Assembly: GCA_003281645.1 (NCBI GenBank) | Contig: QCBJ01000005.1 | Coordinates: forward strand, 1 to 64,000 | Length of the DNA stretch: 64,000 nucleotides | DNA from: Prochlorococcus sp. AG-347-G20 | GTDB taxonomy: Bacteria; Cyanobacteriota; Cyanobacteriia; PCC-6307; Cyanobiaceae | Direction: 5' to 3' | Shown: positions 1 through 64,000 of the stretch, piece by piece | Layout of the letters: the number at the start of each line of letters is the position of its first letter | How positions within the stretch are numbered: the stretch's first letter is position 1 | Position numbers and translations under genes: made by a program | The notes under the pieces: generated by a model | Seen by the model: the letters and a program-made list of their open reading frames with translations, nothing else | What the model was told of the DNA's origin: nothing | The model's database searches: none

Positions 1-147
1 TATATGAGCGCTTTCAACAAAGTGGTTTTCTTATATGATGAATTAAAAGAAGATTACGAGCGACAAGGATTTTCTGATAATTCTGAAGAACTTCTCACAA
101 GCTACAAAAATGCCTTTAATCTTTTCGAATCAGAATTTGAAATTTAA
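1..147 (+). CDS. small hypothetical protein, possibly 5'-truncated by the window edge
   Basis: The frame is open from base 1 to the stop at 145-147. An ATG at 4-6 would give a 47-residue acidic protein (begins MSAFNKVVFLYDELKED, ends ESEFEI), but the frame stays open to the edge, so the gene may be longer. No signal peptide or membrane segment is visible. The composition (many D/E/N, spaced aromatics) looks like a real helical protein rather than chance. It converges on the secreted protein at 161-367. I do not recognise a family. Confidence 0.45.
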   Translation, partial: YMSAFNKVVFLYDELKEDYERQGFSDNSEELLTSYKNAFNLFESEFEI

Positions 148-160
148 ATTCAATTTCTAA

Positions 161-367
161 TTACCCTTTGTAAGGTTTTACAGGTATTTCGATTAGCTTT
201 CCTTCTTGGAGATCAGATCTTTTCTCTTGTAATTTTTTGATGCATAAAGATACCCTTTTCTCCTTTTTACAAAATCTTTTTATTTGGAAGTCAGTAAGTG
301 AGAATGATTCATTATTAAATGAAAAAAAGGCCAATAAAAACATAGAAAAATTTAATACCAATTTCAT
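161..367 (-). CDS. small secreted hypothetical protein
   Basis: A 68-residue protein with a classical N-terminal export signal: a Lys at position 2, a hydrophobic core at about residues 3-17, then a polar stretch near 18-23 where signal peptidase I could cut. The mature part is about 45 residues, very basic, and carries two cysteines (in RFCKKEK and SLCIKK) that could form a disulfide once exported. No family is recognised. It would act in the periplasm or thylakoid lumen if the signal is real. The start is the only ATG near the 5' end of the frame, at 365-367. Confidence 0.45.
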   Translation of the reverse strand: MKLVLNFSMFLLAFFSFNNESFSLTDFQIKRFCKKEKRVSLCIKKLQEKRSDLQEGKLIEIPVKPYKG

Positions 368-407
368 TTATTCTCTCCTGACTATTTTCTAATTTTCTTT
401 AATTTAA

Positions 408-551
408 TTACTTTTTATTATAAATATCTATAATTTGTTTCAATTCATCTTTACTTAAGTCTGTTGAAATAAACACTTCTTGGGCTGTTTTACCTTTTCT
501 TGCTATTGCTTTATAACCGTTTATAGTTTTCACTGATAATCTAATTATCAA
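408..551 (-). CDS. small basic hypothetical protein
   Basis: The minus-strand frame runs to an ATG at 659, but its first ~33 codons lie exactly antisense to the petN frame, so I place the start at TTG 549-551, giving 47 residues (core [18 protein letters not shown], tail [13 protein letters not shown]). The C-terminal part looks like genuine coding sequence: alternating charged residues ending in an amphipathic helix. No family is recognised. With this start it is divergent from petN, and the two 5' ends lie about 17 bases apart. The start choice is uncertain, and the whole frame could still be non-coding. Confidence 0.35.
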
Positions 552-567
552 TTTAGAAGATCTTCCT

Positions 568-669
568 CTAGATCTTGAAATAGGTTGGGCAGCATTGGCT
601 GCAATTTTTACTTTTTCAATTGCAATGGTTGTTTGGGGAAGAAATGGAGATGGTTCCATTGATATATGA
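568..669 (+). CDS. petN: cytochrome b6f complex subunit PetN (start codon unclear)
   Basis: The plus-strand frame encodes [11 protein letters not shown] followed by [17 protein letters not shown] and a stop at 667-669. This is the single transmembrane helix and VVWGRNG tail of PetN, the smallest subunit (subunit VIII) of the thylakoid cytochrome b6f complex, needed for complex assembly. From memory, picocyanobacterial PetN is 33 residues with Trp at position 7; that length puts the start at 568-570, which reads CTA. The frame is open back to a TAA at 514-516, and no ATG, GTG or TTG occurs in it upstream of the conserved part. Identity is confident; the start is not. The stop overlaps the ATG of the next small gene (ATGA). 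Confidence 0.75.
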
Positions 670-806
670 TTTCATTTTTAACTTTTGAAGTCTATTTAAG
701 TAAATTTCTTATCCTAGCATCATTCGTTTTACTCATATTTATAACATTTGGTGTAATTTATATATCCTATGTCTCTTGGAAAGATAAAAAAAGGTTAAAA
801 AAATAG
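666..806 (+). CDS. 46-residue single-pass membrane protein coupled to petN
   Basis: The ATG at 666-668 overlaps the petN stop (ATGA). It opens a 46-codon frame: a short polar N-terminus, one strong transmembrane helix (about residues 11-36, core [20 protein letters not shown]), then a basic tail ([10 protein letters not shown]) typical of a stromal/cytoplasmic end. The layout matches the tiny one-helix subunits of photosynthetic complexes (photosystem, b6f or NDH-1 accessory subunits). I cannot assign it to one of these families. The overlap with petN suggests translational coupling. It ends three bases before the convergent thf1 stop. Confidence 0.5.
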
Positions 807-809
807 ATA

Positions 810-1463
810 TTATTTTTGGTTTTTTTTCTTATCTTTAATTCTGAGTTCTTCAATTAACTCTTTTGCTTGTTCCATTTTTGAAATACTGCTTTTATAAATT
901 CCAATATCTTTTTCTGCTTTATTAGTAGATAAGTTTAATTTTTCAAAAATATCAGAAATTATCTTATTTGTCTTCGATTCATCTTTCTCTTTAAGATCTT
1001 GGGGGTTTGAAATTAATATATAAATCCCTAAGTTCAAAATCCTTGATGGATAAAGTTTAGAATTGCTTTTTTCTATTAATAATTTCAAAATATCTTTAGG
1101 TGCTTTATCCTTGAATTCCTTTTGAGATTTTTGAGATATTTCATTAATTTCCTTTGCTTCAAAATTTGTAGAACTGCATAACGATTCAAAAAGAAGGTCT
1201 AAATGTTTCTCAGGTTTGTATCCTTTCATTAATTCTTTGAATGTTTCGGTGAGACCGACGCAAAAGAGATAATCTTGCGTAAAATCATTTTGATGGTTTA
1301 GAAGATTAAGTTCGACAAGCATTTCATCAACTATTCTTTTATATAAACCTGGGATAACGTAAGGGAATTTTTCATGAAATAACTTTTTGCTATCTGAAAC
1401 AGTCAATTTTTCTTTCAATTTTTTATATGTAAACCTTAATAAGGTTAGCGTATGTTGACTCAA
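810..1463 (-). CDS. thf1: Thf1/Psb29 photosystem II biogenesis protein
   Basis: A 217-residue soluble helical protein. The block at residues 34-80 ([20 protein letters not shown], then [19 protein letters not shown]) matches my recollection of the Thf1/Psb29 family signature. The C-terminal third is a lysine/glutamate-rich region likely to form a coiled coil. In cyanobacteria and plants Thf1 associates with FtsH proteases and affects their accumulation and photosystem II repair and assembly. The position next to clpP and ftsH fits that role. It is transcribed divergently from clpP across a 35-base gap. The length is in the range usual for cyanobacterial Thf1. Confidence 0.9.
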
Positions 1464-1498
1464 TATCGTTAATATCTAATAAACAGATAAATATTATT

Positions 1499-2080
1499 AT
1501 GATCCCTCTTGTATTAGAAGAATCTGGCGGTAGTGAAAGAGTCTTTGATATTTATTCGCGACTCTTAAGAGAGAGAATAATCTTTTTGGGAGAACAAGTT
1601 ACTAGTGAAACTGCTAATAGAATTGTTGCTCAATTATTGTTCCTTGAAGCAGAGGATCCAGATAAGGACATTTATATGTATATAAATTCACCAGGCGGAT
1701 CCGTATATGATGGATTGGGTATCTTTGACACAATGCAACATGTTAAGCCTGACATCCATACAGTTTGTGTAGGCTTAGCAGCAAGTATGGGTGCATTTTT
1801 ACTTGCAGCAGGCACTAAAGGTAAAAGAAGCAGCCTTAGACATTCAAGAATAATGATCCATCAACCCCTCGGAGGTGCTAGAGGACAAGCAAGTGATATA
1901 AGGATTCAAGCTGATGAAATTTTGTTCTTAAAAGAACGACTCAATACTGAATTGTCAGAGAGAACAGGAAAGGACTATGACACTATCAAAGAAGATACTG
2001 ATAGAGATTTTTATATGTCCCCAAAGGAAGCTGTTGAGTACGGTTTAATTGATTTGGTACTAGACAAAAAACCTATTTAA
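1499..2080 (+). CDS. clpP: ATP-dependent Clp protease proteolytic subunit
   Basis: A 193-residue ClpP, the serine peptidase that forms the double-heptamer chamber fed by ClpC/ClpX unfoldases. The catalytic triad is intact: Ser96 in GLAASMGAF, His121 in [10 protein letters not shown], and Asp170 in the TDRDFYMSP block. The oxyanion segment SPGGSV is at 64-69. Length and spacing match E. coli ClpP. Cyanobacteria carry several clpP paralogues plus a clpR, and I cannot say which paralogue this is. ATG at 1499. It converges on ftsH with three bases between stops. Confidence 0.95.
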
Positions 2081-2083
2081 AGT

Positions 2084-3997
2084 CTAGCTTAATAGTTGAG
2101 GTGTTCTTTCTTTTTCAGGAATTTTAGTGAATTTGGAGAGAATACTTATAAATTCTTCACCATCCAATGTTTCTTTTTCGATTAATAGATCCACTATCTT
2201 ATCCATAGCTTCTCTATTTTTGCTCACTATATCGTAAGTTTCTTTATAACATTCCTTTACCATTATTCTTACACTTTCATCTATTTGTTTAGAAATTGAA
2301 TCTGAAACTTCACTTCTAGTCATTAAATCTCTACCAACAAATACTTCTTGATTGCCACTTTCTAAAGCTATCGGACCTAAATTACTCATTCCAAATCTGG
2401 TAACCATTTGGCGGGCCATTGAAGCAACTTGTTGAAAATCACCTCCAGCTCCTGTTGTAATCTCACCTTTTCCAAAAACTACATCTTCAGCAGCTCTTCC
2501 TCCTAAAGCACCCATTATTCTCGCTCTTAGTTGAGCCCTGCTAACAAGGGTTTGTTCATCGTCTGGGGTGAACCAAGTTAATCCTTTAGCCTGACCTCTT
2601 GGAATGACGGTTACTTTTTGAACAGGATCATGTGCTTTCACAAGTGAACCAATGAGAGCATGGCCGACTTCATGATAAGCAATTAATCTCTTGCTTCTAC
2701 CATCTGTTAATGGAGAGCCTTCCATCCCTGCAACAATCCTATCTACAGAATCATCTATTTCTGAAATACTGATAGAGTCTTTTCTTCTCCTGGCGGTTAA
2801 TATCGCAGCCTCATTTAATAAATTTGCTAAATCTGCTCCAGTAAACCCTGGTGTTCTTCTCGCAATACTTTCAAGTGTTAAGTCCTCTTGAAGTTTTTTA
2901 TTCCTAGCATGAACTTCCAATATTGATAGTCTACCCTTGATATCTGGTGCGTCTACAGTTACTTGCCTATCAAATCTGCCAGGTCTCATAAGAGCTGAGT
3001 CTAGAACGTCGGGCCTGTTTGTGGCTGCAATAATTATTATGCCACTATTACCTTCAAAGCCATCCATTTCAGTAAGTAATTGGTTGAGAGTTTGCTCTCT
3101 CTCATCATTACCTCCGCCAATACCTGCTCCTCTTTGCCTTCCGACAGCATCGATTTCATCAATAAAAATTAAACAAGGACTATTCTCTTTTGCTCTTTTA
3201 AAAAGGTCTCTAACTCTACTAGCACCAACACCAACAAACATTTCAACAAATTCAGAGCCTGATAATGAGAAGAATGGTACACCTGCTTCACCTGCAATTG
3301 CTTTTGCTAAAAGAGTTTTACCAGTACCAGGAGGTCCTACCAATAGAACCCCTTTCGGAATCCTTGCTCCTACAGAAGTAAATTTTTCTGGTTTTTTCAG
3401 AAAAGTGACAACTTCTTGCAAATCCTGTTTGGCTTCATTAACACCTGCAACATCATCAAAAACAACTCCTGTTTCGGCTTCCATTGCAAATCTCGCCTTT
3501 GTTTTTCCAAACTGCATTGCTTGCCCAGGACCTCCAGGCATACCATTTGACCTCCTCGCAAGCAGAATTAAACCTCCAATTAAGATAGCTGGGAAGAGTA
3601 AATTACCCAAAATTCCTAATGCAGGGGGGGCTGATTTAACTGGATGAACATCAAAACTAATCCCCTCATTTTTTAAAATATTTATAAGTTCTGGTGTTAA
3701 GCCGGGAAGATCTACACGCAACCTTTGAACTTTATTATCTAAATCCGAATCTATTGTCTCTATTACTGCATTTCTGCCTCCCTCAAAAATATCAACTGAT
3801 GTAACCCTTCCTGAATTAATGTAATCTAAAAATCTTCCGTAACTAACTCTTGCTACCGCAGAATTTCTTGGAGCAACAGTAGTCCCGTTAGATTTTAGGG
3901 AATCAACATTGCTTGAAGATAAAAATTGGTAGGAAAGCGCTATTACTAAAATGATAGGTAAAGCCCATAAAATTAATGTTTTAAATTTCTGATTCAT
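2084..3997 (-). CDS. ftsH: ATP-dependent zinc metalloprotease FtsH
   Basis: A 637-residue thylakoid/plasma-membrane AAA+ protease. Domains in order: transmembrane helix near 8-27, periplasmic or lumenal domain to about 125, second helix near 130-147, AAA module with Walker A GPPGTGKT (221-228), Walker B LIFIDEID and second region of homology with RPGRFDR, then the M41 zinc site HEVGH (442-446; HEAGH in many FtsH proteins) and the downstream AEDVVFG block with a metal-ligand acid. Cyanobacterial FtsH paralogues degrade damaged D1 during photosystem II repair; which paralogue this is cannot be told. Thf1, a known FtsH partner, is encoded two genes away. A C7 run on the coding strand (3624-3630) lies just before the second helix. 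Confidence 0.95.
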
Positions 3998-4048
3998 TAA
4001 TTTGTAGAAAGTTAATTATAAGATTGTAGAATGAATCAATGCATTTCG

Positions 4049-4079
4049 TTGATATTTTCTCTAACTTTATGCTTATACT
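4049..4079 (+). promoter_or_regulatory. candidate sigma-70 promoter for sipA
   Basis: TTGATA at 4049-4054 and TATACT at 4074-4079, separated by 19 bases, would start transcription about 20 bases before the sipA ATG. The spacing is slightly long for a housekeeping promoter. It lies in the 107-base divergent region between ftsH and sipA. Confidence 0.35.
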
Positions 4080-4104
4080 ACTCTTGAATGTATCCATTTT
4101 ATAA

Positions 4105-4314
4105 ATGAAATTTGAGATCAACGATAAGGTTAAGTTGATTGCACCAGTCTCCTACTTAAAGACTTCAGATAATATGCCGATGTTAAGACCACCCGATCTA
4201 GTGGCAATTGATGAAATTGGGGAAATCCTATCAATCAAATCCCCAGATACTGTTGAAGTAAAGTTTAGAAGAGGTTCGTTTTTAATCGATATTGATAAGA
4301 TTGAAAAAAAATAA
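4105..4314 (+). CDS. sipA: SipA-like regulatory protein (DUF3148 family)
   Basis: A 69-residue small beta-rich protein. The core VKLIAPVSYLKT followed by MPMLRPPDLV and then VKFRRGSFLIDIDKIE matches the cyanobacterial SipA family, whose founding member binds the sensor histidine kinase NblS (Hik33/DspA) and modulates light and stress signalling. Length agrees with the family. It is divergent from ftsH and converges on the M16 gene with one base between stops. The partner kinase is not in this window, so the role here is taken from the family. Confidence 0.8.
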   Translation: MKFEINDKVKLIAPVSYLKTSDNMPMLRPPDLVAIDEIGEILSIKSPDTVEVKFRRGSFLIDIDKIEKK

Positions 4315-4315
4315 T

Positions 4316-5533
4316 TTAAAAGTTTTTTTCCCAGTTGTTAGAAATTTCTAAACACATTTTTTCATTTCCCGAAATACTCAGAAAAGGTTTTGAAAAATAC
4401 TTATAAGTTAATTTAAGAATATTTAACGAAGATATTTTCTCTATTTTTGAATTTAAATCGATCTCGGAAATTGGTGAAATACCATAACTTATTAATTGTA
4501 TTTTTCTCTGTAAAATTTCATCTAGTGATTGATTCCCTAATAGAAAAGAACCTTTTAGTTTTTCTTTTGCTAGAAATATTTCAGCATCAGTCAACGGATT
4601 AAAAAGTAAATTTTTCCATAGTGTTGATAAAAGTTCAAAAGCAAAAAGGGCTTGCCTATTAGATACTGATAAATAAATTAAAAATGGGGCATTCCCACTT
4701 CTGATAGGATAATAAACACCTAAATCATAAGTGATGCCATGTTTTTCTCTAAAAAGTTTAAATAAAGCAGCGCTCATTCCATAAGATAAATATGCCTCCA
4801 AAACCTTAAGAGGCAAATATTCACTACTTCTGCGAGAGCAAGTTTGGTTACCCAACATTATTATTGTTTGATTTGAATCATTATTATTAAAATCAAATCT
4901 ATTGTTAGGACTTAAATCGTGATTTATAGTTATTGATTTTTCTTCTAAGGGGGGGTTTTTTAATCCTTCTATATTTACTCCATTTATTTCTATATTATTT
5001 GAAATTAAATACTTATCTCGACTTTTAAAATTTTTAAACTCAAGCAAAACATCTTCATAGGTAATCTTTGAGACATCATTTGCATTGCCATTTGTATTAA
5101 AGGCGTAAGGATGATTTGAGTAAACAATTCTTTTCCAGTTTTCAAAACAGATATTAAATGGATTCTCTTTATCTTTTTTTATAAAGTTAATTGAGGATTT
5201 TTTAACTTTTTGAAATTCAATTTCTAAGAGATTTGGTTTATAAATTATTAAATCTAATAAAGGGAATAATTTGCTGAAATGTTCATTTAGGGATTTAATG
5301 CTTATTGAAATACCATCTTCAAATACTTCTTGATTTAATTCTGCTCCATAGGACTCAATATACTCCGAAAGAGTGAAATTATTAAAACCCTCACATCCTC
5401 TGGTAAGTAATGAACTGAGGATCTTGTTTATACCTTTTTTGCCAACACTATCTACATTACTTCCTCCTTTAATCCAAATTGAAGCAGTTGAAAAATTCCT
5501 TTTTTTATTATTTAAAAAATATCGTTTTAACAT
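4316..5533 (-). CDS. M16-family peptidase-like protein without zinc site (likely non-catalytic subunit)
   Basis: A 405-residue protein with the two-lobed M16 (pitrilysin/processing peptidase) pattern. At the place where active members carry HxxEH (about residues 33-50) it has no His/Glu pair, so it should not bind catalytic zinc. The C-terminal lobe keeps an Arg and Tyr in LFREKHGITYDLG, the R/Y pair of the substrate-binding subunit in heterodimeric bacterial M16 peptidases. Its ATG overlaps the stop of the upstream active M16 gene by seven bases, so the two are probably translated together and act as a heterodimer. A C7 run lies in the coding strand at 4949-4955. Confidence 0.8.
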   Translation of the reverse strand: MLKRYFLNNKKRNFSTASIWIKGGSNVDSVGKKGINKILSSLLTRGCEGFNNFTLSEYIESYGAELNQEVFEDGISISIKSLNEHFSKLFPLLDLIIYKPNLLEIEFQKVKKSSINFIKKDKENPFNICFENWKRIVYSNHPYAFNTNGNANDVSKITYEDVLLEFKNFKSRDKYLISNNIEINGVNIEGLKNPPLEEKSITINHDLSPNNRFDFNNNDSNQTIIMLGNQTCSRRSSEYLPLKVLEAYLSYGMSAALFKLFREKHGITYDLGVYYPIRSGNAPFLIYLSVSNRQALFAFELLSTLWKNLLFNPLTDAEIFLAKEKLKGSFLLGNQSLDEILQRKIQLISYGISPISEIDLNSKIEKISSLNILKLTYKYFSKPFLSISGNEKMCLEISNNWEKNF

Positions 5534-6777
5534 TTACCAGGGGATGCAATTAAAGTAAATTTTTCTCCACGGATATATTCTGTAATCTCTTTGAAGTTAT
5601 TCAAGTCATTCCAATATTTTAAATGACTCTCTAAATTATTGATTGAAGATTTTCTCCCCCAAAGAAGTTCATTTCCAAAAAATGAAGAGAGTTGTGTAGA
5701 TGTCTCTAAATTAAAGATATAATTACTTTTGACAATGTTTATTGCTTTTTTTATTTCATCAAGAGTTAAGGCTTTACAATTTGAGATATCATCTATTGTT
5801 GTATTAATTTGCTTTTCTACTAAATAAATATCTTTGGACTCACAACTTGCCTCCATCATAAATAATCCACCTAATTCTCCAGCATTTACATCTACATATA
5901 CCGATTCAACAAGATTACTATCTTCTTTTAAACTTTTAACTAATCTGCTGTTTCTTCCAACAGAGAGTATTGATGCTAATATCTCTAGTCCAATAATATT
6001 TTTTTGATCATTTAGGTTTGGGATAAACCAAGCCATAAATATTCTTGAAAATTCTAAATTATCAAACTTAACTGACTCTCTACCATTCCTAATTTTTAAA
6101 GAAGTTTTTTTATTTAGATTAATTATATTTGGACTTTTTTTGATGCCAGATAGATCACTTTTTTCAAAGATTTTATAAATTTCTTCAGAGAGATTCCCAG
6201 CAATTGCAATACAAATTTTTTCGCTAGTGTAATGTTTGCTATGAAATTTCACAAGGTCATCTATCTCCAAGTTTTTAATACTATGTTCTGTTCCCAGAAT
6301 CGAATTGGCATAATCTGGACTTAACCATACTCTTTTTAAAAAATAATTAAATAATTTTTCCTCAGGCTGATCATTTTGTTGTTTTATTTCATCAATAACT
6401 ACCCCTTTTTCTTTTATAAATTCATCAGGATTAAAATCTGGAGCAACGACAATATTTGTCAAAAGAGCAAGTGATTCTTTAAAGTTACTTGGTGGAACTA
6501 AGACATGGTAATGTACATCATCATAACCTGTTGAAGCATTACTTAATCCGCCTAGTGATTCAATTTTATGGTCAAACTCACCTGGCATTATTTTGTTAGA
6601 TCCTTTAAAAATCATATGTTCTAGAAAATGAGCAGTGCCGTTTTTATCAACATCCTCAAATGAAGAACCTGCTTTGCACCAAATATCAATGCTTATAAGC
6701 GGCAATTCTTTATTATCCACAAACACACATCTAGTTTTGCTTGAATGAGTGTAGTAGTTAACGTCTCCTACTTTCAT
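5527..6777 (-). CDS. M16-family zinc metallopeptidase (catalytic subunit)
   Basis: A 416-residue M16 peptidase with the inverted zinc motif HFLEH: His50, Glu53, His54. A downstream acid at Glu130 in VVIDEIKQ is the expected third ligand. The surrounding GTAHFLEHMIFKGS is typical of the family (mitochondrial processing peptidase beta/PqqL-like). No signal peptide is visible, so it is probably cytoplasmic, where M16 enzymes degrade peptides. It is the first gene of a two-gene minus-strand unit with the non-catalytic partner and is divergent from pcyA across 41 bases. Confidence 0.88.
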   Translation of the reverse strand: MKVGDVNYYTHSSKTRCVFVDNKELPLISIDIWCKAGSSFEDVDKNGTAHFLEHMIFKGSNKIMPGEFDHKIESLGGLSNASTGYDDVHYHVLVPPSNFKESLALLTNIVVAPDFNPDEFIKEKGVVIDEIKQQNDQPEEKLFNYFLKRVWLSPDYANSILGTEHSIKNLEIDDLVKFHSKHYTSEKICIAIAGNLSEEIYKIFEKSDLSGIKKSPNIINLNKKTSLKIRNGRESVKFDNLEFSRIFMAWFIPNLNDQKNIIGLEILASILSVGRNSRLVKSLKEDSNLVESVYVDVNAGELGGLFMMEASCESKDIYLVEKQINTTIDDISNCKALTLDEIKKAINIVKSNYIFNLETSTQLSSFFGNELLWGRKSSINNLESHLKYWNDLNNFKEITEYIRGEKFTLIASPGKC

Positions 6778-6794
6778 TTCGTTTCTCTCTTTAA

Positions 6795-7543
<749 letters not shown>

Positions 7544-7544
<1 letters not shown>

Positions 7545-8458
7545 TGAAATTAAAAACATTAAAAAATATATTTATTTATTTTTTATTATTTACACCAATA
7601 TCTCTTGGGATTATTTCCTGTTCTGGAAATAATAAATCTAGTTCAAAATTTAAAGAGGAAATAAATTCAGATTTCATAACTCCTATTACAGCTGTTGCCG
7701 CACTAGGTCAACTTTCTCCCTCTGGAGAGATTAGGCAATTGGCAGCTCCAATAAGTCAGTTTGGCTCTTCTCCTCGAATTGTCGAAATTTTAGTAAATGA
7801 AGGAGATTTCGTGAAAAAAGGTGATATTCTAGCAATTTTTGAAAATGGAGAAAAATTAATTGCTGATCTTGAAAGAAATGAAAATCTAATTAGTACTATT
7901 GACGAAGAAATCACCCTAAAGAAAGATCAAATTCAAAGGTATGAGCTAGCTTTAAGCAAAGATGTATATTCTTTTGTAGAGTTTTCACAGAGAAAAGATG
8001 AATTATTGAAATTGCAAAAACAGAAAATAAAACTTATCGGAGATCAAAAAAATATCAAGATAGATCTATTTAATTCCAAACTAAGGAGTCCAATTGATGG
8101 TTTTATCCTTGGAATAAATACGAGAGTTGGTGAGAGGCCTAAAAATGAAGGGATTTTGGATATTGGTTCTAGTCAAAAAATGGAAGCTTTGATAGAGGTT
8201 TATGAATCCGATATCGATAGAGTCTTTATCTCTCAGAATGTTGAATTGAGCAGTGAGAATGGCGGTTTCCAAAAAAATCTTAAGGGAAAGGTGATTAGGA
8301 TTAGTCCTCAGGTAAAACAAAGAAAAGTTTTATCGACCGATCCAACAGGGGATGCTGATTCGCGAATTATCGAGGTACTAGTAAAACTAGATCAAGATTC
8401 TATAGATATCGTTCAAAACTATGCTGGAATGAAAGTGATTGCAAAATTTATTCCCTAA
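7544..8458 (+). CDS. devB: DevB-like membrane fusion subunit of an ABC exporter
   Basis: A 304-residue HlyD/DevB-type periplasmic adaptor. The N-terminus has a hydrophobic segment (9-24) and a lipobox IISC with Cys26, so it may be a lipoprotein. The split lipoyl-like domain flanks an alpha-helical hairpin (about 105-165, coiled-coil pattern), followed by a beta-barrel domain ending at the C-terminus. It sits directly before the permease and ATPase genes, the devBCA order. Family members export glycolipids or other envelope components in filamentous cyanobacteria; the substrate in a unicellular organism is unknown. Its TAA stop shares a base with the devC ATG. Confidence 0.85.
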
Positions 8459-9630
8459 TGAATTTTTCTTTTTTAAAATTTAGAAAAATACCATTAGCCT
8501 GGTTATTATTAACAAGGCAACCATTAAGGCTAGCAGTTGCCATAGCTGGAATCAGTTTTGCAGGGATTTTGATGTTTATGCAATTAGGTTTTAGAGATGG
8601 TTTATTTGATACGAGCGTAACTATTCATAAACTTCTAGATGCCGATCTTGTTTTGATAAGTCCTAGATCAAAAAGTTCTATAAGCATGAGTGGATTCCCA
8701 AAAAGAAGATTAATTCAAACTCTCGCTGTAGAAGATGTTGAAAAAACTACCCCCGTAAATCTAAATTATTTACTTTGGAGAAATCCCGAAAATCTTAAAA
8801 CTAGATCAATACTTGCATTAGGTTTTAATCCCTCCGATTCACTTCTTTTAGATAAGGGATTTTCAAAGAAAGCTTATAAATTGAGAAATCCATCAAGAGT
8901 TCTTTTTGACAAACTATCTAGACCTGAATTTGGACCGATTGAAGAATGGTTCTTATCTGAAAAAAAAGTTGAAACTGAGGTTGCTGGGAAAAGAGTAATT
9001 GTTGAGGGTCTTGTGGAGTTGGGACCATCTTTTGGTGCAGATGGTAATTTGATAACTAGTCGAGAAACCTTCTTAAGACTTTTTCCTGCTAATCCTCCTG
9101 GCAGTATAGAAATTGGTTTGGTAAAGCTTAAAAAAGGATCTGATCCTCAATTGATTTCAAGGATATTAAATAACTCACTCCCAAATGATGTTAGGGTTCT
9201 TACGAAAAATCAATTTATAGAATTTGAAAAGAATTATTGGAAAAATAGTACTGCAATAGGTTTTATATTTAGTTTGGGAGCTTTGATGGGTTTTGTTGTG
9301 GGATGCGTGGTTGTTTATCAAATTCTTTATAGTGACGTTACAGATCACCTGCCAGAGTACGCCACTTTATTGGCAATGGGGTATAGACTTAAGTCCCTTT
9401 TTTTTGTCGTAGCTAGAGAGGGTTTTTTGTTGGCATTATTTGGATATTTACCTGCTTATTTCTCTGGTCAAATACTTTACTCAGTTATAAGAAGTTCTAC
9501 TAAACTCCCAATAATAATGGACGCAGATAAAACTACTTTAATTTTCGTATTAGTTTTAGTTATGTGTATGGGGTCTGCAGCTGTTGCGATGCGTAAATTA
9601 GTTGACGCTGATCCTGCTGAAATTTTTTAA
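8458..9630 (+). CDS. devC: DevC-like ABC exporter permease
   Basis: A 390-residue permease with MacB/DevC topology: one helix near residues 24-45, a large extracytoplasmic domain (about 46-260), then three helices (about 268-292, 318-342, 357-380) with the FtsX-type fold. The cytoplasmic N-terminus begins with IPLAWLLLTRQPLRL, characteristic of DevC proteins. It is sandwiched between devB and devA, so the three form one exporter. Substrate not deducible. The ATG shares its A with the devB stop. Confidence 0.87.
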   Translation: MNFSFLKFRKIPLAWLLLTRQPLRLAVAIAGISFAGILMFMQLGFRDGLFDTSVTIHKLLDADLVLISPRSKSSISMSGFPKRRLIQTLAVEDVEKTTPVNLNYLLWRNPENLKTRSILALGFNPSDSLLLDKGFSKKAYKLRNPSRVLFDKLSRPEFGPIEEWFLSEKKVETEVAGKRVIVEGLVELGPSFGADGNLITSRETFLRLFPANPPGSIEIGLVKLKKGSDPQLISRILNNSLPNDVRVLTKNQFIEFEKNYWKNSTAIGFIFSLGALMGFVVGCVVVYQILYSDVTDHLPEYATLLAMGYRLKSLFFVVAREGFLLALFGYLPAYFSGQILYSVIRSSTKLPIIMDADKTTLIFVLVLVMCMGSAAVAMRKLVDADPAEIF

Positions 9631-9643
9631 CAATCAAAGATAA

Positions 9644-10372
9644 ATGGTTAAAGCTTATAAATCAAAAAATAATGTTAAAAACCCTAAAACAGTCTCTATA
9701 AATAATTTGAGTCACTTTTATGGAAAAAATGAGAATAAAAAACAAGTTCTCAATGAAGTTAATTTAGATATTGATAAAGGAGAGTTGGTTCTTTTAAAAG
9801 GACCTTCTGGATGTGGTAAGACGACTCTTTTAACATTAATTGGTGCCTTGAGAACATGCCAAAGTGGAGATTTAACCGTATTAAATAATCAGTTAAATGG
9901 AGCATCAAGGAAAACCCGTCAGATTCTTAGAAGAAGTATTGGAATGATTTTTCAAGGTCACAATCTTCTGAGATGTTTAACAGCAGAACAAAATGTTCAG
10001 ATGGGTGCCGATTTAATAAAAGGTTTAACATATTTACAAAGACGTGAAATAGCACGGAATTGGTTGTCAGCAGTAGGTTTAGAAGAGCATCATAAAAAGT
10101 TGCCAAATGACTTATCTGGTGGGCAGAAGCAGAGAGTAGCAATTGCTCGAGCTTTATCTGCTAACCCAAAACTTTTATTAGCTGACGAGCCCACTTCTGC
10201 TTTAGATAGCGTCACGGGAAGAGAAATAGTAACCCTTTTAAGAAAACTAGCTAAAGAGCAAAATTGTTCTGTACTTATGGTGACGCATGATCCAAGAATT
10301 TCTGATATGTCTGATAGGATATTAAATATGGAAGATGGTAAAATATATGGTGCTCATAGTGAGCTAATATAA
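9644..10372 (+). CDS. devA: DevA-like ABC exporter ATPase
   Basis: A 242-residue nucleotide-binding subunit. Walker A GPSGCGKTT at 53-61, Q-loop in IFQGHNLLRCL, signature LSGGQKQRVAIARAL, Walker B LLLADEPTSALDS and the H-loop MVTHD are all intact. It belongs to the LolD/MacB/DevA group that powers exporters of the FtsX-like type. It is 13 bases downstream of devC, which identifies its partner. The N-terminal ~18 residues (rich in Lys/Asn) precede the conserved fold, so initiation at a later codon is possible. Confidence 0.88.
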   Translation: MVKAYKSKNNVKNPKTVSINNLSHFYGKNENKKQVLNEVNLDIDKGELVLLKGPSGCGKTTLLTLIGALRTCQSGDLTVLNNQLNGASRKTRQILRRSIGMIFQGHNLLRCLTAEQNVQMGADLIKGLTYLQRREIARNWLSAVGLEEHHKKLPNDLSGGQKQRVAIARALSANPKLLLADEPTSALDSVTGREIVTLLRKLAKEQNCSVLMVTHDPRISDMSDRILNMEDGKIYGAHSELI

Positions 10373-10390
10373 TTAAAAGCTTAAAATTTC

Positions 10391-10540
10391 ATGTCTAAGA
10401 GAAGGAATCTAAAAAAAGAAAAGCAGGAACGTAATCGAGCGTATGCTAGAAAATTCAAAAAAAGGAAATTAAGAAGTGATGGAAGACCTGATGGTGGAAA
10501 CGTCACAGGTACAGCAAATAACGGCGGTGCAGCTGATTAG
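10391..10540 (+). CDS. 49-residue strongly basic hypothetical protein
   Basis: The ATG at 10391 opens a 49-codon frame. The first 30 residues are very basic (MSKRRNLKKEKQERNRAYAR, then KFKKRKLR), followed by a Gly/Asn/Ala-rich tail (SDGRPDGGNVTGTANNGG, AAD). The charge suggests nucleic-acid or ribosome binding with a disordered C-terminus. The sequence character is unlike random AT-rich DNA: it is richer in Arg and Gly than most local frames. It follows devA by 18 bases and precedes a glycosyltransferase. No function is recognised. Confidence 0.6.
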   Translation: MSKRRNLKKEKQERNRAYARKFKKRKLRSDGRPDGGNVTGTANNGGAAD

Positions 10541-10600
10541 GGAATATCTTTTATTTTATCTTTTGGGGTCCAATATATTATGCATATTTAAAACATAATC

Positions 10601-11512
10601 ATGAATGTAAGTATTGTTATACCGACTTACAATAGATTACCTATATTAGAGAAATGTCTCTTTGCGCTTGAGAATCAAAATTTAAATAAAAATATAAGTA
10701 ATTATGAAGTAATAGTAGTTGATGATGGATCCACTGATGGGACAACCTCATGGATAAATAAAAACAAAGCTAATCTCCCACACGTTATTCTATTTCAGCA
10801 AGAACATGGAGGGCCTGCACTTGGAAGAAATCTTGGAGTAATTAAATCAAAATATGAAATTATTATATTCATTGATAGTGATCTTATTGTTTTAGACAAT
10901 TTTATAAATTGCCACGTAGAAAAATTACTTTCCTCTTGGAGAAAAAATGATAAAAAATGTTTTACCTATGGCTCTGTAGTCAATACATCTAATTTTCTAA
11001 ATCCTCAGAGCGAAAAACATAAAATAATGGACACTTCTTTTGCTTACTTTGCTACTGGGAATGTTGCGATATCAAAAGAATTGATTTTAAGTGTGGGATT
11101 ATTTGATACTTCTTTTAGTCTTTACGGTTGGGAGGATTTAGAACTTGGGGAAAGATTAAAAAAAATTGGGACAAAATTAATTAAATGTCCAAATGCAGTA
11201 GGTTTTCATTGGCATCCTCCATTTAATTGCGAACAAATAGATTCACTAATAGCTCAAGAAAAAGAGAGAGCAAAAATGGCTTTAGTGTTTTATAAGAAAC
11301 ATCAAAATTTAAGGGTTAGATTTATGATTCAATTAACTCCTCTCCATAATTTACTTTGGCAAATTCTTACCTTGGGAGGACTAATTAATGTTGATAGAAT
11401 CCTTCCTTTATTAAGATTCCTAGTAAACATGAGAAGAAATAGACTTGCACTTGAGATACTTAGGATCCCTCTAAATATGATTTACATTAAACAGTTAACC
11501 AAATCAAGATAA
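10601..11512 (+). CDS. GT2-family glycosyltransferase
   Basis: A 303-residue inverting glycosyltransferase of the GT-A fold. The N-terminus VSIVIPTYNRLPILEKCL and the nucleotide-binding DDGSTDGT (41-48) are standard for family 2. A DSD at 92-94 is the metal-binding DxD equivalent. The segment YGWEDLELGERL (about 176-187) is the galactosyltransferase-like C-terminal motif that supplies the catalytic acid. No transmembrane segment is evident. The sugar and acceptor are unknown; the isolated setting between devA/mini-protein and rpsB gives no pathway. Confidence 0.82.
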   Translation: MNVSIVIPTYNRLPILEKCLFALENQNLNKNISNYEVIVVDDGSTDGTTSWINKNKANLPHVILFQQEHGGPALGRNLGVIKSKYEIIIFIDSDLIVLDNFINCHVEKLLSSWRKNDKKCFTYGSVVNTSNFLNPQSEKHKIMDTSFAYFATGNVAISKELILSVGLFDTSFSLYGWEDLELGERLKKIGTKLIKCPNAVGFHWHPPFNCEQIDSLIAQEKERAKMALVFYKKHQNLRVRFMIQLTPLHNLLWQILTLGGLINVDRILPLLRFLVNMRRNRLALEILRIPLNMIYIKQLTKSR

Positions 11513-11565
11513 AAAACTTTTAGAAATACACATCACTTGCTAGAATCATTGAAATTAAATCCACA

Positions 11566-11629
11566 CATCTGACAGTTTCGGGTGATTTATTAATATTAAT
11601 TTCCCGTCAGATGGAGGCTAACCCGAAAC
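11566..11629 (+). promoter_or_regulatory. rpsB leader: H-type pseudoknot with competing hairpin
   Basis: Two interleaved perfect stems are visible. Stem 1 pairs CATCTGAC (11566-11573) with GTCAGATG (11606-11613), 8 bp. Stem 2 pairs GTTTCGGGT (11575-11583) with ACCCGAAAC (11621-11629), 9 bp. Loops are 1, 22 and 7 nt. An alternative hairpin pairs CGGG (11579-11582) with CCCG (11603-11606) stacked near stem 1, which would free ACCCGAAAC. The structure ends 11 nt before the rpsB ATG, so folding could cover the ribosome-binding region. Ribosomal protein S2 autoregulation through its leader is known in enterobacteria; applying it here is inference. Confidence 0.6.
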
Positions 11630-11640
11630 CCTTTTAAATT

Positions 11641-12345
11641 ATGGCTGTTGTATCACTATCAGAAATGATGGAAGCTGGTGCTCATTTTGGGCATCAAACC
11701 AGACGTTGGAACCCCAAGATGTCTAAGTACATATATTGCGCTAGAAATGGAGTTCATATTATTGATCTTGTAAAAACAGCATTGTGCATGAACAATGCGT
11801 ATAAATGGACGAGAAACGCAGCAAAAAGCGGTAAACGTTTCCTATTTGTCGGTACAAAAAAACAAGCATCAGATGTTGTAGCTCAGGAAGCTACACGCTG
11901 TGGAGCTGCATATGTAAATCAAAGATGGCTTGGAGGGATGCTGACTAATTGGACAACAATGAAAGCTAGGATTGAAAGATTAAAGGATCTAGAAAGAATG
12001 GAAAGTAGTGGTTCAATAGCAATGAGGCCTAAAAAAGAAGCTGCAGTATTAAGGAGAGAACTTGAAAGATTACAAAAATACTTAGGTGGACTTAAAGGCA
12101 TGAGAAGATTACCAGATGTAGTTGTATTGGTTGATCAGAGAAGAGAATCTAATGCAGTATTAGAAGCTAGAAAATTAGATATCTCATTAGTATCAATGTT
12201 GGATACAAATTGTGATCCGGATTTGTGTGAAGTGCCAATTCCTTGTAATGATGATGCCGTTAGATCAGTTCAACTTATTTTAGGAAGACTTGCAGATGCC
12301 ATAAATGAGGGTAGAAAGGGCTCTAATGCCGAAAGAAAAAATTAA
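11641..12345 (+). CDS. rpsB: 30S ribosomal protein S2
   Basis: A 234-residue S2 protein of the small ribosomal subunit. Diagnostic blocks are present: [19 protein letters not shown] at the N-terminus, GTKKQA, the [12 protein letters not shown] segment, and [19 protein letters not shown] near the C-terminus. The length is at the short end for bacterial S2. It heads the rpsB-tsf unit, which is conserved across bacteria, with tsf 44 bases downstream. The leader carries a predicted pseudoknot just upstream of the ATG, pointing to translational control. Confidence 0.97.
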
Positions 12346-12389
12346 ATTCCAATTTAAAACTCACTATTCACAATTTTTTATTACTTCAA

Positions 12390-13046
12390 ATGGGAAACAT
12401 TACAGCAAAACTTGTAAAAGATCTTAGAGACAAAACTGGCGCAGGAATGATGGACTGCAAAAAAGCACTAAACGAAACTGACGGAAATTTAGAAAAAGCT
12501 TTGGAATGGTTAAGAAAAAAAGGCATAGCTAGTGCTGAAAAGAAATCGGGAAGAGTAGCGGCCGAAGGGTCAATTGGTAGTTATATACATACTGGATCAA
12601 GAGTGGGAGTTTTACTAGAGTTAAATTGTGAAACTGATTTCGTTGCTAGAGGTGATATATTCCAATCTCTTTTGAAGGATGTCTCAATGCAAGTAGCAGC
12701 CTGTCCAAATGTTGAGTATGTATCAATTGATGAAATACCAGAAGATGTTGTGGAAAAAGAAAAACAGATTGAAATGGGTAGGGATGATTTGTCAGGAAAA
12801 CCAGAACAAATTAAAGAAAAAATAGTTGAAGGGAGAATAGCAAAAAGACTTAATGAGCTTGTTTTGCTTTCACAACCCTACATTAAAGATAGTTCTCTAA
12901 CAGTTGAGGATCTTGTTAAACAAGCAGCTGCAAAAATTGGGGAAAATATCAAAGTAAGACGCTTTACAAGATATACATTGGGTGAAGGTATCGAAAAAAA
13001 TCAGATGGACTTCGCTGAAGAGGTTGCATCAATGCAATCAAACTAG
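12390..13046 (+). CDS. tsf: elongation factor Ts
   Basis: A 218-residue EF-Ts, the guanine nucleotide exchange factor of EF-Tu. It has the N-terminal UBA-like domain ([18 protein letters not shown], residues 9-26) and the EF-Tu contact motif CETDFVAR near residue 80. It is shorter than the E. coli protein, as usual for cyanobacteria, where the second half of the core is reduced. It follows rpsB by 44 bases in the standard operon. The next gene begins five bases after its stop. Confidence 0.96.
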
Positions 13047-13050
13047 TCAC

Positions 13051-14136
13051 TTGAATGATTTGAATAATTTCAATAATTACATAGGTATAGATAAAATTAA
13101 TTCTCAATTAAAGAGAGCAGATATACAAAAAAGAATATTAACTAGAAATATATATAGGGAATATGAACTTTATCTTAATCTCGTAAGAGATCTACTTTTC
13201 ATCTCTGTAGAAAAAGGCCTTTACCAAATATATAATTATCCAACAATTAATGATAATTTCTTAAATGAAAATGAATTCTGTAGTCTTTTTGAAAAAAAAA
13301 TAAGTAAGCTAATTTTTAAGAATTTGCCTTTATTAACAATAGAACAATTAAAAATAAATGAAATTGAAAAAAATATAAATAAGGAAATTTATTTTACTAT
13401 TTTTGATAGTTCCACAAAAACAAAGGATGATAAAAAAGAAAAATTTCAATATGAAGATGGTTTTCAATTAAAAGAACCTACTCAGTTCGAAATTAGTAAA
13501 GATTTTTCAAATACTTCTGAATATTATCAATCTCATGATTATGAGAAATTCGTATCACTTGATTTAGATAATAACGACCATAATAATTATTTATCTAAAA
13601 ATAATATTTTTGAAAATTTAGGAGTTGAAAAACAATATATTTCCTCCTTACTTGAATTGATAGGAGAAGAAAAGGGGGGGAAACCAAGACATCCAGAAAA
13701 AGAAAATATCAATCAAATGGATAATTCCCCAAAAAATCAGATTCTCAAAAATTTTGATTTAATTGACAAGTCATTGGAAAATTTACTATTGAATCTTTCA
13801 TATAATATTAACCAAGAATTATTCAAGGCAAATCTAATAAAAAAGATGATATCTAAAGATTCCTTTAATTACTTAGTAGGCAAAAATTTTATAGTAAAAC
13901 ATCCATATCCTTTTGTTATTTATTTCGAATTAAACTTAAATCAGTCATTATTAAACGGAAATAATTTTCCAAGCATTATTTTCTTCAATATATCTACGGT
14001 TGAGTTAGAGTTTAAAAATTTAAATCTCTCTATTCAAAGGAACAGAATAAATGAGCTAAAAAATCAATTTCAGCGTTTGATTAAAAAAGAGACATATTGG
14101 AGGCAAAAAGAAATAACTTTGAATAAGATACGTTGA
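13051..14136 (+). CDS. hypothetical protein between tsf and recG
   Basis: I place the start at TTG 13051-13053, four bases past the tsf stop, giving 361 residues; the same frame extends upstream to 12982 but that would overlap tsf by 65 bases. The protein is soluble and very rich in Asn, Lys and Ile. The N-terminal ~70 residues and the C-terminal ~120 residues (from FDLIDKSLENLLLNL onward) look folded, with a low-complexity acidic linker between them (about 100-220). No family is recognised. A G7 run at 13674-13680 encodes part of EEKGGKPRHP. Tight spacing suggests co-transcription with tsf and recG. Confidence 0.65.
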   Translation: MNDLNNFNNYIGIDKINSQLKRADIQKRILTRNIYREYELYLNLVRDLLFISVEKGLYQIYNYPTINDNFLNENEFCSLFEKKISKLIFKNLPLLTIEQLKINEIEKNINKEIYFTIFDSSTKTKDDKKEKFQYEDGFQLKEPTQFEISKDFSNTSEYYQSHDYEKFVSLDLDNNDHNNYLSKNNIFENLGVEKQYISSLLELIGEEKGGKPRHPEKENINQMDNSPKNQILKNFDLIDKSLENLLLNLSYNINQELFKANLIKKMISKDSFNYLVGKNFIVKHPYPFVIYFELNLNQSLLNGNNFPSIIFFNISTVELEFKNLNLSIQRNRINELKNQFQRLIKKETYWRQKEITLNKIR

Positions 14137-14158
14137 AAAAATAACTCTTTTTTCAAAT

Positions 14159-16615
14159 GTGACTATTAGCGAGAATAATAATAAATTAATTAAAGATTGG
14201 ATAAGACCTCTTCAAAAGTCTCTTACTATTGAAACTGAAAACAAATTTATTAATACTTTAGGAAGAGAAAAATACTTTAATGATTATTTGCATGAATCAT
14301 TGCAAAAACTAGATAATCTAAATATCTCAGAAGAATATTTAAGGATATTTTATGAATTTTCTAAAAAATATAATGAATACAATAAATTAGATGAAAATCA
14401 AAGAAAAAGGTTAATTATAGATACAAGAAAAAATCTTTATAAACTAGGTAAAACTATAGAAATAGAAAGTTCTAATAATATTTCTAATAATGTTTTTCTG
14501 AATAAAGCTGATTCAAGTTTGTCTTTTGATTCAGATATTTTATTAATAAAAAATGTAGGTAAAGTTTATAAAAATAAGCTTAATGAATTGGGGATATTTC
14601 ATATAAAGGATCTAATTAATTATTTCCCACGAACATATCTAGACTATACCAATAGAGTTAAGATAATAAATTTAAAACCAGATAATTTATACACGTGCAT
14701 CGCAAATGTTAAAAGATTTTATATTCACAAGAGTAAAAAGAATAGTAATTTGTCAATAATGAATTTTGTAGTTTCTGATGAAACGTCTTCAATAAAGGTT
14801 ACAAAATTTTTTTTAGGAAGAAGATTTAGATCTTACTCCTTCTTCGCATCTCAAAAATCTTTGTATACTCCTGGGACCAAATTAGCAATTTCCGGTAAGG
14901 TTAAATTGACAGAGTATGGCAAAACTTTTGTAGATCCGCAGATTGAAATTTTTAAGGATAACAATGATAATTTTAATTTCTCAGGCAAAATATTACCCTT
15001 GTATTCATTAGGTGAAGCATTATCAAATATGAGTTTTATAAAACTTATGAAAAAGGTACTAATTTATGCAAAGCAATATCCAGAAATCTTAAATAAAAAG
15101 CAACTTGATTCATTATCTCTATTATCAAAAGGAGAGTCATTGATTAATATTCATTTTCCACCATCGCAACAGGCACTTATTGAGTCAAAAAAACGTTTGG
15201 TTTTTGATGAGTTGTTTCTACTGCAAATTAAGTTCCTACTTAGAAAAAGAAAGACGAACAAAAATGTAACTATCCAACAATTACCTCAAAAGAAATCTTT
15301 ATTAAAAGAATTTTTAAATAATTTTCCTTTTGAATTAACAAAATCTCAAGTAAATGTTTTAAATGAAATTAAGAAAGATTTGTCTAATCCCTTACCAATG
15401 TCTAGATTGCTTCAGGGAGATGTGGGAAGCGGTAAAACCATAATTGCAATAGCATCTCTTTTACTTGTCATTGAAAAAAACATGCAAGGTGCATTTATGG
15501 TCCCAACTGAGGTATTGGCAGAACAACATTATAAAAATTTATTAAAATATTTGAACCCCCTTTTAGTCTCTGTTGAACTACTTACTGGGAATACTCCTCA
15601 AAAAAAGAGAAAGGAAATTTTCTCTAATTTGAACAATGGATTAGTTGATATCCTCGTAGGTACTCATGCATTATTTGAGGATAAAGTAATCTTTAATGCA
15701 TTAGGTATGGTCGTAATTGATGAACAACATAGATTTGGCGTTACTCAAAGAAATAGATTACTAAATAAAGGGAAAAATACTAACTTGTTATCAATGACAG
15801 CAACACCAATTCCAAGAACTCTTGCGCTTTCTATTTATGGTGATTTAGATGTGAGTCAAATTACAGAACTACCTCCTGGGAGAGTTCCTATAACAACAAA
15901 AATAATTTCAGAAGATGATCTAACTAACTTGTTCAAAATTGTTGAAGATGAGGTCAATAAGGGAAAGCAAGCTTATGTGATTTTGCCACTTATAGAAGAT
16001 TCAGAAAAAATGAATCTAAGCTCCGCAAAGAAAACATTCAAACATTTATCAGAAGAGGTCTTTTTTAACAAAAAAGTTGGATTGTTACATGGCAAATTAA
16101 GTTCACAAGAAAAGAATGAAGTAATTAATTCTTTTTTAAAGAATGAAATTAATATATTGGTTTCAACCACAGTAATTGAGGTTGGCATTGATGTGCCTAA
16201 TGCCACAATTATGATTATTTATAATTCGGACAGATTTGGATTGTCTCAGCTACATCAATTAAGGGGGAGAGTTGGTAGAGGATCAACAAAATCTTTTTGT
16301 TATCTGGTAACCCCCGATAAAAATGGATTAGAAAATAAACGACTTTGTGTTTTGCAAAAATCTAATGATGGCTTTTATATTGCTGAAAAAGACTTGGAGC
16401 TTAGAGGACCAGGACAGATTTTAGGATATAGACAATCCGGATTGCCTGATTTTGTACTGGACAATTTACCTAACAATAAATTTCTTATTGATAAGGCTCG
16501 TGAAGAGGCTATTAAGATTGTTAGGGATGATCCTGATTTAAAAGAAAATATTGCTTTACGGAATATACTTATTGATAATTCTGATAATAAATTCATTCAT
16601 GATTTCTTAAATTGA
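14159..16615 (+). CDS. recG: ATP-dependent DNA helicase RecG
   Basis: An 818-residue superfamily 2 helicase that reverses stalled forks and branch-migrates junctions. After a lineage-specific N-terminal extension (about 1-125), the wedge OB-fold domain follows, then Walker A GDVGSGKT near 420, the DEQH box IDEQHRFGVTQR near 520, TATPIPRTL, and the C-terminal motifs VIEVGIDVPNA and HQLRGRVGRG with the TRG region (LRGPGQILGYRQSG). The start is GTG 14159; an ATG two bases earlier is immediately followed by a stop. The N-terminal extension is typical of cyanobacterial RecG. No other repair gene is adjacent. Confidence 0.95.
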   Translation: MTISENNNKLIKDWIRPLQKSLTIETENKFINTLGREKYFNDYLHESLQKLDNLNISEEYLRIFYEFSKKYNEYNKLDENQRKRLIIDTRKNLYKLGKTIEIESSNNISNNVFLNKADSSLSFDSDILLIKNVGKVYKNKLNELGIFHIKDLINYFPRTYLDYTNRVKIINLKPDNLYTCIANVKRFYIHKSKKNSNLSIMNFVVSDETSSIKVTKFFLGRRFRSYSFFASQKSLYTPGTKLAISGKVKLTEYGKTFVDPQIEIFKDNNDNFNFSGKILPLYSLGEALSNMSFIKLMKKVLIYAKQYPEILNKKQLDSLSLLSKGESLINIHFPPSQQALIESKKRLVFDELFLLQIKFLLRKRKTNKNVTIQQLPQKKSLLKEFLNNFPFELTKSQVNVLNEIKKDLSNPLPMSRLLQGDVGSGKTIIAIASLLLVIEKNMQGAFMVPTEVLAEQHYKNLLKYLNPLLVSVELLTGNTPQKKRKEIFSNLNNGLVDILVGTHALFEDKVIFNALGMVVIDEQHRFGVTQRNRLLNKGKNTNLLSMTATPIPRTLALSIYGDLDVSQITELPPGRVPITTKIISEDDLTNLFKIVEDEVNKGKQAYVILPLIEDSEKMNLSSAKKTFKHLSEEVFFNKKVGLLHGKLSSQEKNEVINSFLKNEINILVSTTVIEVGIDVPNATIMIIYNSDRFGLSQLHQLRGRVGRGSTKSFCYLVTPDKNGLENKRLCVLQKSNDGFYIAEKDLELRGPGQILGYRQSGLPDFVLDNLPNNKFLIDKAREEAIKIVRDDPDLKENIALRNILIDNSDNKFIHDFLN

Positions 16616-16672
16616 AAACTATCATTGTAATTTTTGATATATATGCCACTATAAATCAATTGCAAATTTCAG

Positions 16673-17356
16673 TTGAAAATTTGGAATAAAATACCAATTA
16701 AAGATAATGGAGATAAATTAATAGCTATACCTAGCTGCCTAAAGTTTTTAGATCCCCACCCTTACTCTCTTTTAGGAGCACCTTACAAAGATAAAACTTC
16801 TATTTGGAAATTAAGAGAGGAGGTCGTAAATAGATTATTAAAAGTAAATGATTATTTGATATCAAAGAGTAGTTTTAACCTTTTAATTTATGACAGTTGG
16901 CGACCTTTAGAAGTTCAGGAATTTATGTTTAAAAGAGCATTTTTATTAGAGTGTGAAAAATCCGATATTGATATTTCTTTTGAAAATATAAAATCATATC
17001 CATCCATTTTAAAAAAAGTTGAAAAATTTTGGGCATATCCTTCTTATGACACTAGGTGTCCTCCCCCGCATTCAACTGGGGGTGCACTGGATGTTTGTTT
17101 ATCAGATAAGGGCGGAAATCTTGTTGAAATGGGTAGCATGGTTGATCAAATGGATGAGACCTCAAATCCTTATTTTTATGCAAACATAAAGAATGAAGAA
17201 GCAATTATTTGGAATAGTAGAAGAAATTTATTAAGGGATATTATGACTAAATTCGGATTTGCTCAACATCCTAATGAATGGTGGCATTTTAGTTATGGTG
17301 ATCAATTATGGGCTTGGAAAAATAAAAAAGCAAATGCCCTTTATGGAAAAATTTAG
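16673..17356 (+). CDS. D-alanyl-D-alanine dipeptidase (VanX/DdpX-like, M15D)
   Basis: A 227-residue zinc dipeptidase. The ligands and catalytic residues line up with VanX: Arg77 in YDSWRP, His133 and Asp140 in HSTGGALD, Glu202 and His205 in EWWHF. Family members hydrolyse D-Ala-D-Ala, in non-resistant bacteria mainly for peptidoglycan turnover and D-Ala recycling. No signal peptide is present, so it is cytoplasmic. The start is TTG 16673. It converges on sir with three bases between stops. No vanH/vanA ligase is nearby, so antibiotic resistance is not implied. Confidence 0.88.
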   Translation: MKIWNKIPIKDNGDKLIAIPSCLKFLDPHPYSLLGAPYKDKTSIWKLREEVVNRLLKVNDYLISKSSFNLLIYDSWRPLEVQEFMFKRAFLLECEKSDIDISFENIKSYPSILKKVEKFWAYPSYDTRCPPPHSTGGALDVCLSDKGGNLVEMGSMVDQMDETSNPYFYANIKNEEAIIWNSRRNLLRDIMTKFGFAQHPNEWWHFSYGDQLWAWKNKKANALYGKI

Positions 17357-17359
17357 ATT

Positions 17360-19147
17360 CTATTGATTTTCATTTAGTAAATTCAATATATAATTTTCAT
17401 CTTGAGAATTTATAAAATCTCCGAAATCTAAATCCAAATTACTCTTCCAATTATCAAATAATGGTTGAAGAGTTTTTTCTAAATCGTTAAGTTCCATTCT
17501 TTGTAAAAATGGTTTAGCAAGCCTTTGTAGATTTTTACTTCCACCCAACCATAATTGGTATTTGTTTTGCCCACTTCCAACAAGTGCTAATTCGGCCATA
17601 TAAGGCCTGGTACATCCATTCGGACATCCTGTCATTCTGAATAATATTGTCTTTTGTATTTTTAGATCTAATAGTAAATTTTCAATTCTTTTTAATACAT
17701 CAGGTAATATTCTTTCAGCTTCAGTCATTGCAAGACCACAAAGTGGTAAAGCAGGACAAGCTAAAGCGTGTCTTTGTATTTCATTAATGTTTTCTAAATT
17801 TTCGTATCCAATTTTTGATAGAGATTTTTGAATTTCACCTTTGTTTTTATTGGCGATATTACAAAGTAAAATATCTTGATTTGGTGTAAGTCTTAAATCT
17901 AAATTATATTTTTTAACAATACTTGTGATGGTATTCTTCTTATCTCCAGATAATCTACCTGATAATAATGGTAAACCTACGAAATGGGAGGTTTCATTTT
18001 GTTTATGCCAACCTAGATAATCAATAAGAACCTTATCAGGTTCTTTTCTAATTTTTTTAATTTCTTTTTTGAAATACTTATCAGAAAGTATCTTTTTAAA
18101 CCATTTAATACCTTTTCTATGAAGAAGATATTTCATTCTCGAATTTTTTCTTGATTTTCTATCACCATAATCTCTTTGAATAGCCACAATGCTTTGTATT
18201 AATTCATAAATATAAGGTTCTTCAACATATCCAAGTGGATCTGCAATTCTGGCAAAGGTCTCTTCATTATTATGAGTGCGACCCATACCACCTCCTACAT
18301 AGAAGTTACACCCTTCTAAGTTTCCATCTTTAGAGGTAAAGGCAACTATGCCTATGTCATTGGTAAGAAGATCAACAGAATTGTCCCCAGGAACTGTAAC
18401 CGCACATTTGAATTTTCTCGGTAAATAAGTTGAACCATAGAGAGGCTCATCTTTTATTCCACTAAAAACATTATCTTTGAATTGGAGCTTCCTAATTGCT
18501 TCAATATCTTTGTCAGGCTTTATGGTGTACTCTAAATCTCCATCAGCCCAAAGCTCTAAAAAAGTGCCTTGGCCAGCGATTGGGGTGAGAAGATCTGCAA
18601 CTTTTTTTGCCAATGCTCTTGCAATATTATAATCTGGCGAATCAAATGGAGCCGCGGGTGCCATAACGTTTCTATTTATGTCTCCACATGCAGCTAATGT
18701 AGAGCCCATTGAATTTACTATTGTTTGAATTACTTCCTTTAGGTTCTCCTTTCTAATTCCATGCATTTGAAAGGCTTGTCTTGTAGTAGCCCTGAGTGTT
18801 CCATTACCTAGTTTGTCAGATAATTCATCTAATGCTAAAAATAATTTCCCAGGGACTTCACCGCCCGGATTTCTTAACCTAAGCATCATTTGCCAATCTT
18901 TACTTTTGCCAGGCCTTCTATTTTCCCTGTTATCTTGTTGATAACTACCATGAAATTTTAATAACTGAACTGCATCATTGGTAAAATGATCGCTCTCATT
19001 GACTAATTCCGTAGCAAGTGGCTCCTTAAGAAATTTGCTACTTTTTTTAAAATTTTCAAATTTAGAAACTTCTAGTCCATTTGCCAAACAAACAGTTTCT
19101 TCCTTGGCAGGATCTTTTTTCTTTTTTACTTTCTCAACTTTGATCAA
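17360..19147 (-). CDS. sir: ferredoxin-sulfite reductase
   Basis: A 595-residue siroheme/[4Fe-4S] enzyme that reduces sulfite to sulfide in assimilation with six electrons from ferredoxin. The four cluster cysteines are visible as C-x5-C (Cys464, Cys470 in CPALPLCGLA) and C-x3-C (Cys508, Cys512 in GCPNGC). The siroheme/substrate blocks LRATTRQAFQMHGI and GDINRNVMAPAAP are present, which point to sulfite rather than nitrite reductase. The N-terminal ~20 residues are lysine-rich. It is the only sulfur gene here and is divergent from glyS. Confidence 0.93.
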   Translation of the reverse strand: MIKVEKVKKKKDPAKEETVCLANGLEVSKFENFKKSSKFLKEPLATELVNESDHFTNDAVQLLKFHGSYQQDNRENRRPGKSKDWQMMLRLRNPGGEVPGKLFLALDELSDKLGNGTLRATTRQAFQMHGIRKENLKEVIQTIVNSMGSTLAACGDINRNVMAPAAPFDSPDYNIARALAKKVADLLTPIAGQGTFLELWADGDLEYTIKPDKDIEAIRKLQFKDNVFSGIKDEPLYGSTYLPRKFKCAVTVPGDNSVDLLTNDIGIVAFTSKDGNLEGCNFYVGGGMGRTHNNEETFARIADPLGYVEEPYIYELIQSIVAIQRDYGDRKSRKNSRMKYLLHRKGIKWFKKILSDKYFKKEIKKIRKEPDKVLIDYLGWHKQNETSHFVGLPLLSGRLSGDKKNTITSIVKKYNLDLRLTPNQDILLCNIANKNKGEIQKSLSKIGYENLENINEIQRHALACPALPLCGLAMTEAERILPDVLKRIENLLLDLKIQKTILFRMTGCPNGCTRPYMAELALVGSGQNKYQLWLGGSKNLQRLAKPFLQRMELNDLEKTLQPLFDNWKSNLDLDFGDFINSQDENYILNLLNENQ

Positions 19148-19233
19148 AGGACCAAAAAATATCTCTTTTTATACATTAGCGAAAAGCTTATTTAACTGGA
19201 GTAAATTATAGTAAGTGAAGTTATATTTTTTTC

Positions 19234-21396
19234 TTGTCTAAATATTTACTTGAGATAGGAACAGAAGAGTTGCCCGCAAAATTTTCTCATTCTGTTCTAG
19301 AGCAATTTAAATCTCTAATAGAATTTGAATTGGATAAAAAGTTAATCAAATTCGAACATATAGTTGTTACCTCCACACCAAGGAGGATAGTTCTACTTCT
19401 CGAAGGTTTAGTTGATTATGCAGAAGATAAGATAATAGAAAGAAAAGGGCCTAAATCAAATTCAGCTTATTTAAATGGATGTCCTACTAATGCTGCTTTA
19501 GGATTTGCTAATAGCTTAGATATAGATGTAGGTGAACTTGAAATAAAAAGTACGGAAAAGGGTGATTTTGTATTTGGAAAGAAAATTGAGAAAGGACAAT
19601 CTACAAGAATTTCTTTGTCTTCGATTATCCCAAAATTAGTAAAGAGTCTTCAAGGCCCTCGATTTATGAAATGGGGTGCTGGGAACATAAAATTTTCAAG
19701 ACCTATTAGATGGATTGCCTCTATTTATAATGATGAAATTCTTGATTTTGAATTTGATGAATGTGATCCAAAAATTCAAATAAGTAATAAATCAAAAAGT
19801 CATAGATTAATAAATGAAGTTTTTGAAGTTAAGCATGCTGATAATTTTTTTGAATTATTAGAACAAAATAGAGTTTTAGTTAAACGACATGAAAGAAAAG
19901 AAAAAATTGAAAGTTTAATAAATCAGGCATCTAAATCTTTAAATCTGAAACCTGACCTTTCAGAAGGATTACTAAATGAACTAACTGATTTAGTTGAATG
20001 GCCAGATTTAATAGTTGGAAAATTCAGTGAAGAATTTCTTGATCTTCCAGTGGAAGTTCTCTCAACAGTAATGAAAAGTCATCAGAGATACGTTCCTCTT
20101 TTATTGAGAAACAAAAGTTTTTCCAAACTAGATTTAAGCTCTGAAAAAAATATTAGTACAACTTTCTGCATTATTTCAAATGGTCTTGAAGAATCAAATA
20201 ATAATATTGCTAAAGGTAATGAGAAAGTATTAAGGGCAAGGTTTTCAGATGCAAAGTTTTTCGTAGAAAGTGACAAAAAAGTTGCTTCAATAGAAAGAAA
20301 TGAAAAGCTTAAATCTGTATCCTATTTGAAAGGACTTGGAAATATATTTCAGAGGGTAGAAAGGATAGAGGAAGTTACTAAAAAAATTCTTAAATTTTTA
20401 AATGATAAGTCTTTAGAAGAAAAAAAAATAATAGAAGCTGCTAAATACTGTAAAAATGACTTATGTAGCGAAATTGTTTTCGAATTCCCTGAGCTGCAAG
20501 GAATAATGGGTGGTAAATATCTTAAGTATGAGGGATTTAGTGAGGATGTTTGCTTGGCTGTCGCTGAACATTATTTACCTTCTTTTTATAAAGATGCTTT
20601 GCCATCCACAAAATATGGTGCAATAGTTTCCATAGCAGATAAGGTCGAAACTTTAATAAGTATATTTATTTCTGGTAAGCGTCCAAGCGGATCATCTGAT
20701 CCTTATGCCTTAAGAAGAAATTTGAATGGAGTGATTAAAATAATTTGGGATTATGAAATTGATTTACCTTTAGATAAATTATTCAACGAACTTATTGATT
20801 TTTGGAAAATCGTATTTCCGAATTTAAACTTCTCAAGAGAAACAGTATCTAATGATTTAAATGAATTTTTAGTTCAAAGAATTGTTAGTCATCTAGAAGA
20901 AATATCACTAAGTAAAGAATTAATAAAGGCCATCTGCTCTTCTGATGAATTTTCTCAAAAAAGAGTATTGAATATTGTTGATCTTAAAAATAGGATTAAA
21001 TCTATTGTTAATTTTAACGAAAAGGGTAATTTTGTTGAAATCCAGAAGGTAATTACTAGGGTAAGCAAATTAGCAAATAATAGTGATCTTTCAAGAGACG
21101 TTCTCTCAACAAGAGATTATGTAAACATAAAACTTTTTGAAAAAGATTGTGAATTGAAAGTTTTTGAATTTATTGGAGAATTAGAAAAACTTTTTTCGAA
21201 AGGTTATTGCAATTATTTGGAACTTCTAAATTTGTTTGAGATTAATGTAAACACTATCGAGGATTTATTTGATAATGAAAAGGGGGTCCTAATAATGTCA
21301 GAGGATTTAAAAATAAGAAATAATAGACTCAATTTGTTGAGCTTAATTAGAAATTATTCTCTAAAAATAGCCGACTTTACACTTTTGAACTCTTAA
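19234..21396 (+). CDS. glyS: glycyl-tRNA synthetase beta subunit
   Basis: A 720-residue beta subunit of the alpha2beta2 glycyl-tRNA synthetase; it binds tRNA-Gly while the alpha subunit (not in this window) activates glycine. Characteristic blocks are LLEIGTEELPAKF at the N-terminus, STPRRIVLL, FMKWGAG..FSRPIRWI, the HD-domain-like stretch CSEIVFEFPELQGIMGGKYL, and the anticodon-binding C-terminus with PSGSSDPYALRRN. The start is TTG 19234. Its 3' end overlaps the convergent chlP by 20 bases. Confidence 0.95.
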   Translation: MSKYLLEIGTEELPAKFSHSVLEQFKSLIEFELDKKLIKFEHIVVTSTPRRIVLLLEGLVDYAEDKIIERKGPKSNSAYLNGCPTNAALGFANSLDIDVGELEIKSTEKGDFVFGKKIEKGQSTRISLSSIIPKLVKSLQGPRFMKWGAGNIKFSRPIRWIASIYNDEILDFEFDECDPKIQISNKSKSHRLINEVFEVKHADNFFELLEQNRVLVKRHERKEKIESLINQASKSLNLKPDLSEGLLNELTDLVEWPDLIVGKFSEEFLDLPVEVLSTVMKSHQRYVPLLLRNKSFSKLDLSSEKNISTTFCIISNGLEESNNNIAKGNEKVLRARFSDAKFFVESDKKVASIERNEKLKSVSYLKGLGNIFQRVERIEEVTKKILKFLNDKSLEEKKIIEAAKYCKNDLCSEIVFEFPELQGIMGGKYLKYEGFSEDVCLAVAEHYLPSFYKDALPSTKYGAIVSIADKVETLISIFISGKRPSGSSDPYALRRNLNGVIKIIWDYEIDLPLDKLFNELIDFWKIVFPNLNFSRETVSNDLNEFLVQRIVSHLEEISLSKELIKAICSSDEFSQKRVLNIVDLKNRIKSIVNFNEKGNFVEIQKVITRVSKLANNSDLSRDVLSTRDYVNIKLFEKDCELKVFEFIGELEKLFSKGYCNYLELLNLFEINVNTIEDLFDNEKGVLIMSEDLKIRNNRLNLLSLIRNYSLKIADFTLLNS

Positions 21397-22717
21397 CTTT
21401 AATGCCTCCCTTTATTGAATAATTTTTTAGCATTTTTTCTACTTCTTTATTTTCCCTAACAGCACTATCAACGGGTTTATATTTATGAGGTGCTAGGGCT
21501 TTCCCTCTTAAAATCGAACCAAGTGTAAGCATTGTAATTTTAAGTTGCTGTAATGGTTTCATGGATACAACTTTTTTATATAAGTAACTATCAAAAGTAA
21601 GTCTTTGTACATCCATGTCATCACACATCTCAACAAAGGCTTCTCTAGCAGAATCATTTCTGTAGAAAATATTTTGAAGGATTTCTAGCACCTTATAAGT
21701 TGTGCCATATTTTTTATCCCACTTTTTTAGGTAGTTTTTTAAATCTTTTTCTGATGGAATTACTTGACCGTTTTTTGATGCTTCAACAATTTCTTCAGCA
21801 CACATTCTTCCGCTTTTTGCAGCAAAATAAATACCCTCTCCAGAACTTTTTGTAACATAACCAGCTGCATCCCCAACTAATGCCATTCTCCCAACTACTC
21901 TTCTTGGCCTTGGATGCTCAGGAATAGGGTGAGCTTCTACCTTTATTACTTCACCATTAACAAGTCTTTTCTTTGCCCTATTTCTTACACCCTCTTGAAG
22001 TCCTTTAATTAATGACTGATTCTTTTGCATGGTTCCAGTTCCCACAGCAACATGATCATATTTAGGAAATACCCACCCATAAAAATCAGGAGAAACATCA
22101 GTTCCGACATACATTTCAGCAAGATCTTCGTAGTAACTCATTTCTTCTTTAGGCAATTTAATTCTTTCCTGAAATGCTATGGCAACTTTGTAATCTCCAG
22201 CATCCATTGCTTTTGCGACTCTGCTATTTGCTCCATCAGCTCCGATTAAAAGGTCAACAGTAAGCTCTTTGAGTTCCCCTTTTTTATCTCCATTCGTAAA
22301 ATCTGAGTAGGAAAGCTTATATGGCCCTTGATTATTATCGCCAGTATCAATAGAAGTAACTAATCCATTTATTAATGTAGCACCAAGGTCTGATGCTCTA
22401 TTGCGCATAAAGGCATCCATAACTTCTCTTCTACACATCCCAATAAACTCATTATCACTTTTACCATAAACTCTATCTAAGCTTATATCTACCTCTCTAT
22501 TTGATGGAGATATCATTCTCATATGCCTTACTTTTCTATCAATAATTGACTCAGGTAAATCAAATTCTTCGACCATGCAAAGTGGAATTGCTCCTCCACA
22601 TGGTTTTGCATTATCTAATTTTCTCTCGAAGAGCCAAGTTTTTATTCCAGCTTTAGCAAGTATTTCTGCCGCACATGAACCACTTGGACCTCCACCAATA
22701 ACAGCTACCCTCAACAT
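21377..22717 (-). CDS. chlP: geranylgeranyl diphosphate reductase
   Basis: A 446-residue FAD-dependent reductase that saturates the geranylgeranyl chain to phytyl for chlorophyll and tocopherol, using NADPH. The Rossmann dinucleotide motif VIGGGPSGSCAAEILAKAG starts at residue 6; the second FAD block VGDAAGYVTKSSGEGIYFA and the PCGGAIPLCM segment are diagnostic of ChlP/BchP. The enzyme is thylakoid-associated. It converges on glyS (20-base overlap) and is divergent from the vanY-like gene over 113 bases. Confidence 0.95.
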   Translation of the reverse strand: MLRVAVIGGGPSGSCAAEILAKAGIKTWLFERKLDNAKPCGGAIPLCMVEEFDLPESIIDRKVRHMRMISPSNREVDISLDRVYGKSDNEFIGMCRREVMDAFMRNRASDLGATLINGLVTSIDTGDNNQGPYKLSYSDFTNGDKKGELKELTVDLLIGADGANSRVAKAMDAGDYKVAIAFQERIKLPKEEMSYYEDLAEMYVGTDVSPDFYGWVFPKYDHVAVGTGTMQKNQSLIKGLQEGVRNRAKKRLVNGEVIKVEAHPIPEHPRPRRVVGRMALVGDAAGYVTKSSGEGIYFAAKSGRMCAEEIVEASKNGQVIPSEKDLKNYLKKWDKKYGTTYKVLEILQNIFYRNDSAREAFVEMCDDMDVQRLTFDSYLYKKVVSMKPLQQLKITMLTLGSILRGKALAPHKYKPVDSAVRENKEVEKMLKNYSIKGGIKVKSSKV

Positions 22718-22830
22718 ATGAAAAAAAAATAATACTGTATATAAAAACTACATCTTTTTTGCTTATAAAAGTGCATTTCTTAAAATAATAGTTAATATCG
22801 AAATATCTTTTCCAAATTCACTTCTCAATA

Positions 22831-23544
22831 TTGGAACAAAACAAAGATATCGATCAATTTGATATACCACTTGCCAAAAGAACTTACTTAAACAATCCAA
22901 ATTCAACATTATTAAAAAAATTATTAATATTTTCTCCATTTCTTTTCCTTATATTTTCTGTCGCTGCATTGCGATTTATTAGAAATGTAGAATTAATACC
23001 TCTTAATAATTTTAAATTTGAGGTTAAAAGAAATCATGATGCCAGAATTTTGGGCCATCTTCCCTATAAGGAAACTCCTAAAGAGAAACTAATTTTAATT
23101 GAGCCTAATATTGAAGTTCATTTGGATATGAGCGATTCTCTACTAAAAATGAGAGAAGAAGCAAAAAAGGATGGGATATATTTGGTCTTCTTGAGTGGTT
23201 ATAGATCAATAAATTTGCAAAAAGATATCTTTTTTTCTTTAAAATCTATTAGAAATCAAGAAGCGGCAGAAAGAGCTAGAGTTTCAGCCCCTCCAGGATA
23301 TTCTGAACATAGTACAGGTTTCGCAATCGATATTGGTGATGCTACTCAAAGAGAGACAGACTTTGAAACCGACTTCGAAAATACTGACGCCTTTAGATGG
23401 CTCATAAAAAATGCAGCTAAGTTTCACTTTAAGTTATCGTTCAATAAAAATAATAAATATATAGATTACGAACCCTGGCATTGGAGATATGAGGGGTCAA
23501 TTGAAGCATTAAAAGTTTTTGAAAGCGCAAATAGAAAATTATAA
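22831..23544 (+). CDS. D-alanyl-D-alanine carboxypeptidase (VanY-like, M15B)
   Basis: A 237-residue zinc peptidase with an N-terminal signal anchor (about residues 29-50), placing the catalytic domain outside the cytoplasmic membrane. Metal and catalytic residues are clear: His160 and Asp167 in EHSTGFAID, Glu214 and His217 in EPWHWRY. The SGYRS at 122-126 supplies the substrate-binding Arg. Family members trim the terminal D-Ala of peptidoglycan stem peptides. The start is TTG 22831. A hairpin terminator follows directly. Together with the VanX-like gene 5.5 kb upstream this gives two M15 enzymes in one region. Confidence 0.88.
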   Translation: MEQNKDIDQFDIPLAKRTYLNNPNSTLLKKLLIFSPFLFLIFSVAALRFIRNVELIPLNNFKFEVKRNHDARILGHLPYKETPKEKLILIEPNIEVHLDMSDSLLKMREEAKKDGIYLVFLSGYRSINLQKDIFFSLKSIRNQEAAERARVSAPPGYSEHSTGFAIDIGDATQRETDFETDFENTDAFRWLIKNAAKFHFKLSFNKNNKYIDYEPWHWRYEGSIEALKVFESANRKL

Positions 23545-23587
23545 ATCTAATTGTTTGATTTAATTATTCAATTAGATTATATTTTTC
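23545..23587 (+). terminator. rho-independent terminator after the vanY-like gene
   Basis: A perfect 9-bp stem ATCTAATTG (23545-23553) / CAATTAGAT (23569-23577) with a 15-nt loop begins right after the stop codon and is followed by TATATTTTTC. The stem is AT-rich and the T tract is broken, so termination may be weak. Confidence 0.5.
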
Positions 23588-23673
23588 AAAGTCTTAAAGA
23601 GAAAATTCTCATAATAAGCATACTTTGAGTTAGCCTTAATAAAGTTAATCTACTATTTATATAAATTCTATAA

Positions 23674-25470
23674 ATGTCATCTTCGATAAAAGAAATTAGA
23701 AATGTTGCAATTATTGCTCACGTAGATCATGGGAAGACAACACTTGTAGATGCATTGTTATCTCAATCAGGAATATTTAGAGACAATGAAGTTATCCCTA
23801 CATGCGTAATGGATTCAAATGATCTTGAAAGAGAAAGGGGGATAACAATTCTCTCAAAAAATACTGCCGTTAACTATAAAGACACCAGAATTAATATTAT
23901 AGATACACCTGGACATGCTGATTTTGGAGGAGAAGTTGAAAGGGTTTTGGGAATGGTTGATGGTTGTCTGCTTATTGTTGATGCAAATGAGGGTCCTATG
24001 CCTCAAACAAGATTTGTTTTAAAAAAAGCATTAGAAAAAGGACTTAGGCCTATAGTCTTTGTAAATAAAATTGATAGACCACGAGTAGTACCAGAAATAG
24101 CAATTGATAAGGTCCTTGATTTGTTTTTGGAGTTAGGAGCTGATGATGATCAATGTGATTTCCCTTATCTTTTTGGGAGTGGCTTATCTGGTTTCGCAAA
24201 AGAAGAGATGGAATCTAATAGTGACAATATGATGCCTCTTTTTGAAGCTATTATCAGACACGTTCCTCCTCCAATAGGTGACTCTAATAAGCCTCTTCAG
24301 CTACAAATAACTACTTTGGACTATTCTGATTTCTTAGGCAGAATAGTAATTGGAAAGATCCACAATGGGACTATAAAAAATGGCCAACAGGCTAGTTTAA
24401 TTAAAGAAAACGGAAAAACTATTAAGGGTAAGGTTAGTAAACTTTTAGGATTTGAAGGATTACAAAGAATTGATATAAATGAAGCATTTGCAGGTGATAT
24501 TGTTGCTGTTTCTGGTTTCGATGACGTCAGTATTGATGAGACCATAGCATGTCCCGATTCCCCTCATCCTCTTCCATTAATCAAAGTTGATGAACCTACC
24601 TTAAATATGACTTTTGTTGTAAATGATTCACCATTTGCGGGTAAGGAAGGGAAATTTGTTACTAGTAGACAATTAAAAAATAGATTGGAGAGGGAACTTT
24701 TAACAAATGTTGCCTTGAGAGTAGAAGAAACTGATTCTCCTGACAGGTTTTCAGTTTCAGGAAGAGGAGAATTACATCTAGGGATATTAATTGAAACCAT
24801 GAGAAGAGAGGGTTTTGAGTTTCAAATCTCACAACCTCAAGTAATTTTCAGAGAAATTGATAATGTTGAATGTGAGCCTATAGAGACTTTGGTTTTAGAT
24901 GTACCTGAAGTATCTGTTGGTTCCTGCATCGAAAAACTTGGATCTAGAAAGGCAGAGATGAAAAACATGCAGACAAGTTCAGATGGTAGAACTCAATTAG
25001 AATTTCTTGTTCCATCAAGAGGATTAATTGGATTTCGCGGGGAATTTGTAAGGATAACTCGAGGTGAAGGTATCATGAGTCATTCGTTTTATGAATATAA
25101 ACCTAAAACAGGAGACTTTGAAACCAGAAGGAATGGAGTTCTTATAGCTTTTGAGGAAGGTGTGGCCACATTTTATGCTTTAAAGAATGCTGAAGATAGG
25201 GGAGTCTATTTCATTAAACCTGGAGTTAAAGTTTATAAAGGAATGATAATTGGAGAGAATAATCGACCTCAAGATCTTGAGTTGAATATATGTAAAACTA
25301 AGCAGTTGACTAATATGAGGTCTGCAGGGGCAGAGGAACTTGATACTTTGCAGTCACCTGTCGATATTACCCTTGAAAGAGCACTCGAATATATTGGTCC
25401 TGATGAAATGCTAGAGGTAACACCGGATACAATAAGAATGAGAAAAATAAATAAAAAGAAAAAAAATTAG
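23674..25470 (+). CDS. typA: ribosome-associated GTPase TypA/BipA
   Basis: A 598-residue translational GTPase. G1 AHVDHGKTT is at 16-24, G2/G3 ERERGITI and [14 protein letters not shown], and G4 NKIDR. The EF-G-like domain III and the TypA-specific C-terminal domain ([15 protein letters not shown], then [20 protein letters not shown]) are present. TypA binds the 70S ribosome and supports growth under cold or other stress in many bacteria. Length matches the family. A DUF309 gene follows 11 bases later. Confidence 0.96.
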
Positions 25471-25481
25471 TAATTGGTTTA

Positions 25482-25850
25482 ATGAACGAAGAAAGTACAA
25501 AAAGTTTTCAAGATTCCCTTTTTACAGCTCTAAATCTTTTTAATAATCATGAATGGTATGAGGCTCATGATGCTTTTGAAGAAATATGGAATTCCGTAGA
25601 TGGTGACGAAAGACAAGTTATCCAAGGAATTTTACAAGTATCTGTTTCTCAGTTTCACTTAAGTAAAGGAAATTTAAATGGAGCTACTATTTTGCTTGGA
25701 GAGGGTTTAGGCAGAATAAAAACTAGAACCAAGATTGATTTGGGGATTGATCTTGAATCTTTCTGCAAATGTTTGGAAGATTTATTGAGAAAATTACAAT
25801 ATAAAGAGCTATTAAACGAGAACGATAAGCCTTTTTTGAAACCTATTTGA
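25482..25850 (+). CDS. DUF309 family protein
   Basis: A 122-residue all-helical protein with the DUF309 signature H-x3-E-x-H-x3-E-x2-W (His23, Glu27, His29, Glu33, Trp36 in NHEWYEAHDAFEEIWNS). The second block GILQVSVSQFHLSKGNLNGA is also typical. The conserved His/Glu set looks metal-binding, but no activity is established for the family. It follows typA by 11 bases and its stop overlaps the ATG of a micro-ORF, so it is probably in the same transcript as typA and lptB. Confidence 0.85.
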   Translation: MNEESTKSFQDSLFTALNLFNNHEWYEAHDAFEEIWNSVDGDERQVIQGILQVSVSQFHLSKGNLNGATILLGEGLGRIKTRTKIDLGIDLESFCKCLEDLLRKLQYKELLNENDKPFLKPI

Positions 25851-25942
25851 TGAATATATCTTTATCTTCAATTAAATTATTATTATCTATTTCATTTTTT
25901 TTTCAAGAAAAGAGGAAAACTAATCGATCTCATGAAAAATGA
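25850..25942 (+). CDS. 30-codon micro-ORF linking DUF309 gene and lptB
   Basis: The ATG at 25850 shares its A with the DUF309 stop, and the TGA at 25940-25942 overlaps the lptB ATG. The encoded peptide has a hydrophobic start (MNISLSSIKLLLSISFFF) and a basic tail (QEKRKTNRSHEK), like a signal sequence without a mature protein. It could be a coupling peptide, a remnant of an exported protein gene such as an lptA homologue, or chance. No function is claimed. Confidence 0.25.
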   Translation: MNISLSSIKLLLSISFFFQEKRKTNRSHEK

Positions 25943-26667
25943 ACCTAAATATTCATAATGTATCCCTTTCAATTAAAGGAAGATTAATCGTAGATGATGT
26001 TTCCATAACTGTAAATCCAGGGGAAGTTGTAGGTTTGATGGGACCTAATGGTGCTGGTAAAACTACAACTTTTAATCTTGCAGTTGGGAATATAAAACCA
26101 GATAAAGGTGAAATTTTAATGAATGGGAAAAATATTACCAATCTTCCTCTACCAATTAGATCAAGACTTGGGTTAGGGTACTTAACTCAGGAAGCGAGTA
26201 TATTTAAAGACCTCACTGTTAAGGATAATATAGATTTGGCTTTACAAAATTCATCTTATAGTAGAGCAGCTATAAGAAATAGAAGAGAACAATTAATTAA
26301 TGAATTTAATTTGAATAATTTTGTAGATAATTATGGTTATCAACTTTCAGGAGGAGAGAGGAGGAGGTGTGAAATAGCTAGGGCTCTCACTGTAGGCAGA
26401 AAAGGACCTAAATATTTGTTATTAGACGAACCTTTTGCTGGGATCGATCCTCTAGCTGTTAATGATCTAAAGAAACTAATTCTTAAATTAAGTAGTGATG
26501 GGGTCGGGATTCTCATTACAGACCATAATGTGAGGGAAACCCTTTTAATTACTCACAAATCATATGTATTAAGTGAAGGGAAAATTTTAGCTTACGGTTC
26601 ATCAAGTGAATTGGCTGATAATCCAATAGTCAAGAAGTATTATCTAGGAGATAATTTCAAACTTTGA
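25939..26667 (+). CDS. lptB: LptB-like ABC transporter ATPase
   Basis: A 242-residue ATPase with Walker A GPNGAGKTT (35-43), the LptB-type block RLGLGYLTQEASIFKDLTV, signature LSGGERRRCEIARAL, Walker B LLLDEPFAGIDPLAV and the switch ITDHNVRETL. LptB powers extraction of lipopolysaccharide from the inner membrane together with LptF/LptG. No permease or LptA/LptC gene is adjacent here; ccsA follows instead. An lpxD gene at 48212-49246 shows that lipid A synthesis is encoded. Related branched-chain amino acid ATPases share motifs but lack the QEASIF block. Confidence 0.88.
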   Translation: MNLNIHNVSLSIKGRLIVDDVSITVNPGEVVGLMGPNGAGKTTTFNLAVGNIKPDKGEILMNGKNITNLPLPIRSRLGLGYLTQEASIFKDLTVKDNIDLALQNSSYSRAAIRNRREQLINEFNLNNFVDNYGYQLSGGERRRCEIARALTVGRKGPKYLLLDEPFAGIDPLAVNDLKKLILKLSSDGVGILITDHNVRETLLITHKSYVLSEGKILAYGSSSELADNPIVKKYYLGDNFKL

Positions 26668-26780
26668 AATGCTTTTTTAAAATAAATTAAAACTTTATTA
26701 TTAAAGATTTACTCATATATGAATGATTTTAATTATTATTTGGTTGTTATTGAATATTAAAACTTGAGAAATTTCTAGAA

Positions 26781-27710
26781 ATGATACTAGATAATTTTTT
26801 TAAAAATTTAATATATGAACCTGTTTCAGTTTTAGGTCTTTTAGTTTTTTATTTTTTATTAGTTAACTTACCAATATCTTTAGGTGCAGTTTTTAAAAAA
26901 AAGTCTTCTTCTACAGTAAGACTTATTACGATTTTAGTGAACTTATTGATAACATTACAACTACTTTTTAGGTGGTCAATTTCTGGCCACTTTCCTATCA
27001 GCAATTTGTATGAATCTCTTTATTTCCTTACTTGGGGTATCACATTTGGTCAACTATTGGTTGAAAGAGAATACCAAGTTCCAATAATCCCCTCAATTGC
27101 TATACCTATTGAGTTACTGACTGTTGCTTTTGCTTGTTTTGTTTTACCTGAGGATTTGAAATTATCTTCCAACTTAGTTCCAGCTTTAAGGTCTAGTTGG
27201 TTAGTAATGCATGTTAGTGTCGTAATGCTTAGTTATGCAGCATTAATAATAGGTTCTTTACTTTCAATGTCAGTTTTGTTTATTAATAAAAATAAGCCGC
27301 TTCAAATCAGAAGTAGTTCTACAGGTATAGGAGGATTTAAACTTTCAAATAGCTATCCTGTAAATGATTTAGTTGAACCTTTTGAATTTTCTCATTCAGA
27401 AGAATTAGATACATTAAGTTATCGTTCTATATTAATCGGCTTTGTTCTTTTAACTCTTGGTTTAATTTCAGGTGCGGTCTGGGCTAATGAGGCTTGGGGC
27501 ACATGGTGGAGTTGGGATCCAAAAGAAACATGGGCATTTATCTCATGGTTATTTTATGCCGCTTATCTGCATATGAGAATAAGCAAGGGTTGGCAAGGAC
27601 GTAGACCAGCATTATTAGCATCTACAGGCTTTTTAGTAGTTTTAGTATGTTATTTAGGAGTTAATTTCTTAGGAATAGGGTTACATAGTTATGGCTGGAT
27701 ATTTGGATGA
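26781..27710 (+). CDS. ccsA: cytochrome c biogenesis protein CcsA/ResC
   Basis: A 309-residue polytopic membrane protein with about eight helices. The heme-handling tryptophan-rich motif WGTWWSWDPKETW lies near residues 235-247, followed by YLHMR, and conserved histidines occur in helices on either side. CcsA and Ccs1/CcsB form the system II apparatus that delivers heme to apocytochromes c (f, c6, c550) on the lumenal side. No ccsB is in this window. It is separated from lptB by 113 bases with nothing recognisable in them. Confidence 0.93.
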   Translation: MILDNFFKNLIYEPVSVLGLLVFYFLLVNLPISLGAVFKKKSSSTVRLITILVNLLITLQLLFRWSISGHFPISNLYESLYFLTWGITFGQLLVEREYQVPIIPSIAIPIELLTVAFACFVLPEDLKLSSNLVPALRSSWLVMHVSVVMLSYAALIIGSLLSMSVLFINKNKPLQIRSSSTGIGGFKLSNSYPVNDLVEPFEFSHSEELDTLSYRSILIGFVLLTLGLISGAVWANEAWGTWWSWDPKETWAFISWLFYAAYLHMRISKGWQGRRPALLASTGFLVVLVCYLGVNFLGIGLHSYGWIFG

Positions 27711-27731
27711 TTTGTTAATCTCCCAGAATAT

Positions 27732-28490
27732 TTATTGAGGTTCAGAAAGAACATTCCCCCTTTGAGCTTCTTGTGCAACTTTTCTCAAGTCATCACATCC
27801 CTCTTTTAATGTTGGGTAAGCAAACATTCCACTACCTGCAATAAAACAATTAGCTCCAGCATCTGCACATTGTGAAATAGTCCAATTTGCTTTTATTCCC
27901 CCATCAACTTCAATGTCGACATTTAAGTTTTTTTCGATAACAAAGTTTCTTATTTCTCTGATTTTATTAAGCATTGTTGGTATATAAGCTTGTCCACCAA
28001 AGCCTGGATTAACTGTCATAACTAAAACATGATCAACCATATCCATAATGTTTTTAATCATTTCAAAAGGAGTATGAGGGTTTAATGCAACAGAAGGAGA
28101 TCCTCCTAAATCTCTTATTCTTCCGAGAACCCTATGCAAATGAATATTTGCTTCGGCATGAGCTATTACTACTCCTTGTTCACCATTCGCTCCCTTTGTA
28201 GCTTTTACATAAGATTCAAGCATGGTTTCACAGTTGTATTGACTCACCATTAATTGAGTTTCAAAAGGGACATTGCAATATTTCCTGCATGCCGCAATCA
28301 TTTCAGGACCGAATGTAAGATTTGGCACGAAATTCCCATCCATTACATCAAATTGAATTCTATCTACCCCAGCTTCCTCGAGCTCTTTCACACAAGCCCC
28401 CATATTTGCCCAATCTGCTGGTAAAACTGAAGGAATTATTTGAATTGGTCTATTAACACCAGCTAAAGTTGTTTGATTTGACTCAGTCAT
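27732..28490 (-). CDS. rpe: ribulose-phosphate 3-epimerase
   Basis: A 252-residue TIM-barrel enzyme interconverting ribulose-5-phosphate and xylulose-5-phosphate in the Calvin and pentose phosphate cycles. Visible are the N-terminal IIPSVLPADWANMG, the metal/catalytic DVMDGNFVPNLTFGP, NPHTPFE, VMTVNPGFGGQ and VDGGIKANW. Longer than the E. coli enzyme by an N-terminal extension of about 18 residues. It is transcribed divergently from glpX, another Calvin-cycle gene, across 187 bases that hold a palindrome. Confidence 0.95.
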   Translation of the reverse strand: MTESNQTTLAGVNRPIQIIPSVLPADWANMGACVKELEEAGVDRIQFDVMDGNFVPNLTFGPEMIAACRKYCNVPFETQLMVSQYNCETMLESYVKATKGANGEQGVVIAHAEANIHLHRVLGRIRDLGGSPSVALNPHTPFEMIKNIMDMVDHVLVMTVNPGFGGQAYIPTMLNKIREIRNFVIEKNLNVDIEVDGGIKANWTISQCADAGANCFIAGSGMFAYPTLKEGCDDLRKVAQEAQRGNVLSEPQ

Positions 28491-28612
28491 TTAATTTTTA
28501 AAATATTTAATAAAGATACTATATTTAGTTGTTTATTCCTAATTTCAAGTCACGGCCTGATAAAGTATCACCTGTAAAGAGTTAAAAAAAGCTTACTAGC
28601 ATAATAATTCTT

Positions 28613-28633
28613 ATAAAAAATGACATTTTTTAT
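28613..28633. promoter_or_regulatory. perfect 21-bp odd palindrome in the rpe-glpX divergent region
   Basis: Arms ATAAAAAATG (28613-28622) and CATTTTTTAT (28624-28633) are exact reverse complements around a single A at 28623. The spacer is too short for a normal RNA hairpin loop, so a dimeric DNA-binding protein site is more likely. It lies 45 bases upstream of the glpX GTG and 123 bases from the rpe start. The AT-rich arms make chance occurrence possible. No regulator is assigned. Confidence 0.35.
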
Positions 28634-28677
28634 GAGATCATACTCAAAACCTTTAAGAAAATCCTCAAAATTTAATT

Positions 28678-29679
28678 GTGAATCAAACTTTAATTCAAGA
28701 AATTCTCGAAGTTGTCGAGCAGGCAGCTATTGCCTCAGCAAAACTAACAGGACTTGGTCAAAAAGATGAAGCTGATGCTGCAGCTGTAGAAGCAATGAGA
28801 TTGCGAATGGGCAAAATTGAAATGAAAGGGAAAATTGTTATTGGAGAAGGTGAAAGAGATGAAGCACCTATGCTTTATATAGGTGAAGAGGTTGGCAGTG
28901 GAAATGGCCCAGGGGTTGACTTTGCAGTAGATCCTTGTGAAGGAACAAATCTTTGTGCGAATAATCAAAGAGGTTCTATGGCGGTTTTAGCTGCCTCTGA
29001 TACGGGTGGTCTTTTCAATGCGCCTGATTTTTACATGAACAAATTAGCTGCGCCTCCCGCGGCCAAAGGTAAAGTAGATATTAGAAATTCAGCTACTGAA
29101 AACTTGAAGATACTAAGTGATTGCTTGGGCCTTTCTATTGATGAGCTTACTGTAGTTGTAATGGATAGAACTAGGCATAAAGATTTAATTAAAGAGATTC
29201 GAGGATGTGGTGCAAAAGTACAACCGATTTCTGATGGTGATGTTCAAGCTGCGATTGCATGTGGTTTTGCTGGTACTGGAACACATTGCTTGATGGGTAT
29301 AGGTGCAGCTCCAGAGGGTGTTATTTCCGCTGCTGCAATGAGAGCTCTCGGCGGACACTTTCAAGGACAATTAGTTTATGATCCAGCAATCGCTCAAACC
29401 TCTGAATGGGCTGATTACACAAAAGAAGGAAATATAAAACGTCTTAATGAAATGGGCATAACAGATATAGATAAAATATATGAAGCAAATGAGTTGGCAT
29501 CGGGAGAAAATGTTGTTTTCGCTGGAAGTGGAATAACTGATGGCTTATTATTTGATGGAGTTAAATTTGAAAGGGATTGTGTTAGAACAAGTAGTCTAGT
29601 TATTAGTACATTAGATAGTACTGCAAGGTTCACAAATACTGTCCATATAAAAGATGGTGCTAAGAGTATCAGCCTTTAA
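28678..29679 (+). CDS. glpX: class II fructose-1,6-bisphosphatase / sedoheptulose-1,7-bisphosphatase
   Basis: A 333-residue GlpX-type phosphatase. In cyanobacteria this enzyme carries both Calvin-cycle FBPase and SBPase activity. Metal-binding blocks are visible: [11 protein letters not shown] (around 58-68), [20 protein letters not shown] and [20 protein letters not shown]. Start is GTG 28678. The divergent partner is rpe, so two regenerative-phase genes share one control region. hemA follows 18 bases downstream. Confidence 0.95.
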
Positions 29680-29697
29680 AAATTCACTTTTGATTTT

Positions 29698-31008
29698 ATG
29701 CATATTGTTGTCGTCGGACTGAGTCATCGCACGGCACCTGTCGAAGTGCGTGAGAAGTTAAGTATTCCTGACCAATCCATTACAGAGTCATTGAAAGCAT
29801 TAAAAGCTTTCTCTGATGTATTAGAGGTGTCAATTTTAAGTACTTGTAATAGGCTGGAAATATATGCGCTAGTAAAGGATAAAAATACTGGAATTTCATC
29901 TATTAAAGAATTCATATCAGAATATTCTGGAATTATTTTTGAAAATTTAAATCCACATCTTTTTTGCTTTAGACAGGAAGAAGCAGTTTTGCATTTGATG
30001 AAAGTCGCGGCAGGACTGGATAGCCTTGTTTTAGGGGAAGGACAAATCCTTTCGCAGGTAAAAAAAATGATGAGATTAGGTCAAGAGAATCAATCTACTG
30101 GACCAATTCTTAATAGATTATTAACTCAATCAGTTAGTACAGGTAAAAAAGTAAGATCCGAAACAAATTTAGGAACTGGAGCTGTTTCAATCAGTTCAGC
30201 AGCGGTAGAACTAGCTCAATTAAAAATTGGACAAGAAAAGGGTTTTGATACTCTTGTAAGTTTGGAATCAGAGAACGTTCTTGTTGTTGGCGCCGGACGA
30301 ATGAGTAGGCTTTTAATAACTCATTTAAAATCAAAAGGATGTCATAAACTTATCCTTTTAAATAGAAATATTGATAGAGCATTAAATCTTGCTCAAGACT
30401 TCCCTGATTTAGAGATTGTTTGTAAAGGGTTAAACGAATTGGAAGAAAACATATCATTATCTTCGCTTGTTTTCACCAGTACCGCTTCTGAAGAGCCAAT
30501 TATTGATCTCACAAAAATTGAAAAAATAAATTTGAGTAATAGACTTAAATTTATTGATATTGGTGTACCGAGAAATATATCTAATGATGTCAAAGAACAT
30601 GAATTTGTAAAATCATTTGATGTTGATGACTTACAAGAGGTCGTTTCAAGAAATCAAGAATTTAGACAGAAAATAGCAAAGGAAGCGGAATCTTTAGTGG
30701 AAGAAGAAAGGATCATTTTCCTAGAATGGTGGGCAAGTTTAGAGGCCGTTCCTGTAATTAATAAACTTAGATCAGATTTGGAGTTAATTAGAAAAGAGGA
30801 ATTGCAAAAAGCACTTAGCAGAATGGGACCAGATTTTTCGGCTCGAGAAAGAAAAGTTGTGGAAGCTCTGACTAAAGGAATAATTAATAAAATACTTCAT
30901 ACGCCGGTCACCAAGTTGAGAAGTCCTCAATCAAGAGAAGAAAGACAAGTTTCTTTGAAAATCGTTGAAAAATTGTTTTCTTTGATAGAGGAGGATAAAA
31001 ATAACTAA
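29698..31008 (+). CDS. hemA: glutamyl-tRNA reductase
   Basis: A 436-residue enzyme that reduces glutamyl-tRNA to glutamate-1-semialdehyde, the first committed step of heme, chlorophyll and bilin synthesis. The catalytic Cys50 sits in ILSTCNRLEIYA; the HRTAPVEVREKL start, LGEGQILSQVK block, NADPH-binding VVGAGRMSRLL and the C-terminal dimerisation helix with LRSPQSREERQVSL are all present. It lies 18 bases after glpX and 130 bases before glgC, so it may be co-transcribed with glpX. Confidence 0.96.
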   Translation: MHIVVVGLSHRTAPVEVREKLSIPDQSITESLKALKAFSDVLEVSILSTCNRLEIYALVKDKNTGISSIKEFISEYSGIIFENLNPHLFCFRQEEAVLHLMKVAAGLDSLVLGEGQILSQVKKMMRLGQENQSTGPILNRLLTQSVSTGKKVRSETNLGTGAVSISSAAVELAQLKIGQEKGFDTLVSLESENVLVVGAGRMSRLLITHLKSKGCHKLILLNRNIDRALNLAQDFPDLEIVCKGLNELEENISLSSLVFTSTASEEPIIDLTKIEKINLSNRLKFIDIGVPRNISNDVKEHEFVKSFDVDDLQEVVSRNQEFRQKIAKEAESLVEEERIIFLEWWASLEAVPVINKLRSDLELIRKEELQKALSRMGPDFSARERKVVEALTKGIINKILHTPVTKLRSPQSREERQVSLKIVEKLFSLIEEDKNN

Positions 31009-31138
31009 TTTTTTTTGATTTATATTAAGTTTTTCCAGTGATTTATCGAAATACCTTTGTAAACTGACCATTTGTATTTCTAAATATGCCCATAATCAGT
31101 TACTTTAAGTAGTTGTATATCTACCTCCATTAGATTGA

Positions 31139-32434
31139 ATGAAGCGTGTGTTGGCCATAATCCTCGGAGGAGGAAAAGGTTCTAGACTTTATCCTCTAAC
31201 AAAAATGAGGGCTAAACCTGCTGTGCCATTGGCAGGCAAGTATCGTTTGATAGATATTCCGATTAGTAATTGTATAAATTCAGGCATTGAAAAAATGTAC
31301 GTATTGACCCAGTTCAATAGTGCATCTCTAAATAGACATATAGGAAGAACCTATAATTTAAATGGCCCTTTCGGCCAAGGATTTGTTGAGGTTTTAGCGG
31401 CACAACAGACTCCTGATAGTCCGAAGTGGTTTGAAGGTACTGCTGATGCTGTAAGAAAATACCAATGGTTATTTCAAGAATGGGATGTTGATGAATATTT
31501 AATATTGTCAGGTGATCAACTGTACAGAATGGACTACAGTTTATTTGTTCAACATCATAGAGATAATGGTGCTGATTTAACTGTTGCAGCTTTGCCTGTT
31601 GATGAAGCTCAAGCAGAAGGTTTTGGCCTGATGAGAACCGATGATGTAGGAAATATAAAAGAATTTAGTGAAAAGCCTACTGGAGAGAAGTTGAAGGCTA
31701 TGGCAGTAGATACTTCAAAATTTGGATTAAGCAAGGAGTCAGCTGCAGAAAAACCATATCTAGCCTCTATGGGTATTTATGTTTTTAGCAGAAATACTCT
31801 TTTCGATCTTCTAAATAAATTTCCTAATTACACGGATTTTGGTAAGGACATAATTCCAGAAGCCCTCAATAGAGGCGATACCCTTAAAAGTTATGTATTC
31901 GATGATTATTGGGAGGATATAGGAACCATTGGGGCATTCTTTGAGTCAAACCTTGCATTGACTGAGCAACCAAAACCCCCATTTAGTTTTTATGATGAAA
32001 AATTTCCAATTTATACTAGACCTAGATTTTTACCCCCTTCTAAACTTGTAGATGCTCAAATTACTGATTCAATTGTTTGTGAAGGTACAATTTTGAAGTC
32101 ATGCAGTATTTTACATTGTGTTTTAGGTGTAAGAAGCAGGATTGAAAGTGACTCGGTTCTTGAGGATACACTTGTTATGGGAGCCGATTTCTTTGAATCT
32201 CCTGAAGAGAGGATCGAATTAAGAAAAGGCGGCGGAACGCCTCTTGGAGTAGGTGAAGGGACTACTGTAAAAAGAGCAATTCTTGATAAGAATACAAGAA
32301 TTGGTGATAATGTCGTGATCATTAATAAAGATCGAATAGAAGAAGCAGATAAGCCAGAATTAGGCTTTTATATCAGAAATGGAATTGTTGTAGTAGTTAA
32401 AAATGCAACTATTGCAAACGGAACTGTTATTTAA
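31139..32434 (+). CDS. glgC: glucose-1-phosphate adenylyltransferase
   Basis: A 431-residue ADP-glucose pyrophosphorylase, the controlled step of glycogen synthesis. The nucleotide-binding [20 protein letters not shown] is near the N-terminus, with the [19 protein letters not shown] and [15 protein letters not shown] blocks following. The C-terminal beta-helix domain ends in GTVI, as in cyanobacterial and plant enzymes regulated by 3-phosphoglycerate and phosphate. ATG 31139, with its own 130-base upstream gap, suggesting a separate promoter. Confidence 0.96.
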
Positions 32435-32530
32435 ATCTTTTCCATCATTTTTCGCTGACATAAGTATTTTTTTTGAGCAATTTTGTTGAGTTGCAGGCAA
32501 ACTATATTTATTGAGTTTTTTTAATTTTTT

Positions 32531-33949
32531 ATGTCCAAGGCACATTTCGGTTTAATAGGTCTTGGTGTTATGGGCGAAAATTTAGTTCTTAACGCAGAGA
32601 GAAATGGATTTTCTAGTGTAGTTTTTAATAGGACTTACTCAAAAACCGAAGAATTTTTACAAGGTCGTGGCCTTGGGAAGAATATAGAAGGAGCTGAAAC
32701 TCTTCAAGAATTTGTTAATAAGCTAGAGAGACCTAGAAGAATTCTAATGATGGTAAAAGCTGGGCCCGCAACAGATGCTGTCATTGATAATATTTCTGGA
32801 TATCTCGAGGAAGGAGATTTATTAATAGATGGCGGCAACTCTCAATTTAAAGATACAGAAAGAAGGGTTAATACTCTTGAAAGTAAAAGTTTTGGATACA
32901 TTGGAATGGGAGTTTCAGGGGGTGCCAAAGGAGCTTTAGAGGGTCCAAGTATGATGCCCGGTGGTACTAAGGCTTCATATGATGCAATAGAAAGCTTATT
33001 AACAAAAATGGCTGCCAAAGTTGAAGACGGACCATGTGTTGCATATGTTGGACCAGGAGGCTCAGGTCATTTTGTAAAAACTGTTCATAACGGAATTGAA
33101 TATGGAATTGAACAAATACTTGCAGAAGCTTATGACCTTATGAAGAGAGTCAAAGGTATGAATGGACAGCAGATGTCAGAGGTATTTGGTATTTGGAATA
33201 ATACTGATGAATTAGCTTCTTATCTTGTTGAGATAACAGAGATTTGTCTAAATACAAAAGATGAGATAACTGGAGATGATGTCGTGGAAAAAATATTAGA
33301 TAAAGCTGGCCAGAAAGGTACAGGGTTATGGACTGTTGTAAGTGCTCTAGAACTGGGGGTATCAGTCCCAACTATTTATGCATCTTTAAATGCAAGAGTG
33401 ATGAGTTCTTTAAAAGAGCAACGTAGTGAGATTGAAAAAACTATTCCATCTAAAGAGATAGAGGATTTTGATTTAGGAAATATATCAGATGGAATGAAAC
33501 CTTTATTTGATGCTGTAGTCCTTGCCACCATTGCTAGCTATGCCCAAGGTATGGATATTTTAAGAGAAGCATCTGCAGTATATAACTATGGTTTGAATAT
33601 GCCGTCAATTGCTCAAATATGGAAAGGTGGTTGCATAATAAGATCAAAATTATTAAGTAAAATTCAATATGCTTATAACAAAGACCCTAATCTAAAAAAT
33701 TTAATTTTTGATGATTGGTTTAATAATGAAATTGCGACTAGATTAGATAACTTATCTAAAGTAGTTTCTCTATCCACAAAGGCAGGTATACCAGTCCCAT
33801 GTTTATCCAGTACTTTAGATTATTTAAATAGTTATAGAACAAATAGACTTCCTCAGAATCTCGTTCAGGCAATGAGAGACTGTTTTGGCTCTCATACATA
33901 TGAAAGAATTGATAAGGAAGGTAGTTTTCATACTGAATGGATGAAATGA
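32531..33949 (+). CDS. gnd: 6-phosphogluconate dehydrogenase
   Basis: A 472-residue NADP-dependent decarboxylating dehydrogenase of the oxidative pentose phosphate pathway. Rossmann motif GLGVMGENLVLNAERNGF at the N-terminus, GGNSQFKDTERR, GVSGGAKGALEGPSMMPGG, catalytic region GSGHFVKTVHNGIEYG and the helical C-terminal domain are intact. Length is standard. Its stop overlaps the pgl start (ATGA), coupling two steps of one pathway. This route supplies NADPH in the dark. Confidence 0.96.
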   Translation: MSKAHFGLIGLGVMGENLVLNAERNGFSSVVFNRTYSKTEEFLQGRGLGKNIEGAETLQEFVNKLERPRRILMMVKAGPATDAVIDNISGYLEEGDLLIDGGNSQFKDTERRVNTLESKSFGYIGMGVSGGAKGALEGPSMMPGGTKASYDAIESLLTKMAAKVEDGPCVAYVGPGGSGHFVKTVHNGIEYGIEQILAEAYDLMKRVKGMNGQQMSEVFGIWNNTDELASYLVEITEICLNTKDEITGDDVVEKILDKAGQKGTGLWTVVSALELGVSVPTIYASLNARVMSSLKEQRSEIEKTIPSKEIEDFDLGNISDGMKPLFDAVVLATIASYAQGMDILREASAVYNYGLNMPSIAQIWKGGCIIRSKLLSKIQYAYNKDPNLKNLIFDDWFNNEIATRLDNLSKVVSLSTKAGIPVPCLSSTLDYLNSYRTNRLPQNLVQAMRDCFGSHTYERIDKEGSFHTEWMK

Positions 33950-34674
33950 TTGAAAAGGTCAAAAATGGATTTACCATAAATATATACAAAGACAAATTAG
34001 AACTATCAACAGCTGTTTTTAAGTTTATTGAAAGTCACATTATCCATACTTTAAAAAAGAATGACAGGTTCAAATTTTGTGTAAGTGGTGGATCAACCCC
34101 TAAGACTGTTTATCAACTGCTTTCTAAAAGCAATCTTAAATGGAATTTAGTTGATGTGTTTTTAGGAGATGAAAGATGTGTTAATCCAAATTCAGAATTA
34201 AGTAACTCGCTAATGTTGAAAAATTCTTTGTTAACTAATTTTGGATCTAAAGCTTATTTTTATGAAATTTTCAATGAATTAAACGCTGATGATGAAGCTA
34301 CAAAAAATCAATTTATTTCTAAATTATTTGAAAAATGCGGATCAAACCCTCCCTCATTTGATTTAACTTTATTAGGTCTTGGAGACGATGGTCACACAGC
34401 TTCACTATTTCCTTACCAAAAAAATAATAATGTAGATGATTTCGTGATTTTTAATGAAGGCAAAGGATTAAAAAGAATTTCATTAACTCCGAAGGTCCTT
34501 TCAGCCTCATCAAAGATACTATTTTTGGTTAGTGGAGCCAATAAAAGAATTGCTCTTCAGAGGTTATTAGATGAAAAAGAGCCACCAGATAGAACACCAT
34601 CAAAATTAATAAAATCTATTAATCAAATTTCAATATTTTGTGATCAAGAATCAGCAAAAGAATTAGAAATTTAG
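33946..34674 (+). CDS. pgl: 6-phosphogluconolactonase
   Basis: About 242 residues from ATG 33946, which overlaps the gnd stop as ATGA; an in-frame ATG at 33937 is possible but would overlap gnd by 13 bases. The family blocks FCVSGGSTPKTVYQLL, VDVFLGDERCVNP, SFDLTLLGLGDDGHTASLFP and SLTPKVLSASSKILFLVSG identify the NagB-fold lactonase that hydrolyses 6-phosphogluconolactone. The adjacent gnd catalyses the next step. No zwf gene is in this window. Confidence 0.94.
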   Translation: MIEKVKNGFTINIYKDKLELSTAVFKFIESHIIHTLKKNDRFKFCVSGGSTPKTVYQLLSKSNLKWNLVDVFLGDERCVNPNSELSNSLMLKNSLLTNFGSKAYFYEIFNELNADDEATKNQFISKLFEKCGSNPPSFDLTLLGLGDDGHTASLFPYQKNNNVDDFVIFNEGKGLKRISLTPKVLSASSKILFLVSGANKRIALQRLLDEKEPPDRTPSKLIKSINQISIFCDQESAKELEI

Positions 34675-34704
34675 TTAAAGTCTATTAACAACTTAAATTA
34701 TTTA

Positions 34705-35253
34705 ATGAGTAAGAAAAAATTTTTATTCCAGAAAAAGGAGTTCGATGGTTGGAAAACATTAAATGATACTGTTATGGGTGGATCAAGTTCAGCTTTTTGT
34801 GAAATTTCAAATTCGGGTTTGATATTAAAGGGTAATATTGTCGAGAAAGCTGGAGGATTTGTTAGTTGTAGATCGTCTATATATAAACCTTCTTTAAATG
34901 TATCTGAGTATTCATCCTTTGAATTAAATATTGATGGACAAGGAAGAACTTTTAAATTTGCTGTCGCTTGTGAAGATGATCTCCTAGGATTAACCGAATT
35001 TATTCCGGGTGGACTTAGATGGATTAAATCATTCCCAACAAAAAAATTCGGGACAACAAATGTTCAAATTCCTTTTAGTGAGCTAAAACCTTCAGTAAGA
35101 GCTAATAAAGTACGTTTTCCATTTAAATTTAAACCATCTAAAATTAAAAGATTGCAATTTCTACACTCTAAGTTCGGTGATGATGGATTACTTAATAATG
35201 AGTTTAAACAGGGTTCAATAAAAGTTTTGATTAAATCAATAAGTGTTATTTGA
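34705..35253 (+). CDS. CIA30 family protein
   Basis: A 182-residue protein with the CIA30 (NDUFAF1-like) beta-jelly-roll pattern: WKTLNDTVMGGSSSAFCEIS, then the SGLILKGNIVEKAGGFVS block and KFAVACEDDL. In mitochondria CIA30 assists complex I assembly; the cyanobacterial homologues are of unproven function, although NDH-1 assembly is a reasonable guess. No signal peptide or membrane helix. The following small gene overlaps its end by 11 bases. Confidence 0.75.
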   Translation: MSKKKFLFQKKEFDGWKTLNDTVMGGSSSAFCEISNSGLILKGNIVEKAGGFVSCRSSIYKPSLNVSEYSSFELNIDGQGRTFKFAVACEDDLLGLTEFIPGGLRWIKSFPTKKFGTTNVQIPFSELKPSVRANKVRFPFKFKPSKIKRLQFLHSKFGDDGLLNNEFKQGSIKVLIKSISVI

Positions 35254-35629
35254 AAATCCACCTAAAAATATAGAGAGCTTAATCGCTAAGTCAGCAGATT
35301 TAACAAATAAACCTTTTGTTCATTCTGTAGTAAAAATAAATGGTGAATACGAATTCGAAGCTGAAGATATTGATTTAACAGTAAATATCTTATGCCGAGA
35401 TAAAGAAGGTAAAAGATTAGAAATTTATGATCTTGAATTAGAACTTTTTAAATCAAATAAAGAGTTGGTTTTAGTAATTTCTAAGCTTAATTTCCCTGAC
35501 GAACCAATATTGTGGTGTGGAGTTAAAACATTATGGATGGATAGTAATAATGGGAAAAAATGCAACTCACCAAAATACAGCTCTAGATTGGAAAATTTAG
35601 CAAATAGGATAAAAAGTTTTATTGAGTAA
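35243..35629 (+). CDS. hypothetical protein downstream of CIA30
   Basis: A frame of 128 residues whose TTG start at 35243 overlaps the CIA30 gene by 11 bases. It is a soluble alpha/beta-looking protein with an acidic first half (EFEAEDIDLTVNILCRD) and a conserved-looking Trp-Cys segment (ILWCGVKTLWMDSNNG). No family is recognised. The overlap suggests co-translation with the CIA30 protein. It ends 21 bases before the convergent ilvD stop. Confidence 0.6.
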   Translation: MLFENPPKNIESLIAKSADLTNKPFVHSVVKINGEYEFEAEDIDLTVNILCRDKEGKRLEIYDLELELFKSNKELVLVISKLNFPDEPILWCGVKTLWMDSNNGKKCNSPKYSSRLENLANRIKSFIE

Positions 35630-35650
35630 GAAAATAAAATTTGAGTTGAT

Positions 35651-37324
35651 TTATAAATCAGTAACAGCCCCTAAACTTGATGTGCTTACGATTCTTGAAT
35701 ATTTTGAAAGAATTCCTCTTTTGTATTTTCGAATAGGTTTTACCCAATCTTTTTTTCTTTTTTCTAATTCTTCGTCAGATAAATCAACTTCAATTAGTTG
35801 TTTTACAGCATCTACTGTAATTAAATCACCTTGTTTTATTAGAGCAATATTTCCTCCTACAGCAGCCTCTGGAGCTATGTGACCCACAACAAGACCGTAG
35901 GTGCCCCCGCTAAATCTGCCATCGGTAATTAAAGCCACCTTCTCTCCTAGCCCTTGACCTACAATCGCAGATGTTGGAGCTAACATTTCTCTCATTCCTG
36001 GACCTCCTACAGGACCTTCGTTTCTGATAACAACAACATCACCAGCTTTGATATCGTTATTTAATATCGATTTTAAACAATCCTCTTCACTTTCAAAAAT
36101 CTTTGCGGGACCTGTTAATACAGGGTTTTTTACTCCACTAATTTTGGCTACAGAACCTTCGCTCGCTAAGTTACCTTTTAATATCGCTAGATGACCTTTT
36201 TTATAAAGAGGGTTATCTATGGCTCTTATGACATTTTGATTTGTTAGAGGCTTATCTGGAATATTCTGTAAGTATTCTGAGATGGTTTTGCCTTCAATGT
36301 TTTTGCAATCGCCATGAATTAATCCTGCATTCAAAAGTATTTTCATTACTTGTGGAATCCCACCTGCCTTATGAAGATCCACCGTCACATATTTACCACT
36401 CGGTTTAAGGTCACAAATAACGGGTACTTTTTGCCTGATTCTCTCAAAATCATTAATGTTGATATCTATTCCTGCAGTATTCGCAATAGCTAAGATGTGC
36501 AATACCGCATTTGTTGATCCGCCAATTGCCATAATTACTGATATTGCATTTTCAAATGCTTTCTTAGTCATTAGATCTAGAGGTCTTATGTCTTTTTCTA
36601 TTGCAGAGACTAATATCTCAGCACTTTTATCTGCACTTAGTTCTTTTTCAAGATCTTCAGCAGCCATAGTGGAACTGTGAGGAAGACTTAACCCGAGGAC
36701 TTCAATAACCGCAGACATTGTATTAGCTGTAAACATTCCTCCACAGCTACCAGCACCAGGAATACAATTTTTCTCTACTTGGATTAGCCTTTCTTCATTA
36801 ATTTTGCCTGATGTTAATTGGCCAACAGCCTCAAATGCACTAACAACAGTAAGATCTTCTCCATTCAATTTCCCAGGCTTTATTGTCCCTCCATATATAA
36901 AAATTGAGGGAATATTCATTCTTGCAATAGCAATCATGGCACCGGGCATATTTTTATCACATCCACCTATAGCAAGTACCCCATCCATACTCTGAGCATT
37001 GCATGCTGTTTCAATTGAATCAGCAATAACTTCTCTTGAAACTAGGGAATATTTCATGCCCTCTGTTCCCATAGAAATTCCATCGCTTACTGTTATAGTC
37101 CCAAACATCTGAGGCATCCCACCTGATCTTTTAATTGATTCTTCAGCTTTGAGAGCTAACTTATTTAAACCTATATTGCATGGTGTTATGGTGCTGTATC
37201 CATTTGCAACTCCAATAATAGGTTTGTTAAAATCTTCATCATTAAATCCAACAGCTCTTAACATCGATCTGTTAGGGGATCTTTGCACACCTTGGGTTAT
37301 TGCAGATGATCTGAGTTTATTCAT
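35651..37324 (-). CDS. ilvD: dihydroxy-acid dehydratase
   Basis: A 557-residue Fe-S dehydratase of branched-chain amino acid and CoA-precursor synthesis, converting dihydroxyisovalerate to ketoisovalerate. Three cluster cysteines are visible: Cys49 (TPCNIGLN), Cys122 (GGCDKNMPG) and Cys194 ([14 protein letters not shown]), the pattern of the [2Fe-2S] type. The C-terminal blocks GPKAGG-like [12 protein letters not shown] and [21 protein letters not shown] complete the active site. ATG at 37322-37324. Its closest upstream neighbour on the same strand is a small coiled-coil membrane protein. Confidence 0.96.
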
Positions 37325-37347
37325 ATTATTTGAGAACCTTATTTATT

Positions 37348-37638
37348 CTATTGCCCCAACTCTTCAAGTTGCTTCCTCACATCAGCAATTGCAGAATTAA
37401 GTTGCTCAACTTTCTTCTCCAGATTCTCTCCTTCAACTTCATTTATATTTTCATTTGAATCAATCGCTTCAGAGCCGTCTTGAATTCTGGAGGAATACAT
37501 CATTGCTTTTTGTTTTTTTTCCTCCTTTCTTTTGTCTGCTTCGGATATTAACCACCAAGCTAGACCTGCTGCTCCAATAAAAGCACCGCTTATTAATGAT
37601 AAAAGATTATTTGAAGACGAATCTCTGTATTCAGACAT
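37348..37638 (-). CDS. small membrane-anchored coiled-coil protein
   Basis: A 96-residue protein with one N-terminal transmembrane helix (about 13-32, LSLISGAFIGAAGLAWWLIS), a Lys/Glu-rich stretch, an acidic linker and a C-terminal coiled coil (about 70-95, LEKKVEQLNSAIADVRKQLEEL). The glycine-alanine-rich helix resembles the anchor of other small cyanobacterial membrane proteins, but I do not recognise a family. It lies 23 bases upstream of ilvD and 28 bases downstream of the UPRTase-like gene on the same strand. Confidence 0.65.
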   Translation of the reverse strand: MSEYRDSSSNNLLSLISGAFIGAAGLAWWLISEADKRKEEKKQKAMMYSSRIQDGSEAIDSNENINEVEGENLEKKVEQLNSAIADVRKQLEELGQ

Positions 37639-37666
37639 TGGTAAAATATTACTCCTATATTCTATA

Positions 37667-38284
37667 TTAGTTCTTATCTTGAAATATAGTACTCAAACGC
37701 AATAAAGGATTCCCAATACCCGGTACTAATAATTTTGTTTTTTCGTCTTCCTCATCTATGCAAGAGGTGTAAATTATCTGATTAGGGAATAATTTCCCAA
37801 TTTCATTTAACCCTTTATTTGAGCAAATAGCAGCTATTAAAATAATCCTATTGGAATCAACACCTAATTCCTTTAATTTAATTAAAGTTTCTAATGTTGC
37901 TGATGTCTTCGTTATTTGTTCTGAGTAAAGTATAATGCCTTCATTTGACTCAATAGTTTTTGGAAGTTCTCCTAATGAGAGGGTTGAATTAGGAATTACT
38001 TCTTTAGATCCAAACCAAAGAGATAACCCTTCGGGCAACATTGCGAGCACTTTTATTGGATAATCATTATTAATAAAGAATCCATCAGCGTCCCCATTAT
38101 CAGTATTTACTATTTCTTTTTTATATGGCAGCCAATTACGTAATGCTTCATATGTAAGCCATTTCCCTAATTGCTCATATCCTGTTGAGTACAAAATATT
38201 TGGAGTATTTTTTTCTCGCAATATTGAAAGCCAATGTTTTATTAATGGATGAGGAGGAACAATAACCTTTAGTGACATTGCCAT
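37667..38284 (-). CDS. uracil phosphoribosyltransferase-like protein, degenerate active site
   Basis: A 205-residue protein with the overall UPRTase plan: VPPHPLIKHWLSILREKNTP near the start, a mid-region like the uracil enzyme, and a C-terminal YTSCIDEED..LLVPGIGNPLLRL corresponding to the uracil-binding loop. The PRPP loop that normally reads like DPMLATGG is replaced by ILYSEQITKTSAT (118-130), and the conserved Gly-Asp of the C-terminal VPGLGDAGDR is altered. I infer loss or change of canonical activity. The start could be Met1 or Met3. It is divergent from the pentapeptide protein gene. Confidence 0.65.
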   Translation of the reverse strand: MAMSLKVIVPPHPLIKHWLSILREKNTPNILYSTGYEQLGKWLTYEALRNWLPYKKEIVNTDNGDADGFFINNDYPIKVLAMLPEGLSLWFGSKEVIPNSTLSLGELPKTIESNEGIILYSEQITKTSATLETLIKLKELGVDSNRIILIAAICSNKGLNEIGKLFPNQIIYTSCIDEEDEKTKLLVPGIGNPLLRLSTIFQDKN

Positions 38285-38347
38285 ATATTTTCCTTTAAGA
38301 TACTCTTACAAACTTTAAATACTTAAGTTCTAAAATACAGTCTTATT

Positions 38348-38860
38348 ATGATTAAATCAATCGTTTTCCCCTCACTAAAGAATGCATTAATTACTTTGTT
38401 ATTCGTTGGGATTTTATTTTTTAATTCTGTAAATTCTGCATGGGCTAAAAGACCTCCTGAGATTAGAAACCAACAAGACCTTAATTTAGAGCCAGATATG
38501 CATGGACAAGATTTAAGCGGTAACGAATACGTTAAGTTTGATTTGAATGGGTTTAATTTCAGTGAAAGTAATTTAGAGGGAGCGGTGTTCAATAATAGTA
38601 AATTGCAAAACTCAAAGTTTACTGGAGCCAATTTAAGAGATGCACTAGCTTATGCAACAGACTTTACAGATGCCGATCTTTCGGATGTTAATTTTACAAA
38701 TGCCTTATTAATGGAGAGTAATTTTGAAGGAGCAAAAATAGATGGTGCAGATTTTACCGATGCTGTTCTTAGTCGTACACAACAAAAACAACTATGTGCG
38801 ATTGCTAATGGCACAAATAGTTCTACAGGAGAGAGTACAGAATATAGCTTAGGTTGTTAA
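38348..38860 (+). CDS. exported pentapeptide-repeat protein
   Basis: A 170-residue protein with a signal peptide (hydrophobic 10-28, cleavage probably after AWA at about 31-33). Residues 55-145 hold tandem A(D/N)LxX pentapeptide repeats (for example SNLEGAVF, GANLRDALA, ADLSDVNFTNALL), which form a right-handed quadrilateral beta-helix. Two C-terminal cysteines (QLCAIAN and the terminal LGC) may form a disulfide. Proteins of this plan occur in the thylakoid lumen of cyanobacteria and chloroplasts, function unknown. A CobW gene follows after nine bases. Confidence 0.82.
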   Translation: MIKSIVFPSLKNALITLLFVGILFFNSVNSAWAKRPPEIRNQQDLNLEPDMHGQDLSGNEYVKFDLNGFNFSESNLEGAVFNNSKLQNSKFTGANLRDALAYATDFTDADLSDVNFTNALLMESNFEGAKIDGADFTDAVLSRTQQKQLCAIANGTNSSTGESTEYSLGC

Positions 38861-38869
38861 TCATCAAAG

Positions 38870-39934
38870 ATGAAAAAAAAAATACCAGTTATAGTTGTTT
38901 CAGGATTTCTTGGTTCAGGTAAAACAACTTTTCTTAGATATCTATTAAAAGAGAGTAATAAAAAATTTGGTTTAATAATTAATGAATTTGGTGATGTTGG
39001 AATTGACGGTGATTTGATTAAAAGTTGTGATAAATGTAATGAATCCAAAGAAGACTGCGTAATCGAATTAAACAATGGATGTTTATGCTGTACTGTTCAA
39101 GATGATTTTGTTCCATCAATAAAAGCTCTCCTAGAATTTAATCCTCCTATCGAATCAATAATTATTGAAACAAGTGGCCTGGCACTACCAATTCCCTTAA
39201 TTCAAGCACTTAACTGGCCTGAGATTAGGTCTTCCATCTATCTTGATGTCGTTGTTGGTATCGTTAATGGGGAATCAATGCTTAATGGTTTACCAATTAA
39301 TGATTTAAATAAAATAACAAAACAATATAATGAAACAGATAAAATTGATCACAACGCCACTATAGATGAACTTTTTGAGGAGCAACTAGAAGTTTCTGAT
39401 ATTGTTTTAGTTTCTAGATCAGATATCTTAAATGATGATCAGTTTGACGTTGTAAAAAATAAAATTCAAGGAAGTCTAAACTCATCTACACCAGTGCTTA
39501 AATCCAAGAATGGCAAAATTGATTTAAATTATCTATTTGATTTTAATTTTAAAAAAGAGACTTATAAAGAATTTTTAACTGAAGAACATGACCATAATCA
39601 TGCTGAGCTCGTATCAGATTCATTTAAATTAAATTATTTCCTTGAAAAAAATGACTTTGAAAAGGAGATGTCAAAAATCTTGGATGAATTAAATATTCTT
39701 CGAATAAAAGGACGTATTTGGATCCCAAACAAAACATTGCCTTTACAAATACAAATTGTTGGAAAGAAAATTAATACTTGGTTTGAAGAAGCTCCAGACA
39801 ATTGTTGGAGACCAAATGATAATGCTGGGCTTGAATTAGTAATAATTTCCTTTGATGAAAAATCTATAAAAACTTTCAATAGAAAAATTAAAGAGAAATT
39901 TAAGATTTCAAGTGACCAAAAAATAGCAAATTGA
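38870..39934 (+). CDS. CobW/COG0523 family G3E GTPase (metallochaperone-like)
   Basis: A 354-residue GTPase. P-loop GFLGSGKTT at 12-20, metal-binding CLCC (Cys71, Cys73, Cys74), guanine-recognition region with SRSD, and a His-rich insertion EEHDHNHAEL near 240. The C-terminal CobW domain is present (LRIKGRIWIPN, then WFEEAPDNCW). Family members deliver Zn or other metals to target proteins, or act in cobalamin synthesis; in zinc-starved bacteria some are Zur targets. Cobalamin genes are not in this window, so metal insertion is the safer reading. It is separated by 46 bases from a mini zinc-ribbon protein. Confidence 0.85.
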   Translation: MKKKIPVIVVSGFLGSGKTTFLRYLLKESNKKFGLIINEFGDVGIDGDLIKSCDKCNESKEDCVIELNNGCLCCTVQDDFVPSIKALLEFNPPIESIIIETSGLALPIPLIQALNWPEIRSSIYLDVVVGIVNGESMLNGLPINDLNKITKQYNETDKIDHNATIDELFEEQLEVSDIVLVSRSDILNDDQFDVVKNKIQGSLNSSTPVLKSKNGKIDLNYLFDFNFKKETYKEFLTEEHDHNHAELVSDSFKLNYFLEKNDFEKEMSKILDELNILRIKGRIWIPNKTLPLQIQIVGKKINTWFEEAPDNCWRPNDNAGLELVIISFDEKSIKTFNRKIKEKFKISSDQKIAN

Positions 39935-39980
39935 CTTTATAGTAATTCGTCGGGATACTTACTACAGTAATCAGTCCAAG

Positions 39981-40145
39981 ATGGAAAATTCAAAAATTGC
40001 TTTAAAAAAAATAATCTCTGACGAAGTTACATCAATTGATAAAATAAAATGTTCAAAATGTGGAGGGGCAGGAAATTTTAAAACACATGAAAATTCTAGA
40101 AGAACTTGCTTAGTTTGTTTTGGTAGAGGCTACATAAACATTTAA
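39981..40145 (+). CDS. 54-residue CxxC-x-G zinc-ribbon mini-protein
   Basis: ATG 39981 opens a 54-codon frame. It encodes two CxxC motifs in a DnaJ-like pattern: KCSKCGGAGNF and later TCLVCFGRGYI, each followed by a Gly-rich turn (CxxCxGxG). This is half of the cysteine-rich DnaJ/BSD2-type zinc domain. The first 20 residues are helical and charged (MENSKIALKKIISDEV). Such mini-proteins can assist protein folding or disulfide handling, but no role is known to me for this one. It lies between a CobW GTPase gene and purS, both on the same strand. Confidence 0.7.
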   Translation: MENSKIALKKIISDEVTSIDKIKCSKCGGAGNFKTHENSRRTCLVCFGRGYINI

Positions 40146-40242
40146 TAACTCAGAAAACCTTAAGGTAAAAATATTTGTTTATTAATCAATAGTACTTTTT
40201 ATTAAGATTTAAACTAATCTTCTAGTAGAAATAAATTTTTAA

Positions 40243-40497
40243 TTGGATCAATTTGCTGTAAAAGTTTTTGTAAGACTAAGACCCTCAGTTTTAGATCCAG
40301 CAGGGGAAGCTACCAAATTTGCTTCTATAAAACTTGGAGCCGAGGGAATAAAATCACTACGTATAGGAAAGATGATTGAGGTAAAAATAGAAGGTAATGG
40401 TGAAAACGAAGTAAGAGAAAAAATTGATTTATTGTGTGATAGGTTATTCGCAAATACTGTTATTGAAGATTATGAGTATTCACTAGAAAAATTATAA
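40243..40497 (+). CDS. purS: phosphoribosylformylglycinamidine synthase subunit PurS
   Basis: An 84-residue PurS, the small dimeric component of the three-part FGAM synthase of purine synthesis. The pattern [20 protein letters not shown] and [12 protein letters not shown] matches the family. The start is TTG 40243; no ATG is near. It overlaps nothing, with its stop one base before the purQ ATG. Together with PurQ it delivers ammonia to PurL, which is not in this window. Confidence 0.93.
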
Positions 40498-40498
40498 G

Positions 40499-41161
40499 AT
40501 GGATAATTTTACTGTTGGAGTTGTTGTCTTCCCCGGTTCTAATTGTGATCGTGATGTTTCATGGGCATTGGAAGGTTGTTTAGACATAAGAACAAAATAC
40601 TTGTGGCATGAGTCTTCAGATTTAAGTGATGTAGATGCAATAGTTTTACCTGGAGGATTTAGCTATGGTGATTATTTAAGATGCGGAGCAATTGCGAGAT
40701 TCTCTCCATTAATAAATGCCTTGGATGAGTTTGTTAAAAGTGGGAAAAGAGTTTTAGGAATTTGTAATGGGTTTCAAATTTTGACAGAATCAGGTTTTTT
40801 GCCTGGTGCTCTTGTTGCAAATAAAAATCTAAATTTTATCTGTGATGACGTTGAACTGGATATTGTTTCTTCAAAAGGAGGTTGGTTTAATAATGGAGAT
40901 GAAAAACAAACTATTAAGTTGCCAATAGCGCATGGGGAAGGAAGATATCATTGTGATTCTGATACTTTAAAAAAACTTGTAGATAATGATTTGATTGCTT
41001 TGAGATATAAAAATAATCCCAATGGATCCTCATTCGATATCGCAGGCATTACTAATGAAAAGGGAAATGTTCTAGGTTTAATGCCTCATCCAGAGCGAGC
41101 ATGTGACGATATAATTGGTGGGACTGATGGTCTCTTTACATTAAAATCATTAATATTGTAA
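40499..41161 (+). CDS. purQ: phosphoribosylformylglycinamidine synthase, glutaminase subunit PurQ
   Basis: A 220-residue class I glutamine amidotransferase. Nucleophile Cys89 in GICNGFQIL, the His/Glu dyad in [10 protein letters not shown] near the C-terminus, and the N-terminal [13 protein letters not shown] identify PurQ. It supplies ammonia for FGAM formation with PurS and PurL. One base separates it from purS. A strong hairpin terminator lies six bases after its stop, shared with the convergent fbaA. Confidence 0.96.
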
Positions 41162-41166
41162 TAAAA

Positions 41167-41198
41167 AAAAAAGACCCCCAGTTTTGGAGGTCTTTTTT
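41167..41198. terminator. bidirectional rho-independent terminator between purQ and fbaA
   Basis: A run of A, then GACCCCCA (41173-41180), loop GTTT (41181-41184), TGGAGGTC (41185-41192) and TTTTTT (41193-41198). The stem has one mismatch (C against A); A-tract and T-tract extend it, so it works in both directions for the convergent purQ and fbaA. It is the clearest terminator in the window. Confidence 0.85.
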
Positions 41199-41216
41199 AT
41201 TTAATTTGGGAAGAAA

Positions 41217-42290
41217 TTAAACAGCAGCTTTTACTTTTGGATCTAAATTACCTTTTGCGTAAAGATCAGCAAAATAATTAGTGCTGTTCTGTTTGATCTT
41301 ACTTGCTTGACCTTCGCACCAGAACTGCTTGTATCTATCAAGACAAACTTGCTTCATGTATTTTCTGGCAGGTTTGTTGAAATGTCTTGGGTCAAAGTTT
41401 GCCTTATCAGCAAATGCTGCTTCTCTAACCGCGGCAGTGAAAGCAAGTCTGTTATCGGTATCAATGTTGACTTTCCTAACTCCATTTCTAATTCCCTCTT
41501 GAATCTCTTCAACAGGAACACCATATGTTTGAGGAATTTCACCACCATATTTGTTAATGATATCCAACCATTCTTGAGGAACTGAACTAGATCCATGCAT
41601 TACAAGATGGGTATTTGGAAGTGCTTTATGAATTTCAGCAATTCTGCTTATCGCGAGAACTTCTCCTGTAGGTTTTCTTGTGAATTTATAAGCACCATGA
41701 CTTGTACCTATAGCAATAGCTAATGCATCAACTTTTGTTTTAGCAACAAAATCTGCAGCTTCTTCAGGATCAGTCAAAAGCATATCTGTAGAAAGTTCAC
41801 CTTCAAATCCATGTCCATCTTCTGCTTCACCTTTCCCTGTTTCTAATGAACCTAAGCAACCTAATTCTCCTTCAACACTAACTCCAACTGAATGAGCAAA
41901 ATCTACTACTTTTTTAGTAACTGCAACATTATATTCGTAACTAGCGGGTGTTTTTGCATCTGCCTCTAGAGAACCATCCATCATTACTGATGTGAAACCA
42001 TTTATTGCTGCTGAATAGCATGTTGATGGCTCATTACCATGGTCTTGGTGCATTACTACTGGAATATTAGGATATGTTTCTGTAGCAGCAAGAATTAGAT
42101 GACGTAGGAAAATTTCTCCTGCATAATTTCTTGCCCCTCTTGAAGCTTGGAGGATTACAGGACTATCAGTTTCATATGCTGCTTCCATGATTGCTTGAAC
42201 TTGCTCAAGGTTATTAACATTGAAAGCTGGAATACCGTAACCATTCTCAGCAGCGTGATCTAAAAGTAGTCTTAGTGGAACGAGGGCCAT
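41217..42290 (-). CDS. fbaA: class II fructose-bisphosphate aldolase
   Basis: A 357-residue zinc-dependent aldolase cleaving or forming fructose-1,6-bisphosphate; cyanobacterial members also make sedoheptulose-1,7-bisphosphate for the Calvin cycle. Catalytic Asp83 and zinc ligand His84 lie in VMHQDHGN; the [28 protein letters not shown] and [16 protein letters not shown] blocks match the type found in plants' cyanobacterial ancestors. A class I aldolase is next upstream on the same strand. The upstream 147-base gap holds a TATACT -10 candidate. Confidence 0.95.
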
Positions 42291-42338
42291 AATTAAAATA
42301 AGTTAAATGCTATATAAAGCATATGTTTCCGAGAGTTT

Positions 42339-42344
42339 AGTATA
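42339..42344 (-). promoter_or_regulatory. candidate -10 element for fbaA
   Basis: On the minus strand TATACT reads 42344 to 42339, about 49 bases before the fbaA ATG. The -35 is poor (TGACGT at 17 bases). A small hairpin ATGCT/AGCAT (42307-42321) lies in the leader. Assignment is tentative. Confidence 0.3.
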
Positions 42345-42437
42345 AAGAGGTATCAAATGTCACGTCATTAGATATACAAAATACTAAATTAAAGAAACTA
42401 ATCTTATGACCCAGAGTATATTTTTAGAATTTTTTAG

Positions 42438-43505
42438 TTAGTAAGTGTAGCCTGCTACAAACAATTGCTCATCAGATGAAGGTTGAGATCCTGCTACATA
42501 GCCACCTTTTGAAGCTTCAGAGTTTGCTTGAGCTCTTGCTATTAATGCTTTTTGACCTCCTTCAACGTCGCTTCCTTTCCAGGCCTTTAAGCATGAGTGC
42601 TGTAATGCTCTTCCATAGGAGAATGAAACATTCCATAAAGCTTTCCTGTAAAGAGTGTTCATATTATTTAGATAAACAGAAGCAGCTTCTTCGCTTAACC
42701 CTCCTGATAAGAAAACTATTCCAGGAACAGATCCAGGAACGCATCTTTCCATAGTTCTAATTGTCATTTCAGCAACCTTCATAGGATCAGCCTTTGTTGG
42801 ACAATCTGCTCCATTAACAGTCATAGAAGGTTTTAATAGAGTGCCTTCTAGAAAAACTCCATTTGCTTGACAGGCAATATAAACCTGCTTTATTACCTCT
42901 TCTTGAACTTCAGCAGTTTTTTCAATAGTATGGTCACCGTCCATTAAGATTTCAGGTTCAATAATTGGTACTAACCCAGATTCTTGAACTGATCTTGCAT
43001 ACCTTGCTAATCCCCAAGCATTCTCTTGAATTGATAGTTTTGAAGGACAACCATCATTTGTAATTTGCAGAACTGCTCTCCACTTTGCAAATCTGGCACC
43101 TTGTTCATAATATTTTGCGGCTCTTTCAACTAACCCATCTAGGCCAGAGCAAAAAGTTTCTACATCTCCTCCTCCTGGAAGAGGATTTAGGCCTTTATCG
43201 ACCTTTATACCTGGAATAATACCTAAATCATTTAGTTTCTTAACCATTGACTCGCCATCTTGGTGATTCTGATAAAGAGTTTCTTCGAAGAGGATTGCTC
43301 CACTTATATATTTGCCAAGACCTTCTGTAGTAAAAAGCATTCCTCTATATGCCTTCCTATTGTCTTCAGTATTCTCAACGCCAATTCCAGCGAGTCTTTT
43401 ACCTACTGTTTTAGTGGATTCATCTACCGCTAATATTCCTTTTCCTTTAGAAGCTAGTAATTGAGCATTTTCTTTAAGCTCATTTTTGTAATAATTTAAA
43501 GCCAT
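42438..43505 (-). CDS. fda: class I fructose-bisphosphate aldolase
   Basis: A 355-residue Schiff-base aldolase resembling plant and animal enzymes: LLASKGKGILAVDESTKTVGKRL, the SGAILFEETLYQ block, IIPGIKVDKGLNPLPGG, RFAKWRAVLQI, and catalytic Lys in GTLLKPSMT (around 228). The tail ends in Tyr as in eukaryotic class I enzymes. It is next to, and unrelated in sequence to, the class II fbaA. Having both types lets the reaction run with or without zinc. A 103-base gap separates it from the Gfo/Idh gene. Confidence 0.95.
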   Translation of the reverse strand: MALNYYKNELKENAQLLASKGKGILAVDESTKTVGKRLAGIGVENTEDNRKAYRGMLFTTEGLGKYISGAILFEETLYQNHQDGESMVKKLNDLGIIPGIKVDKGLNPLPGGGDVETFCSGLDGLVERAAKYYEQGARFAKWRAVLQITNDGCPSKLSIQENAWGLARYARSVQESGLVPIIEPEILMDGDHTIEKTAEVQEEVIKQVYIACQANGVFLEGTLLKPSMTVNGADCPTKADPMKVAEMTIRTMERCVPGSVPGIVFLSGGLSEEAASVYLNNMNTLYRKALWNVSFSYGRALQHSCLKAWKGSDVEGGQKALIARAQANSEASKGGYVAGSQPSSDEQLFVAGYTY

Positions 43506-43608
43506 TCTTTAATAATTCAGTTCAATTGATTTTTCCAGAATATGAAAAAAAAATAAAATCAATCCAATACTTTATCGGGTGATAATTGCTACTTATAAAT
43601 GTATAGCC

Positions 43609-44706
43609 TTAAATTTTGATACTTAATCCACTTTTGGAAGATTCTCTTATGGCTTCGCAAACTTTATGACTAGCAAGTCCCTCACATAAGCCTGGGATTA
43701 CAGGTATCCCATTAATTATACTCTGAGCCCATAAATTTTGAATTCTCAAAACTGGAGCTATTCTCCCATCAGTCCATGTTTTTACAAAATTAAAACTTGA
43801 ATCTGCAGTTAGATTTTGTATTTTATTTTCGTTGTTTGAATATTTCAAATTAAAACCATGTACATAATCTTTTTGGTTTTCGCTTTTAAGAATTAGTGAA
43901 CCTTCGCTTCCATATATTTCTAAACTAAATCCTCTACCATTTTTAGAAATTGATGATAAAGATACCTGACATGGAATAGGATTTGAGCTGTAGTTTGATA
44001 TTTCTATATTAGCGAGACATACATCTTCACTCGTAACATCATTTAAATCAGATGAATTAGGTAAAGGTCTTTTTTTTATTGATGTTGCTAACTTGCCAGA
44101 CACGTTTATTGCTTCTCCAAAAAACCAATTCAACATATCGAATGCATGAGTACCTAAAGCGCCAATAACTCCTCCACCTTTTTCTTCCAATGAATACCAA
44201 TTCCAGGATCTTTTGGGGTCGGATCTACTGCCCATTAACCAATCTAATTTGACTAAATATATATCTCCTAAGATATTTTCATCAATAAGTTTTTTTGTCT
44301 GAAGGAAAAGAGGTACTGCTCTATATTCAAAATCAACACATACGCTTAAATTATTAATCAAAGATATTCTCTGAAGTTCTTCTATTTCAGGGGACGATAT
44401 TGATACAGGTTTTTCTAGGAGCAAATTTTTATTATTCTCAAGAGCTTGTTTTGCTAACTTAAATCTTGATTCAGGAGGAGTGGCAATAATAATTCCATCA
44501 ATTTTGGGAGATTTAACTAAGTCTTCCCAATTGTGAAAAAAATCTAAGCCCGTTTCTTTTTCTAATATCGATTTTTGCTTTTTCTCGTAATGATAAATTG
44601 CTACAGGAGTTAAATGATCAGACTCTTTTAATGCCTCTAAATGGACTTTTTTCCCAAATCCTAGTCCAGCGATCGCTATTTTTAATTTTTTATTTTTAGT
44701 ATTCAT
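43609..44706 (-). CDS. Gfo/Idh/MocA family oxidoreductase
   Basis: A 365-residue NAD(P)-dependent oxidoreductase. N-terminal Rossmann GLGFGKKVHLEAL, the EKPVSIS motif (97-103 region) with the catalytic Lys, and the C-terminal alpha/beta dimerisation domain with GVIGALGTHAFDMLNWF. Substrates of the family are sugars, inositol or biliverdin; which applies is unknown. The distinct family member BvdR would be shorter. It is two bases downstream of a secreted protein gene and one more from accD, on the same strand. Confidence 0.85.
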   Translation of the reverse strand: MNTKNKKLKIAIAGLGFGKKVHLEALKESDHLTPVAIYHYEKKQKSILEKETGLDFFHNWEDLVKSPKIDGIIIATPPESRFKLAKQALENNKNLLLEKPVSISSPEIEELQRISLINNLSVCVDFEYRAVPLFLQTKKLIDENILGDIYLVKLDWLMGSRSDPKRSWNWYSLEEKGGGVIGALGTHAFDMLNWFFGEAINVSGKLATSIKKRPLPNSSDLNDVTSEDVCLANIEISNYSSNPIPCQVSLSSISKNGRGFSLEIYGSEGSLILKSENQKDYVHGFNLKYSNNENKIQNLTADSSFNFVKTWTDGRIAPVLRIQNLWAQSIINGIPVIPGLCEGLASHKVCEAIRESSKSGLSIKI

Positions 44707-44708
44707 TC

Positions 44709-45101
44709 TTATTTATTAATAAACTCTGAACAGCTATTTTCAATAACAACATCTATAAGTTCATCATTATTAGAAGTTTGCCATTTTGAATTGAATTGAG
44801 GAATTCCATTTATTGATTTATCTTTGAACTTTTTTTCATTGCAATTAATTCTCATTACATAAAGTGATAACTCTCCATCATCATCAGAATTAGTTGGATT
44901 CTTAAAGAACTTTGTTAATACACTTATTTCACCATTTGGGAGCGACTTAATACTCCCTTTATCAAGCCATTCTTTCCCATCATCATTCTCTTTAAGGAGA
45001 ACCCAATCAACATTTCCTATCGCATATGAATAGGAGGCAAAGTTTAAAATAAAGAGAAGAAGGCTTAAAGAAAAATAAAATAAATTAGATATTATTCTCA
45101 T
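44709..45101 (-). CDS. secreted hypothetical protein (possible adhesin-E-like domain)
   Basis: I choose ATG 45099-45101, one base after the accD stop, giving 130 residues; the frame reaches back to 45122 but that would overlap accD. A signal peptide is clear (MRIISNLFYFSLSLLLFI, cleavage likely after SYA). The mature domain has the pattern DWVLLKENDDGKEWLDKGSI, NGEISVLTKF, MRINCNEKKF and a final NSC: two cysteines that could form a disulfide. The pattern resembles the surface-adhesin protein E family, an inference by eye. It would be periplasmic or lumenal. Confidence 0.65.
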   Translation of the reverse strand: MRIISNLFYFSLSLLLFILNFASYSYAIGNVDWVLLKENDDGKEWLDKGSIKSLPNGEISVLTKFFKNPTNSDDDGELSLYVMRINCNEKKFKDKSINGIPQFNSKWQTSNNDELIDVVIENSCSEFINK

Positions 45102-45102
45102 T

Positions 45103-45984
45103 TTATATATTTGATTCTGCAAGTTCTTTTACACCATGAATTTTTAAAATTTTAGTCAGAGTATCCTTGAGATCTTTTCTTTTCACTATTACATCAACAA
45201 AACCATGCTCAAGCAGATATTCAGCTGTTTGAAAATTATCGGGTAATTTTTCTCTTAATGTTTGTTCTATAACCCTTCTTCCAGCAAATCCAATAAGTGC
45301 TTTAGGTTCAGCCAATATTAAATCACCTAACATCGCAAAGCTGGCTGTTACCCCTCCAGTAGTTGGATGAGTTAACAAGGGCATATATAGGAGATTTTTC
45401 TCTTTATGTTTTTTTAGTGCTCCAGATATTTTTGCCATTTGCATGAGACTTAACATACCTTCTTGCATCCTTGCTCCTCCTGATGCGCAAACAATAAGAA
45501 TTGGAAAATTTTCCAAAGTTGCTCTCTCAATTATCCTTGTAATTTTTTCACCAACTACTGAACCCATGGATCCTCCCATAAACCTAAAATCCATAACAGC
45601 TAATGCTAAAGGCATTGAATTCACAGAACAGATACCTGTTACGACCCCATCTCTTAAACCTGTACCTGCTTGACTTTCTTTAATTCGATCAGCATACGCT
45701 CTTCTATCTTTAAAACCCAAAGGATCTGTAGGACTTAGTGAACTATCAAATTCTTTGAATGAATTTTTATCAGCAATTATATTAATCCTTTCATCGCTAT
45801 TAATCCTATTGTGGTGTCCACAATTACTACAAACATTGAAATTTGAAATTAGGTCTTTTCTATAGGCTACTTGCGAACACTCTGAACATTTAACCCACAA
45901 ACCATCTCCTTCGTCAGTATCTTGGGAAACTTTCCCAACAAATTGATCTTTACGCCTTGCAGCAAACCAGTCGATTAATGACAC
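45103..45984 (-). CDS. accD: acetyl-CoA carboxylase carboxyltransferase subunit beta
   Basis: A 293-residue carboxyltransferase beta subunit of bacterial acetyl-CoA carboxylase, first step of fatty acid synthesis. The N-terminal zinc ribbon has Cys33, Cys36, Cys52 and Cys55 ([16 protein letters not shown]). The crotonase-fold domain follows with [31 protein letters not shown] and [11 protein letters not shown]. AccA, accB and accC are not here. The next gene starts one base after its stop. Confidence 0.96.
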
Positions 45985-46123
45985 AACTTTTCCTGTTTTT
46001 TCTATTTAAATCTAAGTAAGGTACTTTTATCAAGAAAGATATATAAAAATTTGAGATCCTCTAGATTAAAAACTTCTCAAAATTAAAAAATAATGATTTG
46101 AGTTGATAATCAAAAATTTATTA

Positions 46124-47020
46124 TTATTTATTTTTCTCCTCAATCATTTTATGAATTATTGGAGTGAGAATTAGTTCCATTGCGAATCCCATTTTCCCTC
46201 CATTTACTACGATACTTGTTGGACTTGACATAAATGAATCATTAATCATTCCAAGTAAGTATTGAAAATCAATCCCCCATTTCTCTCTTGCCCCTTTTCT
46301 GAAATGTATGATCACAAAGCTCTCATCAGGAGTTGGGATATTCCTGCATATGAAAGGATTAGAAGTGTCAATTGTGGGAATTCTTTGGAAATTAATATCG
46401 GTTTTGCTGAATTGTGGGCATATATGATTTATATAATCAGGCATTCTTCTCAATATAGTATCCACAATGGTTTCCGCTGAGTAACCTCTTTCTGCGTTAT
46501 CTCTATGGATTTTTTGAATCCACTCTAAATTTGTTATCGGAACAACTCCAACAAGTAGATCAGCAAAAGAGGCAACATTGTATCCATCACCTTCTACCCC
46601 GCCATGCAAACCTTCATAAAAAAGTACGTCTGTTCCCTCAGGAATATCTTCCCATGGAGTAAATTGCCCAGGTTCTAGAGATGTCCCAAGTCTTGTATTA
46701 TGTTCTTCTGCTTCTTCAAGACTATGTAGATAATATCTTTTCTTTCCTCCTCCAGTTTCACCATAGATTTTAAAAAGTTCTTCTAGCTTGTCAAAAAGAT
46801 TAGCATCTGGACCAAAATGTGAGAAATTTTCACCTTTTGAAAGAGCGTCTGCCATAGCTTTTTTCATAGGCATTCTTTCAAATCTGTGGTAACTATCACC
46901 TTCAACAACTGCGGGAACAATATCTTCTCTAGCAAAAATATGCTCAAAGGCTCTTTTTACTGTACTTGTTCCTGCTCCTGAAGATCCTGTTACAGCGACT
47001 ACTGGATGACGTTTTGACAT
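46124..47020 (-). CDS. prk: phosphoribulokinase, short proteobacterial-type
   Basis: A 298-residue kinase phosphorylating ribulose-5-phosphate to ribulose-1,5-bisphosphate for Rubisco. P-loop GSSGAGTSTV at 12-21, VEGDSYHRFER, HFGPDANLFD, GTDVLFYEGLHGGV and the NLEWIQKIHRDNAERGY block match bacterial class I PRK such as that of proteobacteria. Typical cyanobacterial and plant PRK is longer (about 330 residues) with a GDSGCGKS-type loop and a redox cysteine pair near the N-terminus. Here only two cysteines occur, both in the C-terminal half. Thiol switching by that mechanism is therefore unlikely. Confidence 0.94.
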   Translation of the reverse strand: MSKRHPVVAVTGSSGAGTSTVKRAFEHIFAREDIVPAVVEGDSYHRFERMPMKKAMADALSKGENFSHFGPDANLFDKLEELFKIYGETGGGKKRYYLHSLEEAEEHNTRLGTSLEPGQFTPWEDIPEGTDVLFYEGLHGGVEGDGYNVASFADLLVGVVPITNLEWIQKIHRDNAERGYSAETIVDTILRRMPDYINHICPQFSKTDINFQRIPTIDTSNPFICRNIPTPDESFVIIHFRKGAREKWGIDFQYLLGMINDSFMSSPTSIVVNGGKMGFAMELILTPIIHKMIEEKNK

Positions 47021-47109
47021 TTTTTAAAAACAATATCTAATGATTCTGACAGGTCATATGCCAACTTTATGTTTTACTTAAAAATATTTTTTTATTTATT
47101 AATTTTTTT

Positions 47110-48183
47110 TTAAATTTCATCCATTATTTTATCTCCGATTTCACTGCAAGATAAAACTTCAGTAGACCCATCAGCTAAATCTGCTGTTCTAAATCCTTTT
47201 GATAAAACTTTATCAATGGCAGTTTCTAAATTTTCTGCAGCTTCTTTTTCATTTAATCCAATTTTTAACATCATGGAAGCAGATAAAAGCATTGCAATAG
47301 GATTAGCTATGTTTTTACCAGCTATATCAGGAGCCGAACCATGAACAGGTTCAAAAACGCCTGGGCCATTATTGTTTAAAGAAGCAGATGGAAGCATACC
47401 AATAGAACCAGTTAACATTGCGGCTAAATCGCTTAAAATATCTCCAAATAAATTACTAGTTAAAATTACATCAAATTGACCAGGATCTCTAACTAATTGC
47501 ATTGCTGCATTATCAACGTACATATTGCTTAGAGATATATTTTTATCTTTTGAGGTGATATTTAAAACTGTATCTCTCCACAATTGACTAACCTCAAGAA
47601 CGTTTGATTTATCAACAGAACATATTTTTTTATTTCTTTGGTTAGCAATTTTTATTGCTATTTCAGTTATTCTTTCTATTTCGGTCGAATCATAAACCAT
47701 CGTATTGAAAGCTTTTGGGATTTTTGTATTTGTTATATGTCCTCTTGGTTTTCCAAAATAAATTCCTCCTATTAATTCTCTTACAACAATAAGATCTACA
47801 TGCTCAACGATTTCTTTTTTTAATGTACTTGCATCTAATAGAGATTTTCTTATTTTGACAGGCCTGATATTTGCGAAAAGGTTTAGGGCAGATCTTAACT
47901 TTAGTAACCCACTCTCTGGCCTTAATTCTCTTGCAAGAGAATCATATTTAATATCTCCAACACATGCTAAAAGTACTGCATCACTTTTCTTACATTGATC
48001 TAGTGTCTCATCTGGAGCAGGAGTATCATATTTTTCATATGCTATCCCTCCAAATAATTTTTCAATAATTTCAATATCGAAATTATGATTTTTTGAAAGC
48101 TTTTTTAAAACTTTTTTTGAAACTTCTGAAATCTCTGGTCCAATTCCGTCCCCTGACAATAAAACAATCTTATATTTCTTCAT
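47110..48183 (-). CDS. leuB: 3-isopropylmalate dehydrogenase
   Basis: A 357-residue NAD-dependent decarboxylating dehydrogenase of leucine synthesis. Visible are LLSGDGIGPEISEVSKKVL, LRPESGLLKLRSALNLFANIRP, VVRELIGGIYFG, the metal-binding NLFGDILSDLAAML, and GVFEPVHGSAPDIAGKNIANP. Length is normal. It is the downstream partner of lpxD on the same strand (28 bases apart), an unrelated pathway. Isocitrate and tartrate dehydrogenases are relatives but lack the LRPESGLL block. Confidence 0.95.
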   Translation of the reverse strand: MKKYKIVLLSGDGIGPEISEVSKKVLKKLSKNHNFDIEIIEKLFGGIAYEKYDTPAPDETLDQCKKSDAVLLACVGDIKYDSLARELRPESGLLKLRSALNLFANIRPVKIRKSLLDASTLKKEIVEHVDLIVVRELIGGIYFGKPRGHITNTKIPKAFNTMVYDSTEIERITEIAIKIANQRNKKICSVDKSNVLEVSQLWRDTVLNITSKDKNISLSNMYVDNAAMQLVRDPGQFDVILTSNLFGDILSDLAAMLTGSIGMLPSASLNNNGPGVFEPVHGSAPDIAGKNIANPIAMLLSASMMLKIGLNEKEAAENLETAIDKVLSKGFRTADLADGSTEVLSCSEIGDKIMDEI

Positions 48184-48211
48184 TTAAATTTTTGTTTAAT
48201 AGAACAATAAA

Positions 48212-49246
48212 TTATTGCTTGTCTAATTGTCTAAGTTTTTTTGCTAATTCTGGTAATTTTTTAAAAATACTTGAACTCCTTAGCCATGATTTATTTTCCA
48301 TCGCGGGGAAACCACTTATTACCTTGCCATCTTCAATGTCACAATGGATTCCGCATTTTGAACTCGCAATGACATTATTACCAACTTTTACTCTATTATT
48401 GACTCCTACTTGCCCTGCCAAAATAACGCCATCTCCAATATTTGCGCCTCCAGCGATACCAACTTGAGCTGCAAATGCACAATTCTTTCCAATTTTTACC
48501 CCATGACCTATTTGTATTAAATTATCCAACTTTGTTCCCTCATCAATAAAAGTAAATCCAACTGCGGGTCTATCAATACAACAATTAGTTCCAATTTCTA
48601 CAAAACTCATTATTTTTACTCCACCTTTTTGCGGCATCTTTACCCATTTGCCATTTTCAGGAATAAAACCAAATCCCTCTGATCCAATAACAGAATTTGA
48701 ATTAATTACACAATTATTTTTTAGAGTGGTATTTTCGTAAATAACACAATTTGAATGAATTATATTATTATTCCCTATTCGAACATTGCCTAAAATTGAT
48801 GATCCAGGAAGAATATGATTTTTGTCTCCAATTACGGTATTTTCTCCAATATAGACATTAGGTCCAATATGGCAATCTGCTCCAATTATTGCTGTTTTAT
48901 CTATAACTGCTGAAGCATGAATTCCTGGTTTGAAATTGATAGTTTTATATAAATAATCCAATACTTCTGCAAATGCAATTCTTGGATTTTTAACGATTAT
49001 GTTAGATATATTGAGTTTTTTTAGGGCACTAACGATTTCATCATTGTTAGTAGTTATTATTGCTGATGCTTTAGTTTGATCTAATTTTTCTTTAAGAATA
49101 TTATTTTCTTCTAAAAAAGATATTTGATGTTTAACTGCAGCATCTAATGAGGCAGCATCATCTATATTTAAGTCTTCGAAAATATTGTCACTAATAAAAT
49201 TTGAATTTCCTTTTTTTATTAGATCAACTAAATCACTTAAAAGCAT
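48212..49246 (-). CDS. lpxD: UDP-3-O-(3-hydroxymyristoyl)glucosamine N-acyltransferase
   Basis: A 344-residue left-handed beta-helix acyltransferase of lipid A synthesis. The N-terminal uridine-binding domain (about 1-100) is followed by many hexapeptide repeats (IGADCHIGPNVYIGENTVIG, VIGSEGFGFIPENGKW with the family's GFGF motif, HGVKIGKNCAFAAQVGIAG) and a helical C-terminus (SSIFKKLPELAKKLRQLD). The catalytic His of IQIGHGV is present. It indicates that the organism makes lipid A, consistent with the LptB-like gene. Neighbours: leuB and proB. Confidence 0.94.
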   Translation of the reverse strand: MLLSDLVDLIKKGNSNFISDNIFEDLNIDDAASLDAAVKHQISFLEENNILKEKLDQTKASAIITTNNDEIVSALKKLNISNIIVKNPRIAFAEVLDYLYKTINFKPGIHASAVIDKTAIIGADCHIGPNVYIGENTVIGDKNHILPGSSILGNVRIGNNNIIHSNCVIYENTTLKNNCVINSNSVIGSEGFGFIPENGKWVKMPQKGGVKIMSFVEIGTNCCIDRPAVGFTFIDEGTKLDNLIQIGHGVKIGKNCAFAAQVGIAGGANIGDGVILAGQVGVNNRVKVGNNVIASSKCGIHCDIEDGKVISGFPAMENKSWLRSSSIFKKLPELAKKLRQLDKQ

Positions 49247-49266
49247 TTTTCAGTTTTAATTTTTTT

Positions 49267-50349
49267 CTAAGAGAGAGCAAGAACATCTCTATGAACGACA
49301 ATTATCGAGGAGTTGTTATTTTCTTTATTATTTAAGATACTTCTTAATTTGTCGCTACTTATTGATACTAAACCTTTTGCAACTTCTTTATCATTTGTAT
49401 TTACGATTTTAACTGCCTGATTAATCGTAAAGTTTCCTTCTACATTCTTAATACCAACCGATAAAAGTGAGGCACCTTTTTTTTTAATTGCAAAAGAAGC
49501 GCCATCATCTAAAGTAATTTTCCCTACTGTTTGAATTGCATGTGAAAGCCAACTTTTTTTGTTTCCAATAGGTTTTTCAACTGGATAAAATAAGGTTCCA
49601 ATTTTATTATCATTAAATATTTCAATTAAGTTTTGTTTATTAGTTCCATCAATTAGTTGGACTTCGACTCCTCCTTTTGTTGCTATTTCTGCAGAAATTA
49701 ATTTTGTAGAAATTCCTCCTGTTCCCCATTCATTATTTGAGTTTTGAATATTTTTATCTTTAATTTCCCTTAATTCACTATTATGAACTTCTTTAATAGG
49801 TTGCGCATCTTTATTATTACGTGGATCTTTTGAGTATAGATTTTCAATATCGGTTAATAAAATAAGCTTGTTAGCATTTATAGCCAAGGCAACTAAGGCA
49901 GAGAGGGTATCATTATCTCCATATTTAAGCTCTTCATTTGCTACGGTATCATTTTCATTTACTATTGGAATAACATTCAAATCGATTAATCTTTTTAAAG
50001 TTTTAGAAGCGTTATTAAAGGATTCTCGTGAATTGAAATCAGCTTTAGTTATTAAAATTTGAGCAATATTAAGACCTAATTTATTAAATACTTTATCGTA
50101 TAAGGACATTAAATTAACTTGACCTACTGCAGCAGTAGCTTGAAGGGTACTTAAATCATTTGGCCTTGTTTTAATATTTAACTTTTGGCAACCTAATCCA
50201 ACGGCTCCACTAGTTACTAAAATTAACTTGTTTCCTTTTGAAAGAAAACTTGTAAAGGATCTTGAAAGGTTTTCAATAACTTCTTCTGTAGATGTTTCCT
50301 CTGTTCCTCTTAAAATACTAGTACCAATTTTTATAACCCAAGTTTTCAT
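49267..50349 (-). CDS. proB: glutamate 5-kinase
   Basis: A 360-residue proline biosynthesis enzyme. The amino-acid-kinase domain begins [15 protein letters not shown] and includes the [10 protein letters not shown] block, [24 protein letters not shown] and [15 protein letters not shown]. The C-terminal ~80 residues form the PUA domain ([20 protein letters not shown]). Its start overlaps the yqeG stop by four bases, so the two are probably translationally coupled. ProA is not adjacent. Confidence 0.95.
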
Positions 50350-50840
50350 TTTATAAATTGAGAAATTAATTTTTCTATTGTCAAAGTTAAATTAAATTTT
50401 ATAGGCAAGCCATCTCTATTTAATCTCTTAACTAATATTGTTTTTATATCACATCTATTCCCAACAATAATATCTGTAAAAATTCTGTCGCCAATAATGG
50501 CTATATTTTTTGGCTCTCTGCCAATTTCTTTGATAACAGACAAAGTTACTTTTTTTCTAGGTTTTGATGCATTGTATTTATACCTTAAATTTAATTCTTT
50601 CGCTATTTTTGCGATTCTTTTTTTTGATGGATTATTACTTATTAGATATAAGGAGAAAAGTTTTTTAGATTCTATGATCCAATTTTTTACAGCTTTTGGG
50701 ATCATATTTGATTTTCTATTTACTAGAGTCCCATCCACGTCTAGCAATAAAGAATTAATTCCTTTTTTTTGCAACTCAGATTGAGAAATATTATATATTG
50801 GTAAGTTTGAATCCCAATTGACATTTAGGATAGATCTCAT
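50346..50840 (-). CDS. YqeG family HAD phosphatase
   Basis: A 164-residue HAD subfamily IIIA hydrolase. The DxDGT nucleophile motif is [10 protein letters not shown] (Asp34, Asp36), followed by SNNPSKKRI (motif II) and a C-terminal [19 protein letters not shown] (motif IV). Members may act on phosphatidylglycerophosphate (plant/cyanobacterial PGP phosphatases) or other phosphates; which one is not shown. A pgsA gene, the enzyme that makes PGP, is 7.3 kb away in this window. It overlaps proB by four bases. Confidence 0.82.
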
Positions 50841-50845
50841 TTATT

Positions 50846-51382
50846 TTAAGAACTACTTTTTTCAAGCTCAGTTTCAATCAAAGGTTGAATTTTATCGAAC
50901 TCATCATCTTCAACTAATAAGGCACCTTTGTCTTTTAATTTACCAACAATAAAAAAAGGATCTAGTGGTATATATAAGCCATATTCTTGATCAAAAAGAT
51001 TAAAGTTAACTAGCAATTCATAACTCTCAGTATCATCATCGACGTAATCTTCTTCTAATTCATCGTAAATTGGTTCTTCAAGTTCTCCTGATACTGTTAA
51101 TGTAACTGCTGATCTGATAAGTCTTAAATCATGTTCTTGAAGGACTGCTTCAGCATTTTTTAGTATTTGTTCATTTTTATCTATTTTCTCAATTAGTTCA
51201 GGTTCATCTTTTTCATTTATCTTAAAAAGACTTACTGGTGTATCAACTGGCGTTAATAAAGCATATTCTTGGCCTTCAACACTTACTAATTGTTCAAGAT
51301 AACAAAATAGCTCGTTTCCATTTGAGTCATTTAATAAAAGAGTCTGTGCATCATAATTATCATTTGAATTGGCTTCTTTCAT
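50846..51382 (-). CDS. DUF3727 family protein
   Basis: A 178-residue acidic protein with two halves: the first contains LLLNDSNGNELFCYLEQLVSV, then YALLTPVDTPVSLF; the second repeats the pattern with LVNFNLFDQEYGLYIPLDPFFIVGKLKD. That repeated beta-rich plan is typical of the cyanobacterial/plastid DUF3727 proteins. Function is unknown. It is strictly cytoplasmic in appearance (no signal, no membrane helix). It is five bases upstream of yqeG on the same strand. Confidence 0.75.
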   Translation of the reverse strand: MKEANSNDNYDAQTLLLNDSNGNELFCYLEQLVSVEGQEYALLTPVDTPVSLFKINEKDEPELIEKIDKNEQILKNAEAVLQEHDLRLIRSAVTLTVSGELEEPIYDELEEDYVDDDTESYELLVNFNLFDQEYGLYIPLDPFFIVGKLKDKGALLVEDDEFDKIQPLIETELEKSSS

Positions 51383-51408
51383 TTAAAAATTATCTATCCT
51401 TTTTAATA

Positions 51409-51870
51409 CTAATATTTTATCTGACGTTTACCAGCTATTTCTTCTAATTCAGGACCTTCTTCGATCCATTGTTCAAGTATTATTTTTGCTGAAAAACTAT
51501 CAATCAATCCAGATTTATCTTTTTTTATTCCAAATCTTTCTGAAGATTCCCAAGTTGAACTATGTTCGTTGACATAAGAAAATGGAAGCTTTAATTCATT
51601 TGAAAGTAATTGACCGTAATTTTTACAGTCAATAGCTTGAGTGGTCATTTGACCTTCCTCATCTAGCGGAATACCCACAATAAAACCAGACAAATTAAAT
51701 TCATTTATATAATTTCTAATGATTTTAATCTCTTGATTATTTTCAAATCGTTTTACTGCTGGAAGTATATTTGATGTTATGCAGAGGGGATCACAATAAG
51801 CTAATCCTATTCTTTTGGTACCTATATCCAAACTCAAAATTGACTTGGGTTTGGGTTTGCAAAATTTCAC
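51409..51870 (-). CDS. ruvX: YqgF/RuvX family putative pre-16S rRNA nuclease
   Basis: A 153-residue RNase H-fold nuclease. [19 protein letters not shown] carries the first catalytic Asp, [11 protein letters not shown] the second block, and [11 protein letters not shown] followed by [17 protein letters not shown] the Glu/Asp pair. YqgF proteins mature the 5' end of 16S rRNA, earlier proposed as Holliday junction resolvases. Its start overlaps the end of the upstream GNAT-like gene by four bases. DUF3727 follows after 26 bases. Confidence 0.9.
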
Positions 51871-52922
51871 TTTGTTTTTAATGGAAAAGGAGATGGATAT
51901 GGATTACCTTGTGGACTTAATTTTTCAAAGATTGATTCCAAAGATTGATTTATTATATTTACTTGTTTGGCTTCATTCTTAATTATTGTGTTCCTAATAA
52001 GAATTATTTCTTGATTTTTTTCTTTGATATTACACTCTTCGAGAAAAATATTTAATTGAGAATTTTCTTTATAGGTTTTTAAATATGAAACAGGTGATTT
52101 TTCAAAAAATCTTTTTATAAATTCTTTTAAAATAGAATTGAATCTCTTATCCCAATATCTACTTATAGTTAAAGTATAAATTTCCTCATTTTGATAATTA
52201 ATATCTTTTAAAATTGTACATAAAACTGAATTTTCATGTATTAAAGCACCACTCTTTGAGTTATTTCTTTTAAGAATGTCGTCTTGATCAAAATCTAAAA
52301 TATTTCTTATTAAGGGAGATTGATTTGATCTTATGAAATTAACTATTTTTAATATATTTTGTTTGGTAATGTTTTGGAATTCATTAATTAATGTATAGGC
52401 ATTGGTATTTTGATTTTTAGGTTTATTTAGATCAGAACCATCCCAAAGGATTATCTCTCCTAAAGGTTGAAAGCCTAATTCTCTTGAGTTTGATATGAGG
52501 TCAACATTATTTATATCTGAATTAATTATCCAACTTGAAGTTTTGATTTCTTTTATTGAGATAGATTTTTTTATCAATCCTAAAGTTAATTGTTTATCGG
52601 TTAAAGAACACTTGCTATTAATCAACTTGGGCTTAGATATTTTTAAGCAAGTCTCTTTTTTGTTTAAAGGAAAAATATTCAAATAACCAATAATTTCGTT
52701 TCCATATATAGCAATTATGCATTTATTTTTATTTTTCTTAAGATTATTCAAGAAGATTTTTAAGTCATCAAAGGTATTGATAATTGCCATCTTTAAAAAC
52801 CAATTATTCAATTCCTTATTTTTAATATCTATTAAAAGATTAATGTGTCGTATATGGAGTTCTTCAAAAGTTACTTCCATTCCTTTTTTAGATTGAAAAG
52901 AGTAAGAGGTATCTTTTTTCAT
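51867..52922 (-). CDS. possible GNAT-type acetyltransferase, tandem domains
   Basis: A 351-residue protein. The N-terminal half has a GNAT-like pattern ([20 protein letters not shown] then [16 protein letters not shown], with a later [15 protein letters not shown] like motif B), and the C-terminal half seems to repeat a weaker version ([36 protein letters not shown]). It ends in a proline-rich tail ([14 protein letters not shown]). Substrate unknown; the acetyl-CoA pyrophosphate loop is not convincing. A later start at Met15 ([11 protein letters not shown]) is plausible. It overlaps ruvX by four bases. Confidence 0.45.
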
Positions 52923-54089
52923 TTACTTTTTTTCTCTTATTAATACTATAGGGGTTTTTTCATCTCCATTGCCAGCTGGATTAGATAATAAGTTTTTTTT
53001 AAGTATTTTATTTACTTTTTTATTTGAACTTGCTAAGACTTTCACACCTCCAAGATCATTAACATCGACAACTGCAACATCTATATTTAGATAGTTCGAA
53101 ACCTCCTTACAAAATAAATCCGCATTGAGAGGACCCATAACTATACTCTTGTCGTAAGGTGTAACTGTGCCGCTTATATCATCAATGAGGGATGATTCTG
53201 AACCAGTTAACCTATAAAACATACCCTTAATCCCAACTAATTTGAAGAGATATCCAACAAATAGTGCAAAGGTTATTCTTGTGACTCCGATTCTATTTAT
53301 TAATAATTGCATCCCGCAAGCTGTTGCGAGACTGCTTGTAGGGTGAAAAAAATAACATAAAGCTTTCGAAAATAAACTATATTCTAAATTTTGAGGGGAA
53401 ATATATCTATTTTGCATAATCGCTAGCGGACTCTCACCGATAGTTAAAATATCATTTTTTTCTACAATTCCTTTGCAGTATTCAATCACAGTATTTACTG
53501 GGTTATCAAAACAACCAAGTAAATCAGTTTTAATAGCAAAAGCTTTATATTTATTATTTATTGGAATTTCAAAAACTTCTTTCGGCCTTTGTTTTTGACC
53601 ATCTAAATTAATTAAGAAACAATCCTTATTATTTGAAATACCAAAATGTCCATAGTTCTCCCAATATATTTTTAACCATAGATATTTTATTTTTTTTCTA
53701 AAATTATCATTGCCAAATTTATATATTATTCTTACAAATAAATCTGAATTTGACTTGATAATTGTTGTTGGCCAGTAATTATTTAAATTCTTAATTTTAT
53801 TATTTTCATATATGTAAATATCTTCTTGATAATTAAAATTTTGGCAATATTGGTTACCTTTACTTTTAAAAAAATCTAATTCAAAATTTATATTAGAAAC
53901 CATCGTCTCTTTGGTTTTACTTTTATTAGTTATTTTTAAATCAATAATTAATTCGTTTAAACCATCCTTTTTTTTGATTTTGTAATTTATTGGTACCAGA
54001 TTTAACTTTGATTTAGGCGAGTTTTTAATATATAAATCTGAAATAATTAAAAATATTAAAATAACTAAGAAGATATTTATTAATATCAT
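52923..54089 (-). CDS. F420-0:gamma-glutamyl ligase-like protein with membrane anchor
   Basis: A 388-residue protein. One N-terminal transmembrane helix (about 2-22) is followed by a domain of about 150 residues of no known type. From about 170 the F420-ligase fold (CofE-like) is seen: YKAFAIKTDLLG, the metal/GTP-contact block IVEKNDILTIGESPLAIMQN, SLIDDISGTVTPYDKSIVMGPLNAD and a C-terminal NPAGNGDEKTPIVLIR. Cyanobacteria are not known to make F420 in general, so the substrate is open. It is next to ruvX/GNAT upstream and a thioredoxin-fold protein downstream on the same strand. Confidence 0.7.
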   Translation of the reverse strand: MILINIFLVILIFLIISDLYIKNSPKSKLNLVPINYKIKKKDGLNELIIDLKITNKSKTKETMVSNINFELDFFKSKGNQYCQNFNYQEDIYIYENNKIKNLNNYWPTTIIKSNSDLFVRIIYKFGNDNFRKKIKYLWLKIYWENYGHFGISNNKDCFLINLDGQKQRPKEVFEIPINNKYKAFAIKTDLLGCFDNPVNTVIEYCKGIVEKNDILTIGESPLAIMQNRYISPQNLEYSLFSKALCYFFHPTSSLATACGMQLLINRIGVTRITFALFVGYLFKLVGIKGMFYRLTGSESSLIDDISGTVTPYDKSIVMGPLNADLFCKEVSNYLNIDVAVVDVNDLGGVKVLASSNKKVNKILKKNLLSNPAGNGDEKTPIVLIREKK

Positions 54090-54098
54090 TTTTTTTAA

Positions 54099-54647
54099 TT
54101 AATTTTTGTTTTTATTTTTTTTTTCAGAAATGATGCTGTTGTATTCATTAAAACTTTCTACAGAAAATGTCGTTTCTTCTATATCAATTCCCTTTTGTTC
54201 TCCTATAACTTTGTTTAATTCATCGATATTAATCATTCCATTTTTATCAAATTTAACTTCACCATTATTATTTAAAATAATGGTTTGTGGAATTAATCCG
54301 TTCCAATAATAATTAGGATCATTTCTAAGATCAGACTTTTCTTTATCCTGTAATTCATCAGTAGTTAGAGCAATGATATCTATATTATTTCTCCATATCA
54401 AATCTAAACCGGATATTATAGGAGCCATAGCTTTACTATCCGAGCTGTCGTCAAGATAAAAAAATAAAACTGAAACTCTTTTATTTTTTAATGATTCCTG
54501 AAGAGTTGTCTGGGGAGGAACTATAGCCCCATTACCTGCGTATATTGGAAAAATGTTGCCATCGTAACTATCAGTATCTCTAGAGGCATTTGCTTTAAAT
54601 GGGCTTAAGAAAATTAATGCTATCAGGATCCATTGAATTATTTTCAT
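54099..54647 (-). CDS. exported thioredoxin-fold protein without active-site cysteines
   Basis: A 182-residue protein with a signal peptide (about 1-21, cleavage after NASR region). The core follows a thioredoxin fold: VSVLFFYLDDSSDSKAM sits where CxxC would be, then IIALTTDEL, YYWNGLIPQTIILNNNGEV with the cis-Pro loop, and a C-terminal helix. There is no cysteine in the protein, so it cannot be a redox thioredoxin. The arrangement resembles cyanobacterial proteins named for photosystem I accumulation, a loose match. It is ten bases downstream of the F420-ligase-like gene's stop. Confidence 0.6.
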   Translation of the reverse strand: MKIIQWILIALIFLSPFKANASRDTDSYDGNIFPIYAGNGAIVPPQTTLQESLKNKRVSVLFFYLDDSSDSKAMAPIISGLDLIWRNNIDIIALTTDELQDKEKSDLRNDPNYYWNGLIPQTIILNNNGEVKFDKNGMINIDELNKVIGEQKGIDIEETTFSVESFNEYNSIISEKKNKNKN

Positions 54648-54661
54648 TAAAGTTTAATAAC

Positions 54662-56278
54662 TTACTTTGAACTTGATCTTCCTAATCCTTGAAGGATTCC
54701 TTTCCCCACTAAACCAATAGCTTTACCAACGACCTTTGTAAGGAAAGTTACGAAAAGATTACCGATATATTTTACAGCAACTTCTAACTGCGGTGCTACG
54801 GCATCTCTTATCTCAACTAACAATGTAACTTGTTTTTGTAGCCATTCTAGATTCTCTAATTCTTTCTCCCTATTTTCATTTTTAAAATAACGGGTAAATT
54901 TTTTATCGATAATATCAATATATTCTCGTTTACTCTCATATAAATAGATAGGCATATAGATATAGTCATGCCAGCGATTGTAGTTATTAATATTATTTCT
55001 AAATCTTTCAAAATTTCTTGTCGATTGTAATTCGGGATTTATAAGTACAGTTCTTAATTCAGGCCAAGAAGAACAAATATTAAAGATTTCAGAAGCTAAT
55101 AAATTACAGTTCCTTATTGTCCAGTTTGAAATAATATTTTCAAGGATCAAAAACGATTCTGTTTCATATAGAGGGAGTAATTTCCCATCATAGTCAAGAG
55201 CTTCATTTTTAATAATTGGCTCAATAAACATAATTGATTCATGTGATTCTCTATCTATCTCTTCGCAACTTACCTCACTATAAATAAAATCATTTATTGA
55301 AATAGATTCGCCTCCTTTTTTTAATCGAAAATAACTGTCTGTGATATTTGAAATTGTATTGACTTTAAGTTCTTTTATAAGAGAATTTAAATCATCTTTA
55401 AAATCTTTCTCCTTATAGTTTTCCTTAATATTTTTGACTAAATTATCTAACTCATCTAACATTTTGCAAATTAGTCGTGAAATGAATTCTTTCTTTATTC
55501 CAGAGAGAATTATTGATGAATTATTAAATTCAACCTGTAAGTTAGTTGCGCTATACCTTTCTTTTAGTCTATCTAAAATCAAATTCCATACTTCTGCGGT
55601 GTTTTTATCTTTAATGAAAACAGTGTTCTTATTTTCAAGATTAATTTTATTTTCAGTGTAAACTGCCTCTGTATAGAGTTCTAGTGAATTACCCCATAAG
55701 AAAATTAGAAAAGATTTTGCAGTAATAAGTTCTCTTAATCTTCCTTTTAAAATGAATTTATAAAATTCTGGTGTTGAATCAGAGTTGACATATTTGAAAA
55801 TATAGTTAATTTCAGAATCTATTTGTTTAAGACCTGAAGTTAGAATTTTTTGACTAAAAGAGAGAGGCTTATTTTTGTTTAATTGAACTCGGGAACTATT
55901 TTCAATATCAAATACCCTTCCTCCATTTAAAATGGTATCAATAGATTCAAGAACTTTTTCTGCACTGGGATTTAAAAGAAAACCTTCAGCATTTAGCGAT
56001 GGAGGGGTATTTGCTTCATAAACAAGTTCGCCAGAGAGAATTATAAGAAACTTTGACTCATCATATCTTTCTCTTAATTTTAATAATTCTAACCTTATAA
56101 GATCTTCTGATTGGAAATTAAGAACATTCCATATAACTAAATCTGGAGTTTTATAACCTGTTCCATTATTAAAATTAATTTCTAAATTTTGGTCTAGTGA
56201 TGTTAACTTAAGGGATAAAGATTCCGCTATTAAGCTTGGAGCAATAATCAATATCGACTTTTTTGAAATTAATTCCAA
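54662..56278 (-). CDS. DUF3685 (Ycf55-like) protein
   Basis: A 538-residue protein. The first ~125 residues look like a receiver domain (ILIIAPSLIAESLSLKL, DLVIWNV at the phospho-acceptor position, LIILSGELVYEA, EGFLLNPSAEKVLESI), but the acidic pocket is not complete, so phosphorylation is doubtful. The long C-terminal part (about 140-540) is helical and ends with an amphipathic glycine-rich tail (FLTKVVGKAIGLVGKGIL). This plan matches the cyanobacterial/plastid Ycf55/DUF3685 family, function unknown. It lies between the thioredoxin-fold gene and hisA. Confidence 0.7.
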   Translation of the reverse strand: MELISKKSILIIAPSLIAESLSLKLTSLDQNLEINFNNGTGYKTPDLVIWNVLNFQSEDLIRLELLKLRERYDESKFLIILSGELVYEANTPPSLNAEGFLLNPSAEKVLESIDTILNGGRVFDIENSSRVQLNKNKPLSFSQKILTSGLKQIDSEINYIFKYVNSDSTPEFYKFILKGRLRELITAKSFLIFLWGNSLELYTEAVYTENKINLENKNTVFIKDKNTAEVWNLILDRLKERYSATNLQVEFNNSSIILSGIKKEFISRLICKMLDELDNLVKNIKENYKEKDFKDDLNSLIKELKVNTISNITDSYFRLKKGGESISINDFIYSEVSCEEIDRESHESIMFIEPIIKNEALDYDGKLLPLYETESFLILENIISNWTIRNCNLLASEIFNICSSWPELRTVLINPELQSTRNFERFRNNINNYNRWHDYIYMPIYLYESKREYIDIIDKKFTRYFKNENREKELENLEWLQKQVTLLVEIRDAVAPQLEVAVKYIGNLFVTFLTKVVGKAIGLVGKGILQGLGRSSSK

Positions 56279-56357
56279 GACTAGATTTCTTATCTCTTAT
56301 ACAAAATTAACTAACAATTACTGCAAACACCAGCCTTAAATCAATTTTTATACTCTT

Positions 56358-57125
56358 TTAAGCGTAGTAATTTGTGTTTAAATCAATGTCATTTAATCTC
56401 TCTGATGACAATATATTATTCGCTTCGTTTATCGTGAATTTATTTTCATATAGAGCTTTACCTACTATTACTCCAAATAGTCCAGAGTTTTCAAATTTTA
56501 CTAAGGATAATAAATCAGAAATTGAACCAACACCTCCTGAGGCTATTACTGGAATATCTGTAATTTCAAGTATGCTTTTTATGAATTCTTCATTTGTCCC
56601 TTCTAAAGTCCCATCTGTATTTATATCTGTAACAATAAAACTAGCAATTTTAAATGAAGAAAACTCCTTTACTAGATCTGTGGCAAAAATATTAGATTGC
56701 TCAAGCCACCCCCTTGTACTAACTTTCCCATTTTTTGCATCTATCCCAACAATTATCCTTCCAGGAAATTTATTTGATAAGTCTTTAACTAGTTCTTTAT
56801 TTTCTATTGCAGAGGTTCCCATGATAACTTTCTCAATACCATAAGAAAATAATTGTTCTATCCTTTCTTGAGACCTTATACCCCCACCTATTTGAATAGG
56901 TATGTTTACTGTTTTTGCAATCTTTTTTATTGATTTATCGTTTGTTGGGGATCCAGTTTTTGCAGCATCCAAATCAACTATATGTATATATTTTGCTCCT
57001 TCGCTTTCCCAAAATTTAGCTTGCTCATGAGGCTCTTTTGTGAAGTCTTTTCTTTTATTAAAGTCGCCTTTAAAAAGCCTTACACACTTACCATTCATTA
57101 AATCAATTGCTGGTATTAGGTCCAT
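56358..57125 (-). CDS. hisA: ProFAR isomerase HisA
   Basis: A 255-residue TIM barrel of histidine biosynthesis. The catalytic Asp8 in MDLIPAIDLMNGKCVR, GGGIRSQERIEQLF, the IVTDINTDGTLEGTNEE block with the second catalytic Asp, and IASGGVGSISDL are all present. HisF is a relative but has KACLDVK at its start, so HisA is the better name. It is 79 bases upstream of the DUF3685 gene and divergent from the CSP41-like gene. No other his gene is here. Confidence 0.95.
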   Translation of the reverse strand: MDLIPAIDLMNGKCVRLFKGDFNKRKDFTKEPHEQAKFWESEGAKYIHIVDLDAAKTGSPTNDKSIKKIAKTVNIPIQIGGGIRSQERIEQLFSYGIEKVIMGTSAIENKELVKDLSNKFPGRIIVGIDAKNGKVSTRGWLEQSNIFATDLVKEFSSFKIASFIVTDINTDGTLEGTNEEFIKSILEITDIPVIASGGVGSISDLLSLVKFENSGLFGVIVGKALYENKFTINEANNILSSERLNDIDLNTNYYA

Positions 57126-57217
57126 AGAATCATCCTTTTCATTAATTACTTATTAGTAGTACTATTCAATATGTAATTCTCTTTAAGATTACTACTTCAG
57201 TTAAATATTTTTTGAAT

Positions 57218-58138
57218 ATGAAAATTCTTGTAATGGGTGGTACTAGATTTGTTGGCAAGTCTTTGGTTGGAAAGTTATTAAGTAAAAATCATGATATTGA
57301 TATTTTCACGAGAGGTAATAAAAGTAATCCTGAAAAAACAAATTTAATTAAGGGTGATAGAAATAATTCAGAAGATATCGTCAAGCTAAGAAATGAAAAG
57401 TATGATGTTGTTTTTGATATTTCTGGACGAGAGTTAGAACAAACCAAACTTCTTATAGAAAATTTAGATAACTCTTTCCAGAGATATATATATGTAAGCT
57501 CTGCAGGTGTTTATAAAGATAATTCTGAACTACCCTTATCCGAAGTTGATCCAATTGATCCAGAAAGTAGGCATAAAGGAAAGTTTGAGACAGAAAATTG
57601 GTTAAAAAAACAAAAAATTCCTTTTACAAGTTTTAGACCTACTTATATTTATGGACCAGGAAATTACAATAAAATTGAAAATTGGTTTTTTGAAAGGTTA
57701 TTTACTAAAAAATCTATACCAATTCCTGGTGACGGTTCTTTAATTACTCAGCTAGGCCATGTTTCGGATCTAACTGATGTAATGATTAGGTGCATAAATT
57801 ATGAAAATTCCAGAAATAATATTTACAATTGTTCAGGTGAAAAAGGAGTAACAATCAAGGGTTTAATCTTTTTCTGTGCGAAAGTTCTTGGTTTAAACCA
57901 AAATGAGATTTCTCTAAGAACATTTGATTATCAAAAATTAGATCCTAAGTCTCGAAAGGGATTTCCAATTAGATTAAATCATTATCAGACTGATATCTCT
58001 AAGATAAAACGTGATTTAGAGTGGGCGCCAACTTTTGATTTACTAAACGGTCTAAAGGATAGTTTTGTGAATGATTTTAATAATAAAAAGAGTGAGGAGT
58101 TTGATGAAAATTCAGATAATATTCTTTTTAATTCTTAA
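57218..58138 (+). CDS. CSP41-like NAD(P)-binding epimerase-family protein
   Basis: About 306 residues from ATG 57218 (a TTG two codons earlier is possible). Rossmann start MKILVMGGTRFVGKSLVGKL, then DIFTRGN, VFDISGREL, YVSSAGVYKDN, TSFRPTYIYGPGNYNKIENWFFERL and YNCSGEKGVTIKGL. This matches the chloroplast/cyanobacterial CSP41 family: SDR-derived proteins that bind or cleave RNA stem-loops and stabilise chloroplast transcripts. The Tyr-x3-Lys dyad is not typical, consistent with loss of sugar epimerisation. Its 3' end overlaps pgsA by 27 bases. Confidence 0.82.
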   Translation: MKILVMGGTRFVGKSLVGKLLSKNHDIDIFTRGNKSNPEKTNLIKGDRNNSEDIVKLRNEKYDVVFDISGRELEQTKLLIENLDNSFQRYIYVSSAGVYKDNSELPLSEVDPIDPESRHKGKFETENWLKKQKIPFTSFRPTYIYGPGNYNKIENWFFERLFTKKSIPIPGDGSLITQLGHVSDLTDVMIRCINYENSRNNIYNCSGEKGVTIKGLIFFCAKVLGLNQNEISLRTFDYQKLDPKSRKGFPIRLNHYQTDISKIKRDLEWAPTFDLLNGLKDSFVNDFNNKKSEEFDENSDNILFNS

Positions 58139-58651
58139 ATAGCCTAATAAAGTCACTAATGTCAGGATGAATCCTAACCAATAAAAAATTAAAGCCAAAT
58201 TATTCAATAAGGTAATTTTTAATGGTGTAAAGAAGGTAATTACTGAAATAAAAAAGAAAAATGTTTTATATTTTCCTAACATTGACGCTGGTAAACCGTC
58301 TTTTGTAGAGTTCCTTAGGCTAGAGATAATTAATTCTCTAAATAAGATTAATGACAAAGACCAGAAGGGTATAAAATTATTTTTACAAAGGAAGGTCAAA
58401 GGAATTAAATAGAATACTTTATCGCTTAAGGGATCAAGGATAGCTCCTAATCTGGTTTTAAGATTAAATTTCCTTGCAATTAACCCGTCAAAATAATCAG
58501 TTAAACCTCCAATAATAATCAATATAAAGACATAAAAAGGTCTGTTAATTTCTAAAAAAAGTATTAATGGAAATACAAGGAAAAGGCGAGATATCGATAA
58601 TAAATTGGGAATATTCAATGCCAAATTTTTAAAATTTTTTCTTAATAACAA
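58112..58651 (-). CDS. pgsA: CDP-diacylglycerol-glycerol-3-phosphate 3-phosphatidyltransferase
   Basis: A 179-residue integral membrane enzyme making phosphatidylglycerophosphate, precursor of phosphatidylglycerol, an essential thylakoid lipid. The CDP-alcohol transferase motif D-G-x2-A-R-x8-G-x3-D-x3-D is complete: Asp55, Gly56, Ala59, Arg60, Gly69, Asp73, Asp77. Four or more helices follow. It converges on the CSP41-like gene with a 27-base overlap. Phosphatidylinositol synthases share the motif, so the exact substrate is by genome context. Confidence 0.92.
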   Translation of the reverse strand: MLLRKNFKNLALNIPNLLSISRLFLVFPLILFLEINRPFYVFILIIIGGLTDYFDGLIARKFNLKTRLGAILDPLSDKVFYLIPLTFLCKNNFIPFWSLSLILFRELIISSLRNSTKDGLPASMLGKYKTFFFFISVITFFTPLKITLLNNLALIFYWLGFILTLVTLLGYLRIKKNII

Positions 58652-58834
58652 ATTAGTTTTTGCATATAAAAAATATATTACACTCTCAACAAGCTTAAAT
58701 TTTAAGTAAAAATTTTAAATGGTTTTTGATGCTAGATTCTAAATTTAATTTAAATCTGAATCCTAAAGATTATAAACTCAACTTCTCTTTATGAATGGTG
58801 ATGTTTTATATTACAAAATTATTCCTTATATCTA

Positions 58835-59446
58835 ATGCAGCCTCATAGCCTAAAGCTATCTCCAGAATCTGATTTGATAAATTCAATTAAAGAATATTCT
58901 TTATCGAATAATTTATACGGGTATGTTTCTGGAGTGGTTGGTAATCTTAGAACAGTTTGTATTCAATGCCCAGGTAATCAAGAGATAAATAAATTTGAAG
59001 GAAATCTAGAAATAGTTTCTTTAAACGGACATTTTAATAAAGGAGATGTTCATTTACATTTGAGTTTTGCAGATGAGGGATGTAGTGTGTTTGGCGGGCA
59101 TCTAGAGGAGGGATGTATTGTAAAAAAAGGTACTGATATATTTTTACTTTCTTTTGAACAGGAAATTATTAATATCTCAAATCATGATTTAATTACTAAT
59201 GAATCACGTGTAAAAGCATATATTTTAAAGGATTGTCCTTGGTCTAAAAGAGCTATTAGATTGCTTAATTCTTTATCTATCCCTCATGAAGTTACTCTTG
59301 TAGACAATGATGAGAGCTTTCAAAAAATTATGGCTCAAAGTAGCCATAATACTTTCCCTCAAATATTTTTGGATAATAAATTTTTTGGAGGATATGATGA
59401 ACTTTCAGAACAAGCAAAATTTGATAACTTAATTTCATTTAAGTAA
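58835..59446 (+). CDS. PPC/DUF296 domain fused to a glutaredoxin
   Basis: A 203-residue two-domain protein. Residues 1-115 form a PPC (DUF296) domain: HSLKLSPESDLINSI, SGVVGNL, GHFNKGDVHLHLSFAD and VFGGHLEEGC, with His73, His75 and His89 likely binding metal. Residues 125-203 are a glutaredoxin-like domain: KAYILKDCPWSKRAIRLL (Cys134 in CPWS, monothiol), then TFPQIFLDNKFFGGYDEL, with the cis-Pro at TFPQI and the Gly-Gly glutathione site. The fusion suggests a redox or Fe-S-linked role. A 183-base AT-rich gap precedes it. Confidence 0.85.
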   Translation: MQPHSLKLSPESDLINSIKEYSLSNNLYGYVSGVVGNLRTVCIQCPGNQEINKFEGNLEIVSLNGHFNKGDVHLHLSFADEGCSVFGGHLEEGCIVKKGTDIFLLSFEQEIINISNHDLITNESRVKAYILKDCPWSKRAIRLLNSLSIPHEVTLVDNDESFQKIMAQSSHNTFPQIFLDNKFFGGYDELSEQAKFDNLISFK

Positions 59447-59456
59447 TCAAAATTTT

Positions 59457-59645
59457 TTAACTATCACGATTAGTAAGCTTTTCAGCAACCAATTCGTCCT
59501 CTAACTGCTTTATTAATCTTGATACAAGACTTTGAAATTCTGGTTGACAACCTTTAAATGCAGCTTTATGTCTTATTGGCTCATTTCTAGTTCTTAAATC
59601 AGTAAGCATTAATTGTAATGCGTCAATTTTGGGATTTATTTTCAT
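59457..59645 (-). CDS. small conserved-looking hypothetical protein
   Basis: A 62-residue soluble helical protein (DALQLMLTDLRTRNEPIRHK, LVSRLIKQLEDELV). Its composition is unusually high in Arg, Leu and Gln for the window, and the sequence looks like a regular coiled-coil or helical bundle. A single cysteine occurs in KGCQPEF. No family is recognised. It converges on the PPC-glutaredoxin gene with ten bases between stops, and an SDR gene is 28 bases upstream on the same strand. Confidence 0.55.
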   Translation of the reverse strand: MKINPKIDALQLMLTDLRTRNEPIRHKAAFKGCQPEFQSLVSRLIKQLEDELVAEKLTNRDS

Positions 59646-59672
59646 AAGTTTTAATTAATATATTTACATCTT

Positions 59673-60332
59673 TTAAATCATTTGCATAGCTTTTTTAAAA
59701 GATATCTTTTTATTATCATTTGAACTTGTAACTTCTATTAATTTATTTATGGATTCTTTGTTTTTTAAAGAATCTATACAACATTGCGCAACTAATCTTC
59801 TTGGTATTGATCCATTAATTTGAGTATCTTCTTTTGAATAATTTATATTTTCTGATTTAATATCTTCATTTTCCTTTAATCCTCCAGGTCTAATAATAGT
59901 CCATTCAAAATTTGAATTGCGTAGAAAGTTTTCACCTAATTTCTTCCAAATAAGAATTAAACCAAATAAGTTTAATGGATGAAATAATTTACCAGTACAA
60001 AGGGAACTAACTAGAATAACTCTTTTAATACCAACTCTTTTGCAACTCTCTAATTGCCTGTATACACCTAATGCATCAACCTTTGCAGGACCGGTTAAAT
60101 CTAATGATGCTCTCGCTCCAGTCGCAATTATCAAAGCATCAATATCTTTTAAAGCTTTATCAAGTTCCCCTTCTTTGTCTAAAGAAACCCTTATTGTTTC
60201 TAAACGCTCTAGTCCTGCTGAGACTTTTGAATTCTTTCTGATGATTTGCCTTACTTTATATCCTTTCTTAACTGCTTCTTCGGAAATTCTATAACCTGTT
60301 TTCCCCGATGCACCAGTAATTGCTATTTTCAT
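59673..60332 (-). CDS. atypical short-chain dehydrogenase (NAD(P)-binding)
   Basis: A 219-residue single-domain SDR-like protein: AITGASGKTGYRISEEAVKKGY (dinucleotide motif), LIIATGARASLDLTGPAKVD and VILVSSLCTGK, then IRPGGLKEN. Length and lack of the Tyr-x3-Lys pair place it with the atypical NAD(P)-binding proteins such as the Tic62/Ycf39 group. These serve as redox sensors, reductases or assembly helpers; the role here is unknown. The gene ends with SFKKAMQMI and is 28 bases upstream of the small 62-residue gene. Confidence 0.8.
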   Translation of the reverse strand: MKIAITGASGKTGYRISEEAVKKGYKVRQIIRKNSKVSAGLERLETIRVSLDKEGELDKALKDIDALIIATGARASLDLTGPAKVDALGVYRQLESCKRVGIKRVILVSSLCTGKLFHPLNLFGLILIWKKLGENFLRNSNFEWTIIRPGGLKENEDIKSENINYSKEDTQINGSIPRRLVAQCCIDSLKNKESINKLIEVTSSNDNKKISFKKAMQMI

Positions 60333-60368
60333 GATTTAAAAAACTAATTTTAATATTATATAAATTTC

Positions 60369-61022
60369 TTAAGGCTTTTTACATATAAATTTCTTTTTTC
60401 TTTTGGGATAAAGAGTGCGACATAAATAACATTTTGTTCCATCACAGCCTCTTGCTGTACAGTATTCTCTGCCATAAAAGATTATTTGCAAATGTAAAGT
60501 ATTCCAATCATTAATAGGAAATATTTTTTTTAAGTCTTTTTCTGTTTGAACTACGCTATCGCCATTTGATAGGCCCCATCTTTGTGCCAACCTGTGTATG
60601 TGAGTATCAACTGGGAATGAGGGTATTTTAAACACTTGAGACATTACAACTGATGCTGTTTTATGACCTACCCCTGGAAGAGATTCAAGCTTCTCAAAAG
60701 AATCTGGGACCGTACCATTATGCTTCTCAATCAATAATTTAGATAAATTATAGATATTCTTTGATTTTTGATTGGATAGACCTAAAAATTTTATGTATTC
60801 GTAAATGCCATTAATACCAAGCTGCATCATCTTTTCTGGATTATCTGCAACTTTAAATAAGCTTTTCGTTAATTCATTAACTTTTTTATCTGTTGATTGT
60901 GCACTTAAAACTACGGCTACCAGAAGAGTATATGCATTTGTATGATCAAGGGGTATTGGAGGCGATGGATATAGCTTTTTGAGTTCCTTGCGTATTATTT
61001 CTGCTCTTTCAGACTTTCTCAT
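60369..61022 (-). CDS. nth: endonuclease III
   Basis: A 217-residue DNA glycosylase/AP lyase that removes oxidised pyrimidines. The helix-hairpin-helix LPGVGHKTASVVM includes the catalytic Lys; the catalytic Asp is in FPVDTHIHRLAQRWG. The C-terminal iron-sulfur region has cysteines spaced C-x4-C-x4-C-x2-C (CTARGCDGTKCYLC) plus one more near the end (FICKKP), different from the E. coli C-x6-C-x2-C-x5-C. The length is near normal. It is divergent from the futC-like gene over 77 bases. Confidence 0.92.
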   Translation of the reverse strand: MRKSERAEIIRKELKKLYPSPPIPLDHTNAYTLLVAVVLSAQSTDKKVNELTKSLFKVADNPEKMMQLGINGIYEYIKFLGLSNQKSKNIYNLSKLLIEKHNGTVPDSFEKLESLPGVGHKTASVVMSQVFKIPSFPVDTHIHRLAQRWGLSNGDSVVQTEKDLKKIFPINDWNTLHLQIIFYGREYCTARGCDGTKCYLCRTLYPKRKKKFICKKP

Positions 61023-61042
61023 TAAATTTGAAAATTAAATGG

Positions 61043-61058
61043 TGTATAAAATTATACA
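61043..61058. promoter_or_regulatory. GTA-N8-TAC palindrome upstream of futC-like gene
   Basis: Perfect arms TGTATAA (61043-61049) and TTATACA (61052-61058) around AA. The inner part reads GTA (61044-61046), eight bases, TAC (61055-61057), which is the NtcA/CRP-FNR family recognition pattern. It is 41 bases upstream of the futC-like start and 20 bases upstream of nth. A Crp-family gene lies about 2.2 kb away. Confidence 0.5.
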
Positions 61059-61099
61059 TGGGACATTTTAGGTGAATATTTTCTGCTAACTTAATATAT

Positions 61100-62176
61100 T
61101 TGAATAAGAAGAACTTAGTGAAAAATGATGCGTTAATAATTGATGATTTGCATCATAAATATGATAAGCGAGAATGTTCAAATTGGATATTAAACCAAAT
61201 TAACCTGAAAATTGAAAATGGCGAATTGTTAGGGTTGCTTGGTCCTTCTGGTTGCGGAAAAACTACTCTTTTAAGATTAATCGCGGGGTTCGAATATCCC
61301 TCTAGTGGGATGATTTCTCTAAATGATAAGGAAATTTCAAGTAGTCAAAAAATTCTTTGTCCTGAGAAAAGAAATATTGGTATGGTTTTTCAAGACTATG
61401 CACTTTTCCCTCACTTAACTGTTTTGGAAAATGTAATTTTTGGTTTGAAAAACAAAAAAGACAGATCTAGAGTTAATTATTTATTGAATGTTGTTGGTCT
61501 TGATAGTTTTGTTGAAAGGTACCCACATGAACTGTCTGGAGGCCAAAAACAAAGACTCGCAATTGCGAGAGCTCTTGCTCCAGGTACAAATTTTATTTTA
61601 TTAGATGAGCCTTTTTGTAGTCTTGATATGCATGTCAAACTAAAATTGAGAAGTGAACTCCCTAATATCCTAAAAGGTTGTAATGCAAGCGGATTGATGG
61701 TTACTCATGATCCGGAAGAAGCGATGTCAATTTGCGATAAGGTCGCCGTCATGAATGATGGGAAAATACATCAAATTGATACGCCAATAAACCTTCTAAA
61801 TAATCCCAAGACCATATTTGTTAGTAGTTTTATTTTGGGTAATAATATTATTAATCTCAAAAAAAATGGTAATTCATATATTTCTTGTTTAGGTGAAATA
61901 AATTGTTCAGAGTATCTGAAAAATACAGGTATCAAAAGTATGTCAATTTCGCCTAAATTTATTTCAATTAAAAGATCAGAATCTGGTGATGCGATTGTTA
62001 TGTCTAAAGAATTTCTTGGAGAATTTCTTATATATAAAGTATCTATTAATGGAAACATATTACGGGTTAGAACTGATATTAATAATTTTCTAAATAATGG
62101 TGATAAATGTTCTCTTTCTATAAATAAAAATAGTTATTATTTTTTATATCCTGGAGCACATAAGGTATATATATAG
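61100..62176 (+). CDS. futC: iron(III) ABC transporter ATPase (FutC/FbpC-like)
   Basis: A 358-residue ATPase of the iron/polyamine/sulfate importer group. Walker A GPSGCGKTT (48-56), MVFQDYALFPHLTVLENV (Q-loop), signature LSGGQKQRLAIARAL, Walker B LLDEPFCSLD and MVTHDPEEAM. The last ~120 residues form a TOBE-like regulatory domain (SMSISPKFISIKR). Assignment to iron follows from the neighbouring ferritin and Fur-box-like sites; FutA and FutB are not here. Start TTG 61100. A 244-base gap follows before ferritin. Confidence 0.75.
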   Translation: MNKKNLVKNDALIIDDLHHKYDKRECSNWILNQINLKIENGELLGLLGPSGCGKTTLLRLIAGFEYPSSGMISLNDKEISSSQKILCPEKRNIGMVFQDYALFPHLTVLENVIFGLKNKKDRSRVNYLLNVVGLDSFVERYPHELSGGQKQRLAIARALAPGTNFILLDEPFCSLDMHVKLKLRSELPNILKGCNASGLMVTHDPEEAMSICDKVAVMNDGKIHQIDTPINLLNNPKTIFVSSFILGNNIINLKKNGNSYISCLGEINCSEYLKNTGIKSMSISPKFISIKRSESGDAIVMSKEFLGEFLIYKVSINGNILRVRTDINNFLNNGDKCSLSINKNSYYFLYPGAHKVYI

Positions 62177-62187
62177 AATTTATTTAT

Positions 62188-62205
62188 AGGCAATTACACT
62201 TGCCT
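62188..62205 (+). repeat. small hairpin after futC-like gene
   Basis: AGGCAA (62188-62193), loop TTACAC (62194-62199), TTGCCT (62200-62205): a perfect 6-bp stem 12 bases after the futC-like stop. No T-run follows directly (CCCTTCC comes next), so it is at best a weak terminator or an mRNA 3' end structure. Confidence 0.35.
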
Positions 62206-62316
62206 CCCTTCCAATTAGAGCATTTTTTCTTTTTACATTTCTTTTTTTTACTTTTATATATTTTTTTAGTTAATAGCAGTTCAGAAAAACTGTATTCTGA
62301 ATTCATTTATAGTATT

Positions 62317-62335
62317 GCGAGTGATTTTCATTATC
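62317..62335. promoter_or_regulatory. Fur-box-like site upstream of ferritin
   Basis: The 19-mer ending TTTTCATTATC matches the classic GATAATGATAATCATTATC consensus at 14 of 19 positions by direct comparison; the right half (TCATTATC) is exact. It is 86 bases before the ferritin ATG. The rest of the 62177-62420 spacer is AT-rich with no gene I can support. Confidence 0.45.
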
Positions 62336-62420
62336 ATATTATTAAATTTAATTTAAAGGATTTATTAATTACTAATTTATACAAAATGTTGTATTATTTA
62401 TTTAGATACTTATCCCAAAA

Positions 62421-62975
62421 ATGAATGAAAATAATCTAAAAACAAAGAAATTAATTAATTTTGGTCCATCTGGAAGAGCTGTCGCTCAACCGATAGATAA
62501 TATTTTATTGGATAACATTTTTGAACATCTAACAATGGAAAGATTTGCCAATGTTCAATATTTTTCTATGTATCTATGGTTTCAAGAACGTGATTTAAAT
62601 GGATTTGCCTCTCATTTTCTTAGTGAATCACAAGGCGAAATGGAACATGCTCAGAAATTTGCAGATTACTTAATCGCAAGAGGACAAAGCGTAAAATTAG
62701 ATGAAATTCCTGCACCTGTTCAAACATGGGATTCTATAGAGGAACTGATTTCTTATTCTTTTAATATGGAGGCTGATTTAACTTCATCTCTACAACAACT
62801 TTATTCCATATCAGAAAGAATTTCAGATACAAGAACTAACGTATTTTTAGATCCTATTATAGAGGCTCAAACACAATCAGAAGATGAATTTGCGAACATA
62901 CTGGGCAAGGTAAAGTTTGCTTCTAATCAACCTTCGGCAATATTACTAATAGATAGTGATTTAAAGAAAAAATAA
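62421..62975 (+). CDS. ftn: ferritin
   Basis: A 184-residue four-helix ferritin. Ferroxidase-site residues by pattern: Glu40 in TMERFANVQYFSM, Glu73/Glu75 with His77 in SQGEMEHAQKF, Glu117 in NMEADL, and the Gln150/Glu154 block AQTQSEDEF. An N-terminal extension of about 25 residues (INFGPSGRAVAQPIDNILL) precedes the bundle, as in marine cyanobacterial and diatom-type ferritins. It stores iron in the cytoplasm. Neighbours are the FutC-like ATPase and a Crp-family regulator, suggesting an iron unit. It overlaps the convergent small gene by 15 bases. Confidence 0.9.
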   Translation: MNENNLKTKKLINFGPSGRAVAQPIDNILLDNIFEHLTMERFANVQYFSMYLWFQERDLNGFASHFLSESQGEMEHAQKFADYLIARGQSVKLDEIPAPVQTWDSIEELISYSFNMEADLTSSLQQLYSISERISDTRTNVFLDPIIEAQTQSEDEFANILGKVKFASNQPSAILLIDSDLKKK

Positions 62976-63248
62976 ATTACTTTCAAGTTTATTTTCATTC
63001 AATGTCCTTTTGGTTATTTCAAAAAGTAAATTCGAAAAGTTAATTTTCTCATTATTTTTATTTAAGAGTTCAGCTATTTTATAAATCTCATTAACTCTTT
63101 TAAAAATATTTTTGTTTTCAGCAAATAATCTTCCCTTCAATGCTTTATTTTCTGTAGTTTTATAGGATTGCTTGATATTTCTGAGTCTATTCGATAAAAC
63201 ATCAACTTCCATTAACAAGTTGTTTGTAAGTGATTGTGATTCCTGCAT
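62961..63248 (-). CDS. small hypothetical helical protein of the iron island
   Basis: I choose ATG 63246-63248, four bases after the Crp-gene stop, giving 95 residues; the longer frame to 63308 would overlap the regulator by 56 bases. The protein is a Lys/Asn/Glu-rich helical bundle (LLMEVDVLSNRLRNIKQSY, NKNIFKRVNEIYKIAELL) with no cysteine, membrane helix or signal. Co-transcription with the regulator gene is likely. It overlaps the end of ferritin. No family recognised. Confidence 0.6.
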   Translation of the reverse strand: MQESQSLTNNLLMEVDVLSNRLRNIKQSYKTTENKALKGRLFAENKNIFKRVNEIYKIAELLNKNNEKINFSNLLFEITKRTLNENKLESNLFFL

Positions 63249-63252
63249 GTTT

Positions 63253-63840
63253 TTATAGCGGCGATGTTTCAATAAAAGAAGGTGCAACACTGACTGTTTG
63301 TGTTCCAATAGGAGCTATTAATAACTCAGATGATCTTAATTTAGAAATTAATCTTGTTGACGTTACACGAGTAGAACCGATTAATTCACCAATTCTTTCG
63401 TGGGTTAACCTAAAAGGTAACTCACACCATTGCCCACATCTCCTACCTAAACGATTTACTAGTATTGAAAACAACGCTTGTAATCTCTGCTCTGCATTTC
63501 CTAAGTGTCTAATCCTAAGGAGTTGCAAAGTCCATTCATTTACTGCATCGAAACCAATATTCTCATCAATATTCACATTGCTGTGAAATGATAAATCTGT
63601 TAGTGCTTCAACACAGACACCTTCGCTACATAAAAGGTCCGTTCTTAATTGATCTCCTGATTGTAAAAATGCGAGTGTCATTCCTTCAGTTTCTTCACAA
63701 GGGCAATAAACTCTAGCAATTCCACTTTCAACTTCTAGGCATGTCCCTTTTGGTCTTGATGAGGGATCTATTAATACGGATTGTCCAGTTATTATTCTTA
63801 CTGATTTTGAGGGAGATTCTCCATAACTATGGAAATTCAT
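63253..63840 (-). CDS. Crp/Fnr-family transcriptional regulator, cysteine-rich
   Basis: I choose ATG 63838-63840, giving 195 residues; the frame reaches 63873 but that would place coding sequence inside a near-perfect Fur box. The N-terminal half has a cupin-like sensor domain (RIITGQSVLIDP, GIARVYCPCEETEGMTLAFLQSGDQL). The C-terminal winged helix has LTHERIGELIGSTRVTSTRLISKL as recognition helices. It has seven cysteines (34, 46, 48, 71, 76, 135, 139), unusually many, as CPC, CSEGVC and CGQWC. It lacks the cAMP-binding arginine pattern. Likely regulator of the adjacent iron genes. Confidence 0.85.
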   Translation of the reverse strand: MNFHSYGESPSKSVRIITGQSVLIDPSSRPKGTCLEVESGIARVYCPCEETEGMTLAFLQSGDQLRTDLLCSEGVCVEALTDLSFHSNVNIDENIGFDAVNEWTLQLLRIRHLGNAEQRLQALFSILVNRLGRRCGQWCELPFRLTHERIGELIGSTRVTSTRLISKLRSSELLIAPIGTQTVSVAPSFIETSPL

Positions 63841-63852
63841 TAATTTAAATTT

Positions 63853-63871
63853 GATAATGAGAATTATTATC
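63853..63871. promoter_or_regulatory. Fur box upstream of the Crp-family gene
   Basis: GATAATGAGAATTATTATC agrees with the consensus GATAATGATAATCATTATC at 17 of 19 positions by direct comparison. It lies 13 bases upstream of the chosen start of the Crp-family gene, overlapping its promoter or leader. Fur with iron would repress there. Confidence 0.8.
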
Positions 63872-63897
63872 AATTATGCACTATAAAATTACTTATT

Positions 63898-63916
63898 GCA
63901 ATAGATTCTCATTATC
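63898..63916. promoter_or_regulatory. second Fur-box-like site, upstream side of the same intergenic region
   Basis: The 19-mer ending GATTCTCATTATC matches the Fur consensus at 13 of 19 positions; the right half TCATTATC is exact. It is 27 bases from the first box. It may serve the Crp-family gene or a plus-strand gene beginning near or beyond the window end. Confidence 0.5.
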
Positions 63917-64000
63917 ATCACATTTCTGAAGTTTTTCTTTACAAAGTATTTATGAATATAATTTAGGTAGAAATTCTAAATAATTTTTCTTAAATGATCG

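Follow-up and report, generated by a model that had tools for sequence, protein, structure and literature searches.

A conserved P1-plus-pseudoknot leader upstream of rpsB in Prochlorococcus, a probable cyanobacterial form of the rpsB motif

The rpsB leader of Prochlorococcus sp. AG-347-G20 (GCA_003281645.1) is probably a cyanobacterial form of the known rpsB motif, related to the Rfam families RF00127 and RF01815, by which ribosomal protein S2 would repress the translation of rpsB-tsf via a structure of P1 plus pseudoknot. The leader was studied in a window of 64,000 nucleotides, the whole stretch of DNA analysed (contig QCBJ01000005.1, positions 1 to 64,000). The P1-plus-pseudoknot structure is supported by the comparison of leaders, while we infer S2 as the ligand and the mechanism of repression. 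The rpsB motif, including its cyanobacterial occurrence, was known already (Meyer et al. 2009, PMC2704228). By these results, control of rpsB-tsf by S2 is probable for a photosynthetic genus of very high abundance and for Cyanobacteria broadly.

Layout of the leader and the promoter-like box

All the features described here are on the forward strand. P1 is formed by CATCTGAC (11566-11573) and GTCAGATG (11606-11613) with 8 bp, and the pseudoknot stem by GTTTCGGGT (11575-11583) and ACCCGAAAC (11621-11629) with 9 bp. The two stems are interleaved, and their three loops measure 1, 22 and 7 nt. The preliminary description had reported two perfect interleaved stems at 11566-11629 and a pseudoknot ending 11 nt before the rpsB ATG; reading of the leader and of the ORF starting at 11641 confirmed the perfect pairing of both stems, the exact coordinates and the distance. 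With a first loop of 1 nt, all 8 and 9 pairs may not fit the classical H-type geometry simultaneously. In pseudoknot-free folding, the nested P1 fold resulted in -16.4 kcal/mol in comparison with -14.1 kcal/mol for the second stem alone.

A conserved unpaired CACA box (11562-11565) lies just 5' of P1; its C11564 was identical in all 144 distinct leaders compared, and the box is also present in the Rfam t44 consensus. The loop at 11584-11605 holds the variable P3 position, with no stable stem in this genome and no fold for 11584-11605 alone. G11584, which follows GGGT and is unpaired in P1 plus pseudoknot, was identical in 144/144 leaders and is present in E. coli. GGAGG (11613-11617) is a near-invariant element of the motif between the stems: it was exact in 64/64 genus, 36/40 family and 35/40 class distinct leaders and occurs also in E. 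coli. Downstream of the leader, rpsB (11641-12345) encodes ribosomal protein S2 of 234 aa, and the ORF has relatives in the genus, family and phylum. It is followed by an ORF of 218 aa (12390-13046) which, from its sequence, we take to be tsf, encoding elongation factor Ts. The gene order is thus the same as in the rpsB-tsf of E. coli.

An extended -10 promoter-like box, TGCTAGAAT, was found at 11538-11546 (TTTAGA-16-TAGAAT with TG). Of the distinct leaders, 64/64 of the genus, 40/40 of the family and 38/40 of the class carry the pattern TGnTAnnnT ahead of P1; in those of the genus and family it precedes P1 by 16–24 nt. Because of this conserved pattern before P1, the mRNA is expected to start near 11553, which is most likely the transcription start of rpsB. 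A start downstream of 11566, named beforehand as an observation that would speak against the structured leader, is not indicated. No published transcription start of Prochlorococcus rpsB was found in the open-licence PMC literature.

Conservation and covariation of P1 and the pseudoknot

The leaders were compared at the levels of genus, family (which we take to be Cyanobiaceae) and class (presumably Cyanobacteriia). In the family sample, an rpsB match was obtained in 130 of 131 genomes and 40 leaders were taken; the phylum sample, with matches in 135 of 136, provided 40 leaders of the same class and 20 of other classes. L052 and L060, situated at contig ends, were omitted. The merging of identical core regions resulted in 144 distinct leaders (64 genus, 40 family and 40 class). 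The stems were located by a script using GGGTG, a GGAGG-like box and ACCCG as anchors, which requires GGGTG or GGGTT and chooses the anchor set with the most pairing.

P1 and the pseudoknot precede rpsB in 108 of the 109 genus loci (a count that includes the window and possibly one genome twice), in 40/40 family loci and in 40/40 class loci. In L093, one P1 base is changed and the script anchor failed. Both stems of the E. coli leader were recovered by the same script, and the spacing from GGGTG to the P1 3' strand varied from 15 to 99 nt across the loci. The arrangement was detected by this script in 0 of the 20 rpsB loci from other classes of the phylum. Some of these 20 leaders display by eye a CACACGC...GGCGGAGG stem without GGGTG; stems of this kind in L193, L194, L196, L205 and L210 are perhaps a pseudoknot-less form of the motif, and L193 gave a weak match (E 0.053) with the cyanobacterial model R1 described below.

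The covariation was determined with the MAFFT alignment A1 of 37 leaders chosen for spread, in comparison with 500 shuffles and with slid versions. In A1, 94.2% of the cells were in standard pairs, compared to 85.2% in the shuffles and at most 50.6% in the slid versions. Two-sided changes were detected in 11 of 17 pairs (6.1 in the shuffles) and in 71 cells (19.3 in the shuffles). None of the 500 shuffles and none of the slid versions attained the observed percentage of pairing, numbers of two-sided pairs and cells or covariation score. The further pair types in A1 were not above chance, 24 compared to 21.5, a value reached by 62 of 500 shuffles. P1 had two-sided changes at 7 of 8 pairs with 97.2% of cells paired; the corresponding values of the pseudoknot were 4 of 9 pairs and 91.6%.

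In a tree-based test, the substitutions were re-placed on the tree in 60 simulated alignments, covering 144 leaders and 2346 column pairs. Pairs of P1 ranked 1, 2, 3 and 6 of the 2346. Only the pair 11572-11607 scored above all 60 simulations; the expected count was 0.15 for 11568-11611 and 2.4 and 6.4 for the two P1 pairs that followed, neither of which is significant by itself. Among the 144 leaders, none of the pseudoknot pairs reached significance because the core of the knot, GGGU/ACCC, hardly varies. The support of the pseudoknot therefore rests on the outer pairs and a few sequences: C-G is replaced by U-A at 11579/11625 in L188, the outer pairs are changed in L190 and others, and E. 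coli has G-C at the position equivalent to 11579/11625. The compensatory changes looked for in related leaders are thus present in both stems in A1, and those of P1 also in the tree-based test.

P1 and the interleaved stem exceed a chance arrangement. The explanation of the two stems as chance pairing in an AT-rich intergenic region is contradicted by the conservation across loci and by the compensatory changes; nothing spoke in its favour after the comparison, and it can be regarded as extremely improbable.

Relation to the rpsB motif and the probable role of S2

According to Meyer et al. 2009 (BMC Genomics 10:268, PMC2704228), the rpsB motif comprises P1, the variable stems P2 and P3, and a pseudoknot in which J2-3 pairs with a 3' extension after P1. 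The motif is listed there for Cyanobacteria, in which P2 is missing or very short; the claim of the preliminary description that no version had been described in this group was therefore wrong. In the main text of PMC2704228, Prochlorococcus is named once, as a genus in metagenome reads. The present leader resembles the motif in its position directly upstream of rpsB, in P1 with compensatory changes, in the pseudoknot between J2-3 (11575-11583) and the 3' extension, and in the absence of P2: there is 1 nt between the P1 and pseudoknot strands, and no stable P3 is formed in the window. It differs in having 9 pseudoknot pairs, whereas five were predicted in most groups (PMC2704228).

The Rfam family RF00127 (t44) aligned with the leader at 11544-11623 with 28.5 bits (E 4e-4 in 401 nt), sharing the anchors CACACA, GGGUG and UGGAGGCU. 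This leader lacks the inner stem of the t44 model. The score was below the gathering cut-off of 44 bits and decreased to 21.4 bits when the 5' flank was cut. The whole-genome search with RF00127 gave no match in this genome at E <= 10; in the control search, 6 of 14 control genomes matched, 1 of them over the cut-off. RF01815 (rpsB) had no match in the window at E <= 10. Its 40-bit cut-off was not exceeded anywhere in the genome of the studied strain, and it was exceeded in 0 of 78 class genomes, a weak negative result as the control genomes also gave 0/14. With 20 further loci, a t44 or RF01815 match at E <= 0.1 was obtained in 5, none over the cut-off, with RF01815 matching 3 of the 20 at 25.6–29.9 bits.

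While both Rfam models were below their cut-offs on the leader, the model R1, built from the 37 cyanobacterial leaders of A1, matched at E <= 0.001 in at least 115 of 146 class genomes, the training genomes being included and a following rpsB not being required. This is a lower bound, since R1 missed G474, the source of the training leader L188. In the whole genome of the studied strain, R1 matched 11560-11629 before rpsB with an E of 1.5e-18, the next match having 1.46. R1 also recovered the E. coli leader (L112:276-354): in a search of 73 kb, the match coincided with the annotated t44 site and had E = 2.8e-5. The two leaders share CACAC, P1, GGGGUG, P1', GUGGAGGC and AUAACCCC in the same order. 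In contrast, the E. coli knot has 5 bp, and the 24 nt that separate it from the ATG contain an SD-like core. Judged by these sequence comparisons, the leader is homologous to the S2-repressed rpsB leader of E. coli.

S2-dependent repression of the E. coli rpsB-tsf leader has been reported (PMC2704228; PMC10931766), the source of the S2 autoregulation being Aseev et al. 2008 as described in PMC2704228 and PMC10931766. According to the review PMC10931766, the mechanism of the S2 repression is unclear, S1 helps, the architecture is shared with the 16S site, and the SD and start codon of E. coli are outside the operator. The preliminary description had suggested a translational switch plausibly read by S2. 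A conserved pseudoknotted leader directly upstream of rpsB is supported, and since this leader is homologous to the S2-regulated one of E. coli, such a switch appears to be the best reading. The alternative is a constitutive translation enhancer or an RNA-stability element in place of an S2 switch. It would agree with a conserved fold near what is probably the start of the transcript, but the homology to a leader with reported S2-dependent repression speaks against it and makes it rather unlikely. No cyanobacterial experiment on the rpsB leader was found in the open-licence PMC literature.

The region between the knot and the ATG differs between the lineages. In every one of the 148 loci of the genus and family that were anchored, the pseudoknot stem was 9 bp long, or 10 bp in four of them; the 40 class loci outside the family had 5–9 bp (5 bp in 1, 6 in 5, 7 in 15, 8 in 16 and 9 in 3), lengths which the choice of the anchor set by maximum pairing biases toward structure. 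An SD-like core between the knot and the ATG was present in 40/40 class loci outside the family, in contrast to 0/148 in the genus and family, where the knot ends 8–15 nt before the ATG. Of the 54 ORFs in the window (>= 150 aa, first ATG), 3 had an SD-like core upstream, a smaller share than the 11% of random 17-mers; the lack of an SD before rpsB fits this general scarcity and is not special to this gene. The lineage contrast in the SD-like core and in the length of the knot makes the mechanism of S2 repression testable.

In the preferred reading, S2 repression of rpsB-tsf, free S2 in excess of 30S assembly would bind and stabilise P1 plus pseudoknot. In the family, the knot ending 8–15 nt before an SD-less ATG would be inside the ribosome footprint, and the initiation of rpsB would be blocked, presumably together with the expression of tsf. 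In the genus and family, the folding of the knot itself would hinder the 30S subunit. The steric block is an assumption because the SD and start codon of E. coli are outside the operator and the mechanism there is called unclear.

GGAGG was also considered as the Shine-Dalgarno of rpsB. This is unlikely, as its distance of 23 nt from the ATG exceeds that of a normal SD, and the class loci and E. coli carry GGAGG beside a separate SD-like core. GGAGG is the complement of the CCTCC with which the 16S of this genome is equipped near its 3' end, and a role as a ribosome standby site or a protein site is possible. Mimicry of the 16S sequence was rejected: the leader has words of at most 7 nt in common with its own 16S, and 500 shuffled leaders had mostly 7–8.

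Alternative folds of the leader

The preliminary description had also proposed a rival fold, in which CGGG (11579-11582) pairs with CCCG (11603-11606). Its formation would cost P1 one pair. CGGG pairing either with CCCG or with the pseudoknot 3' strand would then constitute the switch. The window and the majority of the family members can form this hairpin: with G-U counted as a pair, 99/108 genus and 32/40 family loci retain all 4 pairs, which exceeds the slid registers there, and the CC(C) located 5' of the P1 3' strand shows good conservation at the family level. On the same stretch, P1 with the CGGG/CCCG hairpin resulted in -12.3 kcal/mol compared to -9.7 kcal/mol for P1 alone. Against this, a single one of the 40 class loci retains all 4 pairs, and E. 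coli retains 1 of 4. The GGG is invariant, the 3' partner drifts outside the family, and CCCG is retained mostly within it. No two-sided change was detected, with 73.6% of cells paired compared to 73.7% in the shuffles; however, as the pseudoknot already fixes CGGG, covariation would hardly become visible. As a general switch, the CGGG/CCCG pairing was rejected, and a switch of this kind has a low probability as the explanation of the leader. Within the family, it may have a local role.

A second alternative, distinct from the CGGG/CCCG hairpin, is the pairing of the P1 5' strand with TCGGGTG (11566-11572/11578-11584), a 7 bp early hairpin in this genome, the 3' strand of which is marked by conservation and predicted folds. 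Its five outer (core) pairs, 11566-11570/11580-11584, were present in 37/37 leaders of A1, whereas 21–50% of cells were paired in the slid versions. No covariation was detected, the shuffles of A1 likewise giving 100%, because GGGUG never varies. The script found the five core pairs in 142 of 144 distinct leaders; L188 and L190, which it anchored differently and scored with 0 pairs, do pair in A1. In E. coli, only 3 of the pairs in a row are kept. In the predicted folds of the growing transcript, determined with a program that handles no pseudoknots, the early hairpin appeared in 137 of 144 leaders and P1 in 144/144 at some length. A description of the early hairpin was not found in the open-licence PMC literature searched, including the rpsB section of Meyer et al. 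2009.

The early hairpin together with the U-rich run after it could be read as a terminator, i.e. transcription attenuation. The terminator scan gave one site, exactly at the early hairpin (11566-11584), compared to 0.1 in the shuffles. Such attenuation is nevertheless very unlikely, as the stem of 7 pairs has 3 G-C, the U run is broken, and the leaders outside the genus carry other sequence after GGGUG.

In the repression model with S2, the nascent leader would first fold as the early hairpin, in which the 5' strands of P1 and of the pseudoknot pair with each other and the ATG-proximal region stays open. The P1 3' strand would then take over the P1 5' strand, and P1 formation would evict the early hairpin and free GGGU for the pseudoknot. 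It is conceivable, as a tentative proposal from the sequence comparisons, that across Cyanobacteria the leader hands off between these two exclusive folds, with S2 deciding between the encoded states.

Such a hand-off would be in line with the five core pairs kept in A1, with the invariant but unpaired G11584 and with the substitutions in P1: 25 transitions and 0 transversions were counted at 11568-11570, compared to 18 transitions and 4 transversions at 11571-11572 (p = 0.04, the comparison having been selected post hoc). Some of this could equally be due to a need for purines in the 3' strand of P1. Position 11571 was G in all 104 distinct leaders of the genus and family.
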